Source of the DNA: Marinobacter sediminum
Lineage (GTDB): Bacteria; Pseudomonadota; Gammaproteobacteria; Pseudomonadales; Oleiphilaceae
DNA: 64,000 nucleotides
NCBI RefSeq assembly: GCF_023657445.1
Contig: NZ_JAGTWY010000001.1
Span: forward strand, 682,001-746,000
Direction: 5' to 3'
Positions 1-64,000 of this stretch are shown here, in pieces. Each line of letters opens with the position of its first letter. Position 1 is the stretch's first letter. The position numbers and the translations under genes were made by a program. The notes under the pieces were generated by a model. That model saw only the letters and a list, made by a program, of their open reading frames with translations, did not search any database and was not told where the DNA came from.

Positions 1-212
1 ATGACGAGGGCCTGAAGGCCGCGCAGGAAGCCGGCGTCAACATCATCCAGGTTAAGGAAGGTGATCAGATGGCGAAGGACTTCCAGAAGCTGATTCAGGG
101 CATGGACGAACAGTGGATCCAGAACGTTTCTGATCGTGCCCCGGATGCCCGAGAGGCGCTCAAGGAACTGCGGACCGTTGCCCGAGAGTATGAGCGTGAA
201 CACCAGGAGTAA
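1..212 (+). CDS. dctP: TRAP transporter solute-binding protein, C-terminal end (DctP family), partial
   Basis: The frame is open from the window edge (first full codon at base 3) to the TAA at 210-212, giving about 69 residues ending in EREHQE. The helical, charged tail with a DFQKLIQGMDEQW stretch resembles the C-terminus of DctP-type periplasmic binding proteins. The stronger evidence is position: dctQ and dctM follow directly, 4 bases and 23 bases apart. In this family the protein captures an organic acid or compatible solute in the periplasm and delivers it to the membrane permease. The N-terminus and ligand pocket lie outside the window, so the substrate cannot be read here. Confidence 0.8.
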   Translation, partial: DEGLKAAQEAGVNIIQVKEGDQMAKDFQKLIQGMDEQWIQNVSDRAPDAREALKELRTVAREYEREHQE

Positions 213-216
213 CCAC

Positions 217-732
217 ATGTCTCTCGCTACCTGGGTTAACAGGCATTATAGCGAGAAGGGGCCAGCCAAGTGGCTGGTCTTCCTTCTGGAGGTTCTGGCA
301 GCGTCAGTTCTCTTCCTGCTTATGTTGACTACCTGCGTGGACGTGGCCGGACGCTATCTCTTCAACAGTCCCGTTCCCGGGGCCACTGAGCTCACCCGGC
401 TCGGCCTTGCCCTGATGGTATTCGCGGCGATGCCGGTTATCACTTATCGGGGTGGGCATATTGTGGTGGACCTGCTGGACAATGTGCTGGGGCAGAAGGT
501 GTTGAAGGTTCTCGGGCTGGTTTCCGCCCTGGTTATTTCCTCTTCGATGTACTTCCTTGCGGTACGGATCTTTGAGCTTGGCGAGAGGTCGATCCGGCGT
601 GGTGTTGTGACGGAATTTCTCGGCCTGCCCAGTGGTTATATCACCGAGTACATTGCCATTATGAGCTGGCTGACCGCCGCGTGCATGATAACGCTCGGGG
701 TTTATCGCATCCTGTTCACTGCTAACAAATAA
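217..732 (+). CDS. dctQ: TRAP transporter small permease subunit DctQ
   Basis: A 171-residue membrane protein with about four hydrophobic segments (roughly residues 25-45, 65-83, 102-122 and 142-163), the usual DctQ size and topology. The sequence GRYLFNSPVPGATEL between the first two segments is typical of the family. ATG at 217 is chosen because it lies 4 bases after the dctP stop; the same frame is open further upstream, but that would place the start inside dctP. DctQ joins the large permease DctM in the inner membrane to form the sodium-driven uptake complex. It shares an operon with dctP, dctM and a universal stress protein gene. Confidence 0.9.
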   Translation: MSLATWVNRHYSEKGPAKWLVFLLEVLAASVLFLLMLTTCVDVAGRYLFNSPVPGATELTRLGLALMVFAAMPVITYRGGHIVVDLLDNVLGQKVLKVLGLVSALVISSSMYFLAVRIFELGERSIRRGVVTEFLGLPSGYITEYIAIMSWLTAACMITLGVYRILFTANK

Positions 733-755
733 ACCAATCAGTTACGGAAAATTCT

Positions 756-2084
756 ATGACCGTCGTGCTGACCGGCTTTGCCGTTCTCCTTTTCATGATC
801 GTGGTTCTGAGGGTGCCAATTGCCTTTGCCATGGGCCTGGTCGGTTTCTTTGGTTTCGCCTTTCTGATGGGGCTGGACCTGACCAACGTCATGGATTTCC
901 GCTGGCGGGGCGCTCTGTCGATGGCGTCGAACCGGGTGATCGATACGGTCCAGAATTATGGCCTTTCGGTCATTCCGTTGTTCGTGCTGATGGGGAACCT
1001 GGTGACCCGTTCGGGTCTGGCCCAGGAGCTTTACCATGTCTCCAATGCCTTTCTCGGTCATCGAAAGGGCGGGTTGTCCATGGCAACGGTAGTCGCCTGT
1101 GGTGGTTTCTCGGCGATCTGCGGCTCCAGTCTGGCGACCTCCGCGACCATGGGCAAGGTGGCCATGCCACCGATGCGCAAATACGGTTATGCCGACTCCT
1201 TGGCCACCGCCTCTATCGCTGCTGGCGGCACTCTGGGCATCCTGATTCCGCCGAGCGTGATTCTGATCATTTACGGTCTGCTGACCGAGTCCTCTATCCG
1301 TGAACTGTTCGCCGCCGGATTCATTCCGGGCATCCTCGGCATGGTAATGTATATGGTCGCGGTGCGTTATGTGGTTTGGCGGGATCCCAGCGCCGGCCCC
1401 GCGGGTGAGAAAGCCGATTGGTCGGAACGTTTGCGTGCTCTGAAAGGCGTTTGGGGAGTATTGCTATTGTTCACCGTCGTTATGGGCGGTATCTATCTGG
1501 GTGTTTTCACGCCGACGGAAGCGGCGGGCATCGGTGCCGGTGGCGCTTTTGTGATTGCCCTTGCCCGGCGCAGCCTCACCCTCTCGACACTCTTCGAAAC
1601 ATTGGCGGATACAGCGCGTACTTCTGCCATGCTGTTTGCTGTGGTGATCGGGGCGCTGATTTTCTCAGATTTTATTAACCGGGCCGGGCTGCCAGATATG
1701 CTGCTGGGGTTCGTGACTGCACTGGATGTGGCCCCGATTGTCGTGATTCTGGCAATTTTGGCTATCTACATTGTGCTTGGGATGGTGTTTGAGAGCCTGT
1801 CGATGATCCTGTTAACAGTGCCGGTATTCTATCCGCTGGTGGAGAGTCTGGGCTTCGATCTGGTGTGGTTCGGCATAGTTGTTGTTGTCGTGACCGAGAT
1901 CAGTCTGATCACGCCGCCCGTGGGTATGAACGTCTTTGTGCTCAGTGCAGTACTGAGAGATGTCAAAACGGGCACTATCTTCAAAGGTGTTACCCCGTTC
2001 TGGTGTGCCGATATTGTGCGCTTGGCGCTGATTGTGTTTATTGCCCAGATTGCACTGTTTTTGCCGGATATGCTGTACCACTAA
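756..2084 (+). CDS. dctM: TRAP transporter large permease subunit DctM
   Basis: A 442-residue protein that is hydrophobic throughout, consistent with the 11-13 membrane helices of DctM. Family-typical stretches include GLSMATVVACGGFSAICGSS (residues about 108-127), GGTLGILIPPSV and the C-terminal LITPPVGMNVFVL. DctM forms the transport channel and couples solute entry to the sodium gradient. It starts 23 bases after dctQ and is followed 43 bases later by a universal stress protein gene, an arrangement like the teaABCD ectoine uptake operon of Halomonas. The solute cannot be assigned from the permease alone. Confidence 0.93.
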   Translation: MTVVLTGFAVLLFMIVVLRVPIAFAMGLVGFFGFAFLMGLDLTNVMDFRWRGALSMASNRVIDTVQNYGLSVIPLFVLMGNLVTRSGLAQELYHVSNAFLGHRKGGLSMATVVACGGFSAICGSSLATSATMGKVAMPPMRKYGYADSLATASIAAGGTLGILIPPSVILIIYGLLTESSIRELFAAGFIPGILGMVMYMVAVRYVVWRDPSAGPAGEKADWSERLRALKGVWGVLLLFTVVMGGIYLGVFTPTEAAGIGAGGAFVIALARRSLTLSTLFETLADTARTSAMLFAVVIGALIFSDFINRAGLPDMLLGFVTALDVAPIVVILAILAIYIVLGMVFESLSMILLTVPVFYPLVESLGFDLVWFGIVVVVVTEISLITPPVGMNVFVLSAVLRDVKTGTIFKGVTPFWCADIVRLALIVFIAQIALFLPDMLYH

Positions 2085-2127
2085 GCGGCACAGCGTTACC
2101 TGTCACGGATGGATAGAGGAGAAGACG

Positions 2128-2622
2128 ATGTTTCATGATGTTAAAAAGATTTTATATGTCTCCGATCTTGATCAAGGTTCACGTCCGGCATTCCGTGCAG
2201 CGGTCAGCCTGTGTGGTCACTACTCCGGAGCTCAGATCACGTATCTGTATGTAATTGAGTCCCTGTCGGGCACTACACGCAGTGTGCTGAGTAATATGAT
2301 GGAAAAAGAAGAGCTCGACGAGATGCTGAACAAGGGCGTTGAGGCGTTGAGCGTCAAAATCCGCGGGCGGATAGAGCGCTTCTGCGAGGAAGAGCTGGAA
2401 GAGCACGAAGTGCTAGGCATGAAGAATATTGAGGCGCGCATCGAGGAAGGCACGCCCTGGCGCAAAATTCTTGAAGTCGGCGACGAGATGAATGCCGATG
2501 TGATTGTTATGGGAACCCGCAAGCACAGCTCGCTGGGTCAGGCACTGATGGGTTCTACCGCGACCAAGACGCTGACTCACTCTAAGCGTCCGGTGCTGAT
2601 CGTGCCGCTGGGTGCTGCCTGA
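2128..2622 (+). CDS. universal stress protein of the UspA family, TRAP-linked
   Basis: A 164-residue single-domain Usp protein. It begins with the FHDVKKILYVSDL beta strand and ends with the nucleotide-binding loop VMGTRKHSSLGQALMGSTA followed by VLIVPL, matching the ATP-binding signature G-2x-G-9x-G(S/T). ATG at 2128 is preceded by GAGGAGAA at 2116-2123; an in-frame extension to 2032 would overlap dctM by 53 bases and is unlikely. In Halomonas elongata the equivalent TeaD binds ATP and lowers activity of the TeaABC transporter. A similar brake on this TRAP system is an inference from position. A terminator follows. Confidence 0.88.
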   Translation: MFHDVKKILYVSDLDQGSRPAFRAAVSLCGHYSGAQITYLYVIESLSGTTRSVLSNMMEKEELDEMLNKGVEALSVKIRGRIERFCEEELEEHEVLGMKNIEARIEEGTPWRKILEVGDEMNADVIVMGTRKHSSLGQALMGSTATKTLTHSKRPVLIVPLGAA

Positions 2623-2689
2623 TAGAGCCTGTTTCCTCTCCAGACAGCATCAGTCTCATAACTCTCCAGTCCCCGCTACCGTTTAAAAA

Positions 2690-2715
2690 AGCCGACTATT
2701 CAGTCGGCTTTTTTG
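2690..2715. terminator. bidirectional intrinsic terminator between uspA-like gene and amidase
   Basis: AGCCGACT (2690-2697) and AGTCGGCT (2701-2708) form an 8 bp perfect stem with a short loop. It is flanked by a run of A on the left and a run of T on the right, so it can stop transcription in both directions. It sits between two convergent genes, where a shared terminator is expected. Confidence 0.9.
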
Positions 2716-2716
2716 T

Positions 2717-4192
2717 TCAGAGTCCAGTGGGTGGCTCAAAGCCCGCCAATCCTGCCTCCTCAAGTAACTGGGCAAACCTGATGGTGGTTAAATCCTTCCC
2801 GGGCGCCCCGATCACCTGAATGTTGTATGGCAAGCCCTTTTCGGTTCGCCCAACAGGCACTGAGGTTGCCGGCAGGCCGAGCAGGGTGGCCAGGGCTATC
2901 CAGCAGAACTGGTCCATGTACGCTTTGGGCTGACCAGCGACCATAATCCGGCGTTTGAAGACCGGCTGGCTGTGATCATGCTTGATAGCCGTGGTGGGTG
3001 TGACTGGTGTCAGCAGGACATCTATTTCTCGGAAAAGGTCTTCGATCTCGGCCCGCATCTTCTCCCGCACTTCGTTCCAGACCGCCCATCGATGTACGGC
3101 CTGATTCACACCACGTCCGTACTCGCCGATAAAGGGCGTGACCGGACCGAAGAATTTCAGCCATTTTTCCAGCAGGGCAATCCACTTCATCTGGCGGCGC
3201 TGGGCGGGTTTGAGAGAGGTGCTCAGAAGACTGCCCAGTAAATTAAAATAGGCAGGCAGGATATGCTCCATATTGAGCAAGCTGTGAGTCGCCTCTGCCA
3301 CCAGCGCGCCTTTATTCCCCAGCTTTGTTGCAAGGTTTTGATAGCCGCTGGCCAGCTCGGTATCAATCGGGCAGAGCGGATCTTCCAGCCAGAGACCAAC
3401 GCGGGCCTGGTCCAGACTATCCAGTTTGGAGGGCTCCATGGTCAGTGACCAGCTACGGGCCTCTGCGGGGCGCGGTCCGGCAATGACGCCGAGTAAAAGC
3501 TCCAGATCTTTACCGGAGCGGGCCATGGGGCCACCTTCCACCAGGTCTGGCCGGGACTGGGTGCCCGGAGGCCCGGGAATGTGGCCCCGGAATGAGACCA
3601 GCGCGCGGGTTGGTTTGTGCCCGAATACGCCACAGAAATGGGCGGGTGTGCGAATGGACCCTGCCAGGTCGCTGCCAACCTCGAGGGGTGTCATGCCGCT
3701 TGCCAGAGCCGCAGCGGCACCGCCAGAGGAACCACCAGGTGTATGGTCGCGGTTATAGGGGTTGTTGGTAACACCGAAGAGTTTGTTGTAGCTCTGAAGA
3801 TCGGTGGCGTAGATGGGCACATTGGTTTTGCCGAGGATAATGGCGCCGGCATCTTCCAGTTGCTGGACGATGTCTGCGTGAATGCGGGGAATATGGTTAC
3901 TTAGTGGTGGTGCACCGGCAGTGGTGGTCATACCGGCAACTTCCCAGGTGTCCTTCAGCGTTAGCGGCAATCCGTGCAGTGCGCCGGCTTTTTCGCCTGC
4001 AGCCAGCCTTTTGTCAGCAGCCGTTGCCTGTTCCAGAGCCCGGTTTTCGTCCAGCGTAATGACGGCGTTTATCTCGGAGTTGTGTTGCCGGATACGTTCC
4101 AGAAAGGCGCGTGTAACGGCTTCGCTGGAAATAGTGCCAGCTTTAAGATCGGCGACGAGCTGATAGGCCGGCCGGTAGTGCAACGCATCCAT
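2717..4192 (-). CDS. amidase, amidase-signature family
   Basis: A 491-residue hydrolase of the amidase-signature family. All three residues of the Ser-cisSer-Lys catalytic triad are visible: K80 in PLTLKDT, S155 in PGGSSGG and S179 in DLAGSIRTPA. Family members cleave amides (small amides, fatty acid amides, aryl amides), and substrate cannot be deduced from the core. There is no signal peptide, so it should be cytoplasmic. It lies 49 bases downstream of the voltage-sensor-like gene on the same strand and may be co-transcribed with it, although no functional link is evident. It is not a GatA partner: no gatC or gatB is nearby. Confidence 0.9.
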   Translation of the reverse strand: MDALHYRPAYQLVADLKAGTISSEAVTRAFLERIRQHNSEINAVITLDENRALEQATAADKRLAAGEKAGALHGLPLTLKDTWEVAGMTTTAGAPPLSNHIPRIHADIVQQLEDAGAIILGKTNVPIYATDLQSYNKLFGVTNNPYNRDHTPGGSSGGAAAALASGMTPLEVGSDLAGSIRTPAHFCGVFGHKPTRALVSFRGHIPGPPGTQSRPDLVEGGPMARSGKDLELLLGVIAGPRPAEARSWSLTMEPSKLDSLDQARVGLWLEDPLCPIDTELASGYQNLATKLGNKGALVAEATHSLLNMEHILPAYFNLLGSLLSTSLKPAQRRQMKWIALLEKWLKFFGPVTPFIGEYGRGVNQAVHRWAVWNEVREKMRAEIEDLFREIDVLLTPVTPTTAIKHDHSQPVFKRRIMVAGQPKAYMDQFCWIALATLLGLPATSVPVGRTEKGLPYNIQVIGAPGKDLTTIRFAQLLEEAGLAGFEPPTGL

Positions 4193-4241
4193 AGTGTCGG
4201 CTCTTGTTGTTTTGGAAAAGGCGTCCGTAACGAACGGGTCG

Positions 4242-5255
4242 TCAGGGCAGTTCTTCTCGCCAGTATTTCACGCGAACCTGCTGCTTCACGGCATCGATGA
4301 TCTCGATAATAAGACTGATGAGTGCCTCGTTCTGGGCTTCGTCTGCCTCTGCCTCCACGCCGCCGGGCGCGGGTAGGAACACATTCACGATGTCTTCAAT
4401 AAACGCGTGATTAGAGGCCGATGCCAGATCTTCGAGGATCTGGTGTATAACGTTTGCAACGATGTCCCCTACAGCCTCTTCAAGGGTTTCCTGAATGGTA
4501 GGGCCCACCACAGGCAGATATTTGAGCCGGGACAGTTCAAGGTTCTGTTTGAGCGCATTGTCAACGCGGTCTTCCAGGTAGCTGCGAAGGGCACCCCGGT
4601 TGGGTACATACCCTTCCTGGGCCGCTTCCGCCACACGGTCGGAAATCCAGTTGGACAACATGTCCCGACGAGGGTAGAGGATATCCTGCTGGATCTTGTC
4701 AAACAGCGGAGAGCCGCGCCTCACTTCTTGCTGGACGCCGCTCAGCACTTTGATAACGATGCGGTCGGACAGTTCTTCCATAAAAGCTTCGTAATAGAAA
4801 TTTACGAAGCGGTAGATTTTGGTGTTGGTGACATCAATGATCTTGTACTGGTGCAGGCGATAGATAATCGATATGACCCGCAAAACCCTCAGGAAACGCA
4901 GGCTGCCGACGGGAATACAGCCGACCAGATCGTACCAGTGAATAAACGGATAGAAATACCAGCGGTCGTAGATGCTGGCCTTCACAGAATAACCCCAGCG
5001 CAGAAAGAACTCGGTCAGGAAAATACTGACGAAGATCATGTCATAGAAAATGAACCGCTCGTGGATGGGGTGATAGAGCGCCTGTAACGTCGGGGCATGG
5101 TTCTTTAACAGCTCCTGTATGGCCACAAAGTTGTAGATGGAATCCCAGATGATGAAGGTCAGGTTGATGATCAGCAGGCCCAGCATCACGAAGTCAACCA
5201 CAAACCAGATCAGCTGGTGGCTGGACTTCAGGTTTTCTCGATTAATGTGGAGCAT
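4242..5255 (-). CDS. membrane protein with a voltage-sensor-like four-helix domain and no pore domain
   Basis: A 337-residue protein. The first 140 residues look like S1-S4 of a voltage-sensor domain: S1 about 15-37, S2 about 68-88 with the acidic/basic pattern TEFFLR, S3 about 100-115 with a WYDL aspartate, and S4 about 118-133 with arginines three residues apart (R120, R123, R126, then R133). No pore-loop segment or pair of pore helices follows. The remaining 200 residues are hydrophilic and helical, with charged repeats, and end in a short hydrophobic-acidic stretch. It may be annotated as an ion-transporter-like protein. The voltage-sensing assignment is inference from pattern only. It is divergent from tamA. 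Confidence 0.6.
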   Translation of the reverse strand: MLHINRENLKSSHQLIWFVVDFVMLGLLIINLTFIIWDSIYNFVAIQELLKNHAPTLQALYHPIHERFIFYDMIFVSIFLTEFFLRWGYSVKASIYDRWYFYPFIHWYDLVGCIPVGSLRFLRVLRVISIIYRLHQYKIIDVTNTKIYRFVNFYYEAFMEELSDRIVIKVLSGVQQEVRRGSPLFDKIQQDILYPRRDMLSNWISDRVAEAAQEGYVPNRGALRSYLEDRVDNALKQNLELSRLKYLPVVGPTIQETLEEAVGDIVANVIHQILEDLASASNHAFIEDIVNVFLPAPGGVEAEADEAQNEALISLIIEIIDAVKQQVRVKYWREELP

Positions 5256-5416
5256 TCAGGGTTTCCTGTTGCCTGTCAGGACTGTATAAGTAGCTGACAG
5301 GTTAGCTTATTTCAGCGCCGCCGACGACTGGCGGTGGATTAACTTGACCACCCGGAGCTTAACTCCCACGCTTGAACAAAAGGTTCTATCCCAACCCCTA
5401 ACGCTGAAATAGCCGG

Positions 5417-7171
5417 ATGCTATCTAAAAATCACGTTGTTAACTCAGGCCGAACCCGGTTGCTGGCGCTGCTTTTTCTAGTGTGCCCCCTGGTAAGTTTT
5501 GCCCAGCAGGTTGAAGTCCAGGTCGAGGGTGACTATCCCAACCTTCAAGACAACGCTGAGGCATTTATCGGCGAGATTGAAGGTCGAAGCGCCTTTAGTT
5601 TGCGCCGTTACGCACCTACGGCCGTTGGCCAGGCTGAAAAGGCCCTGCGAGCATTGGGGTATTACAGTCCTGTGATCAGCTGGCGGGTGGAGGAAGGCGA
5701 TGAGGATGACCTTTCTAGCCTGAAGCTCTTGATTACCCCGGGAGAGCCGGTTCGCGTAACATCACGAACGGTTGAGATTCGCGGTGCTGCCGCGTCGGAT
5801 CCGCAGTTCTCCGATGATCTGCCCGCACACCCTGCCGAGGGGGATATCCTGAATCATGGCGAGTACTCGGCACTTCGGGACAATATCCAGACCCGTGCCC
5901 GCCGCCGCGGTTACTTTGATGGAAGATTTGTTGCCAGAACGCTCGAAGTCGACCCCGAGGCCAGGACTGCGGTGGTGAGACTGATCTATGAGAGTGGTGA
6001 TCGCTATCATCTCGGCAAGGTGTACTTTGACGAAGGCCACTACTTTGAAATCGGGCTCCTCCGGGATTTCGTCACCTTTGAGCCGGGCACTCCCTACCAT
6101 GCAGATAAAATCGCCAGGCTAAACCGGGACCTGTCTAACAGCGGCTATTTCTCGGGGGTGGATATTGATGCCAGGCCTTCCAATGCTGTTGACGGTGTTA
6201 TTCCGGTGCAGGTTGCTGTGAACCGTCGGGATCCTCGTTCAATTTCAGCCGGTATCGGTTTCTCGACGGATGTCGGGCCACGGTTACGCGGTACCTGGCG
6301 GGAGCACTGGATCAACCCGATGGGACATAAACGGGGTGCAGAAACGGAGTTATCCGCGCCCCGACAAAATCTGACGACCTGGTATGAGCTGCCGCTGGAT
6401 CCACCCATGACCGATCTGATACGGCTGACTGCGGGTTACCAGAGAGAAGACATTGAGAATGTTGAATCCGAGCGTTTCACGCTTGGCCAGCAGTGGCAGC
6501 ACCAGCTGGATATAGGATGGCTGCAAGTGCTTTCCATTCGCCTGGAGAATGAGACTTTTAATATTGGCAACGACGAAAAAGGCACCAGTAGCCTGCTATT
6601 ACCTGGCGCCAGCTACTCCAGGCTGTCTGTGGACTCCGCCCTGGATCCGTTTAAAGGGTATCACTTGCAGTTTGATGTTGTCGGCTCACATCGGGCGGTG
6701 TTGTCCGATGTGGATATCCTGCATGTAAATGCGCTGGCCAAGGGGCTTTTTACCCTGTTCGGGAAGCATCGTTTCCTTGGCCGTGTGCAGTTTGGTGGCG
6801 TTGCGACCAACCACTTTGAGGATGTGCCTCCCTCTTTGCGTTTCTTTGCCGGTGGAGACCAAAGCGTTCGTGGTTACGGTTATGAAACCCTGTCGCCGGA
6901 AAATGATAACGGAGTACCGGTTGGTGGGCGATACTTGCTTGTGGGGAGCGGCGAATACCAGTACCAGTTTGCCGACAAATGGCGGGTGGCGTTGTTTGTA
7001 GACCACGGTAATGCCATTAACGATCTTTTTGATCCTCTGGCCACGGGAGCTGGTATCGGTCTTCGCTGGATCAGCCCGGTCGGCTCGCTTCGCCTGGACG
7101 TTGCCAAGGGGTTGAATACGGAACTCGGTGGTGAATGGCGAATTCACTTTTCCATGGGGCCTGAGTTGTGA
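5417..7171 (+). CDS. tamA: TamA, outer membrane component of the translocation and assembly module
   Basis: A 584-residue outer membrane protein with a signal peptide (hydrophobic core about residues 13-27, cleavage near SFA-QQ). Three POTRA-like domains occupy about residues 32-265, and a C-terminal Omp85/BamA-type 16-strand barrel domain follows. The GGDQSVRGYGYETLSP stretch near residue 484 is the conserved lid-lock RGY motif of Omp85 proteins, and the C-terminus ends in an outer membrane strand. TamA works with TamB to insert certain outer membrane proteins and move phospholipids. The next gene is tamB, overlapping by 4 bases, which fixes the assignment over BamA. Confidence 0.94.
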   Translation: MLSKNHVVNSGRTRLLALLFLVCPLVSFAQQVEVQVEGDYPNLQDNAEAFIGEIEGRSAFSLRRYAPTAVGQAEKALRALGYYSPVISWRVEEGDEDDLSSLKLLITPGEPVRVTSRTVEIRGAAASDPQFSDDLPAHPAEGDILNHGEYSALRDNIQTRARRRGYFDGRFVARTLEVDPEARTAVVRLIYESGDRYHLGKVYFDEGHYFEIGLLRDFVTFEPGTPYHADKIARLNRDLSNSGYFSGVDIDARPSNAVDGVIPVQVAVNRRDPRSISAGIGFSTDVGPRLRGTWREHWINPMGHKRGAETELSAPRQNLTTWYELPLDPPMTDLIRLTAGYQREDIENVESERFTLGQQWQHQLDIGWLQVLSIRLENETFNIGNDEKGTSSLLLPGASYSRLSVDSALDPFKGYHLQFDVVGSHRAVLSDVDILHVNALAKGLFTLFGKHRFLGRVQFGGVATNHFEDVPPSLRFFAGGDQSVRGYGYETLSPENDNGVPVGGRYLLVGSGEYQYQFADKWRVALFVDHGNAINDLFDPLATGAGIGLRWISPVGSLRLDVAKGLNTELGGEWRIHFSMGPEL

Positions 7172-10100
7172 CGGATCAACACCAGAATCATGAGCAGGAT
7201 GAGATTCCAGCACGCAGGTCCCTGTGGTTCTGGCTGTTGCTGGCATTTGCTGTACTTATCCTGTTGCCCGCCATTCTTGTTGTCATTGTTTTGCTGGCAC
7301 TTCGCTCTGAAACGGGCACAACCTGGGTTATCGACCAGGTGCCCGGACTGACAGTCACAGACGGCCAGGGCTCACTGTTTGGTCAGTGGCACGCGCAAAC
7401 GCTTGAGTGGCGCGGGTACGGTGTGAATGTCGAGGTGGATTCTCCGTTCATTGAATGGTCCCCCTCGTGTCTGTTCAACAAAGAGCTCTGTCTTGACACC
7501 CTTCATGCCCAGAGACTGGTCGTGAATGTCCAGCCATCTTCAACCGGGAAGGCCGATGGGTCAGACCTGACGTTACCAACCATAGATTTACCGCTGGGTG
7601 TCAGAATCAGTGATGTGTCTGTTGGCCCGTTTGTATTTAACGGCAGCCAAATCTGGGATCGTCTGGAATTTGCGGCTGTTGGCTCTGGTGCTGACTGGAT
7701 GCTGGAACGAGGTTTTTACGAACTGGATGCATACAGCGTAACGGTTTCCGGGAGAGTGGCAACCCGCCGGGACTGGCCTGTAGACCTCAATGTTCAGGCC
7801 TCCCTGCCGCCGCCCTCCGGGGATGAATGGTTACTTGATGTCAATCTGTCTGGCAGCGTGCGGGACCTTACCTTGGCTGGGCGTAGCAACGGGTACCTGG
7901 ACGCCGGGCTTACGGGCAATGTTTCGCCGCTTGACCGGGCTCTGCCCGCAAAGCTCAAGATTACTTCCAGGAGTTTCCTGGCACTGGAGACCCTGCCTGA
8001 GACGCTGGTTCTCCGGGACTGGTTTCTGGAGGCGAACGGCAGTCTTGAGTCTGGCTTTGAAACCCGAGGCCGCGCAGTATTACCGGGTACAGAGGGGCCG
8101 ATAAACCTGTTGCTCCGGGGTCATGTGGGTACAGAAGCGGCGCGGGATATTGAGTTGGAGTTATCGACGCAAAAACCGGAGCAGACGGGAAAAGTGAGGG
8201 TTGCCGGAAAGGTGAACTGGCAGGGCGGTCTGAACGCCGAGGCCGATGTCTCGCTGACGAAGTTTCCCTGGTTCTCGCTGCTGCCCGGCGTCTCGGAACC
8301 GCCGGTCATCCTCAATAGTCTGGATGGCTCAGTGAGTTGGGGTGACGGGCAATATCACGCGCGGCTGAAGGCGGCTGTTGACGGGCCCCAGGGCGAAGCT
8401 ACCTTGTCGTCGGTGGTCGATGGTGACCTGAGCGCGACCACGCTGACAGACCTGAAAGTGACGACAGGAGCCGGTTCGCTGGCTGGTGGTGGGGCACTGG
8501 ATTTCTCCGGGCCGCTGTCGTGGGAGGCGGCGTTAAAGCTTGATAACTTCAACCCGGGGTACTGGCTTCCGATGCTGGAGGCCAGCCTCAGTGGCGACGT
8601 TGAGACACGGGGCGCTCTACGTGAGGGTGAAATACCGGATATGACGGCCCGGTGGGACCTTGCCGGACAGTGGAAGTCCAAACCTGCCAGCGCAGTGGGC
8701 ACGCTGAATACGGCATCCGGAGCCTGGGAGGTTTCCGGGCTTGCCGTAGCGGTTGGTGAAAACAGCCTTGAAGGCAGCGGCGTCTGGGGCGAAGCACTGG
8801 ACGGGAATCTCGTTCTGTCATTGCCTGCTCCGGGCGAAATACTGGCAGGCCTCAAAGGCCGGATGACGGCGAAACTCAACATTGCTGGTACGCCGGATGA
8901 TCCCCAGGGCGACCTGACTTTCAGCGCCCAGGAGCTTGCCTGGCAGGATACGGTAACGCTTGCCAGCCTTGACCTGGATGCCTCGCTGGCGCCGGGCTTT
9001 CGCCTCAGGAGTCATGCTGAAATCGGCGGTATCGAGGCCGGAGGCCAGCGCCTGGAGTCCGTTACTCTGGATGCGGCCGGAATCCAGGATGATCATCGCC
9101 TCACGTTGACCGCGAACCACGAGGACGCAGACCTTCGGCTCGTGTTTGGCGGCGGTTTTGACGACTCATGGACGGCCTGGCAAGGCGCCTTGGCCAGTGG
9201 CCTGATTGAGATACCGGAGCAGGACCAGAGCTGGAGGCTTCAGTCTCCAGCAAAATTAGCCTATCGGAAGAATGGACAACTGACGTTCGACGCCCATTGC
9301 TGGAGCTGGCAGGAGAGTTCGTTCTGTGCTGAAGATCAGGTGCTGTTGCCAACACCCCGGATTGCATATCGCATCAATAACTTCCCGGCGGCGGCTCTTG
9401 ATCCGTTGATGCCGGAGGCCTTGCGCTGGCGGGCTCAGCTGAACGGTAGCATTGACGTTACCATGGCGGCTGAAGGCCCAAGGGGCCAGGTTCGGATGGA
9501 TGCGGGAAAAGGGGAGTTCCGGGTGCTGCTTAATGAGGAGTGGGAATCCCTGCAACATGAAATCTTCACTGTCGGATTGAACCTGCAACCCGAAAAGGCG
9601 GAGCTGGATATTCGGCTATCGGGGCCAGAGCTGGGTGAACTGACAGTGAATACGGCTGTCGATCCGGCAACCCCGGAGAGAACGGTGACTGGGCAATTCA
9701 GTCTTCAGGGCCTGGACATCGCCCTGGCTGGAATATTTACCGGGCTGGAGCGGGTGTCTGGCAAGGTTAAAGGTCAGGGGAAGCTGTCGGGTCCTCTGAT
9801 GAAACCGATGGTAAAGGGTGAAATTACGTTGAGTAATGCACGCCTGGTCGATCCAAGGCTTCCGGTGCCTCTGGATGATGTGTTTCTGAGTCTGGATCTC
9901 AACGGCTATTCCGCCGATATAAATGGCAGAATCAAGAGCAACGCCCGAAGCGAAACGATCGTGGGTGGCACATTGGACTGGGAGAACAGACCGGAAGGTG
10001 AGTTAACCATCCGTGGCAAGCGCGTACCTTTCAGTCTGGAGCCATACGCACGGCTGGAAGTGGAGCCGGATCTAACGATCGCCTTCCGGCAGGGCGAACT

Positions 10101-10914
10101 GAGCGTCGCGGGGCAGGTTGCCGTCCCCCGGGGAAGCATCGAAATCAAAGGCCTGCCTGAGCAGGCAGTGTCAGTTTCCGACGATGAGGTCATTGTGGGC
10201 GTAGAGCCACAGGAGCCGGTGATTCGTTCCCTGAAGATGGATGTGACGGTGGTGGTCGGTGAAGATCGGGTCACTTTTGCTGCGTTTGGCGTTAAGGGCG
10301 ACCTCGAGGGCAGCCTGAGGATCGGCAACGATATGGATACCCGCGGCACGCTCCAACTGGTGAATGGCCAGTATGACGCCTATGGTCAGGAGCTGGAGCT
10401 GCGTAGGGCACGAATTCTTTTCGTGGGTAACCTCACCCAGCCGTATCTGGACATTGAGGCTATTCGAACCGTGGGGTCGGTAGTGGCGGGTATCCGCCTG
10501 AGTGGCCCGGTGCAGTCCCCGGCCACAGAAGTATTTTCGACCCCGGATATGAGTCAGACCGATGCGCTGTCCTATGTGATTCTGGGGCGTCCTGCGCAAA
10601 GCCGGGGCGAAGAGGGACAGATGGGACAGGCAGCCCTGTCATTGGGGTTGACTCAGGCCAGCAAAGTGACTGGGAAGATCGGTGAAGAGTTTGGTGTCCG
10701 CGACCTGATGCTTGAGGCGGAGGGATCAGGCGAGCAAACGTCAATTGTAGCTAGTGGCTACCTGACTGAGGAGCTCAGTGTTCGTTATGGGGTCGGTATC
10801 TTCGAACCAATCACTACCGTGGCATTGCGTTACGACCTGGGGAGGTACTTCTACCTGGAAGCAGCCAGTGGCCTGGCCGCTTCTCTGGACATCTTCTACA
10901 CGCGGGATTTCTGA
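7168..10914 (+). CDS. tamB: TamB, inner-membrane-anchored AsmA-like bridge protein
   Basis: A 1248-residue protein starting with a GTG codon inside the tamA stop (GTGA, 7168-7171), so translation is coupled. One N-terminal membrane anchor (about residues 20-47) is followed by a very long beta-rich region and the family-specific C-terminal domain (formerly DUF490) ending in TTVALRYDLGRYFYLEAASG. TamB spans the periplasm as a hydrophobic groove and contacts TamA, and the family is implicated in lipid transport to the outer membrane. Length is close to other TamB proteins. It converges with the SIMPL gene, with only 2 bases between the two stop codons. Confidence 0.95.
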   Translation: MTDQHQNHEQDEIPARRSLWFWLLLAFAVLILLPAILVVIVLLALRSETGTTWVIDQVPGLTVTDGQGSLFGQWHAQTLEWRGYGVNVEVDSPFIEWSPSCLFNKELCLDTLHAQRLVVNVQPSSTGKADGSDLTLPTIDLPLGVRISDVSVGPFVFNGSQIWDRLEFAAVGSGADWMLERGFYELDAYSVTVSGRVATRRDWPVDLNVQASLPPPSGDEWLLDVNLSGSVRDLTLAGRSNGYLDAGLTGNVSPLDRALPAKLKITSRSFLALETLPETLVLRDWFLEANGSLESGFETRGRAVLPGTEGPINLLLRGHVGTEAARDIELELSTQKPEQTGKVRVAGKVNWQGGLNAEADVSLTKFPWFSLLPGVSEPPVILNSLDGSVSWGDGQYHARLKAAVDGPQGEATLSSVVDGDLSATTLTDLKVTTGAGSLAGGGALDFSGPLSWEAALKLDNFNPGYWLPMLEASLSGDVETRGALREGEIPDMTARWDLAGQWKSKPASAVGTLNTASGAWEVSGLAVAVGENSLEGSGVWGEALDGNLVLSLPAPGEILAGLKGRMTAKLNIAGTPDDPQGDLTFSAQELAWQDTVTLASLDLDASLAPGFRLRSHAEIGGIEAGGQRLESVTLDAAGIQDDHRLTLTANHEDADLRLVFGGGFDDSWTAWQGALASGLIEIPEQDQSWRLQSPAKLAYRKNGQLTFDAHCWSWQESSFCAEDQVLLPTPRIAYRINNFPAAALDPLMPEALRWRAQLNGSIDVTMAAEGPRGQVRMDAGKGEFRVLLNEEWESLQHEIFTVGLNLQPEKAELDIRLSGPELGELTVNTAVDPATPERTVTGQFSLQGLDIALAGIFTGLERVSGKVKGQGKLSGPLMKPMVKGEITLSNARLVDPRLPVPLDDVFLSLDLNGYSADINGRIKSNARSETIVGGTLDWENRPEGELTIRGKRVPFSLEPYARLEVEPDLTIAFRQGELSVAGQVAVPRGSIEIKGLPEQAVSVSDDEVIVGVEPQEPVIRSLKMDVTVVVGEDRVTFAAFGVKGDLEGSLRIGNDMDTRGTLQLVNGQYDAYGQELELRRARILFVGNLTQPYLDIEAIRTVGSVVAGIRLSGPVQSPATEVFSTPDMSQTDALSYVILGRPAQSRGEEGQMGQAALSLGLTQASKVTGKIGEEFGVRDLMLEAEGSGEQTSIVASGYLTEELSVRYGVGIFEPITTVALRYDLGRYFYLEAASGLAASLDIFYTRDF

Positions 10915-10916
10915 GA

Positions 10917-11603
10917 TCAGTCGAGCTCGAACGTTGCATTGACCGTAGCCTGAATCTCCCGCTCTCCGATACTTGAAACAGTGTCTGAGGCTCCTTTTGC
11001 TTCGGCCCTCATCATAGGCACAGGCCGAAAACCGCCATTAACATTGATGCTGACGACATCACCGCAGGTTTTTTCCAGCTGGCTGGCAACAAACTCACAC
11101 TTCTCTTTAGCATCGGCGATCGCTTCCGCCAATGCTTCGCGTTCAAGGCGGCGCTGATCGGAGTGAAAGAACTGATTGGGACCAAGGTAATAATCCAGGC
11201 CCAGGGACTGGGCTTGTTCGAGCAGGGGGTTCAGCAGTGACAGATCGCTGATCTGAAAACTGACTGTTTGTGATGCCACGGCCTGCTTTCTCGGGTCTTC
11301 GCCACGCTCCGGACTGGGCACCATGCGACTGTAAAGGTTTACGTTGGCGTCCGAGTAGTCTTCCAGCTGTGCCCGGTACTGCTTGATGGCCTCTCGCCAT
11401 TGGCTCATCTTAGAGGTTACCTGTTCAGTTGCCTTCTGAGGTAATTGGTGTTGCGCACTGGCAGTAAACTGCAGACGGGCGCTGTCAGGCTTGACGCTTA
11501 CGCTGCCCTGTCCGCTCAGGCTGACTTCGCCCGAGAGTGCGATTCCCGGCAATAAAAGGGCGCAAGATAAAGCCAGTCTGGCGATGCGGTTCCTTCCGTT
11601 CAT
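10917..11603 (-). CDS. SIMPL domain (DUF541) secreted protein
   Basis: A 228-residue protein with a signal peptide (MNGRNRIARLALSCALLLPG, cleavage near ALS-GE), then a SIMPL/DUF541 fold beginning VSLSGQGSVSVKPDSARLQF and ending in a conserved region with ATVNATFELD. ATG at 11603 is preferred over longer in-frame starts because it begins the signal peptide and has GAAGGGGAA just upstream. Members are periplasmic or surface proteins of poorly defined function, several linked to oxidative stress protection. It is last in a three-gene minus-strand run after an amidoligase and an amidotransferase-like gene, 32 bases from the latter. Confidence 0.85.
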   Translation of the reverse strand: MNGRNRIARLALSCALLLPGIALSGEVSLSGQGSVSVKPDSARLQFTASAQHQLPQKATEQVTSKMSQWREAIKQYRAQLEDYSDANVNLYSRMVPSPERGEDPRKQAVASQTVSFQISDLSLLNPLLEQAQSLGLDYYLGPNQFFHSDQRRLEREALAEAIADAKEKCEFVASQLEKTCGDVVSINVNGGFRPVPMMRAEAKGASDTVSSIGEREIQATVNATFELD

Positions 11604-11635
11604 AGAGAGTTCCCCTTCGAGAAGTGGTGCTGATA

Positions 11636-12367
11636 TCAGACGTCGTCTGATTCCGGTTCCAGGCGTGAAAGCTTGAATGCCATCGCAGCCTGGACGAACT
11701 GCCTGAATATCCGTCGGTGTCCCCCATGATATAACAGATATTCCGGATGCCACTGAACCCCCATCAGCCATTGGTCATGGGTATTCTCGATAGCCTGTAC
11801 GAACAGGTCGTTGTCTACCGCGACAACCCTGAGATTGCGCCCGAGGTACTTTATGGTCTGGCTGTGAATCCGGTTCGCACCAATCACGGGGGACTGCATA
11901 AGCTGGCCGAGCCTGCTGGTCGTTACCAGCCTTACGGTTTGCATCGGCAGTAGCAGCGGGCGGTGGCGCGTATTCACTCGTAACGGTGTCACGTTCTGGC
12001 ACAGGGAGCCACCGTGAAACACGTTGATTAACTGTGCGCCACGACATATCCCGAGCACCGGGATGCCAATCTGTTCGGCCTGTTCAAGAAGCCTGTAATC
12101 AGTTGAATCCCGTTTTTGATCATAGCGGGCGGTAACCTGGGGTTGCTGTCCGTAACGCTCAGGATGTACGTGGGTGCCACCAGACAGTACGAGCCCGTCC
12201 AGCAATGATACGTCCGTTCGGGAGCCAGGCCTGATGTAATGCGTTCGGGCGCCATGCAGTCTCAGCCCAAGGCTGATCAGCCGATGGGCAGTGCCTTTTC
12301 TCGCCGGGCCACTGATTCCGATAGTCAGCCCTGGCAGCTCCTCTTTGGTGCCCGCCTGATCAGACAT
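11636..12367 (-). CDS. class I glutamine amidotransferase-like / gamma-glutamyl hydrolase (peptidase C26) paired with an amidoligase
   Basis: A 243-residue class I glutamine amidotransferase-fold protein. The nucleophile elbow is GICRGAQ with C108, and the other triad residues are H207 and E209 in VQWHPEY; HSQ near residue 168 is also characteristic. It most resembles PuuD-type gamma-glutamyl hydrolases of peptidase family C26, which cut gamma-glutamyl amide bonds. Its start overlaps the end of the upstream amidoligase gene by 8 bases. Amidoligase plus amidotransferase-like pairs have been proposed to make and process gamma-glutamyl-type amides. The actual substrate here is unknown. Confidence 0.85.
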   Translation of the reverse strand: MSDQAGTKEELPGLTIGISGPARKGTAHRLISLGLRLHGARTHYIRPGSRTDVSLLDGLVLSGGTHVHPERYGQQPQVTARYDQKRDSTDYRLLEQAEQIGIPVLGICRGAQLINVFHGGSLCQNVTPLRVNTRHRPLLLPMQTVRLVTTSRLGQLMQSPVIGANRIHSQTIKYLGRNLRVVAVDNDLFVQAIENTHDQWLMGVQWHPEYLLYHGGHRRIFRQFVQAAMAFKLSRLEPESDDV

Positions 12368-13361
12368 AACCCTTGCTTTGCAACCATTTGGTTGTCGTTT
12401 CCTGCCAGCTGTGTGTCAGGTTGTGGATGCTCAGTTTACGCCGTTCACGGTATAGCGACCGAAGCTCCGCCAATTCGGCGCCATTGGCTGCTATCTGTTC
12501 CAGAATCACCCAGTCGTTCCAGACGTTGGAAAATCGCCAGGAAACGTTGTCAATGTCGCAGTCCGGCAAACGGTAATGCAGGGTGGGGCGGCTCTTGACG
12601 CGGGGATCATGAACGTAATTATGCAGTAAATCCGTATCGAGATGAGCAAAGAGTGGCAGGAGGTCCAGGGCGCGATTGCGGCTCGGGTTGGTCTCAAGGT
12701 AATCCCGCATCAGTTGGGTCTGGTCTGGTGCATAATCATCCTCCATCAGGAGGTCCGTAAACCTGGTGCTCCATGGCTCTATGTAGGTGGTCAACTTTCG
12801 ACTGATATCGAGTTGGTGGCGTGCCTTAAGCCATTCATAAAGCCCGGCAAAAGCCTGGAGATAGCGAACCAGTGTCGACGGACGCAAATCGGGCAGTTCG
12901 GGGTTAAGTTGCAGACCGAACGCATAATAAATCGCTTCACGGCTACCCAGAGCGCCGGCCTGACGGAGATCATCCACCAGGGATTCGATTTCGTGGACTT
13001 TTCTGAAGGCCAGCGGTGGACTGATAATTTCCAGCGGGACAATACGCTCAGCCGCCGCGTCAATTACCTCCATGGCTTGTCCGCCAATATCCCGTATGGA
13101 TTCGGGCAGGCGGTCATCCGCAAGATCCAGCTCCTTGATCGGGTCCGAATCGAGTTCAATCGTAAAAGTACCAAGACTGGTTTCCAGTTTGGTGACGTAA
13201 CGGGACACCAGCGTCGGTTCCCCATCGAAAAACTTCGTCACGCGCGCTACCAGGTCGTCGTAGCTGATACCCGACAGCTCGATTTCTATACCGACCCGTC
13301 GATCCTTGCCTTCATTGACGGTGAGAATATCGGGCATTTTGCAGGCACTGGGATGCGTCAT
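12360..13361 (-). CDS. amidoligase family protein (COOH-NH2 ligase, glutamine-synthetase-like fold)
   Basis: A 333-residue protein beginning with a family-typical strand, RRVGIEIELSG near residue 20, carrying the E-x-E acidic metal site. A second strand, TFTIELDSD, lies near residue 65, and downstream are histidine- and arginine-bearing segments (LHYRLPDCDI). This fits the amidoligase family (PF12224-like), predicted ATP-dependent ligases that join a carboxylate to an amine. It is the first gene of a minus-strand operon with the C26-type hydrolase and the SIMPL gene. Function is predicted from fold only. It starts about 200 bases from lexA, with divergent promoters between. Confidence 0.8.
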   Translation of the reverse strand: MTHPSACKMPDILTVNEGKDRRVGIEIELSGISYDDLVARVTKFFDGEPTLVSRYVTKLETSLGTFTIELDSDPIKELDLADDRLPESIRDIGGQAMEVIDAAAERIVPLEIISPPLAFRKVHEIESLVDDLRQAGALGSREAIYYAFGLQLNPELPDLRPSTLVRYLQAFAGLYEWLKARHQLDISRKLTTYIEPWSTRFTDLLMEDDYAPDQTQLMRDYLETNPSRNRALDLLPLFAHLDTDLLHNYVHDPRVKSRPTLHYRLPDCDIDNVSWRFSNVWNDWVILEQIAANGAELAELRSLYRERRKLSIHNLTHSWQETTTKWLQSKGYV

Positions 13362-13493
13362 GAAACTCCCTGAGAAGCGGCTAAAAGTTTTCCAACAATA
13401 TCATATTCGTTTGGACAGAAGGGGTTGCGTCGCCGACAGAAAAAAGCAAAGCCAGGCTTTACACTGGATAAAACACTGTATATAGTGAAATCA

Positions 13494-13509
13494 CTGTATA
13501 AAAAAACAG
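13494..13509 (+). promoter_or_regulatory. LexA-binding SOS box upstream of lexA
   Basis: CTG-TATAAAAAAA-CAG with exactly ten bases between the half sites matches the CTG-N10-CAG SOS consensus. It lies 60 bases before the lexA start. A second, weaker half-conserved site, CTGTATATAGTGAAAT, is at 13476-13491, so a tandem arrangement like that of E. coli lexA is possible. Autoregulation of lexA and control of sulA is the expected role. Confidence 0.85.
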
Positions 13510-13569
13510 GGGCAGGTAAGGTGCTCAAACCTGTCCAAAACCCGGTTATCCCGGTAATGGAGTAGCTTG

Positions 13570-14181
13570 ATGAAGCTGACAGCAAGACAATCCCAAGTGC
13601 TGGAAATAATCCGGCGGTATCTGGATGAGACCGGCTACCCACCCACGCGTGCGGAAATCGCCGCAGAGCTCGGGTTTCGTTCCGCCAACGCGGCTGAAGA
13701 GCACTTACGTGCCTTGGCACGCAAAGGTGCCATTGAAATGGTACCCGGAGCCAGTCGTGGAATTCGTTTGCCAGAGGCTGAGCAGGATCTGGGACTTCCG
13801 GTGATTGGCCAGGTGGCGGCAGGCAGCCCCATTCTCGCCCAGGAACACGTCGAAGACCATGTCACACTGCAGCCAGACTTCTTCTCGCCGTCCGCCGATT
13901 ATCTGCTCCGCGTACGCGGTATGAGTATGAAGGATATCGGCATCCTTGATGGGGACTTGTTGGCGGTTCATCGTACTCAGGATGTCCATAACGGTCAGGT
14001 CGTGGTTGCGCGGGTTGGGGAAGAAGAGGTCACTGTGAAGCGATTCCGCAAGGAAGGCTCGAAGGTGTATCTGGTGGCCGAGAATGAGGAATTTGCTCCG
14101 ATTGAGGTCGATCTCACCGAGCAACAATTGTTTATTGAAGGTTTGGGAGTGGGTGTGATCCGTCGCTCTGATCTTCACTGA
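13570..14181 (+). CDS. lexA: LexA, SOS response repressor and self-cleaving protease
   Basis: A 203-residue LexA. The N-terminal winged helix begins [17 protein letters not shown] and includes the recognition region [12 protein letters not shown]. Self-cleavage is expected at A84-G85 (QVAAGSP), with catalytic S119 (RGMSMKD) and K157 (EEEVTVKRF). ATG at 13570 is preferred to the TTG one codon earlier. RecA-coated single-stranded DNA triggers cleavage and so derepresses the SOS regulon. An SOS box lies upstream and sulA follows 41 bases downstream, as in Pseudomonas. Confidence 0.97.
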
Positions 14182-14222
14182 TCGCATCGGGTCGCTACAG
14201 CAAGTTTGAAAGCGGGTGAATC

Positions 14223-14705
14223 ATGGAACAACTGAGCTTCAATCAGAATCTGGCTTATCAGCAACGTGCTCTGTCCTACTCGGTGCCGACACCGGAGCGA
14301 CGTTCTGTCATCCGTGCGCGACGCAGGGATGAATTCGACGATGTGGCCGTTGCTGGTAATGTGACTGAGATTATCTTGCCAAAGGGGCAGGTGGAGAATT
14401 TTCAGTTGCTGCTTCCGATGCTGACTCAGTTGAATCAGGAAAAGCGCTGGCTGGCCTGGATTGACCCGCCCCAGGCTCTGGTGAGCAAGTGGCAAAAAAT
14501 GCACGGTATCGTAGCTGGTGAGCTACTGGTGCTTCGCTCCACCACCGAATATCCTGCTCAACAACTGGCCGAAAGAGCGCTGAGTGCAGGAACCTGCCAT
14601 GCAGTCGTCATGTGGACCCGTAAGCTTGGGCGTACATCCTTTGAGGCGCTGCAGAATGCGTCTGCCAAAGGAAACAGCCACGGAGTAGTTCTTCGTCAGC
14701 GATGA
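14223..14705 (+). CDS. sulA: SulA, SOS-induced cell division inhibitor
   Basis: A 160-residue protein of the SulA/RecA-like family. The N-terminus is variable and the conserved core runs from VTEIILPKGQVENFQLLLPM to HAVVMWTRKLG. SulA binds FtsZ and blocks division while DNA is repaired. The gene lies 41 bases after lexA with no terminator between, so it is very likely induced from the lexA SOS promoter. The lexA-sulA order is standard in Pseudomonas and relatives. Sequence similarity to E. coli SulA is weak, so context carries much of the call. Confidence 0.85.
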   Translation: MEQLSFNQNLAYQQRALSYSVPTPERRSVIRARRRDEFDDVAVAGNVTEIILPKGQVENFQLLLPMLTQLNQEKRWLAWIDPPQALVSKWQKMHGIVAGELLVLRSTTEYPAQQLAERALSAGTCHAVVMWTRKLGRTSFEALQNASAKGNSHGVVLRQR

Positions 14706-14714
14706 TTCAGGAGA

Positions 14715-14744
14715 GTCTGGCGGCGCAAAGTCGCGGCGCCAGAC
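14715..14744. terminator. hairpin between sulA and convergent hypothetical gene, possible terminator
   Basis: GTCTGGCG (14715-14722) pairs perfectly with CGCCAGAC (14737-14744), with further GCG/CGC pairing inside. It starts 10 bases after the sulA stop, in a convergent gap. Only a short T-rich stretch (TTTCTT near 14756) follows, so termination efficiency is uncertain. Confidence 0.45.
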
Positions 14745-14780
14745 CGAACGGACGTTTCTTACCTAATCCGAGCGGGTTGA

Positions 14781-15041
14781 TCAGTGAAGGGTATAGGAAG
14801 GCTGGACGTCCGCAGCTTCCAGTTCATCCTCTTCCCAGTCAATGTCATGGGCAACATTGCCAACCGCTTCGATGCCGGCTGCAATCATGGCCTTGGCAAC
14901 CGACATATCCCGGTCTTCCATCATTTCACGGGCTTCTTCCGAAAACGAAATCTTCACTAGCGGTGCGCTGTCATCGTCAATTCGGCGCAGGGCATAATCG
15001 CCGTTGCTCAGTTGTACAATTTCAAAAAACGATGGTGACAT
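14781..15041 (-). CDS. conserved hypothetical small protein
   Basis: An 86-residue acidic cytoplasmic protein, opening SPSFFEIVQLSNGDYALRRI and carrying a DIDWEEDELEA tail. No membrane segment or signal peptide is present. I do not recognise an assigned function. AAAGG lies a few bases before the ATG. It is 47 bases downstream of another small minus-strand gene and may share its transcript. Coding is supported by the compact length, ribosome site and convergence with sulA at a hairpin. Confidence 0.7.
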   Translation of the reverse strand: MSPSFFEIVQLSNGDYALRRIDDDSAPLVKISFSEEAREMMEDRDMSVAKAMIAAGIEAVGNVAHDIDWEEDELEAADVQPSYTLH

Positions 15042-15088
15042 TCGGTAAACCTTTCAGTTGGTGAGATCTGGCGCCTCTGAGTGATCAA

Positions 15089-15601
15089 TCACCACTCACT
15101 GTGTTGCTCTTCCAGATCATCGGCAAAAGTTTTCATTGCGCTCAGTGTCTTCTGCAGTGAGGCTGCGGACCGGTCAGGTCCGGTATCTACAGAGACCGCA
15201 ATAATATTCTCGTCGCTGACCGTTTTCCGGGTTGCTGGTGGGCGGCTCTGTGACATTTCCAGCTGGTCAAGGTGGTTCCACCAGCTGCCGGCCCGGCTTT
15301 CGAACTCGCGTAAGCGCACGACTTCACTGGTTGCTTCGCCAATTAATGAGGCAAGCTCATTCAGTGAGGCCGGCTCTTCTGTCCGGTATTGATAGAGTCG
15401 TGCGATCATAACCAGCAGCAGTGTTCGAGACCTCAGAAGCAGCTCAATAGAACCCTGAATCGCGGCTTCCCGGCTTAACGCCTGCTCCGCCTCTGTGTTC
15501 GTTCGGCCGCCAGCGGAGTTAATGGAGGGGTCGAGCAAACCCAGAAGGGTTCGAGCCATAAACAGTTTTTGTGAGACCAGCGAATGCCATTGTGAGGCCA
15601 T
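15089..15601 (-). CDS. conserved hypothetical protein (DUF6586-like)
   Basis: A 170-residue, mostly alpha-helical soluble protein starting ASQWHSLVSQKLFMARTLL. It resembles small gammaproteobacterial proteins of unknown function often found near lexA-sulA; the DUF6586 label is from memory and tentative. The start at 15601 is chosen because AGGT lies upstream and because the longer in-frame form adds a very basic, unlikely 11-residue lead. Heptad-like hydrophobic spacing suggests a helical bundle. No catalytic motif is visible. Confidence 0.65.
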   Translation of the reverse strand: MASQWHSLVSQKLFMARTLLGLLDPSINSAGGRTNTEAEQALSREAAIQGSIELLLRSRTLLLVMIARLYQYRTEEPASLNELASLIGEATSEVVRLREFESRAGSWWNHLDQLEMSQSRPPATRKTVSDENIIAVSVDTGPDRSAASLQKTLSAMKTFADDLEEQHSEW

Positions 15602-15732
15602 AGGGTACCTGCGATCACGAGGCGGTCTTTTCAACCCGGAAAATTAATCATCCACTATAACATTTCCTGCAAACTATTTCTTCACCAGTCTGTGACCACT
15701 TCCGTTACACAAGAAGAAACAATCATTCACTT

Positions 15733-15746
15733 GAAACGATCGTTTG
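15733..15746. promoter_or_regulatory. PsrA-like palindromic operator upstream of the DUF1329 gene
   Basis: GAAACGATCGTTTG contains the perfect 12-base palindrome AAACGATCGTTT. It fits the (G/C)AAAC-N2-4-GTTT(G/C) motif described for the TetR-family fatty-acid-responsive regulator PsrA of Pseudomonas. It sits 116 bases before the DUF1329 start, in a gap of 260 bases between divergent genes. The matching regulator is not in the window, so the assignment is by motif only. Confidence 0.45.
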
Positions 15747-15861
15747 AATTTGGCAAAAAGGCGCCCGGCCGCGGACCTGGTGATCAGTGTGGCCCCACGG
15801 CATGGCTCCCCTAATTTGGTGGTTGCCAGTCTAACTGCATGAATTTCTGGAGGTGTAAGAG

Positions 15862-17220
15862 ATGCGGAACCACGTTTTTGCTGGTGTTGCAGCGTTTTTG
15901 TTCGGATTTTCCGGGCAAGTGCTGTCCAGAGTAACGCCTGCAGAGGCCACGCAGCTCGATGGTAAGCTGACACCGGTTGGCGCAGAAAGGGGTGCGAATA
16001 CTACGGGCAATATCCCCGCCTGGACCGGGGGCCTCAAGACACCGCCGGAGACTTGGCGCAAAGGTGAAGTAGAAGTAAATCCTTTCCCTGATGATCAGGC
16101 CATGTTTGTGATCACGGCAGACAATCTTGATCTCTATCGGGACAGGCTGTCTGACGGCCATATCAGGATGCTTGAACAGTATGGTCCTGACTTTTTTATG
16201 CCGGTATACCAGACCCGACGGACAGCGGCGTTCCCCGAGCATGTATATGAAAAGTCGCGGGAAAACGCCCTGACGGCTGAGCTTCTGGATAACGGTAATG
16301 GGGTCCGTGACACCATTATGACCAGCCCTTTTCCGATTCCAAAAAATGGCCTGGAGGTTATCTGGAACCATATTCTTCGCTATCGGGGCGAGGAAATTGC
16401 CTTTCGGAGCGCCTCAGCTACGCCGCAGACTGATGGTTCCTATAACCCGGTTGTTAATGACTACGAGTATTTCTTTGCGTACAGCAAGAAAGGCGCGGAG
16501 TTGGAGGAAATCGACAACAAGATTTTCTATTTAAAGACAGATACTGTTTCCCCGTCTTCTCTGGCCGGTACGATCACACTGGTGCACGAAACCCTGGATC
16601 AGATCCGTTCTCCCCGTCTGGCCTGGCGCTACGATGCTGGTTCACGTCGCCTTCGGCGTTCGCCCAATCTGGCCTATGAGACCGACCTGCCGAACTCGTC
16701 GTCGCTCAGGTCCGTCGATCAGAAAGACATGTATAATGGTGCGCCGAACCAATACGACTGGACTCTGAAAGGCAAGCGTGAGTTGTTCGTTCCCTACAAT
16801 GCCTACATGCTGCACGGCGCCGACGCGAAGGCCGGTGAAGTTATCCGCCCGGGCCACATTAACCAGGCCCTTACCCGCTATGAACTCCACCGTGTCTGGG
16901 TTGTGGAAGCAAAACGGCGCACCGGGATCGGTCACATCTATGACCGACGTGTCTTTTATTTAGACGAGGACAGCTGGCAGATTCTGGCGTCTGAAGAATA
17001 CGATGAGCAGGGAAATCTGTGGCGGGTGTCCGAAGCTCATAACATCAGCTATTACAGTGAGCCGGTGTTCTGGACTACCATGGAAATGACATACGACCTG
17101 AAGGCCAGGCGTTACTACATTGATGGCCTTGATCGCGGTTTCCCGGCATACGATTTCAGTCCGCGCTTCCGTGGCACGGAATTCACGGCGTCGGCGGCCC
17201 GCCGTGCTGCGCGTCGCTGA
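15862..17220 (+). CDS. DUF1329 exported protein (outer membrane lipoprotein-sorting-like fold)
   Basis: A 452-residue protein with an N-terminal signal peptide (about residues 1-22) and the DUF1329 hallmark region around LDGKLTPVGAERGANTTGNIPAWTG, split here by the mature start. The C-terminal half is beta-rich with several GLDRGFPAYDF-type segments. DUF1329 proteins are predicted periplasmic lipid-binding proteins with a LolA/LolB-like half-barrel and are often co-encoded with MmpL/RND exporters and fatty acid or sterol genes. No such partner is adjacent here. A ribosome site, TGGAGGTG, is at 15849-15856. A PsrA-like operator precedes and a strong terminator follows. Confidence 0.85.
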   Translation: MRNHVFAGVAAFLFGFSGQVLSRVTPAEATQLDGKLTPVGAERGANTTGNIPAWTGGLKTPPETWRKGEVEVNPFPDDQAMFVITADNLDLYRDRLSDGHIRMLEQYGPDFFMPVYQTRRTAAFPEHVYEKSRENALTAELLDNGNGVRDTIMTSPFPIPKNGLEVIWNHILRYRGEEIAFRSASATPQTDGSYNPVVNDYEYFFAYSKKGAELEEIDNKIFYLKTDTVSPSSLAGTITLVHETLDQIRSPRLAWRYDAGSRRLRRSPNLAYETDLPNSSSLRSVDQKDMYNGAPNQYDWTLKGKRELFVPYNAYMLHGADAKAGEVIRPGHINQALTRYELHRVWVVEAKRRTGIGHIYDRRVFYLDEDSWQILASEEYDEQGNLWRVSEAHNISYYSEPVFWTTMEMTYDLKARRYYIDGLDRGFPAYDFSPRFRGTEFTASAARRAARR

Positions 17221-17231
17221 CTGCAGATGAT

Positions 17232-17263
17232 GGAAAAGGGCCGGTACTCGCCGGCCCTTTTCC
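17232..17263 (+). terminator. intrinsic terminator after the DUF1329 gene
   Basis: GGAAAAGGGCCGG (17232-17244) and CCGGCCCTTTTCC (17251-17263) form a perfect 13 bp stem with loop TACTCG. It starts 12 bases after the DUF1329 stop, and the T-rich end of the stem supplies the slippery tract. It separates that gene from the flagellar block. Confidence 0.9.
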
Positions 17264-17312
17264 GTTCGGGTTGATTGATGATGCTCGCCGATACGCTGAA
17301 GGAGAATATGGC

Positions 17313-17642
17313 ATGGCCGACAGACAGGCTGATTTCGACTACCTTGATCGCCTGATGGCAGATCTTGGAAGGGCCCTGGCCGACCAGGACTGGGACCAAC
17401 TTGCGCGCCTCAATGCTCAGGTCAAGCCGGCGGTTGAGCCCCTGATGAAGGCGCTGGAGATTGGCGAGGTCGAAGCAGAGCCGGTCCGTCTGAGGCTCAA
17501 GGAACTGCAGCAGTTTGTAGATGCGGCTAACGAAAGCGCCGCACGCTCCCGCGATGAAGCCCGGGATTCACTTAAGGGTGTGAACCAGAATCGAAGTGCT
17601 GCGAAGGCCTACCAGAACGTCTCCTCAAATCGACCCAAATAG
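17313..17642 (+). CDS. probable FliT-like flagellar export chaperone
   Basis: A 109-residue helical protein. The C-terminal stretch NQNRSAAKAYQN resembles the end of Pseudomonas FliT/FleP proteins, and the position directly before fleQ matches the fliD-fliS-fliT(fleP)-fleQ order of Pseudomonas. FliT-type chaperones bind the filament cap FliD and keep it export-competent. ATG at 17313 is set by AAGGAGAA at 17298-17305. fliC, fliD and fliS are not upstream in this window; a metabolic-type gene and terminator are there instead, so the chaperone gene has been separated from its usual cargo genes, or those lie elsewhere. Confidence 0.65.
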   Translation: MADRQADFDYLDRLMADLGRALADQDWDQLARLNAQVKPAVEPLMKALEIGEVEAEPVRLRLKELQQFVDAANESAARSRDEARDSLKGVNQNRSAAKAYQNVSSNRPK

Positions 17643-17652
17643 CGTCATAAAA

Positions 17653-17681
17653 TTGACTCTGTGATGCTTACAGTCTTAAAT
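17653..17681 (+). promoter_or_regulatory. sigma70-type promoter for fleQ
   Basis: TTGACT (17653-17658), a 17-base spacer, and TTAAAT (17676-17681) lie 32 bases before the fleQ start. A sigma70 promoter is expected because fleQ is the top of the flagellar cascade and is not itself sigma54-dependent in Pseudomonas. Confidence 0.65.
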
Positions 17682-17712
17682 ACCGCACAAATCCCTCAAG
17701 AGATTTCTGTGA

Positions 17713-19164
17713 ATGTCCAAAAATAACAGCGTGCTGGTGTTGAGTGAGGATGAATCAAGACGCCGGGACATTGTCACGATTCTTGAGTTCATTGGTGAGG
17801 AGCAGATTGTTGCTGGCGACGAAGCTCTGGCGCTGGTGGACTCTGGTGATGCCGAGAGTCTTGGTAATATTGGGGTGGTGGTCATTAACGGAGAAGATGA
17901 CGGGGTAGCTGACAGCATTCAGGCCGTCTGTAAAACCGTTGACGGTGTGCCGTTACTGATGATCGGGGATCCTGCGCTTAAAGGGGTGGCGGATAGTGAC
18001 ATCACCCGCATTATTGCCCGCATGGAATGGCCCCTGAGCTATACCAAATTTGTGGATTCACTGTACCGGGCCCAGATATACCGCGATCAGTTCAGCCAGT
18101 CCCGTGAACGTGGTCAGCAACGTGGTCTTCAGTTATTTCGAAGCCTTGTTGGTACCAGCCGCAAGGTTCAGCAGGTTCGCCAGCTGATGAATCAGGTGGC
18201 GGATAAAGAGGTCAGTGTTCTGATTACCGGAGAGTCCGGCACTGGCAAGGAAGTCGTGGCCCGCAATCTCCATTATCATTCCTCTCGCAGGGACAAGCCC
18301 TTCGTTCCCGTGAACTGTGGCGCCATTCCCGGTGAACTGCTGGAAAGCGAACTGTTTGGTCATGAGAAGGGCGCATTCACCGGCGCAATTACCGCCCGTG
18401 TTGGCCGCTTTGAGATGGCGGAGGGTGGCACCCTGTTTCTGGATGAAATCGGTGATATGCCGCTCAATATGCAGGTCAAGATTCTGCGGGTTCTACAGGA
18501 ACGAACGTTTGAGCGTGTAGGCAGTAATCGTACCCAGTCTGCAAATGTGCGGGTGGTTGCGGCGACTCACAAGAATCTTGAGGATATGATTGAAGGCGGA
18601 AACTTCCGTGAAGATCTGTACTATCGTCTGAACGTTTTTCCCATCGAGATGCCGGCGCTTCGTGATCGGGTGGAGGATATTCCATTATTGATCAATGAGT
18701 TGACATCGCGCATGGAGAAGGAGAAACGCGGTTCTTTGAGGATGAATTCGGCTGCGATCATGAGTCTCTGTCACCACGAATGGCCGGGCAATGTCCGGGA
18801 GCTGGCCAATCTGGTTGAGCGCCTTGCGATCATGCACCCGTATGGCGTGATCGGCGTTCAGGAGCTTCCGAAGAAGTTCCGGTATGTAGACGATTATGAT
18901 GAGAATCGGCCCCTCGAGGATTCCGGCATGCCATCAGGTATACCAGCTCTGGTCGGCCTTGATGCGCCCGCGTTGTTGCCGGTGAACGGGATTGATTTGA
19001 AGGATTACCTCTCAAACCTGGAGAAGCAGCTGATTCAGCAAGCGTTGGATGAGGCCGGCGGGGTAGTTGCCCGGGCGGCTGAGAAGTTGCGGATTCGGCG
19101 GACGACGCTTGTGGAAAAGGTTCGCAAGTATGGGCTTCGTGAAGAAGAGGCTGAAGAGTCCTGA
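17713..19164 (+). CDS. fleQ: FleQ, sigma54-dependent master flagellar regulator
   Basis: A 483-residue enhancer-binding protein. The N-terminal receiver-like domain (about 1-120) lacks the usual acidic pair and phospho-aspartate ([10 protein letters not shown] where the Asp should be), as in FleQ. The AAA+ core has Walker A GESGTGKE and the sigma54-contact loop GAFTGA, and a Fis-type helix-turn-helix sits at the C-terminus ([13 protein letters not shown]). LFRS at residues 141-144 matches the c-di-GMP binding motif of P. aeruginosa FleQ, so c-di-GMP control is likely. It activates fleSR and class II flagellar operons together with FleN. Confidence 0.96.
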
Positions 19165-19347
19165 TGCCTGACTAAAGGTGCGAGAACGGGCCCGGGGTAA
19201 CTGTGGATGCGGGTCACGAAAGTATGTTCTGAACGGCGTCAAAGGTTTGTAACCCTTGGCGCCGTTGTCATTTCTGACCGACGTAAAATCGTCACTCCTG
19301 GTTTTTCCGATTTCTCTTCTTATTGAATTTAATGAAAAAAACCGAGT

Positions 19348-19362
19348 TGGCACGATGCTGGC
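19348..19362 (+). promoter_or_regulatory. sigma54 promoter for fleSR
   Basis: TGGCACG-ATGC-TGGC has the GG (19349-19350) and GC (19361-19362) elements with the required ten bases between them. It lies 68 bases before fleS. In Pseudomonas the fleSR operon is FleQ/sigma54-dependent, which matches. Confidence 0.8.
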
Positions 19363-19430
19363 TTCGTGGCTCGTAAACGAATCATCCGAATGGTGCGGCC
19401 TGTTGGTTGGGCCGGTCAGGGGGCGAGGTT

Positions 19431-20669
19431 ATGAGTCAGGCACATTTTGTTGCTCAGTCCGAAGCAAGTCAGGCGCAGGCTAATGCGGCGGCGGACGTTA
19501 ACGACAAGGTCACGGCGCTGTTTCCGGAGCAGGGCGATGAGGCGGTGGATTCTGCCCTGGAGCTGTTCAACCAGATGTCGCGGCAGATAACTGACTCGTA
19601 CCGAACGCTGGAATCCCGGGTTAATCAGTTGTCCGGTGAATTGACCCAGGAGTCGCTGCAGCGCCAGCAGGAGCTTGAGCAGAAGGAGCAACTGGCCGAC
19701 AGGTTGTCGACTTTGCTTAACGCACTTCCTGCTGCTGTTGTGGTTCTGGATAGTCAGGGTGTGGTGACGCAGACCAATCCGGCGGCGATAGCGTTACTTG
19801 GCGAACCTCTCGATGGTGAACGCTGGGTGGATGTGATTCGTCGCTGCTTTGCGCCACGCCGGGATGATGGTCACGAGGTGTCTCTCAAGGATGGCCGGCG
19901 GGTAAGTATTGAAATCCGGACCATGGAGAATCAGCCGGGCCAGTTGATTCTGCTGACCGATCTGACGGAAACCCGTCAATTACAGTCGCAGCTGGCTCAT
20001 GCCCAGCGGCTTTCGGCGATGGGTAAGATGGTGGCGTCTCTGGCCCATCAGATTCGTACCCCGCTTTCTGCCGCGATCCTGTATGGCGGGCACCTGAGTG
20101 AGAAAGACCTGGACGAGGAGATGCGTCAGCGTTGCGCCTCCCGCCTGATGTCCCGTCTGACGCATCTGGAGCAGCAGGTGCGGGACATGTTGATTTTTGC
20201 GCGGGGGGAGACCCGCCTCGCGGAGGAGCTGTCTGGCGCAACACTCGTTTCAGCCCTGACATCTGCGCTGGAGGGGGTGAAACTGGCGCCGGGCACTGAG
20301 GTCTCGGTTCGGGATGACGTGTCTGGTGATTGTCGCTTGATGTGCAACCGGGATGCGCTGGTTGGCGCCTGTACCAACCTGGTGAATAACAGTCTTGAAG
20401 CCGGCGCGACCTCTGTTGCGGTGCAGGTGGCACCGGAGTGCGGTGAGCTGGTCATCCGGGTAGTGGATAACGGTCCGGGGTTTGCCCGGTCTGAAGCGCA
20501 TCGGTTGATGGAGGCGTTCTATACCACAAAATCCCACGGCACAGGCCTTGGCCTTGCGGTGGTCCAGGCGGTGGTGAAGGCTCATCAGGGGCAGTTTTCC
20601 ATTGAATCGCCCGAGCAGGGTGGCGCGGTTGCCACGCTGCGATTGCCGCAATTGAAGAATAACCACTAA
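19431..20669 (+). CDS. fleS: FleS (FlrB), flagellar two-component sensor kinase
   Basis: A 412-residue soluble histidine kinase. A coiled-coil region (about 40-100) is followed by a PAS-like domain (about 95-190), then the H-box LAHQIRTPLSAA near residue 205 with the phospho-histidine, an N-box NLVNNSLEAGA, and G-boxes DNGPGF and GTGLGLA. No membrane segment is seen, as for FleS/FlrB. ATG at 19431 is chosen over 19407 because GGGCGAGG precedes it. It phosphorylates FleR to switch on class III flagellar genes. Confidence 0.95.
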   Translation: MSQAHFVAQSEASQAQANAAADVNDKVTALFPEQGDEAVDSALELFNQMSRQITDSYRTLESRVNQLSGELTQESLQRQQELEQKEQLADRLSTLLNALPAAVVVLDSQGVVTQTNPAAIALLGEPLDGERWVDVIRRCFAPRRDDGHEVSLKDGRRVSIEIRTMENQPGQLILLTDLTETRQLQSQLAHAQRLSAMGKMVASLAHQIRTPLSAAILYGGHLSEKDLDEEMRQRCASRLMSRLTHLEQQVRDMLIFARGETRLAEELSGATLVSALTSALEGVKLAPGTEVSVRDDVSGDCRLMCNRDALVGACTNLVNNSLEAGATSVAVQVAPECGELVIRVVDNGPGFARSEAHRLMEAFYTTKSHGTGLGLAVVQAVVKAHQGQFSIESPEQGGAVATLRLPQLKNNH

Positions 20670-20681
20670 TCGGAGGCAACC

Positions 20682-22142
20682 ATGGCCAAAGCCCAGATTC
20701 TGATCGTTGAAGATGACCATGATTTGCGGGAGGCGCTGGTAACGACGCTGGAGCTGGCAAAGTTCCGGGTAACAGAGGCATCCAACGCTCATGAGGCGCT
20801 GGCGCGACTGGCCGAGACTCCGGTGGATATGGTTATCAGTGATGTGAATATGCCGGGGATGTCAGGCCATGATCTGCTGGCAGAGGCGCAGCGTTTGTAT
20901 CCGGGGCTGCCGATGATGCTGATCACTGCCTATGGTCAGATAAGCCATGCCGTGTCTGCCATGCAGGCCGGAGCTATCGACTATCTGGTCAAGCCGTTTG
21001 AACCTCAGGTTCTGGTAGAGGCTGTGAGTAAAGTAGTTGGCGGCGCTCGCCAGAAATCTTCTGACGCGCCGGTCGCTGAAGATCCGGTGAGCAAACGGAT
21101 GTTCCAGTTGGCCACGAAAGTCGCTGGCAGCGATTCCACGGTCATGATTTCGGGAGAGAGCGGAACGGGCAAGGAAGTACTGGCCCGGTTTATTCACCAG
21201 CAGTCTCCCCGCGCCGATCAGCCTTTTATCGCCATAAACTGCGCAGCGATTCCGGAAAATATGCTGGAGGCGATTCTGTTTGGTCATGAAAAAGGCGCAT
21301 TCACTGGCGCGGTGGCTTCCTCCCCGGGTAAGTTCGAGCAGGCTAACGGCGGTACAATCCTGCTGGATGAGATTTCCGAGATGGACCTGGGACTTCAGTC
21401 CAAATTGTTGCGGGTGCTTCAGGAGCGAGAAGTGGAGCGTGTTGGTGGTCGCAAAACGATTTCCCTGGATGTGCGCGTTATCGCCACCACCAACCGGGAT
21501 TTGGCGGAGTATGTCCGAGAGGGCAAGTTCCGGGAAGATCTTTATTACCGGCTGACAGTATTTCCCATGCGCTGGCAGCCCCTTCGTGAACGGCCTTTGG
21601 ATATTATGCCGCTTGCCACTTCTCTGTTGAAGCAGCACTGCCGAAAGATGAAACTGACCGGTGTTGCTTTTGCCCCGGATGCAAAGCACGCCTTAATGAA
21701 CCATGGCTGGCCAGGTAATGTCCGTGAGCTGGACAATGCCATTCAGCGGGCTTTGGTGTTGCATCAGGGAAATGTGGTACACGCCGGTGATTTGTGTCTT
21801 GAACTGGGCATTACTGGCACGCCAGATGCCCGGAATGCTGCTACTTCCGCACCTGAGCAGGTCATGGTTCGCGAGCCTGAGCCTGATGGCAATAACGGGC
21901 ATGAGTCGCTGGCAGCAAGCGATCAGCACACAGCAGATCCGGAAGCCTTTGCCGCTGGCTCCCTGGGGGATGATCTGAGGCAGCAGGAGTTCCGTATTAT
22001 TATACAGACGCTCAGGAACGAACGTGGGCGTCGCAATCGCGCTGCTGAGCAGCTTGGCATCAGCCCACGGACCCTCCGCTACAAGCTGGCCCAGATGCGC
22101 GATGCTGGCATCGATCTTGATTCGGAACTGGCAATGGCCTGA
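20682..22142 (+). CDS. fleR: FleR (FlrC), sigma54-dependent flagellar response regulator
   Basis: A 486-residue NtrC-type regulator. The receiver domain has the acidic pair in IVEDDHD, the phospho-aspartate in VISDVNMPGM near residue 53, and the switch lysine in LVKPFEP. The AAA+ domain has GESGTGKE and GAFTGA, and a Fis-type helix-turn-helix is at the C-terminus (AAEQLGISPRTLRYKL). It starts 12 bases after fleS with GGAGG upstream. FleR activates hook, basal-body and related sigma54 promoters such as those mapped downstream here. A terminator follows. Confidence 0.96.
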   Translation: MAKAQILIVEDDHDLREALVTTLELAKFRVTEASNAHEALARLAETPVDMVISDVNMPGMSGHDLLAEAQRLYPGLPMMLITAYGQISHAVSAMQAGAIDYLVKPFEPQVLVEAVSKVVGGARQKSSDAPVAEDPVSKRMFQLATKVAGSDSTVMISGESGTGKEVLARFIHQQSPRADQPFIAINCAAIPENMLEAILFGHEKGAFTGAVASSPGKFEQANGGTILLDEISEMDLGLQSKLLRVLQEREVERVGGRKTISLDVRVIATTNRDLAEYVREGKFREDLYYRLTVFPMRWQPLRERPLDIMPLATSLLKQHCRKMKLTGVAFAPDAKHALMNHGWPGNVRELDNAIQRALVLHQGNVVHAGDLCLELGITGTPDARNAATSAPEQVMVREPEPDGNNGHESLAASDQHTADPEAFAAGSLGDDLRQQEFRIIIQTLRNERGRRNRAAEQLGISPRTLRYKLAQMRDAGIDLDSELAMA

Positions 22143-22166
22143 CCTCCACAACAGATACCTTCTAAC

Positions 22167-22193
22167 AGGCACCCCTCAAGGGTGCCTTTTTTT
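22167..22193 (+). terminator. intrinsic terminator after fleR
   Basis: AGGCACCC (22167-22174) and GGGTGCCT (22180-22187) form an 8 bp stem with a 5-base loop, followed directly by seven T residues. It ends the fleSR transcript before the fliE promoter. Confidence 0.93.
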
Positions 22194-22309
22194 ATCCTGT
22201 CTCCTGTCCGCCCCCGGCAATCGCGGATGCTGTCAAAAGTCTGTCGCATGACATCTTCCGTTCCTTCGGGATAGATTTAGTGCATTGAAAATAAAGACTA
22301 AATACTAGT

Positions 22310-22324
22310 TGGCCTGGTCGTTGC
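22310..22324 (+). promoter_or_regulatory. sigma54 promoter for the fliE operon
   Basis: TGGCCTG-GTCG-TTGC, followed by TTTT, keeps the GG (22311-22312) and GC (22323-22324) pair at the correct spacing. It lies 68 bases before fliE. FleQ or FleR is the likely activator. Confidence 0.85.
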
Positions 22325-22391
22325 TTTTATGATTGCAACAGAGTTCCATGAGTAAGTCCGTCCGTGCTCACGGAGGAATGGGGAGAGAGTT

Positions 22392-22760
22392 ATGGTTCAG
22401 CGTGCCGACATTAACAGCGTTCTGTCTGACATCCGCTCACTGCGTTCACAAATGACGCAGAATCAGCAAATTGAGCAGGACCAGTCGGTGCGTGGTCGTA
22501 TCGACGGCCCGCGCCAGGTTCAGGAGACACAGGAAACGCCAAGCTTCAGCGATATGCTGGGCAAGGCCGTGAACAACGTGAGCGAGCTCCAGCAGAACGC
22601 CGGTGATCTCCGCACGGCATACGATATGGGGGATCCCAATGTGGACATTACCCGCGTGATGATTGCCGCCCAGAAATCCTCTGTCTCCTTCGAAGCACTT
22701 ACCCAGGTACGTAACCGGGTGGTTCGGGCTTACGAAGACATTATGAACATGCCGATCTGA
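22392..22760 (+). CDS. fliE: FliE, flagellar hook-basal body junction protein
   Basis: A 122-residue protein. The conserved C-terminal half carries SFSDMLGKAVNNVSELQ and the terminal VRAYEDIMNMPI typical of FliE. It joins the MS ring to the rod and is needed for rod and export gate assembly. The N-terminal 45 residues are glutamine-rich and less conserved. ATG at 22392 is preceded by GGGGAGAG. First gene of fliEFGHIJ, behind a sigma54 promoter. Confidence 0.96.
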   Translation: MVQRADINSVLSDIRSLRSQMTQNQQIEQDQSVRGRIDGPRQVQETQETPSFSDMLGKAVNNVSELQQNAGDLRTAYDMGDPNVDITRVMIAAQKSSVSFEALTQVRNRVVRAYEDIMNMPI

Positions 22761-22775
22761 TAGCGGAGCCGAGAC

Positions 22776-24477
22776 ATGGCCAGCGTTCCTGCAGAAACCA
22801 CTTCCTCCAACGTTCGAGCCTCCCGGGCGAGTGATGCGCCCGAGAGCGGAAACGATATGTTTCTTGGCTTTAATCGCCTGAACCTGCTGCGGCAGGTTGG
22901 CCTGATGGTGGGCCTTGCGGCCAGCGTGGCGCTCGGTGTTGCGGTCGTGTTGTGGGCACAGGAGCCGAATTATCAACCCGTGGTCGGCGACCTCTCCTCA
23001 TACAATCCCCAGGACGTGACCACAATCCTCGACAGTAATGGGATTAATTACAGGATGGATCCGCGTAGCGGCGCATTGCTGGTTCCGTCCGACCAGGTCT
23101 ATAACGCCCGTCTGAAGCTGGCTGCCGAAGGTGTGACGGATCAGAAAACTATGGGGTTCGAGTTGCTGGATCAGGATCGGGGCCTCGGTACATCCCAGTT
23201 CATGGAAACCATTAGCTACCGTCGCGGCCTGGAGGGTGAGCTGGCCCGTACCATTGGCGCCATGCGAGGTGTTCGCAGTGCCAGGGTTCACCTGGCGATT
23301 CCCGAACGCTCCGTGTTTGTCCGTGATGCCCGCGAGCCCTCTGCCTCGGTATTTCTGGAAGTCTTTGCCGGACGCCGTCCCGAACAGGAACAGATCAGTG
23401 CGGTGGTGAATCTGGTGGCGGGTAGCATCCCCATGATGAAAAAGGAAAATGTCACTGTAGTGGATCAGAACGGTAACCTTCTGACCGGCAAAGAGGGGCA
23501 GAGCGAAACCGATCAGATGCAGGATCAGTATGACTACACCTCGAGGGTTGAGGAAAGGCTGAGTCGCCGGGTGGCATCACTGATTTCGCCCATTGTGGGA
23601 GAAGGCCGCTATCGTACGGAGGTCTCCGCGGACCTGGATTTTTCATCTGTCGAACAGGCCGAGGAACTGTTCAACCCGGAACAGCAGGCTGTCAGGAGTG
23701 AGCGAGAGCTTACTGAGCAGCGAGTGGCGGGTGGCAGTCCTGTAGGTATTCCCGGGGCACTCTCCAATCAGCCCCCTGCCAACGCCACGGTGCCTGAACA
23801 GGCGAATGGTGGCGAACAGGGTGACCAGGCAGGCCAATCCCAGCCAATGGATGTTCGAAAGGAATCGACCAGAAACTATGAAATGGACCGCACTGTCAGC
23901 TACGTTCGCCATGAACTGGGTCGGGTAAAGCGAGTGACGGTCGCGCTCGCGGTTGATGACATGAAAGTGGTTGATCCCCAGACCGGTGAAGTCAGCTATC
24001 AGCCATGGCCGGAGCAAGAGCTTCAGCGCCTCAGCATGCTGGTTCGGGATGCGGTTGGCTATTCCGCGGCTCGGGGTGACAGCGTGACCGTAATGAATAC
24101 CGCTTTTGCGCCTGAGGAAAGCATCGAGTTTGAAACACCGGGTTTTTGGGAGCAGCCGTGGTTCTGGGACCTGATGAAACAGGTGTTGGCGGGTCTCGTT
24201 ATTCTGGTTCTGGTTCTCGGGCTGCTCAGGCCTACCCTGAAAAGCCTGTCTGGCAGCGGTAAGCGCGAGCGCGGCGGAGATCTTGGTGAGAGTGGCTACG
24301 GCGAACTCGACAAAATTGAAGGTGGTGATGAGTTGCGTGCGGCCATGTCGTCCCAGGATGAACTGCTTTTGCCGGGTGCCACTGACAGCTATGATAGACA
24401 ACTGAATGCATTGAAAGGCCTGATAGCAGAAGACCCGGCTCGGGTTGCCCAGGTCATGCGCCAGTGGGTGAATGTCG

Positions 24478-24485
<8 letters not shown>
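22776..24485 (+). CDS. fliF: FliF, flagellar MS-ring protein
   Basis: A 569-residue inner membrane protein with two membrane helices (about residues 40-58 and 464-484) bracketing a large periplasmic ring-building region that begins YQPVVGDLSSYNPQDVTTIL. The C-terminal cytoplasmic tail (DSYDRQLNALKGLIAEDP ... MRQWVNVDD) is the FliG-binding segment. FliF forms the MS ring that seeds flagellum assembly. It overlaps the next gene, fliG, by a few bases, indicating coupled translation of the two binding partners. Confidence 0.97.
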
Positions 24486-25520
<1,035 letters not shown>

Positions 25521-25521
<1 letters not shown>

Positions 25522-26420
25522 TGAAAAACTCCACCAAGGACCTCCATCGGATACCCAAGGAACAGCTGACAGCCTATGAGCGCTGGGAGCTGCCTTTGCT
25601 GGATGCCAGGGGTAATGAAGTGGCGAGGGAAGAAGAGCGCGATGTCAGGCCTCTGACTGCCGCCGATATTGATGAGATTCGCCAGGCTGCGCGCGAAGAC
25701 GGTTACAACGAGGGCCGTGACGCCGGGTATCAGGCCGGACTTGCTGAGGGCCGGGAGCAGGGTCAGGAGGAAGGACGACAAACTGGTCTGGCGGAAGGCC
25801 GGGAGCAGGGTGAAAAAGAGGGCTACGACGATACCCGAAAAGAAATCGACACCAAACTGGATCGTCTTGAGCACCTGTTGGGTGAATTGCTGTTGCCTAT
25901 CCGCCGCCACGAGGACGAACTGGAAACGGCATTGGTGAATCTCACCACAGTACTGGCCCGCGCGGTTGTTTTTCGTGAACTGAGCATTGATTCCTCGCAG
26001 ATTCACAAGGTGGTCCGCCGGGCTCTGGAAGCCTTACCTTCCACTGCGGAGAACATTCGTATCCATATTCACCCGGACGATTGCGAACTGGTGCGAGAAG
26101 TAACCGCACGGCTGGAAACGTCTGCCTCAGTCTTTGAGGATGACGCGGTGCTTCCCGGCGGCTGCAGGGTGGAAACGCGGCACAGTCTGGTTGACTTCAC
26201 GGTGGAGAAACGTTTCCAGCGGGCCGTCCAGAGCATGCTGGATCAGCAAATGGGCGAGACCGAGGCCGGTGAATCCGAAGAACTGGATTCGCTGATGGGG
26301 GACCTGACGGATTTTCACCGGGAGATTCTGAATACGCCTGATGCCAGTCAGAGCGGTGAAAAAAGCCCTTCGAGTGATGATACTGATACAGGTGATGGTG
26401 ATGACCTCGCGCCTGGCTGA
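25521..26420 (+). CDS. fliH: FliH, flagellar export ATPase regulator
   Basis: A 299-residue protein whose start overlaps the fliG stop (TGATG). Residues about 60-115 contain repeated [15 protein letters not shown] units, the GxxxG helix repeats characteristic of FliH. The C-terminal domain (about 120-250) resembles V-type ATPase stalk subunits. The acidic tail ([12 protein letters not shown]) is extra. FliH dimers hold the ATPase FliI at the export gate. A GTG one codon earlier is an alternative start. Confidence 0.93.
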
Positions 26421-27798
26421 TCGTCTTGGCCGCTTTAAGGATTTTCTTGGCAGCGAGCCGGAACCTGAGCTCTCCGGACGGCTGACCCGCATGGTTGGGC
26501 TGACACTCGAATGTGTCGGATGCCCCATGGTTGTTGGTGACCGCTGTGTGATTCAGGGCCAGGGGACCGGCAATGTCGAGGCCGAGGTCGTTGGCTTTGA
26601 AGACGAGAAGGTCTACCTGATGCCACTCACCGCTATTGAAGGCCTGAAGCCCGGCGCGCGGGTGGTTCCGCTTTCCGCAGCCAGCCGTGTGCCGGTTGGA
26701 CCGCAGTTGCTGGGCCGGGTGGTGGACGGCAGCGGCGAACCTCTGGATGGCAAAGGACCATTGCAGGCGGAAGCCCGCGTTGCTCTGACCGGTGACATCA
26801 TTAACCCGTTGAATCGGGCGCCTGTTCGGCAGTCTATGGATGTGGGTATTCGCGCCATCAACTCGCTGTTGACCGTCGGGCAGGGGCAGCGCCTGGGGTT
26901 GTTTGCAGGTAGTGGCGTCGGTAAGAGTATGCTCTTGGGCATGATGACCCGCTTCACTGATGCTGACATAACGGTTGTGGGCCTGATCGGTGAGCGGGGC
27001 CGTGAGGTTAAGGAATTCATTGAAGATATTCTCGGTGACGAAGGTCTCTCACGCTCTGTTGTCGTAGCCTCTCCGGCAGATGACTCGCCTTTGATGCGCC
27101 TGCGTGCAGCGATGTTGACCACGCGTATAGCCGAATATTATCGGGATCAGGGCAAACGGGTGTTGCTGTTGATGGATTCCCTGACCCGTTACGCCCAGGC
27201 ACAGCGTGAAATAGCCCTGGCCGTCGGAGAGCCCCCTGCAACCAAGGGTTATCCTCCCTCCGTTTTTGCCAAGCTGCCGCAACTGGTGGAGCGCACAGGT
27301 AATGGCCGCCCGGGGGGCGGCTCCATAACCGCGTTCTATACCGTGCTGACCGAAGGCGATGATCAACAGGATCCGATCGCTGATGCTGCCAGGGCCATAC
27401 TCGATGGCCATATCGTGCTGTCACGCCGGATGGCGGAGGAGGGGCATTATCCGGCCATCGATGTGGAAGCATCCATAAGCCGGGTCATGCCTCAGGTGAC
27501 AGAAACGGAACACTTTTCCCGTGCACAGCGTTTCAAACAGGTTTATTCGCGCTATCAGCAGGCACGGGATCTGATCAGTGTCGGCGCCTATGTCAAAGGC
27601 TCTGATCCGGAGACGGATTTTGCGATGGCCCATATCAGCAACATGCGTCAGTTCCTGCAACAAGGCCTCAACGAGAGTGCACCGCTGCAGGAGAGTATTG
27701 AACAGCTGATGGCGGTCGTGCCTGAACGCAGATCCCCCGAGCGCCGAAAATCGGCGGTGCACAACCCCTCTGCCGGCAACGTCGGGAGTAATGGTTGA
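26401..27798 (+). CDS. fliI: FliI, flagellum-specific export ATPase
   Basis: About 465 residues, homologous to F1-ATPase beta. Walker A is FAGSGVGKS near residue 179, Walker [18 protein letters not shown], and the ATPase signature [16 protein letters not shown] is present. The frame is open upstream to 26341, but ATG at 26401, inside the fliH end, gives the normal family length. FliI powers and orders substrate entry to the flagellar type III export gate with FliH and FliJ. Two cysteines close together ([10 protein letters not shown]) are notable but not diagnostic. Confidence 0.96.
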
Positions 27799-28241
27799 TG
27801 TTGAGGTCCCGGCGTCTCGAAGTAGTGTTGGCCCTGGAAGAGAGAAAAGAACAGGAGGCACTTGAGCGCATGGGAGAAGCCCGCCAGGCGGTGGATCAGC
27901 AGAGAGAGCAGGTGGAAAATCTCAATCGCTACCAGCAGGAATATCGTGATCAGATCCGCAGCAGCCAGTATGGTGTTGTTCAGGTCAGCCGTCTCCAGGC
28001 CTGGCAGGCGTTCATTGCCCAGCTTGACCAGGTGATTCGCCAGCAACAGACGCTGTTGGCTCAGGCCGAAGAGGTATTTGAGGCCCGGCGACAGGAATGG
28101 CTGCAGGCATGGGAGCGCAGGCGGGGCATGGAAAAATACATCGAGACCTGCCGGCGGCAGGAACAGAAAGAGCAGGATCTGCGTGACCAGAAACTCTCGG
28201 ATGATGCCGCTGGGCGGGCGTTTACCCGCCGTCATCGCTGA
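27798..28241 (+). CDS. fliJ: FliJ, flagellar export chaperone-escort protein
   Basis: A 147-residue, almost fully alpha-helical, glutamine- and arginine-rich protein with the two-stranded coiled-coil pattern of FliJ (VLALEERKEQEALERMGEAR, QQQTLLAQAEEVFEARRQEW). Its ATG overlaps the fliI stop (TGATG). FliJ inserts like an F1 gamma subunit into the FliI ring and recycles export chaperones. A small GC hairpin (GGCGGG/CCCGCC near 28214-28230) lies at its 3' end without a T-run. Confidence 0.92.
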   Translation: MLRSRRLEVVLALEERKEQEALERMGEARQAVDQQREQVENLNRYQQEYRDQIRSSQYGVVQVSRLQAWQAFIAQLDQVIRQQQTLLAQAEEVFEARRQEWLQAWERRRGMEKYIETCRRQEQKEQDLRDQKLSDDAAGRAFTRRHR

Positions 28242-28365
28242 CTTCTCCCAGGTATCAACCTCAAGCGGATGCAATTCAGATACGTTGGGCTATCCTTAAT
28301 TGAAGACAAGCCGCTCATTGATCTGACGGATTAACGCTTCATCGAATACCTTCGGAGATTGTGGA

Positions 28366-28671
28366 ATGCCCATTCAGACACGTCGCGGAGAAGATGGTCA
28401 AACCCTGATTATCAGTATTGAAGGGCGCTTTGATTTTAGCACCCATCAGGCCTTTCGTGACGCCTACGAGCATGGTGACCAGGCCATCCGTTACTACATT
28501 GTGGATCTGTCTGGGACCACGTATCTCGATAGTTCTGCCCTCGGTATGCTGTTGCTGTTACGGGACTATGCGGGTGGGGATAGCGCTCGCATCACCATAG
28601 AAAACTGCAACAACGATGTTCGCCGCATTCTGACAATATCCAATTTCGAGCAACTGTTCGCCATTCGGTGA
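28366..28671 (+). CDS. hsbA: HsbA-like anti-sigma factor antagonist (STAS domain)
   Basis: A 101-residue STAS protein. The phosphorylatable serine is expected at S56 in TTYLDSSALGMLL, and the N-terminal IISIEGRFDF strand is typical of SpoIIAA-like antagonists. Next to it are a REC-PP2C regulator and an HPt protein, the same trio as P. aeruginosa HsbA-HsbR-HptB. There, HsbA binds either the anti-sigma factor FlgM or a diguanylate cyclase according to its phosphorylation state, shifting cells between swimming and biofilm. The gene lies 124 bases after fliJ; no clear promoter was recognised in that gap. Confidence 0.85.
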   Translation: MPIQTRRGEDGQTLIISIEGRFDFSTHQAFRDAYEHGDQAIRYYIVDLSGTTYLDSSALGMLLLLRDYAGGDSARITIENCNNDVRRILTISNFEQLFAIR

Positions 28672-28678
28672 TCCGTGC

Positions 28679-30463
28679 ATGCTGCCGGGGGCCACTGTGG
28701 AAGAGTCTGTTGCAGAAAATCGCCCGCTCCGAATTCTCATTGCCGATGACAGTGACAGTGATCGTCTGATTCTGAAAACCCTGCTGAAACGACTGGGCCA
28801 TAGAGTATTCGATGCCGCTAACGGTTTGGAGGCGGTCGCCCTGTTCAGAGATACCACTCCGGATATCGTACTGCTGGATGCTCTTATGCCCCGGATGGAC
28901 GGCATGGAGGCAGCCCGGCAGATCAAATCCCTGGCCGGAGAAAGAATGGTGCCACTGATCTTTCTGACGTCTCTCTCTGAGGCCAGCGCACTGGCTCGGT
29001 GCCTTGAGGCGGGTGGCGATGACTTCCTGAGCAAACCCTATAATCGGGTGATTATCGAAGCCAAGATTAACGCCTTCAACCGGATGCGGCTCATGCACCA
29101 GACCCTCTCTGACCAGAGGGATATTATCCGTGAGCGCAACCGGCAGCTGCTGGAGGAGCAAGAGGTTGCTAAACGGGTATTCGACAATGTTGCCCACACG
29201 GGCTGTCTTGATGCGGCAAATATCCGGTACCACGCCTCTCCGTTATCGATCTTCAATGGTGATGTGTTATTTGCCTCACCGCGCCCGGCCGGCGGCATGC
29301 TGATCTTCATAGGTGACTTTACCGGGCATGGTTTGCCAGCAGCTATTGGCGCCATGCCGGTGGCCGAGATTTTCTATGGTATGGCTAGCAAAGGCTTTAA
29401 TGGCGCTGATGTGCTGAGAGAAATCAATCAGAAACTGAAACGGATTCTGCCCACCGGCATGTTCTGTTGCGGCGCAATGATCGAGGCAGACTTCAAGTTG
29501 AATCAGCTGCAGATCTGGAACGGAGGGTTACCGGATGGCTGGCTTATCCGTTCCACTGGCGAACCTGAGATACTGCCATCCCGGCATCTGCCGCTCGGTA
29601 TAAGGTCTCCCGAACAGTTCGACGCTGAAATGGATACGATTGGCGCTGTGCCGGGTGATCGTCTGTTGATGATGACGGATGGGGTACTGGAATCGGGGAA
29701 TGCTGCGGGGGAGGTTTTCGGAGAAGCGGGTATCCTCCGCGCCCTTGAGTCGAGTGAGTCTGCTCAGCATCCATTCGATGCGGTGATCGACGGCGTGCAG
29801 CGGTTCACCGGTAGCCAGGGGGATGCTGATGATCTTACCCTGTGCAGTCTGGAAATGGTGGACGAGGCTGGTTTTTCAGTGTTACCGGATCGGGTACCAC
29901 CCTCGGCACTGGCCGGTCCCACGGAGTGGCGCTGTATTTATGAGGTTCGTGAGCGCACGCTCGGAGATTTCAGCCCTTTGCCACTGTTGCTGCACATTTG
30001 TATGGAAGTTCCTGGCCTCAGGCGCAAGAGCGGCGAGATATACACCCTGCTGGCAGAACTCTATAACAATGCCCTGGAGCACGGTGTGCTGGAGTTACCA
30101 TCGGAATGGAAGCATACGTCGGACGGCTTTGACCGCTATTATGAGGAAAGACGGCGCAGGCTTGGTCGAATAGAAGGACACTTTATCCGCTTTAGCCTGC
30201 ACCATTCCATGAAACCATCGGGAGGGCGTCTTCGTGTTATTTGTGAGGACAGTGGCCCCGGGTTCGATTTCCACAACCATCCGGTTCTGGTGTCTGGTGA
30301 CAAACCGCGGGTCGCTGCGAGGTATGCCGGGCGGGGACTTTTACTGTTGAAACGATTGTCGGAATCCGTCACGTTCCATCATCAGGGTAATCACGTCGAA
30401 ATTGTTTATGATTGGCATTTTCCCGGCGCCGTATCTGAGCGGGAGGCAGCAGTCCAGTCATGA
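28679..30463 (+). CDS. hsbR: HsbR-like response regulator with PP2C phosphatase and anti-sigma kinase domains
   Basis: A 594-residue three-domain protein. The receiver domain (about 17-135) has acidic residues in IADDSDSD, phospho-aspartate D67 in VLLDALMPRMDG and the SKPYN lysine motif. The middle SpoIIE/PP2C domain (about 180-390) has GDFTGHGLPAAIGAMP and MMTDGVLESG. The C-terminal HATPase_c/anti-sigma kinase-like region (about 420-585) has LLAELYNNALEHGV and CEDSGPGFDF. It should switch between dephosphorylating and phosphorylating HsbA in response to HptB-borne phosphate. It sits 7 bases after hsbA and overlaps the hptB region. Confidence 0.9.
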   Translation: MLPGATVEESVAENRPLRILIADDSDSDRLILKTLLKRLGHRVFDAANGLEAVALFRDTTPDIVLLDALMPRMDGMEAARQIKSLAGERMVPLIFLTSLSEASALARCLEAGGDDFLSKPYNRVIIEAKINAFNRMRLMHQTLSDQRDIIRERNRQLLEEQEVAKRVFDNVAHTGCLDAANIRYHASPLSIFNGDVLFASPRPAGGMLIFIGDFTGHGLPAAIGAMPVAEIFYGMASKGFNGADVLREINQKLKRILPTGMFCCGAMIEADFKLNQLQIWNGGLPDGWLIRSTGEPEILPSRHLPLGIRSPEQFDAEMDTIGAVPGDRLLMMTDGVLESGNAAGEVFGEAGILRALESSESAQHPFDAVIDGVQRFTGSQGDADDLTLCSLEMVDEAGFSVLPDRVPPSALAGPTEWRCIYEVRERTLGDFSPLPLLLHICMEVPGLRRKSGEIYTLLAELYNNALEHGVLELPSEWKHTSDGFDRYYEERRRRLGRIEGHFIRFSLHHSMKPSGGRLRVICEDSGPGFDFHNHPVLVSGDKPRVAARYAGRGLLLLKRLSESVTFHHQGNHVEIVYDWHFPGAVSEREAAVQS

Positions 30464-30486
30464 TAGGTACAAACACAGGGGGCGGT

Positions 30487-30834
30487 ATGAGTAATAAGCC
30501 ACACCTTGACGAGGAAGCGTTGGCCGAGCTTCAGGACGTCATGGACGATGAATTTGAAGTATTGATTCAGACCTATCTCAGCGACTCTCGTGAGCGAGTT
30601 GCGAGCCTGAGAGCGGCCATCGAAGTGGAAGATGCGGATGCATTTGCCAAGATGGCACACAGTTTCAAAGGCAGTTGTATCAATATAGGTGCACCGCATC
30701 TGGGGCAGTTGTGCCTTGCGGCCGAGATGGCCGGCAAGGAGAACCGTCTGGAGGGAGCGTCTGCAATGGTTGATGGTATCGAGGCCGAGCTCCGGACTGT
30801 CGCCGATATGCTGGAGGGGTTGCTGGTTCGATAA
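30487..30834 (+). CDS. hptB: HptB-like histidine phosphotransfer protein
   Basis: A 115-residue HPt domain protein with the phospho-histidine at H58 in KMAHSFKGSCINIGA, followed by the conserved GAPHLGQLCLAAE helix. ATG at 30487, with AGGGGGCGG just upstream, is preferred; an alternative ATG at 30460 overlaps the hsbR stop and adds nine residues. In P. aeruginosa HptB receives phosphate from hybrid kinases such as RetS-family members and passes it to HsbR. The last gene of the hsbA-hsbR-hptB trio; fliK and its sigma54 promoter follow. Confidence 0.88.
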   Translation: MSNKPHLDEEALAELQDVMDDEFEVLIQTYLSDSRERVASLRAAIEVEDADAFAKMAHSFKGSCINIGAPHLGQLCLAAEMAGKENRLEGASAMVDGIEAELRTVADMLEGLLVR

Positions 30835-30850
30835 ATATTAGGCTGCTGTC

Positions 30851-30865
30851 TGGCACCGCTTTTGC
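30851..30865 (+). promoter_or_regulatory. sigma54 promoter for fliK
   Basis: TGGCACC-GCTT-TTGC, followed by A, is a near-consensus -24/-12 promoter with GG at 30852-30853 and GC at 30864-30865. It begins 16 bases after the hptB stop and 97 bases before fliK. Confidence 0.9.
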
Positions 30866-30947
30866 AGTCCAAGAGGAAACCGCCCGGAAAACCGTTGAAA
30901 GCCGGCAATGATGGGCGATAACTCGACAAAAGCGGCAAGAGGTTGCC

Positions 30948-32180
30948 ATGCCCCAGATGGTTCTTCCCCAGACCCCCGCTCCAGGGATGCAGAATGACAC
31001 CGGTTCCAGAAAGGCAGGCGCCGGTAAGGAAACCGGAGATGGTGAAAGCCGGTTTGAGTCATTATCTCGCGCTGAACAGAAGCGCCTGGATCGACAGAAG
31101 GCCGAGCACAGCGATGAGTCGCAACCTGTCAAAGAGCCCCGTTCTGCCGAAAATGATCGCCTCCCCCCCGAATCGGGCGAAAACACGGAGGCTATTCAGG
31201 ATGTTGTTGAAACCCCGGGTGCTGCTGTAGCGACAGTCGCTGACAGCGTCGAGAACGGCAAGTTGACTCCGGAGCTTTCCGGAGACATGGAGCTGGTCGC
31301 AACACCATTGACGTTTGCCGAATTGCAGACGCTTCTGGTGCCGGCAAATGGGCAAGCTGCTGCTGTTGCCGAGGGTGTCCCTGCAAGTAAGCCCGGTTTA
31401 TCGGAAGGTGTTCCTGCCAGTAAGTCCGGATTATCGGCGGTGCTCGCTCAGATGGTGCCGGGCAGCGGTCCGGTAAACGGTGTGATTAATGGCAAGCCTG
31501 GCCTGCAGGGGCAGGGTGCTCCGGGGGCTACTTCGGGGCTGCAACTCACGGAAGCACTAACAGCCTCTCTGGCACCTGACAACGCCAGGGCGGCAGATTC
31601 CTCCGCCAGTCTTGTGGCTTCGGCCCGTGTTCAGTCGGCCATGGAGGTGGTCTCGCAACAGGCTGCAAATGCCAATGCTGCAAAGCTTTCTCCCGAGATT
31701 TCGTTGCCGCTCAGGGGATACGCCACCTCAATTGATGTCCCGGTCGGCCATGCTGAGTGGGGCGATAAGATGGTTGGTAAGTTGAGCTGGCTGACAGCAC
31801 GAAATATGTCGGTCGCTGAGATTCACCTTACCCCGCCGGATATGGGGCCGATGGAAGTGAAGGTGCGTATGCATCACGACCAGGCCAACATTACGGTGCA
31901 TGCAGCCAATCCGGTGGTTCGGGACCAGCTCGAACTGAATTCTCATCGGTTGCGTGACATGCTGGGTGAACAGGGGCTCTCCCTTGCCCAGTTTGATGTT
32001 TCGGATTCACCACAACAGCAGGGTGGCGAACAGGCTACAGGTGACGGTGACGGTGACGGTGAGGGGAGTGGCGGTCGTGGGACATCTGGTACGCTGGCCG
32101 ACGCTGATCTTGACGATACGGATCTTCGTTCAGGTAATCTTGACCTCAGTTGGAAAGGCGAAGTCGACATCTTTGCCTGA
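30948..32180 (+). CDS. fliK: FliK, flagellar hook-length control protein
   Basis: A 410-residue protein. The N-terminal two thirds are low-complexity, rich in proline, serine, alanine and glycine, consistent with the ruler region. The C-terminal hook-length domain (about 265-355) has the family core AEIHLTPPDMGPMEVKVRMH followed by an NSHRLRDMLGEQGLSLAQFDV segment, split here by linker. A GDGDGDGEG glycine-aspartate tract lies near the end. FliK measures hook length and switches FlhB specificity to filament substrates. It contains an 11-residue tandem repeat at 31371-31436. Confidence 0.93.
   Translation: MPQMVLPQTPAPGMQNDTGSRKAGAGKETGDGESRFESLSRAEQKRLDRQKAEHSDESQPVKEPRSAENDRLPPESGENTEAIQDVVETPGAAVATVADSVENGKLTPELSGDMELVATPLTFAELQTLLVPANGQAAAVAEGVPASKPGLSEGVPASKSGLSAVLAQMVPGSGPVNGVINGKPGLQGQGAPGATSGLQLTEALTASLAPDNARAADSSASLVASARVQSAMEVVSQQAANANAAKLSPEISLPLRGYATSIDVPVGHAEWGDKMVGKLSWLTARNMSVAEIHLTPPDMGPMEVKVRMHHDQANITVHAANPVVRDQLELNSHRLRDMLGEQGLSLAQFDVSDSPQQQGGEQATGDGDGDGEGSGGRGTSGTLADADLDDTDLRSGNLDLSWKGEVDIFA
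31371..31436 (+). repeat. 33-base tandem duplication inside fliK
   Basis: Two head-to-tail 33-base units (31371-31403 and 31404-31436) encode EGVPASKPGLS and EGVPASKSGLS. They differ at about five positions, so the duplication is not fresh. It lies in the ruler region, where length changes would alter hook length. Confidence 0.85.
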
Positions 32181-32273
32181 CTGCATCCAGTCACTCCTCA
32201 ATGTGTCGTGCATTTCACTCCAAACTGTTTTGCCCATCCTCTCCGGCAGCGCTAAACTGCGGTTCTTAACGGG

Positions 32274-32299
32274 AAGGGTGGGCTATCTGGCCCGCCCTT
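32274..32299 (+). terminator. hairpin after fliK overlapping the fliL promoter, possible weak terminator
   Basis: AAGGGTGGGC (32274-32283) pairs with GCCCGCCCTT (32290-32299) with one G-T pair and a 6-base loop. Only a TTT end is present before GCA, so termination is likely weak. The right arm coincides with the sigma54 promoter at 32288-32302. Confidence 0.4.
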
Positions 32300-32302
32300 T
32301 GC
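32288..32302 (+). promoter_or_regulatory. sigma54 promoter for fliLMNOPQR-flhB
   Basis: TGGCCCG-CCCT-TTGC, followed by A, has GG at 32289-32290 and GC at 32301-32302 at the right spacing. It lies 64 bases before fliL. This would give the switch and export-gate operon its own class II start. Confidence 0.85.
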
Positions 32303-32365
32303 ATCGAACTCACCAAAGTCACGGAAAAGCGCTCCCTCTGACGGATTTCTGGCGAAGCTGACACT

Positions 32366-32875
32366 ATGGCTGAAAATAAAGCGCCTGAAGAGGCACCTGC
32401 CAAGAAAAGCAAACTGAAGCTGATCATCATGGTCGTGATCGTCGTTATCCTTGCGATTGTGCTTTCAGTGATGGGGACGCTCTGGTTCCTCAATGGCAGC
32501 TTGCCAGGTATGGGTAGCGAAGACGAGGATTCAGGCGAGACTGTCGAGGAGGCCTTCGAGCCCAGCACCTACGTGGAGCTGCAAAAGGCCCTGGTCACGA
32601 CCGTCCAGGCGCAGGGCCGGCAGAGGTATGCCCAGGTTTACCTCGCACTGGAGGCAACGGATACCCAGGCCCTGGCGGCTGCACAGTTACACTTGCCATT
32701 GATTCGCAGCCAGCTGGTCATGGTGCTGGGGAGCAGTGATTTTAACGAATTGCAGACGCCAGAAGGACGTCGCGGCCTGGCTGACAAGATGTTGACGACG
32801 GTCAACCAGGTGTTGGAGCAGGAAGGCGAGCCCGCAATCAAGCGGGTACTGTTCAGAAACTTTGTCGTGCAATAG
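32366..32875 (+). CDS. fliL: FliL, flagellar basal body-associated stator protein
   Basis: A 169-residue inner membrane protein with one N-terminal membrane helix (about 20-43, LIIMVVIVVILAIVLSV) and a periplasmic stomatin-like domain starting near TYVELQKALVTTV and ending in VLFRNFVVQ. FliL surrounds the stators and supports torque at high load. Acidic residues cluster just after the membrane helix (SEDEDSGETVEEA). First gene after a sigma54 promoter; fliM follows 40 bases later. Confidence 0.94.
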   Translation: MAENKAPEEAPAKKSKLKLIIMVVIVVILAIVLSVMGTLWFLNGSLPGMGSEDEDSGETVEEAFEPSTYVELQKALVTTVQAQGRQRYAQVYLALEATDTQALAAAQLHLPLIRSQLVMVLGSSDFNELQTPEGRRGLADKMLTTVNQVLEQEGEPAIKRVLFRNFVVQ

Positions 32876-32915
32876 GACCCGAGACGGGTAAGGCATTTCA
32901 GGGGCAGGACTACGT

Positions 32916-33917
32916 ATGCAGGACTTGTTGTCACAGGATGAAATCGATGCCCTCCTCCACGGAGTGGACGATGGCGATATCGATACTTACGAAGAGACTG
33001 ACGATACTGGTGTAAAGTCCTACGACCTCTCCAGCCAGGACCGTATTGTTCGCGGCCGCATGCCCACGCTGGAGATGATCAACGAGCGCTTTGCCCGATA
33101 CACCCGTATCAGCCTGTTCAATCTGATGCGCCGTAACGCCGACGTTTCCGCCGGCGGCGTGCAGATCATGAAGTTCGGGGAATATATTCATACTCTTTAT
33201 GTTCCCACCAGCCTGAACCTCTGCAAGATCCGTCCACTGCGTGGCACGTCACTGTTCGTGCTGGATGCCAAGCTGGTATTCAAGCTGGTTGATAATTTCT
33301 TCGGTGGGGAAGGTCGTCACGCCAAGATTGAGGGCCGGGAATTTACCCCAACGGAAACCCGTATTGTCCAGATGGTGCTGGATCAGGTTTTCCACGACAT
33401 GGCCGAAGCATGGCAGGCGGTGCTCAAGGTGGACTTTGAGTATCTCAGTTCCGAAGTTAATCCGGCCATGGCCAACATTGTCAGTCCCAGTGAAGTGGTC
33501 GTTGTCAGTACTTTCCATATCGAATTGGACGGCGGTGGCGGGGAGCTGCATTTTGCCCTGCCTTATTCCATGATCGAGCCTATCCGGGATGTTCTGGATG
33601 CGGGTGTCCAGAGCGATATTGATGATGTTGACGAACGCTGGGTAAATGCCCTGCAGGAAGACATCAAGGATGTAAATGTACCGGTGAACACGACGGTTTG
33701 CCGCCGCCGGATTTCTCTTCGTGAAATTGCCAAGATGAAGGCTGGCGACATCATTCCGGTTGAGATGGCGGAGCATCTGACGGTAACGGCAAACGGCATC
33801 CCCATATACAAGGCCACGATGGGAACGCGCGACGGAAAACTGGCGTTGAGGATTCATGAAAAGGCAACGCTACCCAAGGTCAAGAAACAACTGAAAGTAG
33901 GGCGTAACAATGGCTGA
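32916..33917 (+). CDS. fliM: FliM, flagellar motor switch protein
   Basis: A 333-residue C-ring protein. The N-terminal CheY-P binding peptide is LLSQDEIDALLHG, the middle domain contains the GGVQIMKFGEYI region with its GGxG-like turn, and the C-terminal SPOA domain ends in KATLPKVKKQLKVG. Phosphorylated CheY from the che operon in this window would bind the N-terminal peptide to reverse rotation. It overlaps fliN by 8 bases. Confidence 0.97.
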   Translation: MQDLLSQDEIDALLHGVDDGDIDTYEETDDTGVKSYDLSSQDRIVRGRMPTLEMINERFARYTRISLFNLMRRNADVSAGGVQIMKFGEYIHTLYVPTSLNLCKIRPLRGTSLFVLDAKLVFKLVDNFFGGEGRHAKIEGREFTPTETRIVQMVLDQVFHDMAEAWQAVLKVDFEYLSSEVNPAMANIVSPSEVVVVSTFHIELDGGGGELHFALPYSMIEPIRDVLDAGVQSDIDDVDERWVNALQEDIKDVNVPVNTTVCRRRISLREIAKMKAGDIIPVEMAEHLTVTANGIPIYKATMGTRDGKLALRIHEKATLPKVKKQLKVGRNNG

Positions 33918-34419
33918 CGACGACAAAAAAGACGAGCAGCAACTCAGCGAAGACGAAAAGCTGGCCGCCGAGTGGGAAGCGGCTATGGAAGAGTCAGGCG
34001 ATGCCGAAGACGAGCACACAGAGGCGGGCTCGGGGGAAGACGAGTGGGCGGCTGCCATGGCGGAAGCCGGTGAAACTGAAAAGAAGGATGACGTTCAGAC
34101 CGCCCCCATGGAAGAGTTTGATCAGGCCACCCGGCCGACACAGGGCAACGGCCCGGCGCCCGATATGGATGTAATCCTGGATATTCCAGTGACCATCTCC
34201 ATGGAAGTTGGCAACACGCAAATCCCTATTCGGAACCTTCTGCAGCTCAACCAGGGCTCAGTGATCGAACTCGACCGGCTGGCCGGTGAGCCGCTGGATG
34301 TTCTTGTTAACGGCACGCTGATCGCCCACGGCGAGGTTGTGATGGTGAATGAGAAGTTTGGTATCCGCCTGACCGATGTGATCAGTCCGGGCGAACGTAT
34401 CAAGCGGCTGCAGAAATAA
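33910..34419 (+). CDS. fliN: FliN, flagellar motor switch protein
   Basis: A 169-residue protein. The first 80 residues are strongly acidic and low-complexity (DDDKKDEQQLSEDEKLAAEWEAAM, split by linker), and the C-terminal SPOA domain runs from MDVILDIPVTISMEVGNTQI to SPGERIKRLQK. FliN completes the C-ring and helps dock FliH. The acidic extension includes two related EWxAAMxE units (residues about 22-28 and 43-49). It overlaps fliM and is one base from fliO. Confidence 0.96.
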   Translation: MADDDKKDEQQLSEDEKLAAEWEAAMEESGDAEDEHTEAGSGEDEWAAAMAEAGETEKKDDVQTAPMEEFDQATRPTQGNGPAPDMDVILDIPVTISMEVGNTQIPIRNLLQLNQGSVIELDRLAGEPLDVLVNGTLIAHGEVVMVNEKFGIRLTDVISPGERIKRLQK

Positions 34420-34420
34420 C

Positions 34421-34867
34421 ATGAGAACACTGTTAGCGACCTTTACGGCCGCTCTTTTGACGACGCCGGTGCTCGCGCAAGACGGGGGTGGCCCAGCCCA
34501 GGCAGAGCCGGTCAGGGCACCAGATACCATAGGAACCATCGTCAGCCTCGGCATAGGCCTGGTAGCCGTAATCGCGCTCATTTACGGGTGTGCCTGGATT
34601 ATTCGCCGAATGAACGGCATGACGGGTATGAACAACAACGCAATCAAGGTTGTTTCCGTGATGGCAGTGGGCGCCAGGGAACGTATCGCGCTGATTGAAG
34701 TGGGTGGGCAGCAGATCCTGCTGGGCATTACGCCCTCGGCCATCCGTACTCTCCATGTTTTCGACGAGCCGGTGGTCGACGCCGGCAATCCCGCCTCGGG
34801 CGATTTTGCTCGCCGCCTGCAAAGCATGATTGGCAAATCCTGGACCTCGCCTACAAGGAACGAATGA
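34421..34867 (+). CDS. fliO: FliO, flagellar export apparatus assembly protein
   Basis: A 148-residue protein with an N-terminal signal-like segment ([18 protein letters not shown]) and one membrane helix (about 47-67, [20 protein letters not shown]), then a small cytoplasmic domain with [21 protein letters not shown], diagnostic of FliO. It helps FliP ring assembly. Starts one base after the fliN stop and ends 4 bases before fliP. Confidence 0.93.
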
Positions 34868-34871
34868 CCTC

Positions 34872-35648
34872 ATGATTGCGCGAATGTTCAGACGTTTCAG
34901 CCCGCTTATTGTTCTGTTGCTGGGTTTTGGCTGCAGTCAGATGGCACTGGCGCAGGATGCGACCGGCATCCCGGGTATCCCGGCGTTCACGGTAACGCCG
35001 GGTGAAGGCGAGGGTACCCAGGAATACTCGGTAACCCTGCAGATCCTTGCGCTGATGACAGCGCTTACGTTCCTGCCAGCGATGCTGATGATGATGACAT
35101 CCTTTACCCGCATCATCGTGGTATTTGCCATATTGAGGCAGGCGCTGGGACTGCAGGCGACGCCGTCCAACCAGATCTTGCTGGGACTGGCGCTGTTCCT
35201 AAGTATTTTTATCATGAAGCCGGTCCTGGAAGAGGCTAACAGGGTGGGGCTCCAGCCTTACCTGCAGGAAGAAGTCACCTCGCTGGAAGCCGTGGAGCTG
35301 GCCAGTCAGCCATTCAAGAAATTCATGATGGAACAGACCCGGGAGAGTGATCTGGCTCTGTTCATGCGTATGGCGGACGAACAGTATGCAACTCCCGACG
35401 ATGTCTCTTTTTGGGTACTGATGCCGGCATTCGTTACCAGTGAACTCAAGACCGCATTCCAGATCGGGTTTATCCTGTTTATCCCGTTCCTGATTATCGA
35501 CATGGTGGTGGCCAGTGTTCTGATGGCCATGGGTATGATGATGCTGTCGCCCATCATCATCTCGTTGCCGTTCAAGATCATGTTATTTGTGCTGGTAGAC
35601 GGCTGGGCCCTGATTATGGGCACTCTGGCTGCCAGCTACGGAATATAG
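34872..35648 (+). CDS. fliP: FliP, flagellar export gate protein
   Basis: A 258-residue membrane protein with an N-terminal signal peptide (about 1-28) and four membrane helices. Family hallmarks are [20 protein letters not shown] near residue 75 and [17 protein letters not shown] at the end. Five FliP with FliQ and FliR form the export gate core. ATG at 34872 is chosen as the first start outside fliO. Confidence 0.97.
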
Positions 35649-35656
35649 GGGGCATT

Positions 35657-35926
35657 ATGACTCCGGAAACCGTCATTGATATTCTTCGTGAAGCCCTTTG
35701 GATGATCGTTCTTTTGTCCTCTGTCATTATCGGGCCGGGCCTGGTTATTGGTCTTGTTGTGAGTACCTTTCAGGCGGCGACCCAGATTAACGAGCAGACA
35801 CTGAGCTTTCTGCCACGCCTTCTGGTGACGCTCATCGTGATCATTGTCATGGGGCCCTGGATGCTGACCCAGCTTCTGGATCACGCCAACCGGCTGATCT
35901 CCAGTATCCCCTACCTGATTGGCTGA
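35657..35926 (+). CDS. fliQ: FliQ, flagellar export gate protein
   Basis: An 89-residue protein with two membrane helices (about 16-38 and 52-75) and the typical opening TPETVIDILREALWMIVLLS and QEINEQTL-like segment (TQINEQTLSFLPRL). It is part of the FliPQR export gate. Eight bases after fliP and 3 bases before fliR. Confidence 0.97.
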   Translation: MTPETVIDILREALWMIVLLSSVIIGPGLVIGLVVSTFQAATQINEQTLSFLPRLLVTLIVIIVMGPWMLTQLLDHANRLISSIPYLIG

Positions 35927-35929
35927 CGG

Positions 35930-36715
35930 ATGATTCCTGAGGCGTTCAGTGCAGAGCTGATAGGGCAGTGGGTGGGGCAACATGTGTGGCCCCTGTTTCG
36001 AATCGCTAGCTTTCTGATGGTTATACCCATCTTCGGCACCCAGCTGGTTCCGGCTCGTGTTCGCATGGGTTTGGCACTTCTGATGACGATCCTCATCGCG
36101 CCAATCATTCCATCGGTGCCTCAGGTTGAAGCGCTTAGCGCCGATGCCGTCGTTATAACACTGCAGCAGATCCTGATCGGCGTTGGGCTTGGCTTTGCAC
36201 TGACAGCCCTATGGCAGCTTTTTGTTATTGCAGGTCAGATGATCGCCATGCAAATGGGCCTCGGTTTCGCCTCCATGGTTGACCCTGCCAACGGGGTTAA
36301 CGTTCCGGTGCTTTCCCAGATCTATACCATTACTATCACCCTGCTGTTCCTTGCCATGAATGGTCATCTGGTTGCGTTTGAAGTCTTCATCGAGAGTTTC
36401 AGAATACTGCCAATCGGCATGGAAGGGCTTGGGCAGGCAGGCGTATGGGAGCTGGCACATCGCATAAGCTGGATGTTCGCCTCCGCCATGCTGCTCGCCT
36501 TGCCAGCGGTAACAGCAGTACTGATCGTCAGCATCTCCTTCGGCGTGATGACCCGTGCAGCGCCGCAGATGAACATCTTTGCGCTGGGTTTTCCCATTGG
36601 CCTGATTTTTGGATTGTTTTCCATATGGGTACTGCACGCCAATTTTCTGCCGCACTTTGATCAGTACACCAGAGAGACGTTTGATTTTATGCGGCAGTTA
36701 CAGGGGCAGCCGTAG
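35930..36715 (+). CDS. fliR: FliR, flagellar export gate protein
   Basis: A 261-residue membrane protein with about six helices and conserved stretches PIFGTQLVPARVRMGLALL near residue 33 and GLGFASMVDPANGVNVPVLS near 109. FliR completes the export gate helical assembly with FliP and FliQ and contacts FlhB. The start lies 3 bases after the fliQ stop. Confidence 0.97.
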   Translation: MIPEAFSAELIGQWVGQHVWPLFRIASFLMVIPIFGTQLVPARVRMGLALLMTILIAPIIPSVPQVEALSADAVVITLQQILIGVGLGFALTALWQLFVIAGQMIAMQMGLGFASMVDPANGVNVPVLSQIYTITITLLFLAMNGHLVAFEVFIESFRILPIGMEGLGQAGVWELAHRISWMFASAMLLALPAVTAVLIVSISFGVMTRAAPQMNIFALGFPIGLIFGLFSIWVLHANFLPHFDQYTRETFDFMRQLQGQP

Positions 36716-36734
36716 ATGAATCCGGTGAATAGTA

Positions 36735-37871
36735 ATGGCTGAAGAAAACGACAACAGTCAGGAAAAAACGGAAGAGGCCACCCCCCGAAGGCTCGAGAAA
36801 GCCAGGGAGGAGGGCCAGACTGCCCGTTCCCGTGAGCTGGCCACCATGGCGGTGCTTCTGGCGGGCGCCGGCGGATTGTTGATGTTTGGCGCCAGCCTCG
36901 GTGCCGCCCTTGAATCGGTCATGCGTGACAGCTTTGTGCTCGAACGCTCCGCCATCTTCGATACCCGCCACATGAGTGTGCAACTGATCGCCGCAACCAA
37001 AGACGCTGCCTGGGCCTTGTCACCAATACTCATCATGCTGCTGCTCGCGGCAATCTTCGGCTCCATCGGTATTGGCGGACTCCTGTTCAGCGGTAAGGCG
37101 ATTGCTCCAAAGCTGAACCGAATGGACCCGATCAAGGGTCTTGGTCGCATGTTCTCCATGCGCTCCCTGGTCGAGCTGGTGAAAGCCATTGCCAAGGTCG
37201 GACTGGTGCTGGCAGTTGCCATCCTGATCCTTAACCTGAGGACAGAAGACTTGCTCAGCATCGCCGAAGAGCCGGTGATGCCCGCCATGGAGCATGTTCT
37301 CTGGACGCTTGGCTGGAGTTTCTTTGTACTTTCCTGCGCCACCATTGTCATTGCCCTGATTGACGTACCTTTCCAGATCTACGATCACCAGAAGAAATTG
37401 AAAATGACCAAGCAGGAGGTCAAGGACGAATATAAGGACACGGAAGGCAAGCCGGAAGTTAAAGGCAAGATCCGTCAGCTGCAGCGTGAAATGGCCCAGC
37501 GCCGCATGATGCAGGATGTGCCGACAGCCGATGTGGTTATCACTAACCCGACCCACTATGCCGTGGCCCTGAAGTACGATCAGAAGGCCATGGCGGCGCC
37601 CGTGGTAGTGGCCAAGGGCTCTGATGAAACTGCGTTCAAGATCATGGAGATTGCCCGCGAGCACAAAGTCGAAATTCTTCGCACTCCGCCGCTCACCCGG
37701 GCTGTCTATCACAACTCTGACATCGGCGATGAGATTCCTGATGGCCTCTACATGGCCATCGCCCAGGTTCTGGCTTACGTGTTCCAGCTTCGGCAGTTCC
37801 GCAAGGGGCGTGGGCCCAAGCCGGGCATGCCGGATTTACCGATTCCCTCTGACTTGAGGCGGGATGCCTGA
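36735..37871 (+). CDS. flhB: FlhB, flagellar export substrate-specificity switch
   Basis: A 378-residue protein. The N-terminus NSQEKTEEATPRRLEKAREE is classic FlhB, four membrane helices follow, and the cytoplasmic domain holds the self-cleavage motif NPTH at residues 271-274 (VITNPTHYAVALKYD). Cleavage and FliK contact switch export from rod/hook to filament proteins. Last gene of the fliL operon; the convergent methyltransferase ends 152 bases away, and that gap holds no clear terminator. A paralogue of its C-terminal domain lies at 58709-59041. Confidence 0.97.
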   Translation: MAEENDNSQEKTEEATPRRLEKAREEGQTARSRELATMAVLLAGAGGLLMFGASLGAALESVMRDSFVLERSAIFDTRHMSVQLIAATKDAAWALSPILIMLLLAAIFGSIGIGGLLFSGKAIAPKLNRMDPIKGLGRMFSMRSLVELVKAIAKVGLVLAVAILILNLRTEDLLSIAEEPVMPAMEHVLWTLGWSFFVLSCATIVIALIDVPFQIYDHQKKLKMTKQEVKDEYKDTEGKPEVKGKIRQLQREMAQRRMMQDVPTADVVITNPTHYAVALKYDQKAMAAPVVVAKGSDETAFKIMEIAREHKVEILRTPPLTRAVYHNSDIGDEIPDGLYMAIAQVLAYVFQLRQFRKGRGPKPGMPDLPIPSDLRRDA

Positions 37872-38023
37872 CTTTGGGACCTGGCCTGTAAGGTTCAGGG
37901 GAGGATGTTGGTGGGCGGAGCTGAAGCGACACATGGACGTGCTTGAGCGGGTTTTGGAAAGCTTCACCACGCAACCACAAGCACCAAACCCATCAGGCAG
38001 GGAACCAGAGCTTAAAGACAGTC

Positions 38024-38878
38024 TCAGCAGCCAGCCTCGATAACCCGAACCATTGGCTCCCCGCGACTCTCGGGAATCGGCAGCTTTCCATACCAGGACC
38101 GTGGATCGTGAACCGTCGCTGATGTGAACCCGCAGGATAGGAAGTGCGCCCGTGCTTCTTCATCAGTCTGGAAATGGAATGAAACCTGGCTTCGGGTGGC
38201 GGCGCCCAGAACGTTGCCAAGAGCACTGAGGGTGCCGTTCAGCAAGGGCTGTTTCGGACGGTAGTAGCTCTCGGATAGGTAGATAGAGCCGGGACGTTTT
38301 GCCATGGCCGTCGACAAGCGCCGCCAGAAATCGCTGATGACTTCCAGAGAAAAATAGCTCGTCAGACCCTCAGTGACGATGGCCACGGGTTTGGTGTTGT
38401 CGAAAACGCGATCAATGACAGCTTCCAGCTGGTACTCACCGTGGTCTGCCAGAATGTCGATCGGAGTCACCTGGTGATGGTCACCAAGCCGGCCTGCCGC
38501 CAGCAGTCGCATGGCCTTCCGACCAGCCATGTTCGGCAGGTCTGCTTCGACCATGTGAATCAACGGGTGACGCTCCCGAAGCCGGATGCCCCGAGGGGAC
38601 ATGCCACAGGCGATTTCAAGAATCTGGGTGACGCCCTGTTCGTTGATGGCCTGGTCAATGAGGTGATCGATGATGAGGTGGCGTTGCAGCAGGAAGGTGC
38701 GGATATTGCCACCGATGGCCGCCTTGCTGGCGGCTTCGAAAGGGGTCATCAGATGATAGAGCCATTGGCCTTGCCTGGTGGCCAGGATATCGTCCGAGAG
38801 CCTATACCGGTGCCAAACGGCACCGGTATAGAGAGCGGTAAAGCTGATTCCCGAACTGTCAGTCGGCTTTTTGCTCAT
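38024..38878 (-). CDS. class I SAM-dependent methyltransferase, leucine carboxyl methyltransferase (LCMT/PPM) family
   Basis: A 284-residue Rossmann-fold methyltransferase. The SAM-binding motif I is QILEIACGMSPRGIRL near residue 86, the acidic motif II is HMVEADLP, and VAIVTEGLTSYF matches the PPM/LCMT family motif after it. Family members methylate carboxyl groups in polyketide-like or protein targets; the substrate here is unknown. Its start overlaps the uraA stop by 20 bases, so it is translationally coupled to uracil transport. That pairing has no obvious biochemical reason. Confidence 0.8.
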   Translation of the reverse strand: MSKKPTDSSGISFTALYTGAVWHRYRLSDDILATRQGQWLYHLMTPFEAASKAAIGGNIRTFLLQRHLIIDHLIDQAINEQGVTQILEIACGMSPRGIRLRERHPLIHMVEADLPNMAGRKAMRLLAAGRLGDHHQVTPIDILADHGEYQLEAVIDRVFDNTKPVAIVTEGLTSYFSLEVISDFWRRLSTAMAKRPGSIYLSESYYRPKQPLLNGTLSALGNVLGAATRSQVSFHFQTDEEARAHFLSCGFTSATVHDPRSWYGKLPIPESRGEPMVRVIEAGC

Positions 38879-40115
38879 AGATGGCCTTGCCCCAGGCTTC
38901 GCGGCTGCCGGGGAGTATCAGGTTCAGAATGATGGCGGCCACTGCGCAAAGGGCGATGCCTTCGAGGTGCCCGAGCACCATGCCACCGATTCCGAATACC
39001 AGGGTAACCCCCACGATGACCAGATTGCGGGACTCTGCAAGATCCACCTGGTGGCGGATCAGTGTGTTGAGGCCTACCACGGCGATAGAGCCGAACAGCA
39101 GGCACAGGATGCCACCCATGACCGGAACCGGGATGGTCTGCAGGGCGGCGCCAAACTTGCCAACGAACGCCAGCACGATGGCGACAACGGCTGCCCACCA
39201 CATGACTCTGGGGTTGAAGTTCTTGGTGAGCATAACCGCACCGGTTACTTCGGAGTAGGTAGTGTTGGGTGGTCCACCAAGGAACGCGGCAGTACTGGTT
39301 GCCAGCCCGTCGCCAAGCAGCGTGCGGTGCAGGCCCGGCTTCTCAAGGTAATTCTTGCGGGTTACGTTGCCAATGGCGAGAACATCGCCAATATGCTCAA
39401 TGGCCGGGGCGATGGCGACCGGAATCATGAACAGAATGGCGCCCCAGCTGAATTCGGGGGTTACGAACTTCGGCACGGCCAGCCACGCCGCTTCCTGAAT
39501 TGGCGCGGTATCGACGATACCGGCAAAGGCTGAGAGTGCGTACCCGGTGATCACCCCGAACATGATCGGAATCAGCCGGAAGATGCCCTTGGCCCAGACT
39601 GACATGATGATGGTCACTGCCAGTGAGGTCATGGCGATCCAGATCGCAGTATCGTAAGGGATCAGCTGAGTAGCACCGTCACCGGTGCGGCCGGAGGCCA
39701 TGTGCACAGCGACCGGGGCAAGACCGAGACCGATGGTCATGATCACCGGGCCAATCACCACCGGGGGCAGAAGGGCGCGTACGAAGCCGGTTCCGCGAAG
39801 GCGAACCAGCCCACTCAGGAGGATATAGAGAATGCCGGCAGCCATCAGGCCGCCGAGGGTCTCTTCCATACCGAATTTGCCCTTGGAGGCAATAACGGGC
39901 GCGATAAACGCGAAGGACGAGGCCAGGAAAATCGGGATCTGGCCACCGGTGACAATGTGAAAGATGATGGTGCCAAGGCCCGCGGTGAACAGGGCGACGT
40001 TCGGATCCATGCCCGTGATCAGGGGCATCAGTACCAGGGCGCCGAAAGCGACGAGCAGCATCTGTGAGCCGGCGATGACCTGTTTCCAGACCGGGTCGTT
40101 GGTATGATCCTGCAT
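38859..40115 (-). CDS. uraA: uracil-xanthine permease, NCS2 family (UraA)
   Basis: A 418-residue membrane transporter with about 14 hydrophobic segments. NCS2 hallmarks include SSFAFIAPVIASKGKFG near residue 65, PVAIAPAIEHIGDVLAIG around 255 with the substrate-contact Glu, and GDGLATSTAAFLGGPPNTTYSE around 288, split here by linker. It imports uracil with protons. It starts 2 bases after the upp stop, so salvage enzyme and transporter are co-expressed. Confidence 0.95.
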   Translation of the reverse strand: MQDHTNDPVWKQVIAGSQMLLVAFGALVLMPLITGMDPNVALFTAGLGTIIFHIVTGGQIPIFLASSFAFIAPVIASKGKFGMEETLGGLMAAGILYILLSGLVRLRGTGFVRALLPPVVIGPVIMTIGLGLAPVAVHMASGRTGDGATQLIPYDTAIWIAMTSLAVTIIMSVWAKGIFRLIPIMFGVITGYALSAFAGIVDTAPIQEAAWLAVPKFVTPEFSWGAILFMIPVAIAPAIEHIGDVLAIGNVTRKNYLEKPGLHRTLLGDGLATSTAAFLGGPPNTTYSEVTGAVMLTKNFNPRVMWWAAVVAIVLAFVGKFGAALQTIPVPVMGGILCLLFGSIAVVGLNTLIRHQVDLAESRNLVIVGVTLVFGIGGMVLGHLEGIALCAVAAIILNLILPGSREAWGKAIYEQKAD

Positions 40116-40117
40116 GG

Positions 40118-40756
40118 TTACACGTCCTTCTGCTTGGTGCCGAAGATCTTGTCGCCGGCGTCACCGAGCCCCGGCAGGATGTAGCCCTTGTCGTTCAGGT
40201 GGTCGTCGATCGACGCCGTATAGATGGAGACATCCGGGTGTTTCTCCAGCACTTTCTCAATCCCCTCTGGCGCAGCCACCAGAACCAGGGCACGGATTTC
40301 AGTGCTGCCCGCCTTTTTCAGCAGGTCGATGGTGGAAATCATGGAGCCACCGGTCGCGAGCATCGGATCTACAATCATCGCCGTGCGCTGGTCCAGCTCA
40401 CCCACCAGTTTCTCCAGATAGGTGCTGGCTTCCAGAGTATCTTCATTACGAATCTGGCCAACCACGCTGACTCGGGCAACCGGGATCAGGCTCAGAACAC
40501 CGTCGAGCATGCCCAGCCCTGCACGAAGGATGGGGACAATGGTAATTTTCTTTCCATGGATTTGCTCGACGTTTACCGGGCCGGCCCAGCCTGCAATCGT
40601 CTTTTCCTGCAGATTGAAATCCTTGGTGGCTTCGTAAGTCAGCAGCGAGCCGACTTCCTGTGCCAGCTCACGAAAATTCTTGGTGCTGATGTCCGCCCGG
40701 CGCATCAGGCCGACTTTGTGTCGGATCAGGGGGTGCTTAACCTCGTGGATTGGCAT
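40118..40756 (-). CDS. upp: uracil phosphoribosyltransferase (Upp)
   Basis: A 212-residue enzyme making UMP from uracil and PRPP. The PRPP-binding loop [14 protein letters not shown], the uracil-binding C-terminus ([16 protein letters not shown]) and the N-terminal [14 protein letters not shown] motif are all present. First gene of the minus-strand upp-uraA-methyltransferase operon. It is divergent from flhA, with a 228-base shared upstream region. No pyrimidine-sensing leader was recognised. Confidence 0.97.
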
Positions 40757-40884
40757 GTTGTCACCTGTCTGTCTGGATTATCAGTTTTGGCTTTGGAAGC
40801 GCGATCAAATGGCGCAAGGATACCGTATCTGGCAGGGCGCGTCAGGCCGCCAGGGGAGAAAGCCGGAGGAAATCGGGTAAGGAG

Positions 40885-40899
40885 TGGTACGGATCTTGC
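40885..40899 (+). promoter_or_regulatory. sigma54 promoter for flhA-flhF-fleN-fliA
   Basis: TGGTACG-GATC-TTGC has GG at 40886-40887 and GC at 40898-40899 with correct spacing; one change from TGGCACG. It lies 86 bases before flhA in the upp-flhA divergent gap. Confidence 0.8.
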
Positions 40900-40984
40900 G
40901 AAGCTACCTCCAGATGACGTTCCGGCGTCAGATTTTCGACCCTGATAACGCCTGCAGGCACAGCCAATCGGAGAAGTTTCCGGC

Positions 40985-43165
40985 ATGGACAGAGCTTTAG
41001 TCCTTAACAACGTCAAATCCCTGACGCGTGGCAACGTGGGCATTCCTGTCATGCTGATGGGACTGCTGGGCATGATGATTCTGCCCATGCCCGCCTTCCT
41101 GCTGGACGTCTTCTTTACCTTTAACATCACGTTGTCGATTGTCATTCTACTGGTCTGTGTTTACGCCATGCGGCCGATGGAGTTTGCCTCCTTCCCGACG
41201 GTTCTGCTGGTGGCAACATTGCTGCGCCTCGCCCTGAATGTGGCATCAACCCGTATCGTCCTGCTGGACGGACATGAAGGCGGCGATGCCGCGGGTAAGG
41301 TCATCGAATCTTTCGGCGCCGTGTTGATTGGTGGTAACTACGCTGTCGGTCTGGTGGTCTTCGCTATCCTGATGATTATCAACTTCCTCGTCGTTACCAA
41401 GGGTGCCGGCCGGGTTTCTGAAGTCAGTGCCCGCTTTACCCTGGACGCCATGCCCGGCAAGCAGATGGCTATTGATGCCGATCTCAACGCCGGCCTGATC
41501 AATCAGGAAGAGGCAAAGCACCGGCGGTCTGAGATTGCCCAGGAAGCGGACTTCTACGGTTCCATGGATGGTGCTTCGAAGTTTGTGAAAGGCGATGCTG
41601 TTGCCGGTTTGTTGATTCTGGCGATCAATATTATCGGTGGTGTGGCCATTGGTATGCTGCAGCACGATCTTGATTTTGGCCTTGCCATGCAGCGGTATGC
41701 ACTGCTGACCATTGGTGACGGTCTCGTTGCCCAGATTCCCTCACTGTTACTCTCTACCTCTGCCGCGATCATGGTGACCCGGGTTACCTCCAGCCAGGAC
41801 ATGGGGGGGCAGATTCTGCAGCAGATGTTCAGTGCGCCAAAAGCACTGGCCATTGCAGCCGCCATTCTCATTATTCTGGGTCTGGTCCCGGGTATGCCGC
41901 ATGTGGCGTTTCTTGGTCTGGGCAGCCTGGCTGCCGGGGCGGCCTGGTATATCTGGAAACACGAACGTCAGACCGTGGAAGAGGATGGTGTGTTCCCCGG
42001 TCGTGGCGGTGCTGGTGGGGTGCCCCGCCCGGCGGGTCGTGACCTGCCCCCGGGTGGCGATGCCGGCGGCGATCAGAACAGGCAGTTGCCTGCACCAGGC
42101 GAAACCAAGGAGCTTGGCTGGGATGATGTGGCGACGGTCGATATTGTTGGTCTTGAAGTGGGCTACCGCCTGATTCCCCTGGTCGACAAATCCCAGGGAG
42201 GCCAGTTACTGAGCCGTATCAAGGGTGTCCGTAAGAAGCTCTCGCAGGATCTGGGTTTTCTGATGCCCTCGGTGCATATCCGGGACAACCTGGACCTGAT
42301 GCCCAATGTTTACAGAATTACTTTGATGGGTGTGACCATCGCCGAGGCGGAGATCCACCCGGATCGCGAGTTGGCGATTGATCCCGGTCAGGTGTTTGGC
42401 AAGGTAGAAGGTATTGAAGGCAAGGATCCTGCGTTCGGCCTTGATGCCTGCTGGATCGAGCCCGACAAGAAGGACCAGGCCCAGACCCTTGGCTATACCG
42501 TAGTGGATGCCAGCACTGTCGTTGCGACCCACCTGAACCAGGTGCTCCAGAAGCATGCCCATGAACTTCTGGGCCATGAAGAAGTTCAGAAATGGCTGGA
42601 TCAGTTGGAAAAGGTTTCGCCCAAGCTGGCGGAGGAGCTGGTCCCGACGACTGTTTCCATCAGCCTGCTGCTCAAGGTGTTGCAGAACCTCCTGAAAGAG
42701 GAGGTGCCCATTCGTGATATGCGCTCCATTGCCGAGTCTGTCGTCAACGTCCACCCCAAGAGCCAGGATCCGAAACTGCTGACGACCATGGCCCGCCAAT
42801 CCTTGCGTCGCATGATTGTCCAGAGCATCTGCGGTAACGAGTCAGAGATTCCGGTGATTACTCTGGACCCGGATCTGGAACAGTTATTGCTAAAGTCTGT
42901 TCAACAGAGTCAACAATCCGGCGGTCAGGAAGACATTGGCCTGGTTCTTGAGCCGAACATGGTGGAAAAGCTGCAGCGTTCCCTGCAGGACAGCGTCCAG
43001 CGCCAGGAAATGCTCGGAAAACCGGCGATCTTGCTGGTTTCCGGCCCGCTGCGACCGGTATTGGCGAAGTTTGCGAGCTATGGAGTGGAGCGGTTACACG
43101 TGCTCTCGTACCAGGAAGTACCGGACAACAAACAGATCACTATCGTGGCGTCCGTCGGTCAGTGA
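40985..43165 (+). CDS. flhA: FlhA, flagellar export gate protein
   Basis: A 726-residue protein. About eight membrane helices occupy residues 15-330, with the FHIPEP-type signature region MEFASFPTVLLVATLLRLAL and the cytoplasmic loop GRVSEVSARFTLDAMPGKQM. The C-terminal nonameric ring domain (about 370-726) binds chaperone-substrate complexes. It starts about 3.1 kb after flhB; three unrelated minus-strand genes lie between. Confidence 0.97.
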   Translation: MDRALVLNNVKSLTRGNVGIPVMLMGLLGMMILPMPAFLLDVFFTFNITLSIVILLVCVYAMRPMEFASFPTVLLVATLLRLALNVASTRIVLLDGHEGGDAAGKVIESFGAVLIGGNYAVGLVVFAILMIINFLVVTKGAGRVSEVSARFTLDAMPGKQMAIDADLNAGLINQEEAKHRRSEIAQEADFYGSMDGASKFVKGDAVAGLLILAINIIGGVAIGMLQHDLDFGLAMQRYALLTIGDGLVAQIPSLLLSTSAAIMVTRVTSSQDMGGQILQQMFSAPKALAIAAAILIILGLVPGMPHVAFLGLGSLAAGAAWYIWKHERQTVEEDGVFPGRGGAGGVPRPAGRDLPPGGDAGGDQNRQLPAPGETKELGWDDVATVDIVGLEVGYRLIPLVDKSQGGQLLSRIKGVRKKLSQDLGFLMPSVHIRDNLDLMPNVYRITLMGVTIAEAEIHPDRELAIDPGQVFGKVEGIEGKDPAFGLDACWIEPDKKDQAQTLGYTVVDASTVVATHLNQVLQKHAHELLGHEEVQKWLDQLEKVSPKLAEELVPTTVSISLLLKVLQNLLKEEVPIRDMRSIAESVVNVHPKSQDPKLLTTMARQSLRRMIVQSICGNESEIPVITLDPDLEQLLLKSVQQSQQSGGQEDIGLVLEPNMVEKLQRSLQDSVQRQEMLGKPAILLVSGPLRPVLAKFASYGVERLHVLSYQEVPDNKQITIVASVGQ

Positions 43166-43224
43166 CCGGGTGGACGGCAAAGCGGCCAGCGCAACACGGC
43201 GTTGCCGGTGGAGGATGAAACAGC

Positions 43225-44538
43225 ATGAAAGTAAAACGGTTTTTCGCTCAGAGCATGGCAGAAGCGCTGAAGCAGGTCAGCGAGCAAATGGGGCCGGACG
43301 CCGTGATCCTTTCCAATCGCCGGGTAGACGGCGGCGTCGAAATCGTGACGGCGCTGGACTACGACGAAAATATGGCGCGCCAGAGCCTTGGTGATAAGGC
43401 TCAGGAAGCAACCAATGGCTCCCGCCTGGCTGAGATGCAGGCGGATCAGCATCGCAGGCTGGAAGACGAACTTGGGCGGTCCAGGGATCGTATTCGCGAA
43501 GTGCGGGAACAACGGTCGAAGGTTGGTGCTTCCTACGGCGGAGCGTCCTTTGCCGATTTGCGCGAGGCGGCCTCGACCGGTTTTGCAGAACCTGAAACAT
43601 CGGGTTTTGCGGCGCCTCAAAACGTTCCGGGTACAAATGGCTATTCTGATGAGCTGGCCCAGATGCGGGCTGAAATCAGTTCCCTGCGTGACATGGTGAG
43701 CGGAGGGCAGCCGGCCGAGCCGGCAAAGCCTGCCGGCAACGCGGTACAGCAACGTCTGGCCGAGCGTCTTTTCGAGTTCGGCCTCAGCAGCGAGCTTGCC
43801 GGTTCTTTGTCCCGTCGCCATAAGGGCGGGCGCCTGGATGAAGGCTGGAAACAGTCCCTGAAGATGCTGGCGACAGGTGTGCGAACATCCCGGCACGAAT
43901 GGCTGGATGAGGGCGGTGTTTATGCACTGGTTGGGCCGACCGGTTCGGGCAAGACCACAACCATCGGTAAACTGGCGGCCCGTCATGTGTTGCGTCATGG
44001 TTCCGATTCGCTGGTTCTGGTGACAACCGACAGATACCGCGTTGCCGCACACGAGCAACTGTTTGTGTTTGGTCGTATCCTTAATGTCCCGGTAAGGGTC
44101 GTGGATGAGAGTCATTCCCTGGACGATATTCTGGACGAGCTGTCCGATCGCCATCTTGTTCTGATCGATACTGCCGGCCTGACCAGTTCTGACAAGGGCT
44201 ACCAGGAACAACTGGCTGAACTGGCTCGCAGTCACCACAATATTCGGACCCATCTTGTGGTTTCGGCCACCAGTCAGCCGCGCATCATGAAATCCGTCTG
44301 GCATTGCTATAAGATGGCTAATCTTGCGGGCTGCGTGATGACAAAAATTGACGAAGCCCTGACGCTCGGAGAGTCTCTCGGGTTCGTTATGGAGACCGGT
44401 TTACCGGTGGCCTATTACACCGATGGACAAAAGATTCCCGAGGATTTGCACCATGCTGAAGCCATTCCGTTGGTGCGGCTGGCCGTGGAGCGGCTGAAAA
44501 AACTCCAGCAACAACAGGCGGTCGCAGAAGGGGCCTGA
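43225..44538 (+). CDS. flhF: FlhF, SRP-type GTPase that places the polar flagellum
   Basis: A 437-residue protein. The N-terminal basic and coiled region (about 1-170) is followed by the NG GTPase domain with G1 VGPTGSGKTTTIGKLAARH, the DRYR segment (LVTTDRYRVAA), G3 IDTAGLTSSD and G4 MTKIDEA. FlhF targets the first flagellar components to the cell pole. GGAGGATG precedes the ATG. Starts 59 bases after flhA. Confidence 0.97.
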   Translation: MKVKRFFAQSMAEALKQVSEQMGPDAVILSNRRVDGGVEIVTALDYDENMARQSLGDKAQEATNGSRLAEMQADQHRRLEDELGRSRDRIREVREQRSKVGASYGGASFADLREAASTGFAEPETSGFAAPQNVPGTNGYSDELAQMRAEISSLRDMVSGGQPAEPAKPAGNAVQQRLAERLFEFGLSSELAGSLSRRHKGGRLDEGWKQSLKMLATGVRTSRHEWLDEGGVYALVGPTGSGKTTTIGKLAARHVLRHGSDSLVLVTTDRYRVAAHEQLFVFGRILNVPVRVVDESHSLDDILDELSDRHLVLIDTAGLTSSDKGYQEQLAELARSHHNIRTHLVVSATSQPRIMKSVWHCYKMANLAGCVMTKIDEALTLGESLGFVMETGLPVAYYTDGQKIPEDLHHAEAIPLVRLAVERLKKLQQQQAVAEGA

Positions 44539-44641
44539 CCTATTGAAGGCTGTCATCGGATGACGGAGTATACGGTGTATAAATCCGGCTTCGTTCTGAT
44601 ACAGCGAGCCCCGGCAAAACTGGTGAGAGAAAAGATTCAGT

Positions 44642-45454
44642 ATGAGCAGAGCACGTCCGGTACAGGTGATAGCAGTTTCCGGCGGAAAAGGGGGAGTCGG
44701 CAAGAGTAACGTGTCGGTCAACCTTGGAATCGCCCTGGCCGAGAAAGGCCGTCGAGTGGTGTTGCTGGACGCCGATCTGGGTCTCGCGAATATTGACGTG
44801 CTGCTCGGTATAACCGCAAACAGAAACCTTTCTGATGTGCTGGCCGGAGAGTGCGACCTCAAGGATGTTTTGGTTAATGGCCCGGGCGGCATAAAGATTG
44901 TTCCCGCTTCCTCGGGTACCCAGCGCATGACCCAGCTCAGCCCTATGGAGCATGCCGGCCTGATCAACGCATTCAGCGAACTGGGGGATCAGATAGATGT
45001 CCTGATCGTTGATACCGCCGCCGGCATTTCGGAATCGGTTGTCAGCTTTCTCAGGGCTTCCCAGGAACTATTGCTGGTGGTGTGTGACGAGCCTACGTCC
45101 ATCACGGATGCCTATGCATTGATCAAGCTCATGAACCGGGATTACGGCACCAACCGGTTCCGTATTCTGGCCAATCAGGTCCGAAACGAGCAGGAAGGCC
45201 GTCATCTTTTTGAAAAACTGACTCGGGTCACCGAGCGTTTTCTGGATGTGGCATTACAATACGTGGGCATGGTCCCTTTTGACGAAGCTGTCAAAAAAGC
45301 GGTACAACGTCAGCGTGCCGTCCTGGATGCTTATCCCCGAGCAAAAGCATCGTTGGCAATCAAAGCGCTCGCAGAAAAAGTCGACAACTGGCCACTGCCA
45401 TCCTCTCCCCGCGGGCATCTCGAATTTTTTGTGGAGCGGCTCGTCGAAGTCTGA
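44642..45454 (+). CDS. fleN: FleN (FlhG), MinD-like ATPase controlling flagellar number
   Basis: A 270-residue ParA/MinD ATPase with the deviant Walker A SGGKGGVGKSNVSVNLG, Walker A' DADLGLANIDVLLG, and a C-terminal tail with an amphipathic helix. FleN binds FleQ and holds down flagellar gene expression so that one polar flagellum forms; it also stimulates FlhF hydrolysis. It lies 103 bases after flhF and 31 bases before fliA. Confidence 0.96.
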   Translation: MSRARPVQVIAVSGGKGGVGKSNVSVNLGIALAEKGRRVVLLDADLGLANIDVLLGITANRNLSDVLAGECDLKDVLVNGPGGIKIVPASSGTQRMTQLSPMEHAGLINAFSELGDQIDVLIVDTAAGISESVVSFLRASQELLLVVCDEPTSITDAYALIKLMNRDYGTNRFRILANQVRNEQEGRHLFEKLTRVTERFLDVALQYVGMVPFDEAVKKAVQRQRAVLDAYPRAKASLAIKALAEKVDNWPLPSSPRGHLEFFVERLVEV

Positions 45455-45485
45455 ATCTGATCCAGTCAAAAACAAAACCGGATAC

Positions 45486-46229
45486 ATGACATTGACGAAA
45501 AACCTGGGAATCTACCAGCAGTCAGGCGCGAAAAGTGCTTCTCTACTTGTCGAGGAGCACGCCCCGCTAGTCAAGAAGATTGCCCTGCACCTCATGGCAA
45601 GGTTGCCGGCGTCTGTGCAACTGGAGGACCTGATGCAGGCCGGAATGATCGGACTGCTGGAGGCCGCACAGCGTTATAGTTCCGCCAAAGGTGCTACGTT
45701 TGAAACCTATGCCGGTATCAGGATACGGGGCGCCATGGTGGATGAGATCCGCAAGGGCGACTGGGTGCCCCGATCCGTTCACCGCAACGCCCGCCGAATT
45801 TCCCAGGCAATTAAAACGGTTGAAGACCGTCTTGGCCGTGAAGCCCAGGACCTGGAAGTTGCCGAAGAGTTAGGTCTCGACCTTTCCGAGTATCATTCCT
45901 CGCTTTCTGATGCCAACAGTGGACGACTTTTTAGCCTTGATGAGCTCAATGAATCCGGAGAACTGCCGATAGAAGAGACAGAGGCCAGTGATAATCCGCT
46001 GGATGATCTGACTTCGGGTGCTTTTCGGCGGAACCTGGCAGAAGCCATCGAGGATCTGCCCGAGCGGGAAAAATTGGTGCTGAGCCTGTATTACCAGGAG
46101 GAGCTGAATCTCAAGGAGATCGGGGCGGTGCTCGGGGTGAGTGAAAGCAGGGTCAGCCAGATTCACAGTCAGGCCGCATTGCGATTACGCGGGCGTCTGT
46201 CCGGCTGGCGTCAGGAGTCAGGCGCTTAG
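45486..46229 (+). CDS. fliA: FliA, flagellar sigma factor (sigma28)
   Basis: A 247-residue sigma factor. Region 2 contains LVKKIALHLMARLPASVQLEDLMQAG (split) and ATFETYAGIRIRGAMVDEIR; region 3 RNARRISQ; region 4 DLPEREKLVLSLYYQEELN then GVSESRVSQIHSQAALRLR. ATG at 45486 gives the normal family start. FliA transcribes late flagellar and chemotaxis genes from GCCGATA-type promoters; one such promoter is visible at 52541. Its own gene is in the sigma54 flhA transcript. Confidence 0.97.
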   Translation: MTLTKNLGIYQQSGAKSASLLVEEHAPLVKKIALHLMARLPASVQLEDLMQAGMIGLLEAAQRYSSAKGATFETYAGIRIRGAMVDEIRKGDWVPRSVHRNARRISQAIKTVEDRLGREAQDLEVAEELGLDLSEYHSSLSDANSGRLFSLDELNESGELPIEETEASDNPLDDLTSGAFRRNLAEAIEDLPEREKLVLSLYYQEELNLKEIGAVLGVSESRVSQIHSQAALRLRGRLSGWRQESGA

Positions 46230-46391
46230 GCGACGGTTGATGTGTCCGGACCATGGTTGTCTGTAGTTTTTGGTAACCGATGCTTTACAACCACAACAAA
46301 CATCAGACAATAAGCGTTTAAAACAGCGGCCTGGCTAGATTTCAAGCACAAAGGTCAAACGAATTCCGGGTGTTACTAACTGGAGGTCCCA

Positions 46392-46775
46392 TTGGACAAG
46401 AACATGAAAATTCTCATCGTGGACGACTTTTCCACGATGCGACGGATCATCAAGAACCTGTTGCGCGATCTCGGCTTCAGCAATACCGACGAGGCGGACG
46501 ACGGCAATACGGCACTGCCGATGCTGAAAAGTGGCAAGTATGATTTTCTGGTGACCGACTGGAACATGCCGGGTATGTCTGGTTTCGATTTGCTGAAAGC
46601 GGTTCGTGCCGATGAAGATCTGAAAACCCTGCCAGTGCTTATGGTGACAGCCGAGGCCAAGCGGGACCAGATCGTAGCGGCGGCCCAGGCCGGTGTGAAC
46701 GGCTATGTTGTTAAACCGTTCACGGCGGCGGTTCTCAAGGAAAAGATCGAGAAAATCTTTGAACGTATTCAGTAA
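46392..46775 (+). CDS. cheY: CheY, chemotaxis response regulator
   Basis: A 127-residue single receiver domain: acidic pair D11-D12 in [11 protein letters not shown], phospho-acceptor D56 in VTDWNMPGM, the T/S switch in MVTAEAK, and the lysine in VVKPFTA. Phospho-CheY binds FliM to reverse rotation. The start is TTG at 46392 with TGGAGGT just upstream (46381-46387), giving the lead MDKNMKIL; an ATG at 46404 would drop four residues. It lies 162 bases after fliA; no confident promoter was recognised there. Confidence 0.96.
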
Positions 46776-46786
46776 TCAGAGATCGG

Positions 46787-47581
46787 ATGGCTCTAATGAG
46801 CGATAGTAACAAGAACCATCAGGGCCTTGAACCAGAGGTAACCGAAAAGCTCCAGCGTCAGGCTGCGGACCTGTCTGAAAGCGTTCAGGCCGGCGATTAC
46901 GCCAGGGCCATGACCCTGATTAATGACTTGAGCGAGGTCAGGGATCAGAGTCTCTATCGCGAAGTCGGCCGGCTGACGCGCAGCCTTCATGAGGCAATCC
47001 GAAACTTCCAGGTAGACCCCCGTAATGCCGAACAAAAGGAAGCACTGTCAAAAATGACAGATGCCTCTGATCGTCTTGAATACGTGGTTCAGATGACCAG
47101 CCAGGCCGCTAATCGGACCATGGACCTGGTGGAAGAGACCATGCCGGTGGCTCATACCGTTCGAGACGAGGCAGTAGCTCTGCGGGATGAATGGCAGCGT
47201 CTGAGGCGTCGGGAAATGCAGCCGGCGGAGTTCCGGGAATTGTATGGCCGCATTGATCGCTTCTTTGGCAGCCTGACGACCGATGCCGACACCATTTACA
47301 ACAATCTCTCCGAGATTCTCATGGCCCAGGATTTCCAGGATCTTACCGGTCAGGTTATTCAGAGGGTCACGACGCTGGTGAAGGAGGTTGAAGAACAGAT
47401 GCTTGGCCTGGTGGTAATGGCCAGTCATGTGGATCAGATCACGGGTACAGTGCATCAGCTTGATGATGCAGAAGTGTCCGCCGAACAGGGGGTTGGGCCC
47501 CAGATCAAGGCCGATGAGCGTGAAGATGTAGTCTCGGGACAGGACGATGTCGACGACCTGCTGTCCAGTCTCGGTTTCTGA
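46787..47581 (+). CDS. cheZ: CheZ, CheY-P phosphatase
   Basis: A 264-residue helical protein. The long four-helix bundle contains the catalytic segment ILMAQDFQDLTGQVIQRV, with the glutamine that inserts into CheY, and the C-terminal CheY-binding peptide is DDVDDLLSSLGF. CheZ removes phosphate from CheY. ATG at 46787 or 46796 are both possible. It lies 11 bases after cheY. Confidence 0.96.
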   Translation: MALMSDSNKNHQGLEPEVTEKLQRQAADLSESVQAGDYARAMTLINDLSEVRDQSLYREVGRLTRSLHEAIRNFQVDPRNAEQKEALSKMTDASDRLEYVVQMTSQAANRTMDLVEETMPVAHTVRDEAVALRDEWQRLRRREMQPAEFRELYGRIDRFFGSLTTDADTIYNNLSEILMAQDFQDLTGQVIQRVTTLVKEVEEQMLGLVVMASHVDQITGTVHQLDDAEVSAEQGVGPQIKADEREDVVSGQDDVDDLLSSLGF

Positions 47582-47598
47582 ATAAATGAGGGTAAAGC

Positions 47599-49680
47599 AT
47601 GGCGTTTGATGCTGATGAAGAGATCTTGCAGGACTTCCTTGTTGAAGCTGGCGAGATACTCGAAAAGCTGTCTGAGCAGTTGGTAGATCTTGAACAACAC
47701 CCGGACGACAGCGATCTGCTCAACGCCATTTTCCGTGGTTTTCATACCGTTAAGGGCGGCGCAGGTTTTTTGCAGCTTGATGCCCTCGTTAATTGCTGCC
47801 ACTCCGCCGAGAATGTGTTTGATATCCTGCGTAACCACAAGCGCAAGGTAGACTCGGAGTTGATGGACGTTGTTCTGGAAGCCCTGGACAACGTCAACGC
47901 CATGTTCGAGCAGGTCCGGAACCACGAAGACCTCACGCCCGCCCCGGACAATCTGATTGCAGCGCTTGACGCCCTTGCCAAGCCTCAAGGAAAAGCTCCT
48001 GAACCTGTTGCAGAAGAGCCTGTGAGCACTTCGGGCGATTCGGATGATGGTGGTGATATCACCGATGACGAATTTGAGCAGCTACTTGATGCTTTGCACG
48101 GTGGCAGTACCCCTGGTCAATCTGCAGCAGAGGAAACGGGTAAAGCGGGCGGTGATTCAGGTGAAGCCGGGGACGCCTCCGGTGATGATGAAATCACCGA
48201 CGATGAATTTGAAGCTTTACTCGATGATCTGCATGGCAAGGGTCAGTTTGCCGGTGCACCGGCGGCTGAGGAGACCAGGGATGATGAGGATTCAAAGCCA
48301 GAAAGCTCCGGTGGCAAGGGCGATGACCTGATCACCGACGACGAATTTGAGAAGTTGCTGGATGACCTGCACGGTCAGGGCGGGAGCCCAACTGCCTCGG
48401 ATACGAAGGCTCCGAAAGCTGCCCCCGCTGCAAGCAGTAAGCCCGAAGAGCCAAATGCGAAACCAGAACCGAAGCCTGTTGATAAACCGGCGGCGCCAGC
48501 GAGGGACACAGCCCCGGCGGCAGAGACCACCGTTCGTGTCGATACCAAGCGCCTGGACGACATCATGAACATGGTTGGTGAACTCGTTTTGGTGCGCAAC
48601 CGCTTGCAGCGTCTGGGTTCTGAGAGTGAAGACGAACACATGCACAAGGCTGTGTCCAATCTGGATGTGGTGACCACTGATCTTCAGGCTGCTGTGATGC
48701 AAACCCGTATGCAGCCGATCAAGAAAGTGTTTGGTCGCTTTCCCAGGGTAGTACGTGACCTTGCCAGGAACCTGAAAAAGGAAGTGAGCCTGGTAATGCA
48801 TGGGGAAGATACCGACCTGGACAAAAACCTGGTCGAGGCCCTGTCTGATCCGCTGGTTCACCTGGTGCGCAATTCAGTGGATCACGGGATTGAAGCCCCT
48901 GACATTCGGGAGAAGGCAGGCAAACCTCGGCAAGGCACGGTTACGCTGTCTGCCGAGCAGGAGGGCGATCATATTCTTCTCTCCATTCAGGATGACGGCG
49001 CTGGTATGGACGCTGAAGTCCTGCGCCGCAAGGCCGTCGAGAAGGGTATCTATGAACAGGATGCGGCTGATCGCCTCACGGATAACGAATGCTTTAACCT
49101 GATTTTTGCAGCAGGCTTTTCCACAAAAGAGCAGATTTCCGACGTCTCCGGTCGTGGCGTGGGCATGGATGTGGTCAAGACCAAGATTGGGCAACTCAAT
49201 GGCCAGATCAATATTGAATCGGAGTTGGGTAAGGGTTCGAGCATCATCATCAAGGTGCCCCTGACTCTGGCAATCATGCCGACACTAATGATCATGCTTG
49301 GCAACCAGTCTTTTGCGCTGCCGTTGGTAAATGTGGTTGAGATTTTCCATCTGGATCTAACAAAAACCAACACCGTTGATGGTCGCGAGTGCATCGTGGT
49401 TCGCGACAGGGTTTTTCCTCTGTTCCATATCAAGCGCTGGCTCGTGAAAGGTGCTGTCGATCAGGAGGAGCCCGAGAACGCTCACGTGGTGATTGTTGCC
49501 ATGGGTACCAAACAGGTTGGCTTCGTGGTGGATCAGCTTATTGGTCAGGAAGAGGTGGTCATCAAGCCTCTAGGCCGGGCACTCCAGGGTACGCCGGGCA
49601 TGGCTGGTGCGACCATTACCGGCGATGGCCGCATTGCCCTCATTATTGATGTCCCCAGTTTGCTGCAGAACTATAGCTGA
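47599..49680 (+). CDS. cheA: CheA, chemotaxis histidine kinase
   Basis: A 693-residue kinase. The HPt domain (about 1-110) has phospho-H49 in FRGFHTVKGGAGF. A long acidic linker (about 130-310) holds three copies of an ITDDEFExLLDxLHG motif at residues 154-168, 199-213 and 245-259 in place of a recognisable P2 domain. Dimerisation and ATPase domains follow (LVHLVRNSVDHGIE, then GRGVGMDVVKTKIG), and a C-terminal CheW-like domain ends the protein. It phosphorylates CheY and CheB under receptor control. The repeats are discussed as a finding. Confidence 0.97.
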   Translation: MAFDADEEILQDFLVEAGEILEKLSEQLVDLEQHPDDSDLLNAIFRGFHTVKGGAGFLQLDALVNCCHSAENVFDILRNHKRKVDSELMDVVLEALDNVNAMFEQVRNHEDLTPAPDNLIAALDALAKPQGKAPEPVAEEPVSTSGDSDDGGDITDDEFEQLLDALHGGSTPGQSAAEETGKAGGDSGEAGDASGDDEITDDEFEALLDDLHGKGQFAGAPAAEETRDDEDSKPESSGGKGDDLITDDEFEKLLDDLHGQGGSPTASDTKAPKAAPAASSKPEEPNAKPEPKPVDKPAAPARDTAPAAETTVRVDTKRLDDIMNMVGELVLVRNRLQRLGSESEDEHMHKAVSNLDVVTTDLQAAVMQTRMQPIKKVFGRFPRVVRDLARNLKKEVSLVMHGEDTDLDKNLVEALSDPLVHLVRNSVDHGIEAPDIREKAGKPRQGTVTLSAEQEGDHILLSIQDDGAGMDAEVLRRKAVEKGIYEQDAADRLTDNECFNLIFAAGFSTKEQISDVSGRGVGMDVVKTKIGQLNGQINIESELGKGSSIIIKVPLTLAIMPTLMIMLGNQSFALPLVNVVEIFHLDLTKTNTVDGRECIVVRDRVFPLFHIKRWLVKGAVDQEEPENAHVVIVAMGTKQVGFVVDQLIGQEEVVIKPLGRALQGTPGMAGATITGDGRIALIIDVPSLLQNYS

Positions 49681-49727
49681 GTTGGTATGGGCAATAATTG
49701 GACACCGGAATTCGGTAGGAGAAATGG

Positions 49728-50879
49728 ATGACAGTTTCTGTCCTGGTCGTTGATGATTCAGGTTTTTTTCGTAAACGGCTGACGGAAATATTGACCGGCT
49801 CTGGCCAGATCAAGGTTGTTGGCGTTGCCACCAACGGTCGCGAGGGCGTTGAACTGGCAGAGAAGTTGCGGCCGGATGTAATCACCATGGATTACGAAAT
49901 GCCGGTGATGGATGGCATCTCGGCCGTGCGGGAGATCATGAGAAAGCACCCGGTGCCGGTGCTGATGTTCTCTTCACTGACCTACGAAGGTGCCAGGGTT
50001 ACGCTGGACGCCCTTGAGGCCGGGGCCGTGGATTTCCTGCCCAAGAATTTCGAGGAAATCGCACGAGATAGCAGTCAGCTCCAGAAGATCCTGATTGATC
50101 GAGTCCTTGATGTTGCCGGTAGCCGGCCTGGTGCACGGCCCGCCCCGGCTCCCTCCCGGCCCCCGGTGCCATCGTCTCAGGAAGTTGCGCGATCCCGCTC
50201 GCGTCCCGACGCTTCTGCCGGTTCGGGGCCAGCGCCCGTCGTGAAGCCGAAAGAGCATGCGCCTGAGGCAGAACCTTCCAGGCGAGTGCCCCACCGCGGG
50301 CCTGCCAAGCGCTATAGCGTCGTCGGGATCGGAACATCCACAGGTGGCCCGGTTGCCTTGCAGCGGGTACTGACCAAGCTGCCGCAGTCTTTTCATGCGC
50401 CGCTGGTTCTAGTCCAGCACATGCCTGCCAGTTTTACTCCGGCCTTCGCCGAGCGGCTCAATAAATTATGCAAAATCGAAGTCCGCCAGGCCGAAGACGG
50501 TGATTTGCTGAAGCCAGGGTTGGCTTTGCTGGCGCCGGGAGGAAAACAGATGATGGTCGAAAATCGCGGGGGGCAGGCAAGGGTGCGCATTCTTCCCGGG
50601 GACGAACGCCTGAATTACAAGCCCTGCGTGGACGTCACGTTTGGCTCACTTGCTCGCAGTTTCCCGGGTAAGACACTGGGGCTGATCCTCACAGGCATGG
50701 GTTCTGATGGCAAGGAGGGCTGTCGAATGATGAAACAGAGTGGCTCGGATGTCTGGTCTCAGGACGAGAAATCGTCGGTGATTTACGGTATGCCTATGGC
50801 GGTGGCCAAGGCTGGATTGAGTGATGAAGTGTTGTCGCTTGAGGAAATCGGCCCGCGGCTGGTGGAAGGTGTCTGCTGA
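49728..50879 (+). CDS. cheB: CheB, chemoreceptor methylesterase/deamidase
   Basis: A 383-residue protein with an N-terminal receiver (acidic pair D9-D10, phospho-acceptor D55 in TMDYEMPVMDG), a proline/serine-rich linker (about 135-195) and a methylesterase domain with the nucleophile serine in GIGTSTGGPVAL and LVLVQHMPASFTPAFAERL. It removes methyl groups from chemoreceptors to reset sensitivity. It overlaps motC by one base. No cheR is present in the window. Confidence 0.96.
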   Translation: MTVSVLVVDDSGFFRKRLTEILTGSGQIKVVGVATNGREGVELAEKLRPDVITMDYEMPVMDGISAVREIMRKHPVPVLMFSSLTYEGARVTLDALEAGAVDFLPKNFEEIARDSSQLQKILIDRVLDVAGSRPGARPAPAPSRPPVPSSQEVARSRSRPDASAGSGPAPVVKPKEHAPEAEPSRRVPHRGPAKRYSVVGIGTSTGGPVALQRVLTKLPQSFHAPLVLVQHMPASFTPAFAERLNKLCKIEVRQAEDGDLLKPGLALLAPGGKQMMVENRGGQARVRILPGDERLNYKPCVDVTFGSLARSFPGKTLGLILTGMGSDGKEGCRMMKQSGSDVWSQDEKSSVIYGMPMAVAKAGLSDEVLSLEEIGPRLVEGVC

Positions 50880-51619
50880 TGGATATTCTGAGTCTGCTCG
50901 GGATCATACTGGCATTTGCTGCCATTCTCGGCGGCAACCTGCTTGAAGGCGGAGCGCTGAGTTCCCTGTTCAACGGCCCGGCGGCGCTCATCGTGATTGG
51001 CGGAACCTTCGCGGCGACTCTTCTGCAGACCTCCTGGCCCATGCTGAAGCGTGCATTTACACAGGTGCGCTGGGTATTCGTTCCTCCGTTCGTCAGCATG
51101 GAAGATGGCATTGGTAAGGTGATTGACTGGAGTGTAAAAGCACGGAAACAGGGGCTGCTTGGCCTTGAAGGGCTGGCTGAACGGGAGCCGGAACTGTTTG
51201 CTCGCAAGGGGTTACAGCTGCTGGTAGATGGGGCAGAGACGGAAACCATCCGCAGTATTATGGAAGTTGATCTTGAATCCCGGGAGCAGCGCGATCTTGA
51301 ATCGGCCAAGGTTTTTGAAGCGATGGGCGGCTATTCGCCGACCATCGGTATTATCGGCGCAGTAATGGGGCTGATCCAGGTTATGACCAATCTGGAAGAT
51401 CCTCAGTCGCTGGGGGGCGGTATAGCCACCGCCTTCGTGGCAACTATATATGGCGTAGCGCTGGCCAACCTGCTGTTTTTCCCGGTAGCAAACAAGATGC
51501 GGGGTATTGTCCGGGAGCGCACCCGGTATGAAGATATGATGATTGACGGCATCATTGCCATCGCCGAGGGTGAAAATCCGAAATCCATTGAGTTGCGGCT
51601 GCGGGGTTTCCTGCAGTAA
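50879..51619 (+). CDS. motC: MotC, flagellar stator subunit (MotA family)
   Basis: A 246-residue membrane protein with four helices, MotA-family residues around FNGPAALIVIGGTFAATL and the conserved PxxxxxGxxxAVMGL segment (YSPTIGIIGAVMGLIQVM). The cytoplasmic loop carries charged residues for FliG contact. It forms a proton-driven stator with MotD; such second stators help motility in viscous surroundings in Pseudomonas. It starts inside the cheB stop (TGATG). Confidence 0.94.
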   Translation: MDILSLLGIILAFAAILGGNLLEGGALSSLFNGPAALIVIGGTFAATLLQTSWPMLKRAFTQVRWVFVPPFVSMEDGIGKVIDWSVKARKQGLLGLEGLAEREPELFARKGLQLLVDGAETETIRSIMEVDLESREQRDLESAKVFEAMGGYSPTIGIIGAVMGLIQVMTNLEDPQSLGGGIATAFVATIYGVALANLLFFPVANKMRGIVRERTRYEDMMIDGIIAIAEGENPKSIELRLRGFLQ

Positions 51620-51637
51620 GCATGCGCAGGCCATTTT

Positions 51638-52420
51638 ATGCGGCGTCGTAGGCAGCCCCGAGAGGAGCTTAACAACAAAGAGCGTTGGTTGATTTCCTAT
51701 GCGGACTTCATCACGCTGCTGTTCGCCTTTTTCGTGGTCATGTATTCGGTTTCGTCCGTGAATGAGGGCAAGTACAAGGTTCTGTCGGAAACGCTCACCG
51801 GAGTATTCAATGCTCCGCAAAGGTCGTTTCAGCCCATTGAAGTCGGTGACCAGCCCCAGCGCCTGGTCAACGCCCCTTCTGATGATGTGATTCCACCGCC
51901 AGTCACAGAGGCTCCCCGAAACCCTGAGATGGATGCTCAGGCCAGGACTGAGGCGTTGAGGGCTATGGCGGACCAGTTGGCCATGGAGTTTGACGAACTG
52001 ATCAATCAGGGTGTGATTACACTTGAAACCAGTGAGCGCTGGCTGGAACTCAACCTGCCCAACAGCATGCTGTTCAATAGCGGCGACGCCGAGCCTCATT
52101 ATGACGCCTTCGCCGTGATCGGAAAAATCGCCGGGGTTTTACAGGGCCAGGACAATGCCGTGAAAATCGAAGGTTTTACCGACAATCAGCCGATTAATAC
52201 CCAGCGCTTTCCGTCCAACTGGGAGTTATCCAGCGCCCGCGCGGCTGCTGTTGTTCGAATGTTAACGATGGAAGGTATTGAGCCTGAACGACTCGCAGCG
52301 GTGGGTTATGGCCAGTATCAGCCGGTCGCCCGCAATGATACTGAAGAGGGTCGTCGTCGCAATCGCAGAGTTGTTCTGCTTGTATCACGGGATGCCAGCA
52401 TACGTGGTGCAATGCGTTAA
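51638..52420 (+). CDS. motD: MotD, flagellar stator subunit (MotB family)
   Basis: A 260-residue protein with one N-terminal membrane helix carrying the proton-binding aspartate (WLISYADFITLLFAFFVVMYS, split at residues 18-38) and a C-terminal OmpA-like peptidoglycan-binding domain (EGFTDNQPINTQRFPSNWEL). It anchors the MotC/D stator to the cell wall. It starts 18 bases after motC. No terminator was seen in the 204-base gap to parC. Confidence 0.95.
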   Translation: MRRRRQPREELNNKERWLISYADFITLLFAFFVVMYSVSSVNEGKYKVLSETLTGVFNAPQRSFQPIEVGDQPQRLVNAPSDDVIPPPVTEAPRNPEMDAQARTEALRAMADQLAMEFDELINQGVITLETSERWLELNLPNSMLFNSGDAEPHYDAFAVIGKIAGVLQGQDNAVKIEGFTDNQPINTQRFPSNWELSSARAAAVVRMLTMEGIEPERLAAVGYGQYQPVARNDTEEGRRRNRRVVLLVSRDASIRGAMR

Positions 52421-52540
52421 TCGACTTCGACGCGGCACATGCGTATGTCCGCTTTGGCATGGTTCCTGTATTACTCCCTGGTAATGGATGTGTTGGGCAA
52501 TTGGTTGCCGTTCCCTGCTGAAATTTAGAACTTGCACTGT

Positions 52541-52567
52541 TCAAGTTGGGACAGGTATGGCCGATAT
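52541..52567 (+). promoter_or_regulatory. FliA (sigma28) promoter upstream of parC
   Basis: TCAAGTTG, an 11-base spacer, and GCCGATAT match the sigma28 pattern (TAAAGTTT-N11-GCCGATAA in E. coli; TCAAG with GCCGATA in Pseudomonas) almost perfectly. It lies 57 bases before the GTG start of parC. Confidence 0.88.
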
Positions 52568-52624
52568 ACTCGGGTGCAGCCGTCTTTTATTTGCGGCGAT
52601 GACGTATTCTCTGGAGAAACAAGC

Positions 52625-53422
52625 GTGCGAATCTGGGCAGTAGCCAATCAGAAGGGTGGTGTGGGAAAGACGACATCCGTAGTCGCGTTGGGCGGTCTGC
52701 TGGCTGAGCGTGGTGAGCGCGTCCTCGTCGTGGACCTTGATCCGCATGGCTCACTGACCAGCTGGTTCGGGTACGATCCGGACAGTATTGCGCACAGCGT
52801 GTTTGATCTTTTTCAACATCAGGGCAAGGTGCCTGAGGGTTTGCCCGCCCAGCTGATCACGGAAACCAGCTGTAAGGGACTGTCCCTGTTACCTGCGAGC
52901 ACTGCTCTGGCGACACTGGAACGGCGCATGGTCGGCGTGGAGGGAATGGGATTGATCATTTCCCGAAGCCTCGCCCAGTTGTGGGATGATTTTGACTATG
53001 TGATTCTGGACAATACGCCGTCACTGGGTGTGTTGATGGTGAATGCACTGGCCGCAGCCCAGCACCTGATTATTCCCGTACAGACGGAGTTCCTGGCTAT
53101 CAAGGGGCTCGAGCGTATGCTGCATACCTTGCAAATGATCATGCGGTCCCAGAAAAACGAACTCCCATACACGATTGTGCCGACTCTTTATGACCGCCGA
53201 ACCCAGGCTTCGGTGAAGAGTCTTAATCTCATGCGCAAGACCTATACGGATAGCCTTTGGCGCTTTGCCGTTCCTGTTGATACCAAGTTCCGTGATGCCA
53301 GTCAGGCAGGGGTCACTCCCTCGGAACTGGACGCAGAGACCCATGGTGTTCGTGCCTACAGCCATTTGCTGGGCGACCTTCTGGTTCGCACAGGGTCCGT
53401 GAAGGAGCGTCAGCATGGCTGA
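52625..53422 (+). CDS. parC: ParC, ParA-like ATPase that positions chemotaxis arrays
   Basis: A 265-residue ParA-family ATPase with deviant Walker A NQKGGVGKTTSVVALGG, Walker A' VVDLDPHGSLTSWFG and Walker B YVILDNTPSLG. The position before a ProlineAla-rich CheW-like gene and cheW matches the parC-parP-cheW order of polarly flagellated Vibrio and Pseudomonas, where ParC directs chemotaxis clusters to the pole. GTG at 52625 is chosen because the family core begins there (RIWAVANQKGG) with TGGAGA upstream; the frame is open further upstream but lacks support. Confidence 0.92.
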   Translation: MRIWAVANQKGGVGKTTSVVALGGLLAERGERVLVVDLDPHGSLTSWFGYDPDSIAHSVFDLFQHQGKVPEGLPAQLITETSCKGLSLLPASTALATLERRMVGVEGMGLIISRSLAQLWDDFDYVILDNTPSLGVLMVNALAAAQHLIIPVQTEFLAIKGLERMLHTLQMIMRSQKNELPYTIVPTLYDRRTQASVKSLNLMRKTYTDSLWRFAVPVDTKFRDASQAGVTPSELDAETHGVRAYSHLLGDLLVRTGSVKERQHG

Positions 53423-54236
53423 CGAAAAATTGACAAGGCTGGCGGATCCCGAACGTGCCATTGCCAATTATCTGGATGAATTGCTGCACACCGCGACGGA
53501 TAGCGCCCTGAGGGAGCCAACAATCCCCGAAGCATCTGCTCCGGCCCAAGAGACGCGAACAAAGGCTGCAGCGACAACCCGGGTACAGGAACGAAAGGTT
53601 GTCGAAAAAACGGCACCGGATTCGGCGGCGCGTGAATCATCCCCAGCGCCAGCGATCGAGTCTCCGCCCCAGCCTGTCATCGAAACACAAAAGCCCCGGG
53701 CAGTGGATCTGCCGGTTGAGTCCGGGAATAAGCCTCTCACCAAGCCTGAGCCTGATGCACCGCCATCCCGGCCTGAATGGTCGGAGAAGCCTTTTGAGTG
53801 CCTGATTTTCACCGTAGCGGGGCTACAGCTTGCGGTACCTCTTATTTTGCTGGGCGCTATACATCGAATTGAACAAGAGGTCCGACCGATCCCCGGCAGC
53901 CCCCGGTGGTACATGGGCATCCGGCCTGACCGTGACCAGAATCTGCGTGTCGTGGACACGGCAGAATGGATTATGGCTGGACGAGTGCCAGAAAACGCAC
54001 GGGATAACTACAAGTTTGTTATCCGGCTGGATGACAGTGACTGGGGGCTTGCATGTGATGATGTGGCCCAGTCCTTCACGCTCAAACCGGATGACGTACG
54101 CTGGCGAACCGTTCGCAGCAAACGCCCCTGGCTGGCCGGCACGGTCATTGACCAGATGTGTGCGCTCATCGATGTGCGCACGATGGCTGATCTGCTGGTG
54201 CGGGCTGAGCGGGAGCATCACCTCGATCTGAGTTGA
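53415..54236 (+). CDS. parP: ParP, CheW-domain coupling protein for polar array localisation
   Basis: A 273-residue protein. The first 130 residues are proline-, alanine- and glutamate-rich and probably disordered; the C-terminal CheW-like domain runs from FECLIFTVAGLQLAVPL to CALIDVRTMADLLVR. In Vibrio and Pseudomonas ParP ties ParC to CheA and protects arrays from dissociation. It overlaps parC by 8 bases. The cheW gene follows after 134 bases with its own promoter candidate. Confidence 0.9.
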   Translation: MADEKLTRLADPERAIANYLDELLHTATDSALREPTIPEASAPAQETRTKAAATTRVQERKVVEKTAPDSAARESSPAPAIESPPQPVIETQKPRAVDLPVESGNKPLTKPEPDAPPSRPEWSEKPFECLIFTVAGLQLAVPLILLGAIHRIEQEVRPIPGSPRWYMGIRPDRDQNLRVVDTAEWIMAGRVPENARDNYKFVIRLDDSDWGLACDDVAQSFTLKPDDVRWRTVRSKRPWLAGTVIDQMCALIDVRTMADLLVRAEREHHLDLS

Positions 54237-54272
54237 TGATAGCGTTAGTTACTGATTGAAACCATGCCATGC

Positions 54273-54287
54273 TGGCACGGTTTATGC
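54273..54287 (+). promoter_or_regulatory. sigma54-type promoter upstream of cheW
   Basis: TGGCACG-GTTT-ATGC has GG at 54274-54275 and GC at 54286-54287 with exact spacing. It sits 37 bases after the parP stop and 84 bases before cheW. The leader after it contains a GGTTGCCC/GGGCAGCC hairpin (54333-54351) just ahead of the ribosome site AGAGGAG. Confidence 0.7.
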
Positions 54288-54370
54288 CCTTAACTATAGT
54301 ATTGGGCGCTGATGATGAATTTTTGACGATCAGGTTGCCCGCCGGGCAGCCACAGAGGAGACACAACGCT

Positions 54371-54859
54371 ATGGCATCCGCGAGCGGACAACAAAGTCAG
54401 GCCCATGACGATCAGGTGCTGCAGTACGTAACCTTTCGTCTGGATGACGAAACCTACGGTCTGAATGTCATGCAGATTCAAGAGGTGCTGAGATATACGG
54501 AAATAGCCCCGGTGCCGGGTGCGCCGGACTATGTGCTCGGCATTATCAACCTGCGGGGCAATGTGGTTACGGTGATTGATACCCGGTGCCGTTTCGGATT
54601 GGCTGAGGCAGAGGTAACTGATTCGACCCGGATCGTGGTGATGGAATCCGCCAATCAGGTTATGGGCATTCTGGTAGATTCCGTTGCTGAAGTGGTTTAC
54701 CTGAAGTCCAGTGAGATTGAAACCGCGCCGAATGTGGGTAACGAGGAAAGCGCAAAGTTTATCCAGGGCGTGTGCAATAAAGATGGCGAGCTGATCATAC
54801 TGGTCGAGTTCGACAAGATGCTTTCAGAGAATGAATGGGCTGAAATCTCAGCACTGTAA
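54371..54859 (+). CDS. cheW: CheW, chemotaxis coupling protein
   Basis: A 162-residue protein consisting of a CheW domain with a short serine/glutamine lead. Hallmarks are YVTFRLDDETYGLNVMQIQE and PGAPDYVLGIINLRGNVVTV, each seen near residues 18 and 50. It links CheA to chemoreceptors. ATG at 54371 has AGAGGAGACA upstream; earlier in-frame starts would run across the candidate promoter. Confidence 0.96.
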   Translation: MASASGQQSQAHDDQVLQYVTFRLDDETYGLNVMQIQEVLRYTEIAPVPGAPDYVLGIINLRGNVVTVIDTRCRFGLAEAEVTDSTRIVVMESANQVMGILVDSVAEVVYLKSSEIETAPNVGNEESAKFIQGVCNKDGELIILVEFDKMLSENEWAEISAL

Positions 54860-54924
54860 GGGCCTGGTCAGGTCGCAGTGGCTCAGATGGACGCCTGTCG
54901 ATATTATAACGGGAGACGTCCGTC

Positions 54925-55317
54925 ATGCTTTCAGAAATTTCTTCCTGGCTTCCCTGGGTGCTGACTATTTCGGCACTGTCTCTGGTTTTTGTACAGGGGA
55001 TGATTCAGTCTCGCCAGATTCGACACCTTAAAACTTCCCTGAAGGACCGTTGTGATACGTTGGGGCGAGAGTTGCACGCCACAGCAAGCGGCAGCATGGG
55101 GGTGGGCCAACGGCTCGTGGCTTGTGAGCGACAGCTCCATGAACTTCGAACCACCCTCGATGAGATGCGCCAGAACGACCCCTTGCGTATTTCTTATGAT
55201 GAGGCGTCCCGGCTGGTTGATTTGGGCGCAGATATCGACGATCTTATGAATACTTGCGGAATTTCCCGTCCCGAGGCCGAACTGGTGTCAGCATTGAGAA
55301 AGCGTCAGGCGGCCTGA
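54925..55317 (+). CDS. DUF2802 family membrane-anchored protein
   Basis: A 130-residue protein with one N-terminal membrane helix (about 5-27, SWLPWVLTISALSLVFVQG), a coiled region and a C-terminal small helical domain ISYDEASRLVDLGADIDDLM ... CGISRPEAELVSALRKRQ, the DUF2802 pattern. Genes of this family sit directly after cheW in Pseudomonas, so a role linked to the chemosensory array is possible but unproven. GGGAGA lies before the ATG. It ends 26 bases before the fusion ATPase gene. Confidence 0.8.
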   Translation: MLSEISSWLPWVLTISALSLVFVQGMIQSRQIRHLKTSLKDRCDTLGRELHATASGSMGVGQRLVACERQLHELRTTLDEMRQNDPLRISYDEASRLVDLGADIDDLMNTCGISRPEAELVSALRKRQAA

Positions 55318-55343
55318 CTCCATGTTGTTATGGACGCTAGCGA

Positions 55344-57626
55344 ATGAAGAGATTGTATCCGAGGGCCCATGAGGCCCTCATTGCCGTATCCCGCCACGAT
55401 TTTGTTGCCGGTTCAGATCTGGTTTCCTCCATCACCGGCCATTCCATACCTCGTGAAGAGACTGTTAGCCATATTCTCGGCCTGCTGCCGGAGATTGAGC
55501 CGGATCAGGTCGTTATGCATGTGGGTGGAGGTTCCGGTTACCTTGCCGCAGTCATTTCCGAACTGGCTCATCAGGTTATCTATGTCGATAAGAATGTCGC
55601 GGTTGCCGAGGTGGCCCGGAAGCGGTTCTTTCGCCTTGGCAAGCACAATGTCGATGTACTGGTAACCGCGATCGAAGATGGCTTTGAGCTGGACCAGCCC
55701 TGCGACATGATCCTTTGCACGAGCTTTATTAACGAACGGAATGTGATGGCTGATTACCTCAGGGAAGGGGGGCATCTGATCTGTCTTGAGGGCAGGGCGG
55801 GACCGGTGCCGAGCCTCGCGATGTTTGTTAAAAAGGGCGGCAGGCTGGAGCGTGCCCGGACTCTTGGCTGGGTAGACTTCAACAGAAACGCCGAGCAGAT
55901 ATTGATTGACCTGGGCATCGTGGATGAAAGAGCGCTGGCCGATGCCAAGACAGAGGCGGCCGGGAAAAACTGTCCGGTGCTGGAGGTGTTGCGAAACAAG
56001 CTCAATCTGGAAGAAGTTGGTCTGTATCGATCCCTGGCGCAGCAACGGGGTATGGCTTTCACGGATGCGGACAGTTTGCTTCCGGATCTCCATAGCTCTC
56101 TGTTTCGAAGGTTTTCGCGAACGTTTCTCGACCTTTCACGGCTGATTCCGGTGTCTGAAAATAGTGACAAGATAACCGTTGTCACCGATGATCCGGACGC
56201 GCGAACCGATCAGCTGGAGCGCTTAAGCCCTAATCGTGTAGTTGAATGCCTGCTGGTAACTCCGACGGATTTCCGGCGGCTCTGGTCGGCATTGGATCTT
56301 ACGGTCAAGGGCAGCCGCTTCGTGGCGGATCAGTCGGCCGGCGTGGAAGAAAAACCGCTCATTAATGGACAGAGCAGTGACCTTTTGGGGGGCGAGCCGG
56401 GTCAGAAACACGTCAGCCCTTATCTGGTCTCTGTTTACGAAGCCATCCTGCTTGATGCGGTCAGCGAGAAAGCCAGCGACATTCATATTGAACAATACGG
56501 GGATCGGATCCGGATTCGCCTGAGGGTGGATGGGGACCTTCATGACCTCCCGCAATACCAGCTTTCCCCGCGTGAAATCAGAGGTGTAATTAATGTTATT
56601 AAGCTCCGGGCAGAGCTTAATATTGCCGAGCACCGCTTGCCCCAGGGCGGGCGCTCACGCCTGCAGTTAGGGGACACTTCCTACGATCTGCGGATCCAGA
56701 CTCAACCTTCCCTGCACGGTGAGCACGCCGTCATCCGGCTTCTGCCACAAACTGGCCGGGCCATGACTATCGCAGAGCTGGGCATGTCTGAGCTGATCGG
56801 CGCGCGCTACCAGCGACTACTGGATAACCCGGCAGGATTGGTTCTGGTGGTTGGTCCTACCGGGTCAGGCAAGTCCACAACCTTGTATGCGGGGTTGCAG
56901 ACGCTGGCGGACGATGGCCGGCGCAAGGTGATCACGGTTGAAGATCCGATCGAATACTCCATCGACAATGTCCAGCAGACCCGCGCTCGTCCTGAGATCG
57001 GTTTTGGATTTGCAGATGCGATGCGGGCGTTTGTGCGGGAAGACCCGGACGTTATCCTGGTTGGTGAAATCCGCGACCGGGAAACTGCCCTGGAGGCAAT
57101 CCGGGCATCCCAGACTGGCCATGTTGTTCTCTCCACACTGCACTGTAATGATGCCGTGGATTCTCTGCAGCGGCTGTACGATCTTGGGGCCCATCCGAAC
57201 TCCATTGCCGGCGAATTGCTGGCGGTGATTGCCCAGCGACTGGCCAAGCGGATTTGTAAGCATTGTTGCAAGCCGGCAAAACCGGACCTTGCGACTCTGG
57301 CGGAGCTCTTCCCCGACGGGCCCCCGGCCAACTTCCGCAGCTTCGAGGGTGAGGGCTGTGACAAGTGTAATGGTCGGGGAACCAAAGGGCGGGTTGCGAT
57401 CGTGGAATATATGGAAGTGGATGCGGATATCCGAAACGCCATTTCCAGTCAGCCGCCAATTGGAGAGTTACGCTGGCGTTCTCTGGATGCGGGCCTGGTG
57501 ACCATGCGTGACAGCGCCCTTGATCATGTGATTGAAGGCATTATTCCCCTGTCCGAATTGCCGCGTATTCTGCCGCGGGAGCGCATGGCACCGGAAGTCC
57601 GTGGTGGTCGTAGGAGCGCCTTATGA
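55344..57626 (+). CDS. fusion of a PIMT-like methyltransferase domain with a GspE/PilB-type secretion ATPase
   Basis: A 760-residue protein. Residues about 1-180 align by eye with protein-L-isoaspartate methyltransferase: SAM motif I VVMHVGGGSGY (56-66), acidic D82 in IYVDKN, and REGGHLICL (140-147). The motif I acidic residue is replaced by H59. Residues about 180-325 resemble the GspE/MshE N-terminal domain (MshEN). A complete type II/IV ATPase core follows: HIEQYGDRIRIRLRVDG, Walker A GPTGSGKST (504-512), Walker B ILVGEIRDRE (571-580), and a four-cysteine zinc site (C638, C641, C672, C675). The in-frame TAG at 55338 fixes ATG 55344 as the first start, though no strong ribosome site precedes it. 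No pilin, secretin or GspF/PilC gene is nearby. It overlaps the MoxR gene by 4 bases. Confidence 0.85.
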   Translation: MKRLYPRAHEALIAVSRHDFVAGSDLVSSITGHSIPREETVSHILGLLPEIEPDQVVMHVGGGSGYLAAVISELAHQVIYVDKNVAVAEVARKRFFRLGKHNVDVLVTAIEDGFELDQPCDMILCTSFINERNVMADYLREGGHLICLEGRAGPVPSLAMFVKKGGRLERARTLGWVDFNRNAEQILIDLGIVDERALADAKTEAAGKNCPVLEVLRNKLNLEEVGLYRSLAQQRGMAFTDADSLLPDLHSSLFRRFSRTFLDLSRLIPVSENSDKITVVTDDPDARTDQLERLSPNRVVECLLVTPTDFRRLWSALDLTVKGSRFVADQSAGVEEKPLINGQSSDLLGGEPGQKHVSPYLVSVYEAILLDAVSEKASDIHIEQYGDRIRIRLRVDGDLHDLPQYQLSPREIRGVINVIKLRAELNIAEHRLPQGGRSRLQLGDTSYDLRIQTQPSLHGEHAVIRLLPQTGRAMTIAELGMSELIGARYQRLLDNPAGLVLVVGPTGSGKSTTLYAGLQTLADDGRRKVITVEDPIEYSIDNVQQTRARPEIGFGFADAMRAFVREDPDVILVGEIRDRETALEAIRASQTGHVVLSTLHCNDAVDSLQRLYDLGAHPNSIAGELLAVIAQRLAKRICKHCCKPAKPDLATLAELFPDGPPANFRSFEGEGCDKCNGRGTKGRVAIVEYMEVDADIRNAISSQPPIGELRWRSLDAGLVTMRDSALDHVIEGIIPLSELPRILPRERMAPEVRGGRRSAL

Positions 57627-58723
57627 GCAAGTCGAAACAGCAGAAAGCCGCGCAGCGTGAACCGGTAGAAGTTACCTATGCGGATGAACTGGCAAGGCTC
57701 ATGGACCTGGACCAGGGACCAGTGCCCCCGGGCTGGCGCATGTCCCCACGGGCTGTGGAAAAGTTTGTCATGGGCGATGATAACCTTGGTGTCGAGCGCA
57801 AGTTCGTCGCTGACCGTGCCATGGTTGTGCGTATTATCATTTCCCTGTGCACCAATCGCGGTTGTCTCCTGGTGGGTGAGCCTGGCACGGCAAAGTCCTG
57901 GTTGTCCGAACTGCTGGCGGCAGCGATTTCCGGTACTTCCACGCTGACGCTGCAGGGTGGTGCTGTGAGTCATGTCGGTCAGCTTCTCTACGGCTGGAAT
58001 GAGGCGATTCTGCGCTCGGAGGGTCCCTGCCTGAAGGCGGTGGTTCCCAGCCCGTTGCTTAGGGGCATGATGGAAGGGCAGCTTGTCCGGTTTGAAGAAA
58101 TTGCCCGTTGCCCCCAGGCGCTTCAGGACGCCCTGCTGTCGGTGTTATCCGACAGGGTTGTTGTCATTCCTGAGCTGGCGGGAGACGAAGGCGTTGTGCT
58201 GGCTCGCGAGGGTTTTAATGTCGTGGCTACATCCAACAGCATTGATGCGGGTGTTCACCAGATGAGTGCGGCTTTGAAACGGCGGATGGACTTTGAGGAG
58301 ATCAGGCCCATCCGTAACCTCCCCGATGAAATGGATGTGGTGCGCCGCGAAGTCCGAAAGGCCAATGCCCATGCCGGTATCGATGTCGATCCGGACGAAT
58401 CGGTCCTCGAAATCCTGGTGACCATGTTCCATGAATTACGTAACGGCCAGACTCTGGACGGTCGTAGCACGGATCGGCTCGCCGGATCGGCGCTTTCTAC
58501 TGCCGAAGCGGTCTCTGTCGCTCACGCTGCCAGTCTTAACGCCTGGTATTACGGCGGAGGCAGCATGTCGGTGGAGCAGATGATGCACCATATCGTTGGC
58601 TCGGCTCTCAAGGACCAGCCCGAGGATCGCCGACGTTTGCGGCATTACTTCGAAACGACCGTGGCACTCCGTAAGGGCGAAAACTGGCAGCAGGCCTGGG
58701 ATTTGCGGTCACTGATCCAGTGA
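57623..58723 (+). CDS. MoxR-type AAA+ ATPase
   Basis: A 366-residue AAA+ protein. Walker A is GEPGTAKS (85-92), Walker B LVRFEE (about 155-160), sensor 1 ATSNS (202-206) and arginine residues SAALKRRM (215-222). A lead of about 60 residues precedes the core. It belongs to the MoxR group, AAA+ chaperones that usually act with VWA-domain partners to load metals or assemble complexes; none is in the window. Its ATG overlaps the stop of the fusion ATPase (ATGA), so the two are made together. Its 3' end overlaps the convergent FlhB-like gene by 15 bases. Confidence 0.88.
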   Translation: MSKSKQQKAAQREPVEVTYADELARLMDLDQGPVPPGWRMSPRAVEKFVMGDDNLGVERKFVADRAMVVRIIISLCTNRGCLLVGEPGTAKSWLSELLAAAISGTSTLTLQGGAVSHVGQLLYGWNEAILRSEGPCLKAVVPSPLLRGMMEGQLVRFEEIARCPQALQDALLSVLSDRVVVIPELAGDEGVVLAREGFNVVATSNSIDAGVHQMSAALKRRMDFEEIRPIRNLPDEMDVVRREVRKANAHAGIDVDPDESVLEILVTMFHELRNGQTLDGRSTDRLAGSALSTAEAVSVAHAASLNAWYYGGGSMSVEQMMHHIVGSALKDQPEDRRRLRHYFETTVALRKGENWQQAWDLRSLIQ

Positions 58724-59041
58724 TCCGCTCCCGGGAGCGTCCGCGCTAGTATCCCGCCTGGCATCTTCGGGGGTTTGTCCCCGGATATGGAAGGCGAACG
58801 CCAGAATCTCGGCAATGACCCGGTAAAGGTTTTCCGGAATCTCCTCGTTCAGTGACAGGCGAGCCAGGATGCCCGCCAGTTCTGCATTTTCATAAAGCGG
58901 CACGTTGTGTTCGCGCGCAATGCGTATTATCTCCTCGGCCAGTTCATGTGTGCCGGTCGCGGTAATGGTGGGTGCTTTCTCGCCGTCGTATTTCAGCGCG
59001 ACAGCGGCACTGGAGGTATGGGCTGAGGGGTTATCTGTCAT
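58709..59041 (-). CDS. FlhB C-terminal-domain paralogue (EscU/YscU/HrcU-like, FhlB type)
   Basis: A 110-residue soluble protein matching only the post-cleavage part of FlhB: AAVALKYDGEKAPTITATG, then EEIIRIAREHNVPLYEN and IPENLYRVIAEILAFAFHI, parallel to the FlhB at 36735-37871. The NPTH self-cleavage motif is missing (TSSA at the equivalent place), so it mimics a cleaved FlhB C-terminal fragment. Its start overlaps the second FliK-like gene by 4 bases (ATGA). Related stand-alone proteins can partly substitute for the FlhB C-terminal domain in Salmonella. Confidence 0.85.
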   Translation of the reverse strand: MTDNPSAHTSSAAVALKYDGEKAPTITATGTHELAEEIIRIAREHNVPLYENAELAGILARLSLNEEIPENLYRVIAEILAFAFHIRGQTPEDARRDTSADAPGSGSLDQ

Positions 59042-60462
59042 GCGCGGGTGTCCACAAGTCTGTGCTCCAAACGGGTTGCCAAGTGCTCAGGGCTGCCGCG
59101 ACGGCATTCCAGGTCGGTTACTTCCAGCCCCAGGTCGGTCAGACTTCGCCGAAGCAGGGGTAGCTCCTGGTTAACCTGTCGCAGGGTCGTCTGTTTTTCG
59201 GCCCAAACGCGCGCGCTGACGCTTTCATGTCGCAGGGATATGTCAAAATGCAGCGGTCCAGCCTCATCCAGATCCATGGCCAGAGCAAGTCTCCATTCAC
59301 TGGCCGGAGCCTTACGTTCGCTGTGCTGCCCACCCTGTTCATCCTGATGCTGTTCAATGCGAAGCTGAGCAATTCTTGGCTCATTCTGTGGTGTTACCCA
59401 GGGCAATTCCAGCAAGAGTGTGGATAAGGGTGCAGGCGCTTCTCCTCCTCCGGCACGGGCTGTCAGCACCTGGCTGTGGAGCTGATTTACCGTAATCCGG
59501 TTCAGCATTCCGGCCAGCAGGCGCAGCATCTGTCCCACCGTCGTCGGCTCTCTATCGGCGCTGGCCGGAGGCGTTGAGGCCATGGCCTGGGGAAATTGCA
59601 GAGGTGCCTGTATCAACTCCGGTGAGGCGAGTGGGGTCAGCCGATTGAATCCTTCCGGGCCATCACCCTGTTGGGCGAGCAGGGTCGTGATTACCCGGCC
59701 TATTGCCAGCTTGAGGTCTGGCAGAGCCGCTGACGGCGTCTGTGTCAGGCGTGATTCGGCAAACAGTCCGCTTTCTGAAATCCACTGCTTGACCTGTTGC
59801 AGGGTCTGATCCTGGCCACCGGTTCCTGGTTGCATTGCGGAACTTGCCGGAAGTCTGGCGAGGACCTGTTGTACGGCCTGCCGGGCGGCTTCGGGGAGTG
59901 GCTGGACTGCTCTGCCAGATGGAAGCTGGCCGGGCAGGGCGTCGGGCTTTACCCCCTGGGTCAGACTGGTCAGCAGTTTGGCAAAGCCGCCTTGCAGGTT
60001 CTGTTGCCAGGGTATGCGCTGAGCGAGGGCTCTTGCAATGCCGGCTTCCTGCGCTGGCGCAAGCTTGCCCATCAGCTGCAATTCGTTGCCGGCCCGCATC
60101 ACCTTTACCCAGTCTCCGGTTTCCAGCTCGGTGCGGCCAATGACAGCCTGTACCAGAAGTGATTTGCCGCGAATGTCCAGTAGTATGTCCGAAGTTGCCG
60201 TGCCTTGACGGCCAATGATCTCTGCGACTCTTGCGAGGGTGGTTTCCCGGTTGGCCAACTGCAATTGTTCCAGTTGTTGCCGTGCCGACAGGGCAACGGA
60301 CTCCCGGCCCTGCGTTGTGGTCTCCGCCGGCATGGCAACGGGTGCCCGCCCCTGCGTGCTGGTTTCGCCTGGCTTGGTGGGCAACACTGGTTTTTGCCCC
60401 TGAGGCGTTGGTGGCTGTTGGCTGCTGGGTAATTTCATCGTGACCGAATTGATGTTAGACAT
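59038..60462 (-). CDS. second FliK-like hook-length control domain protein
   Basis: A 474-residue protein. The first 70 residues are proline/glutamine-rich with a repeated TTQGR(E/A)xVA unit; helical regions follow, and the C-terminal part (about 305-474) resembles the FliK hook-length domain: WRLALAMDLDEAGPLHFDIS, then LPLLRRSLTDLGLEVTDLEC. ATG at 60462 is preferred to 60531, which adds an atypical lead. It is followed by the FlhB C-domain paralogue with a 4-base overlap. The pairing with an FlhB-type domain supports an export-specificity role. It is distinct from the main fliK at 30948. Confidence 0.75.
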   Translation of the reverse strand: MSNINSVTMKLPSSQQPPTPQGQKPVLPTKPGETSTQGRAPVAMPAETTTQGRESVALSARQQLEQLQLANRETTLARVAEIIGRQGTATSDILLDIRGKSLLVQAVIGRTELETGDWVKVMRAGNELQLMGKLAPAQEAGIARALAQRIPWQQNLQGGFAKLLTSLTQGVKPDALPGQLPSGRAVQPLPEAARQAVQQVLARLPASSAMQPGTGGQDQTLQQVKQWISESGLFAESRLTQTPSAALPDLKLAIGRVITTLLAQQGDGPEGFNRLTPLASPELIQAPLQFPQAMASTPPASADREPTTVGQMLRLLAGMLNRITVNQLHSQVLTARAGGGEAPAPLSTLLLELPWVTPQNEPRIAQLRIEQHQDEQGGQHSERKAPASEWRLALAMDLDEAGPLHFDISLRHESVSARVWAEKQTTLRQVNQELPLLRRSLTDLGLEVTDLECRRGSPEHLATRLEHRLVDTRA

Positions 60463-60598
60463 GAGTATTCCGGAGGCGCTTTCGTTATAATACGCCGCGC
60501 CGGCGACTCCTGCCGTGAATAATGTCTGCACCCGCCGTGTCAGTCATGAATACACCCGATGCTGCTAACGTGCGCATCGTCCTGGATACGGGGCCCTG

Positions 60599-61237
60599 AT
60601 GTCTGAGCCGTTACTACAGGCTGTCAATCTGCAGTGTGAAAGGGATAAACGGATTCTGTTCCGTGACCTTTCGTTCTCCATACTGCCCGGGACGGTTACC
60701 CGTGTCGAGGGCCCTAATGGCTCCGGTAAAACCACCCTGTTGCGTATCCTGGCGTGTTTGAACGATGCCTGGTCCGGCGATCTGTTCTGGTGTGGGGAAG
60801 CCAGGTCTGGCCAGCAGGAGGAGTTCCTCCGCAACACGCTTTATCTGGGGCATCGGCCCGGCATCAAGTCACTTCTGACACCGATCGAGAATCTCCGGGC
60901 CCTGATGGCCGGTAGACGGCCGGTGTCGGATCAGGTTCTTCGCCAGGCGCTTGATGGTACCGGCCTGAGTGGCTTTCACGACGTGCCTTGCCGGAACCTG
61001 TCAGCGGGGCAGCAGCGGCGGGTCGCTCTGGCCCGGTTGCTGATCGCCGATGAGCCGCTCTGGCTTCTGGATGAGGTGTTCACCGCCATCGATGCCGATG
61101 GTGTCACCGCTATTGAAGCCCTCTTACAGCAACGCGCGGCAGAAGGTGGTGCTGTGGTGGTAACCACCCATCACGATCTCAGGCTCCCGGCAATGAAGCG
61201 AATCGTGCTTGGCGGAGGGCAGAATGATGAATGTTGA
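60599..61237 (+). CDS. ccmA: CcmA, heme exporter ATP-binding subunit
   Basis: A 212-residue ABC ATPase: Walker A EGPNGSGKTTLLR (about 37-49), signature NLSAGQQRRVALARLL, Walker B LWLLDEVFTAID and the switch TTHHDL. With CcmB and CcmC it drives release of holo-CcmE during cytochrome c maturation (System I). A TATAAT at 60486-60491 lies 108 bases upstream, but no matching -35 was found. ccmB overlaps its end. Confidence 0.95.
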   Translation: MSEPLLQAVNLQCERDKRILFRDLSFSILPGTVTRVEGPNGSGKTTLLRILACLNDAWSGDLFWCGEARSGQQEEFLRNTLYLGHRPGIKSLLTPIENLRALMAGRRPVSDQVLRQALDGTGLSGFHDVPCRNLSAGQQRRVALARLLIADEPLWLLDEVFTAIDADGVTAIEALLQQRAAEGGAVVVTTHHDLRLPAMKRIVLGGGQNDEC

Positions 61238-61952
61238 TGTCCGACCGGTGGTCAAAAGGCTGGACAGCGGCGTTGGTTCTTTCGATGCCATGAAGGCGGT
61301 CTTCACACGGGATATGAAAGTGGCTTTCCGGCAAAGGCAGGACCTGCTCAATCCTTTGCTCTTTTTTGTCATGGTTGTCACCCTGTTTCCCCTCGGGGTT
61401 AGTCCGGAAGTGTCATTCCTGAGAGAAGCCGGTGCAGGTATCCTGTGGGTGGCAGCTTTATTGTCGGTGTTGCTCTCGCTCGACCATCTGTTCCGGCACG
61501 ATTTCGACGATGGCACACTCGAGCAGCTGGTGCTTCAGCCCCAGCCGCTGTTTCTGCTGGTATTGGCGAAAACTCTGGCGCACTGGATGCTCACGGGGCT
61601 GCCATTAGTGCTGTTAACGCCGGTTCTCGGTGTCATGGTGCATCTGGAGGGGAACTCTATTGCAGTTTTGTGTCTAACGCTGCTGATTGGTACGCCGGTA
61701 CTGAGCCTGATTGGCTCCATCGGCGCAGCGTTGACTCTCGGGCTGAGATCGGCGGGTGTGCTCTTGTCCCTGCTGATCATTCCGCTGTACATTCCGGTCC
61801 TGATTTTTGGTACGGGATCGGTAGCGGCGGCGGCCGACGGCGCACCGGTGGGTGCCTATCTGGCTTTAATGGCGGCGTTTCTGGTGTTGGCGATAACACT
61901 GGCACCCTTTGCATCGGCCGCGGCGCTCAAAATCAGCCTGTCCAACGCATAG
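61224..61952 (+). CDS. ccmB: CcmB, heme exporter membrane subunit
   Basis: About 242 residues with six membrane helices and the CcmB opening FTRDMKVAFRQRQDLLNPLLFF. Two adjacent ATGs (61224 and 61227) follow GGAGGG within ccmA; a later ATG at 61290 would give the shorter classical length. It pairs with CcmA as an ABC exporter-like complex. It overlaps ccmA by 14 bases. Confidence 0.94.
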   Translation: MMNVDVRPVVKRLDSGVGSFDAMKAVFTRDMKVAFRQRQDLLNPLLFFVMVVTLFPLGVSPEVSFLREAGAGILWVAALLSVLLSLDHLFRHDFDDGTLEQLVLQPQPLFLLVLAKTLAHWMLTGLPLVLLTPVLGVMVHLEGNSIAVLCLTLLIGTPVLSLIGSIGAALTLGLRSAGVLLSLLIIPLYIPVLIFGTGSVAAAADGAPVGAYLALMAAFLVLAITLAPFASAAALKISLSNA

Positions 61953-61985
61953 GAATAACGAGATGACTTACAGGGTATCCGTCTG

Positions 61986-62729
61986 ATGTGGCAGTTATTT
62001 CATAAACTGGGGTCGCCCAAATGGTTCTTTGGTATTGCCGCCTGGTTGATGCCCTGGCTTCTGGTAGGCGGTATTGCATTGTTGATGGCTGGGGTCGTGT
62101 GGGGGCTGGCATTTGCGCCCCAGGATTATCTCCAGGGTAACAGTTACCGCATCATCTTCATCCATGTTCCGACGGCGTTTCTGGCCCAGTCAGTCTATGT
62201 CATGATGGCGGTCGCCGGTGTGGTCACACTGGTGTGGCGAATGAAGCTGGCAGATGTTTTCGTCAAAGCTGTGGCGCCGGTCGGGCTGGTACTGACTTTT
62301 CTTGCACTGTTTACCGGAGCGGTATGGGGCAAGCCTACCTGGGGTACCTGGTGGATCTGGGATGCCCGCCTGACGTCCATGCTGATTTTACTGTTTCTCT
62401 ATGGTGGTGTGATCGCCCTGGACCGTGCCATCAATGACGAAAAATCGGCGGCCCGTGCGGTTGCTGTGCTGGTGCTCGTAGGCGTGGTGAATATCCCGAT
62501 TATCAAATACTCCGTGGAGTGGTGGAATACCTTGCACCAGCCGGCCACGTTCAAGCTAACCGAGAAGCCGACCATGCCGGCAGAAATGTGGGTGCCATTA
62601 TTGCTATCGGTTCTCGGGCTATACCTTCTGTTCGGCTGGCTGGCCTGTCTTAGGATGCAGACGGAAATCCTGATCCGGGAGCAGCGTACCCGCTGGGTGC
62701 AGGACCTGGTTATGGCGGGGAGGCACTGA
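61986..62729 (+). CDS. ccmC: CcmC, heme transfer protein
   Basis: A 247-residue membrane protein with six helices and the tryptophan-rich periplasmic motif [13 protein letters not shown], flanked by histidines that hold heme ([10 protein letters not shown] and [13 protein letters not shown]). CcmC attaches heme to CcmE. It lies 33 bases after ccmB. Confidence 0.96.
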
Positions 62730-62732
62730 TTG

Positions 62733-62969
62733 ATGGCGTTTGAATCTTTTGCAGCGTTTGTTGCGATGGATGGCCACGGCCCTTACGTTTGGGCTTGCTA
62801 TGGCACTTTCTTTGTTCTGATGGCGGCGATGATGATTTTGTCCCTCCGGCGCCGCAGGGCAGTGATTGAATCCTGTCGCCAAGCGTATAAACCTCTTGAT
62901 GGCTCGGGTGATGCGTCGGTTTCGCGGACCTCGGCGACATTTACGCGAGTTAACGTTTCCCATGACTGA
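62733..62969 (+). CDS. ccmD: CcmD, small membrane protein of cytochrome c maturation
   Basis: A 78-residue protein with one membrane helix (about 20-40, [19 protein letters not shown]) followed by a basic stretch RRRRAV, the CcmD pattern. It helps release holo-CcmE from the CcmABC complex. It starts 3 bases after ccmC; the tail of about 30 residues is longer than in E. coli. Confidence 0.9.
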
Positions 62970-62983
62970 AGGGCAGGTATCGA

Positions 62984-63454
62984 ATGCACCCAACCCGTAA
63001 AAAACGGCTGACCATCGTTCTGTTCCTGGTGGCAGGGATCGCTGTGGCGGTCGGTCTGACCACCTATGCGTTGAGACAGAACATCAACCTGTTCTATGAC
63101 CCGACACAGATCTCGGATGGTGAGGCACCCGTAGATGTCAGAATTCGTGCCGGTGGCATGGTGGAAGAAGGATCTGTTATCCGTGATCCGGACAGCCTGA
63201 TGGTGGAGTTCCGGGTAACAGACTTCAATGCCTCCGTTCCGGTGCAGTACACGGGTATCCTGCCCGACCTGTTTGCCGAGGGACAGGGTGTAGTGGCGAT
63301 GGGGCGGCTGGACAATCGTGGCCGCTTCGTGGCGGACCAGGTGCTGGCAAAGCACGACGAGAAATATATGCCACCAGAAGTGGCAGATTCCCTTAAAAAG
63401 GCCTCGGAAGGCGAGGGCAAGGTCGTGGAGTCTGCGGAATCCGCAGCTTACTGA
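62984..63454 (+). CDS. ccmE: CcmE, periplasmic heme chaperone
   Basis: A 156-residue protein with an N-terminal membrane anchor (about 8-29), a beta-barrel OB fold, and the covalent heme-binding H124 with Y128 in [12 protein letters not shown]. It carries heme from CcmC to the CcmF ligase. It starts 14 bases after ccmD. Confidence 0.97.
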
Positions 63455-63489
63455 TAACACATTAACGGCCAGATGGCTGGAGGGCTTTG

Positions 63490-64000
63490 ATGTATCCGGA
63501 ACTCGGACAGCTTGCACTGATTCTCGCGCTGCTGTTGGCAGTGCTCCTTTCCGTTGTGCCCCTGGTGGGATCCATTACTGGCCGGGATAACCTGCAAGCG
63601 TTCGCGCGACCGCTGGCCTCAGGGCTGTTTGTCTTTATCGGCCTGGCGTTTGCGGTTTTGACCCATGCCTTCCTGACCGATGATTTCTCAGTGGCCTATG
63701 TTGCCAATAACAGCAACAGCCTGCTGCCCTGGTATTTCAAGTTCAGTGCGGTCTGGGGCGGCCATGAAGGCTCGCTGTTGTTGTGGATTCTGATGCTTTC
63801 CGGCTGGACGCTGGCTGTGGCTATCTTCAGCCGCCGGCTGCCATCGGTAATGATTTCTCAGGTGCTGTCTGTGCTGGGCATGGTTTCGGTTGGCTTCCTG
63901 CTGTTCGTTATTGTCACCTCAAACCCGTTTGATCGTCTTTTGCCCAATGTTCCTGCAGATGGCGCTGATCTGAACCCATTGCTTCAGGATTTTGGTCTGA
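63490..64000 (+). CDS. ccmF: CcmF, cytochrome c heme lyase subunit, N-terminal part, partial
   Basis: The frame is open from ATG 63490 to the window end, 170 codons. It starts MYPELGQLALILALLLAVLL, has several membrane helices and the diagnostic FSAVWGGHEGSLLLW motif near residue 90. CcmF and CcmH-type proteins attach heme to apocytochrome c. About three quarters of the usual protein lies beyond the window. It follows ccmE by 35 bases. Confidence 0.95.
   Translation, partial: MYPELGQLALILALLLAVLLSVVPLVGSITGRDNLQAFARPLASGLFVFIGLAFAVLTHAFLTDDFSVAYVANNSNSLLPWYFKFSAVWGGHEGSLLLWILMLSGWTLAVAIFSRRLPSVMISQVLSVLGMVSVGFLLFVIVTSNPFDRLLPNVPADGADLNPLLQDFGL

Follow-up and report, generated by a model that had tools for sequence, protein, structure and literature searches.

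In the window, the 64,000-nucleotide stretch of the Marinobacter sediminum genome analysed here, a plus-strand gene at positions 55344..57626 encodes a 760-residue protein that joins a PIMT-fold head and an MshEN-fold domain to a T2SSE motor ATPase, and a gene for an AAA+ ATPase follows it directly. The sequence facts are firm, and they indicate that the fused proteins form a conserved subfamily of motor ATPases that bear a pseudo-PIMT head and are paired with an AAA+ protein; the function is less firmly placed. We tentatively favor, at somewhat less than an even chance, a reading in which the two-gene module would be an accessory, TfpB-like motor for a type IVa pilus, with the pseudo-PIMT head as a regulatory domain and the AAA+ protein dedicated to it. 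Within this reading, the accessory motor is more probable than the assignment to a particular pilus, for which we infer type IVa. Our literature searches found no description of the PIMT-MshEN-T2SSE fusion. Papers are cited below by their PMC numbers.

Architecture of the fused protein

The 760-codon frame is uninterrupted, and PCMT, MshEN, and T2SSE each score above the Pfam cut-off in its product. The PIMT-fold domain occupies residues 1-180 (55344..55883) and carries a GGGSGY nucleotide loop at residues 61-66 (55524..55541), the MshEN-fold domain spans residues ~180-322 (55884..56309), and the T2SSE domain of the GspE/PilB class covers residues 362-739 (56427..57560), all on the plus strand. 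Within the ATPase, the Walker A motif GPTGSGKS (residues 504-511) lies at 56853..56876, the Walker B region VILVGEIRD (residues 570-578) at 57051..57077, and the two cysteine pairs, C638 with C641 and C672 with C675, at 57255..57266 and 57357..57368, respectively. The full-length model of the fused protein is weaker (pLDDT 75, pTM 0.50). The best full-length relative, from M. salinus, is 90% identical; besides Marinobacter, a scattering of other gammaproteobacteria and members of Myxococcota have full-length relatives. An earlier note on this DNA had proposed a methyltransferase-like domain fused to a complete secretion ATPase, and this is borne out: the gene is single and intact with full-length relatives in several groups, a PIMT-like fold is present in residues 1-180, and the ATPase is complete, with T2SSE over its cut-off and the catalytic residues conserved.

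The T2SSE domain reaches 358 bits against a Pfam cut-off of 24.9, and the Walker A lysine, the Walker B glutamate, the four cysteines, the Asp box, and the His box are invariant in 43 of 43 sequences (alignment A4). Against the NCBIfam models the fused protein stays below the equivalog cut-off each time, with 400.4 bits against 675.65 for PilB (TIGR02538), 393.7 against 630.25 for GspE (TIGR02533), and 340 against 850 for TfpB (NF053534). A 64-tip ATPase tree with PilT as the root places all 32 fused tips in a single clade (support 0.87), separate from the PilB, GspE, MshE-like, and TfpB-type tips; five tips are of the TfpB type, and the two tested, L169 and L170, both pass the TfpB cut-off. 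Member names such as isoaspartate methyltransferase, PilB, GspE, and TadA are misleading, and the common name T2SS/T4P/T4SS family ATPase omits the head. Another fused secretion ATPase was seen in the M. pelagius genome (L138 in G488), where a 748-aa frame has a receiver-like (response regulator) start followed by a T2SSE ATPase and scores 574 bits with the PilB model.

PIMT-fold head

Judged from its residues, the head has the PIMT fold but lacks the substrate site of PIMT. Where PIMT has its substrate serine, all 43 close relatives have proline (Pro36 in the window), the Thr place of the TIS loop is serine in 42 of the 43, and the place of the motif-I acid, His59 in the window, holds Asp or Glu in none. 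The suspicion that the methyltransferase part is unusual was thus well placed, with both the motif-I acid and the substrate serine lost. According to PMC11522691, which cites work on the fly enzyme, loss of the serine abolishes PIMT activity. The PIMT fold with its intact glycine loop, together with a motif-I Glu that is kept in 28 of 119 wider relatives, would suit an active methyltransferase acting on pilus parts or on the AAA+ partner, but we consider this highly improbable in view of the proline in every close relative, a serine in just 1 of the 119 wider relatives, and two canonical Pcm proteins encoded elsewhere in the same genome. The serine loss and the Pcm proteins argue against isoaspartate as the substrate, and less so against other substrates.

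The cofactor contacts, as far as alignments can tell, are mostly retained outside Marinobacter and eroded in the Marinobacter branch. G61, G63, G65, and Y66 of the GGGSGY loop and the beta-2 acid of the head are invariant (43/43 each). At the Asp-Gly positions, which contact SAM in PIMT (PMC11522691), the sequences outside Marinobacter keep the acid in 25/25 and the glycine in 23/25. This conservation would fit a head that senses SAM/SAH and gates the motor, a role compatible with the accessory pilus-motor reading; however, the 17 Marinobacter sequences keep the glycine in none and the acid in 10, the window has A109 and I110 there, and the motif-I acid is missing in 43/43, so that we regard a SAM/SAH sensor as unlikely.

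A defence role was also considered and rejected, the PADLOC matches being confined to the methyltransferase and P-loop stretches. Fusions of another kind occur in four Marinobacter genomes, where a canonical-looking PCMT with its motif-I acid intact is joined to a large C-terminal domain, presumably erythromycin-esterase-like (L103:4926-6980, L104:4576-6573, L105:5607-7652, and L106:6093-8090).

MshEN-fold domain

Residues 180-318 show the MshEN fold, and the two RLGxx...LxxxLxxQ motifs of c-di-GMP binding are disrupted by N182, A183, E184, K202, and A205 in motif 1 and by P211, V212, L213, and L220 in motif 2. The loss of key contacts extends to the close relatives, among which the motif-1 Arg is found in 1/43, the motif-1 Gln in 0/43, and the RLG glycine of motif 2 in 1/43. 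A relaxed form of the published pattern was dropped as a test, as it also misses L003, the MshE-like protein of the same genome. With these contacts missing, the c-di-GMP binding that the earlier note had considered for this domain finds no support, and a GSPII domain of Thermus PilF that shows small deviations fails to bind (PMC12002112). An MshE-type assembly motor under c-di-GMP control is therefore judged very improbable on its residues, while one locus points the opposite way: in Alishewanella, a GGDEF-EAL gene (L073:8562-9974) runs 4 nt into the beginning of the fused gene.

AAA+ partner gene

The main regularity of the locus is the AAA+ gene directly downstream, which had been overlooked. 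In the window this partner gene (57623..58723, plus strand) encodes a 366-aa ATPase of the AAA_5 (MoxR/GvpN-type) class, and its start codon overlaps the stop codon of the fused gene in the ATGA at 57623..57626. The AAA_5 domain scores 92.9 bits against a cut-off of 22, and the Walker A/B residues are invariant (13/13); the likeness to GvpN and MadB is weak, with 30.4 bits for the GvpN model TIGR02640 against an equivalog cut-off of 266.8.

A scan of genome contigs, covering the best 80 of 114 matches, gave 77 loci, of which 29 lie outside Marinobacter; in 72 of the 77 the AAA+ gene adjoins the fused gene. The five others comprise three contig ends, a deletion running through both genes (L057), and L097, whose fused relative has no AAA+ gene inside its 20 kb. 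At 70 junctions from the same best 80 of 114, the window included, the in-frame AAA+ start nearest the stop lies at -19 to +18 nt, with a 4-nt overlap in 54, and picking the nearest start favors short gaps. Within the genus, the fused gene is carried by 66 of 120 genomes, as counted on its N-terminal part (alignment A2), from 68 raw matches of which G385 and G410 were removed as other PCMT proteins; the 66 include G446, cut at a contig end, and the deletion remnants G463 (the genome of L057) and G484. The AAA+ gene is present in 64 of the 120, every one a carrier of the fused gene, so both genes occur in 64 of 66 carriers and the AAA+ gene never alone. The two carriers with no AAA+ match are G446 and G484, in which residue 152 of the fused gene is joined to the last 24 AAA+ residues (L180). 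The deletions in L057 (L057:10001-11934) and L180 are separate events, in each of which the 3' end of the fused gene was lost along with the 5' end of its AAA+ neighbour.

Across 32 clustered loci, the fused family is counted in 30, the AAA+ family in 26, and the next family in 7 (six labelled Wenzhouxiangella); no third gene of comparable constancy and no vWA gene beside the pair were seen among them. The family thereby links an AAA+ protein of the MoxR/GvpN type with a single defined gene in bacteria.

Distribution and gene neighbourhoods

A class-wide sample contains the fused gene in 2 of 369 genomes, the genome of the window included (4 of 369 before removals), which makes it rare across the class as a whole. 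Removed from the counts were G385, G410, G392, and G442 (second PIMT-like matches) and G001 and G147 (short ones); the removed PIMT-like matches all retain the motif-I acid and are PCMT proteins of other kinds. Carriers outside Marinobacter include Wenzhouxiangella, Alishewanella, Alcanivorax, Spongiibacter, Porticoccus, and Halieaceae, and relatives of the fused protein also occur in Halopseudomonas and Pseudomonas. Starting from the L097 relative, which comes from a MAG labelled Planctomycetota, we collected 119 more proteins; as assigned by eye, each has PCMT and T2SSE, and MshEN is missing from one. Nine of these have organism names, all belonging to Myxococcota; of 11 placed in the tree, 2 fall inside the gammaproteobacterial clade, so the 119 are not all from Myxococcota.

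The pair of M. segnicrescens (L078) lies outside the che locus and is placed nearer to Halopseudomonas in the tree. Its location and Halopseudomonas-like sequence suggest transfer, probably by an independent acquisition. In six distant loci, the 18 flanking genes encode GGDEF-EAL, PAS sensor, ABC, TPMT, amidase, efflux, enoyl reductase, amidotransferase, two-component, chemosensory, and other proteins, two being without a family, and there are no pilus genes among the 18. Among Marinobacter relatives the pair is a two-gene cassette, found in some and missing from others at a site that otherwise matches, which offers a clean genetic handle.

Chemotaxis and flagellar genes

The earlier note had placed the fused gene in a chemotaxis locus and considered a motility-linked assembly motor. 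In the window the pair lies 26 nt behind DUF2802, and in most Marinobacter loci among the best 80 of 114 it follows the che operon; moreover, an Alcanivoracaceae MAG (L080) has CheA, CheB, CheW-type, and CheR genes behind the pair on the opposite strand (L080:13718-20216, minus strand). Against such a link, 26 of the 29 loci outside Marinobacter have no match to the window's other genes (best 80 of 114), and L086 and L092 have single weak matches. The fused gene is kept in 7 of 12 FlhA-negative Marinobacter genomes, five of the seven being at least 99% complete, versus 59 of 108 FlhA-positive ones (Fisher p 1.0). Conversely, in 6 of 6 carrier-negative genomes examined the site is empty, with DUF2802 adjoining the FlhB-like gene and the che operon present. 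In M. pelagius, M. vinifirmus, and M. profundi the pair stands between a FleN-like gene and ccm genes with no che or fli genes at the locus. The occurrence of the pair is, on this comparison of genomes, independent of flagella. The proposed motility link is not supported, and a chemotaxis- or flagellum-linked motor is judged quite improbable on synteny and on the FlhA-negative carriers, L080 pointing the other way.

Neighbour names CheW, ParA, DUF2802, AAA_5, FlhB-like, FliK, FlhA, and FleQ come from searches in this analysis, and the names che, mot, fli, and ccm are in part what we take these genes to be. Four Marinobacter loci in genomes without FlhA and with no che or fli genes at the locus (L039, L054, L059, and L063) nevertheless have FleQ- and FleN-like genes there. 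Between the pair and the ccm-like genes, the window also encodes a 110-aa protein like the FlhB C-terminus and a FliK-like protein (58709-60531, minus strand), and a second FliK-like gene lies at 30948-32180.

Platforms and other motors in carrier genomes

The genome of the window has seven T2SSE matches, which from scores and context we take to be GspE, PilB, an MshE-like ATPase, TadA, PilT-like and PilU-like proteins, and the fused protein. All eight of its GspF/PilC-type platform matches adjoin other ATPases, namely GspE, PilB, the MshE-like ATPase, and TadA, and none lies in the window; the fused gene thus has no pilC beside it, as PilB would, and coexists with PilB as an orphan motor, as TfpB does. 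Marinobacter carriers have no extra platform compared with the other genomes (mean 6.3 vs. 6.0 matches, p 0.31). PilB is nearly universal in the genus (111/120 genomes, 62/66 carriers), so its presence in carriers is uninformative.

All 25 distant-carrier genomes have a platform, and 19 have a PilB over the cut-off. G506, G507, and G509 show one platform protein each, beside canonical PilB, although another may be missing if these genomes are incomplete. If the fused motor uses a platform of the GspF/PilC class, PilC is the only one seen in these three. Besides the fused protein, the T2SSE proteins that G507 and G509 encode over the cut-off are PilB, a TfpB (929 and 941 bits against 850), and two proteins that by size and score are presumably PilT/PilU-like.

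Proposed function

In the reading that we favor, the pair would supply an accessory, orphan motor ATPase of the PilB class. Like TfpB in Acinetobacter, this motor may dock alongside PilB on PilC, the platform of the resident type IVa pilus, and would help to start or tune pilus extension. The pseudo-PIMT head could serve as a regulatory or docking module, possibly still with a ligand pocket outside Marinobacter, and the AAA+ partner might load, remodel, or remove the motor. The motor part draws on the invariant motor residues (43/43), the separate clade, the lack of a platform gene of its own, PilC as the sole platform in three distant carriers, and the precedent of TfpB, shown by mutants to be an orphan motor that extends a type IV pilus (PMC8213720). 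The two-gene module is argued for by the 72/77 adjacency (best 80 of 114), the 64/66 co-occurrence, and the joint loss in L057 and G484. For the head, the precedent is an inactive PIMT that serves as a subunit of complex I (PMC11522691); for the AAA+ protein, it is the MoxR/GvpN ATPases of archaea, predicted regulators of type IV pili (PMC4858521). Some observations speak against this assignment: the flanks of the pair vary in the six distant loci with no direct tie to pilus genes, the archaeal precedent involves a vWA protein (PMC4858521) and none was seen beside the pair, and the L097 relative lacks an AAA+ gene within 20 kb.

The same variable neighbourhoods around an autonomous two-gene unit, together with a clade of its own that has no platform gene and carriers that have no extra platform protein, would also be expected if the pair were no pilus motor at all and the T2SSE hexamer and the AAA+ protein formed a stand-alone cytosolic machine for remodelling, for signalling, or for assembling some other target. 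This is the most serious alternative, and we consider it less likely than the accessory pilus motor; the motor residues and the four-cysteine element are retained, and each of the 25 distant carriers has other PilB-class ATPases as well as a platform. A bolder form of the accessory-motor reading, which we think improbable, would set the fused proteins next to PilB and TfpB as a third class of motors that extend type IV pili. They would be transferred as a cassette that brings its own AAA+ assembly factor, and the pseudo-PIMT head would couple extension to the SAM/SAH state of the cell, an input that Marinobacter would have lost secondarily. The purpose of several PilB homologs in one bacterium is posed as a question in a section heading of PMC11656802; the fused family bears on it, and the pair is a candidate additional drive for type IV pili, one not yet described.

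Comparison with known systems

The fused family appears to be a rare case in which an inactive repair enzyme found new use as a motor head. The CI-PIMT of Paracoccus complex I and the inactive RPA2580 likewise have a PIMT fold without the isoaspartate-binding residues, and CI-PIMT, as the fused head would be, is part of a large machine (PMC11522691). They are, however, separate proteins, whereas the head is a fused domain, and the Thr place holds Val or Phe in them instead of Ser (PMC11522691). Residues 180-318 share the fold of the c-di-GMP receptor MshE/MshEN (PMC5013675) but have lost the key contact residues. As in the archaeal pairs of MoxR/GvpN and vWA proteins (PMC4858521), the AAA+ protein would be tied to a system of the type IV pilus class, but here the tie is to the motor gene itself and no vWA gene was seen adjacent. 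In PilB and GspE, a motor ATPase with Walker motifs and four cysteines also follows an MshEN-type domain; the fused protein differs from them in the additional PIMT head and in having no adjoining platform gene. It resembles TfpB (NF053534; PMC8213720) as an orphan PilB-class motor that has no platform gene of its own and stands alongside PilB. In contrast, the NCBIfam model of TfpB has 584 positions and two TfpB proteins are 591 aa long, which leaves no room for a PIMT head, and the fused motors form a separate clade and coexist with TfpB in G507 and G509.
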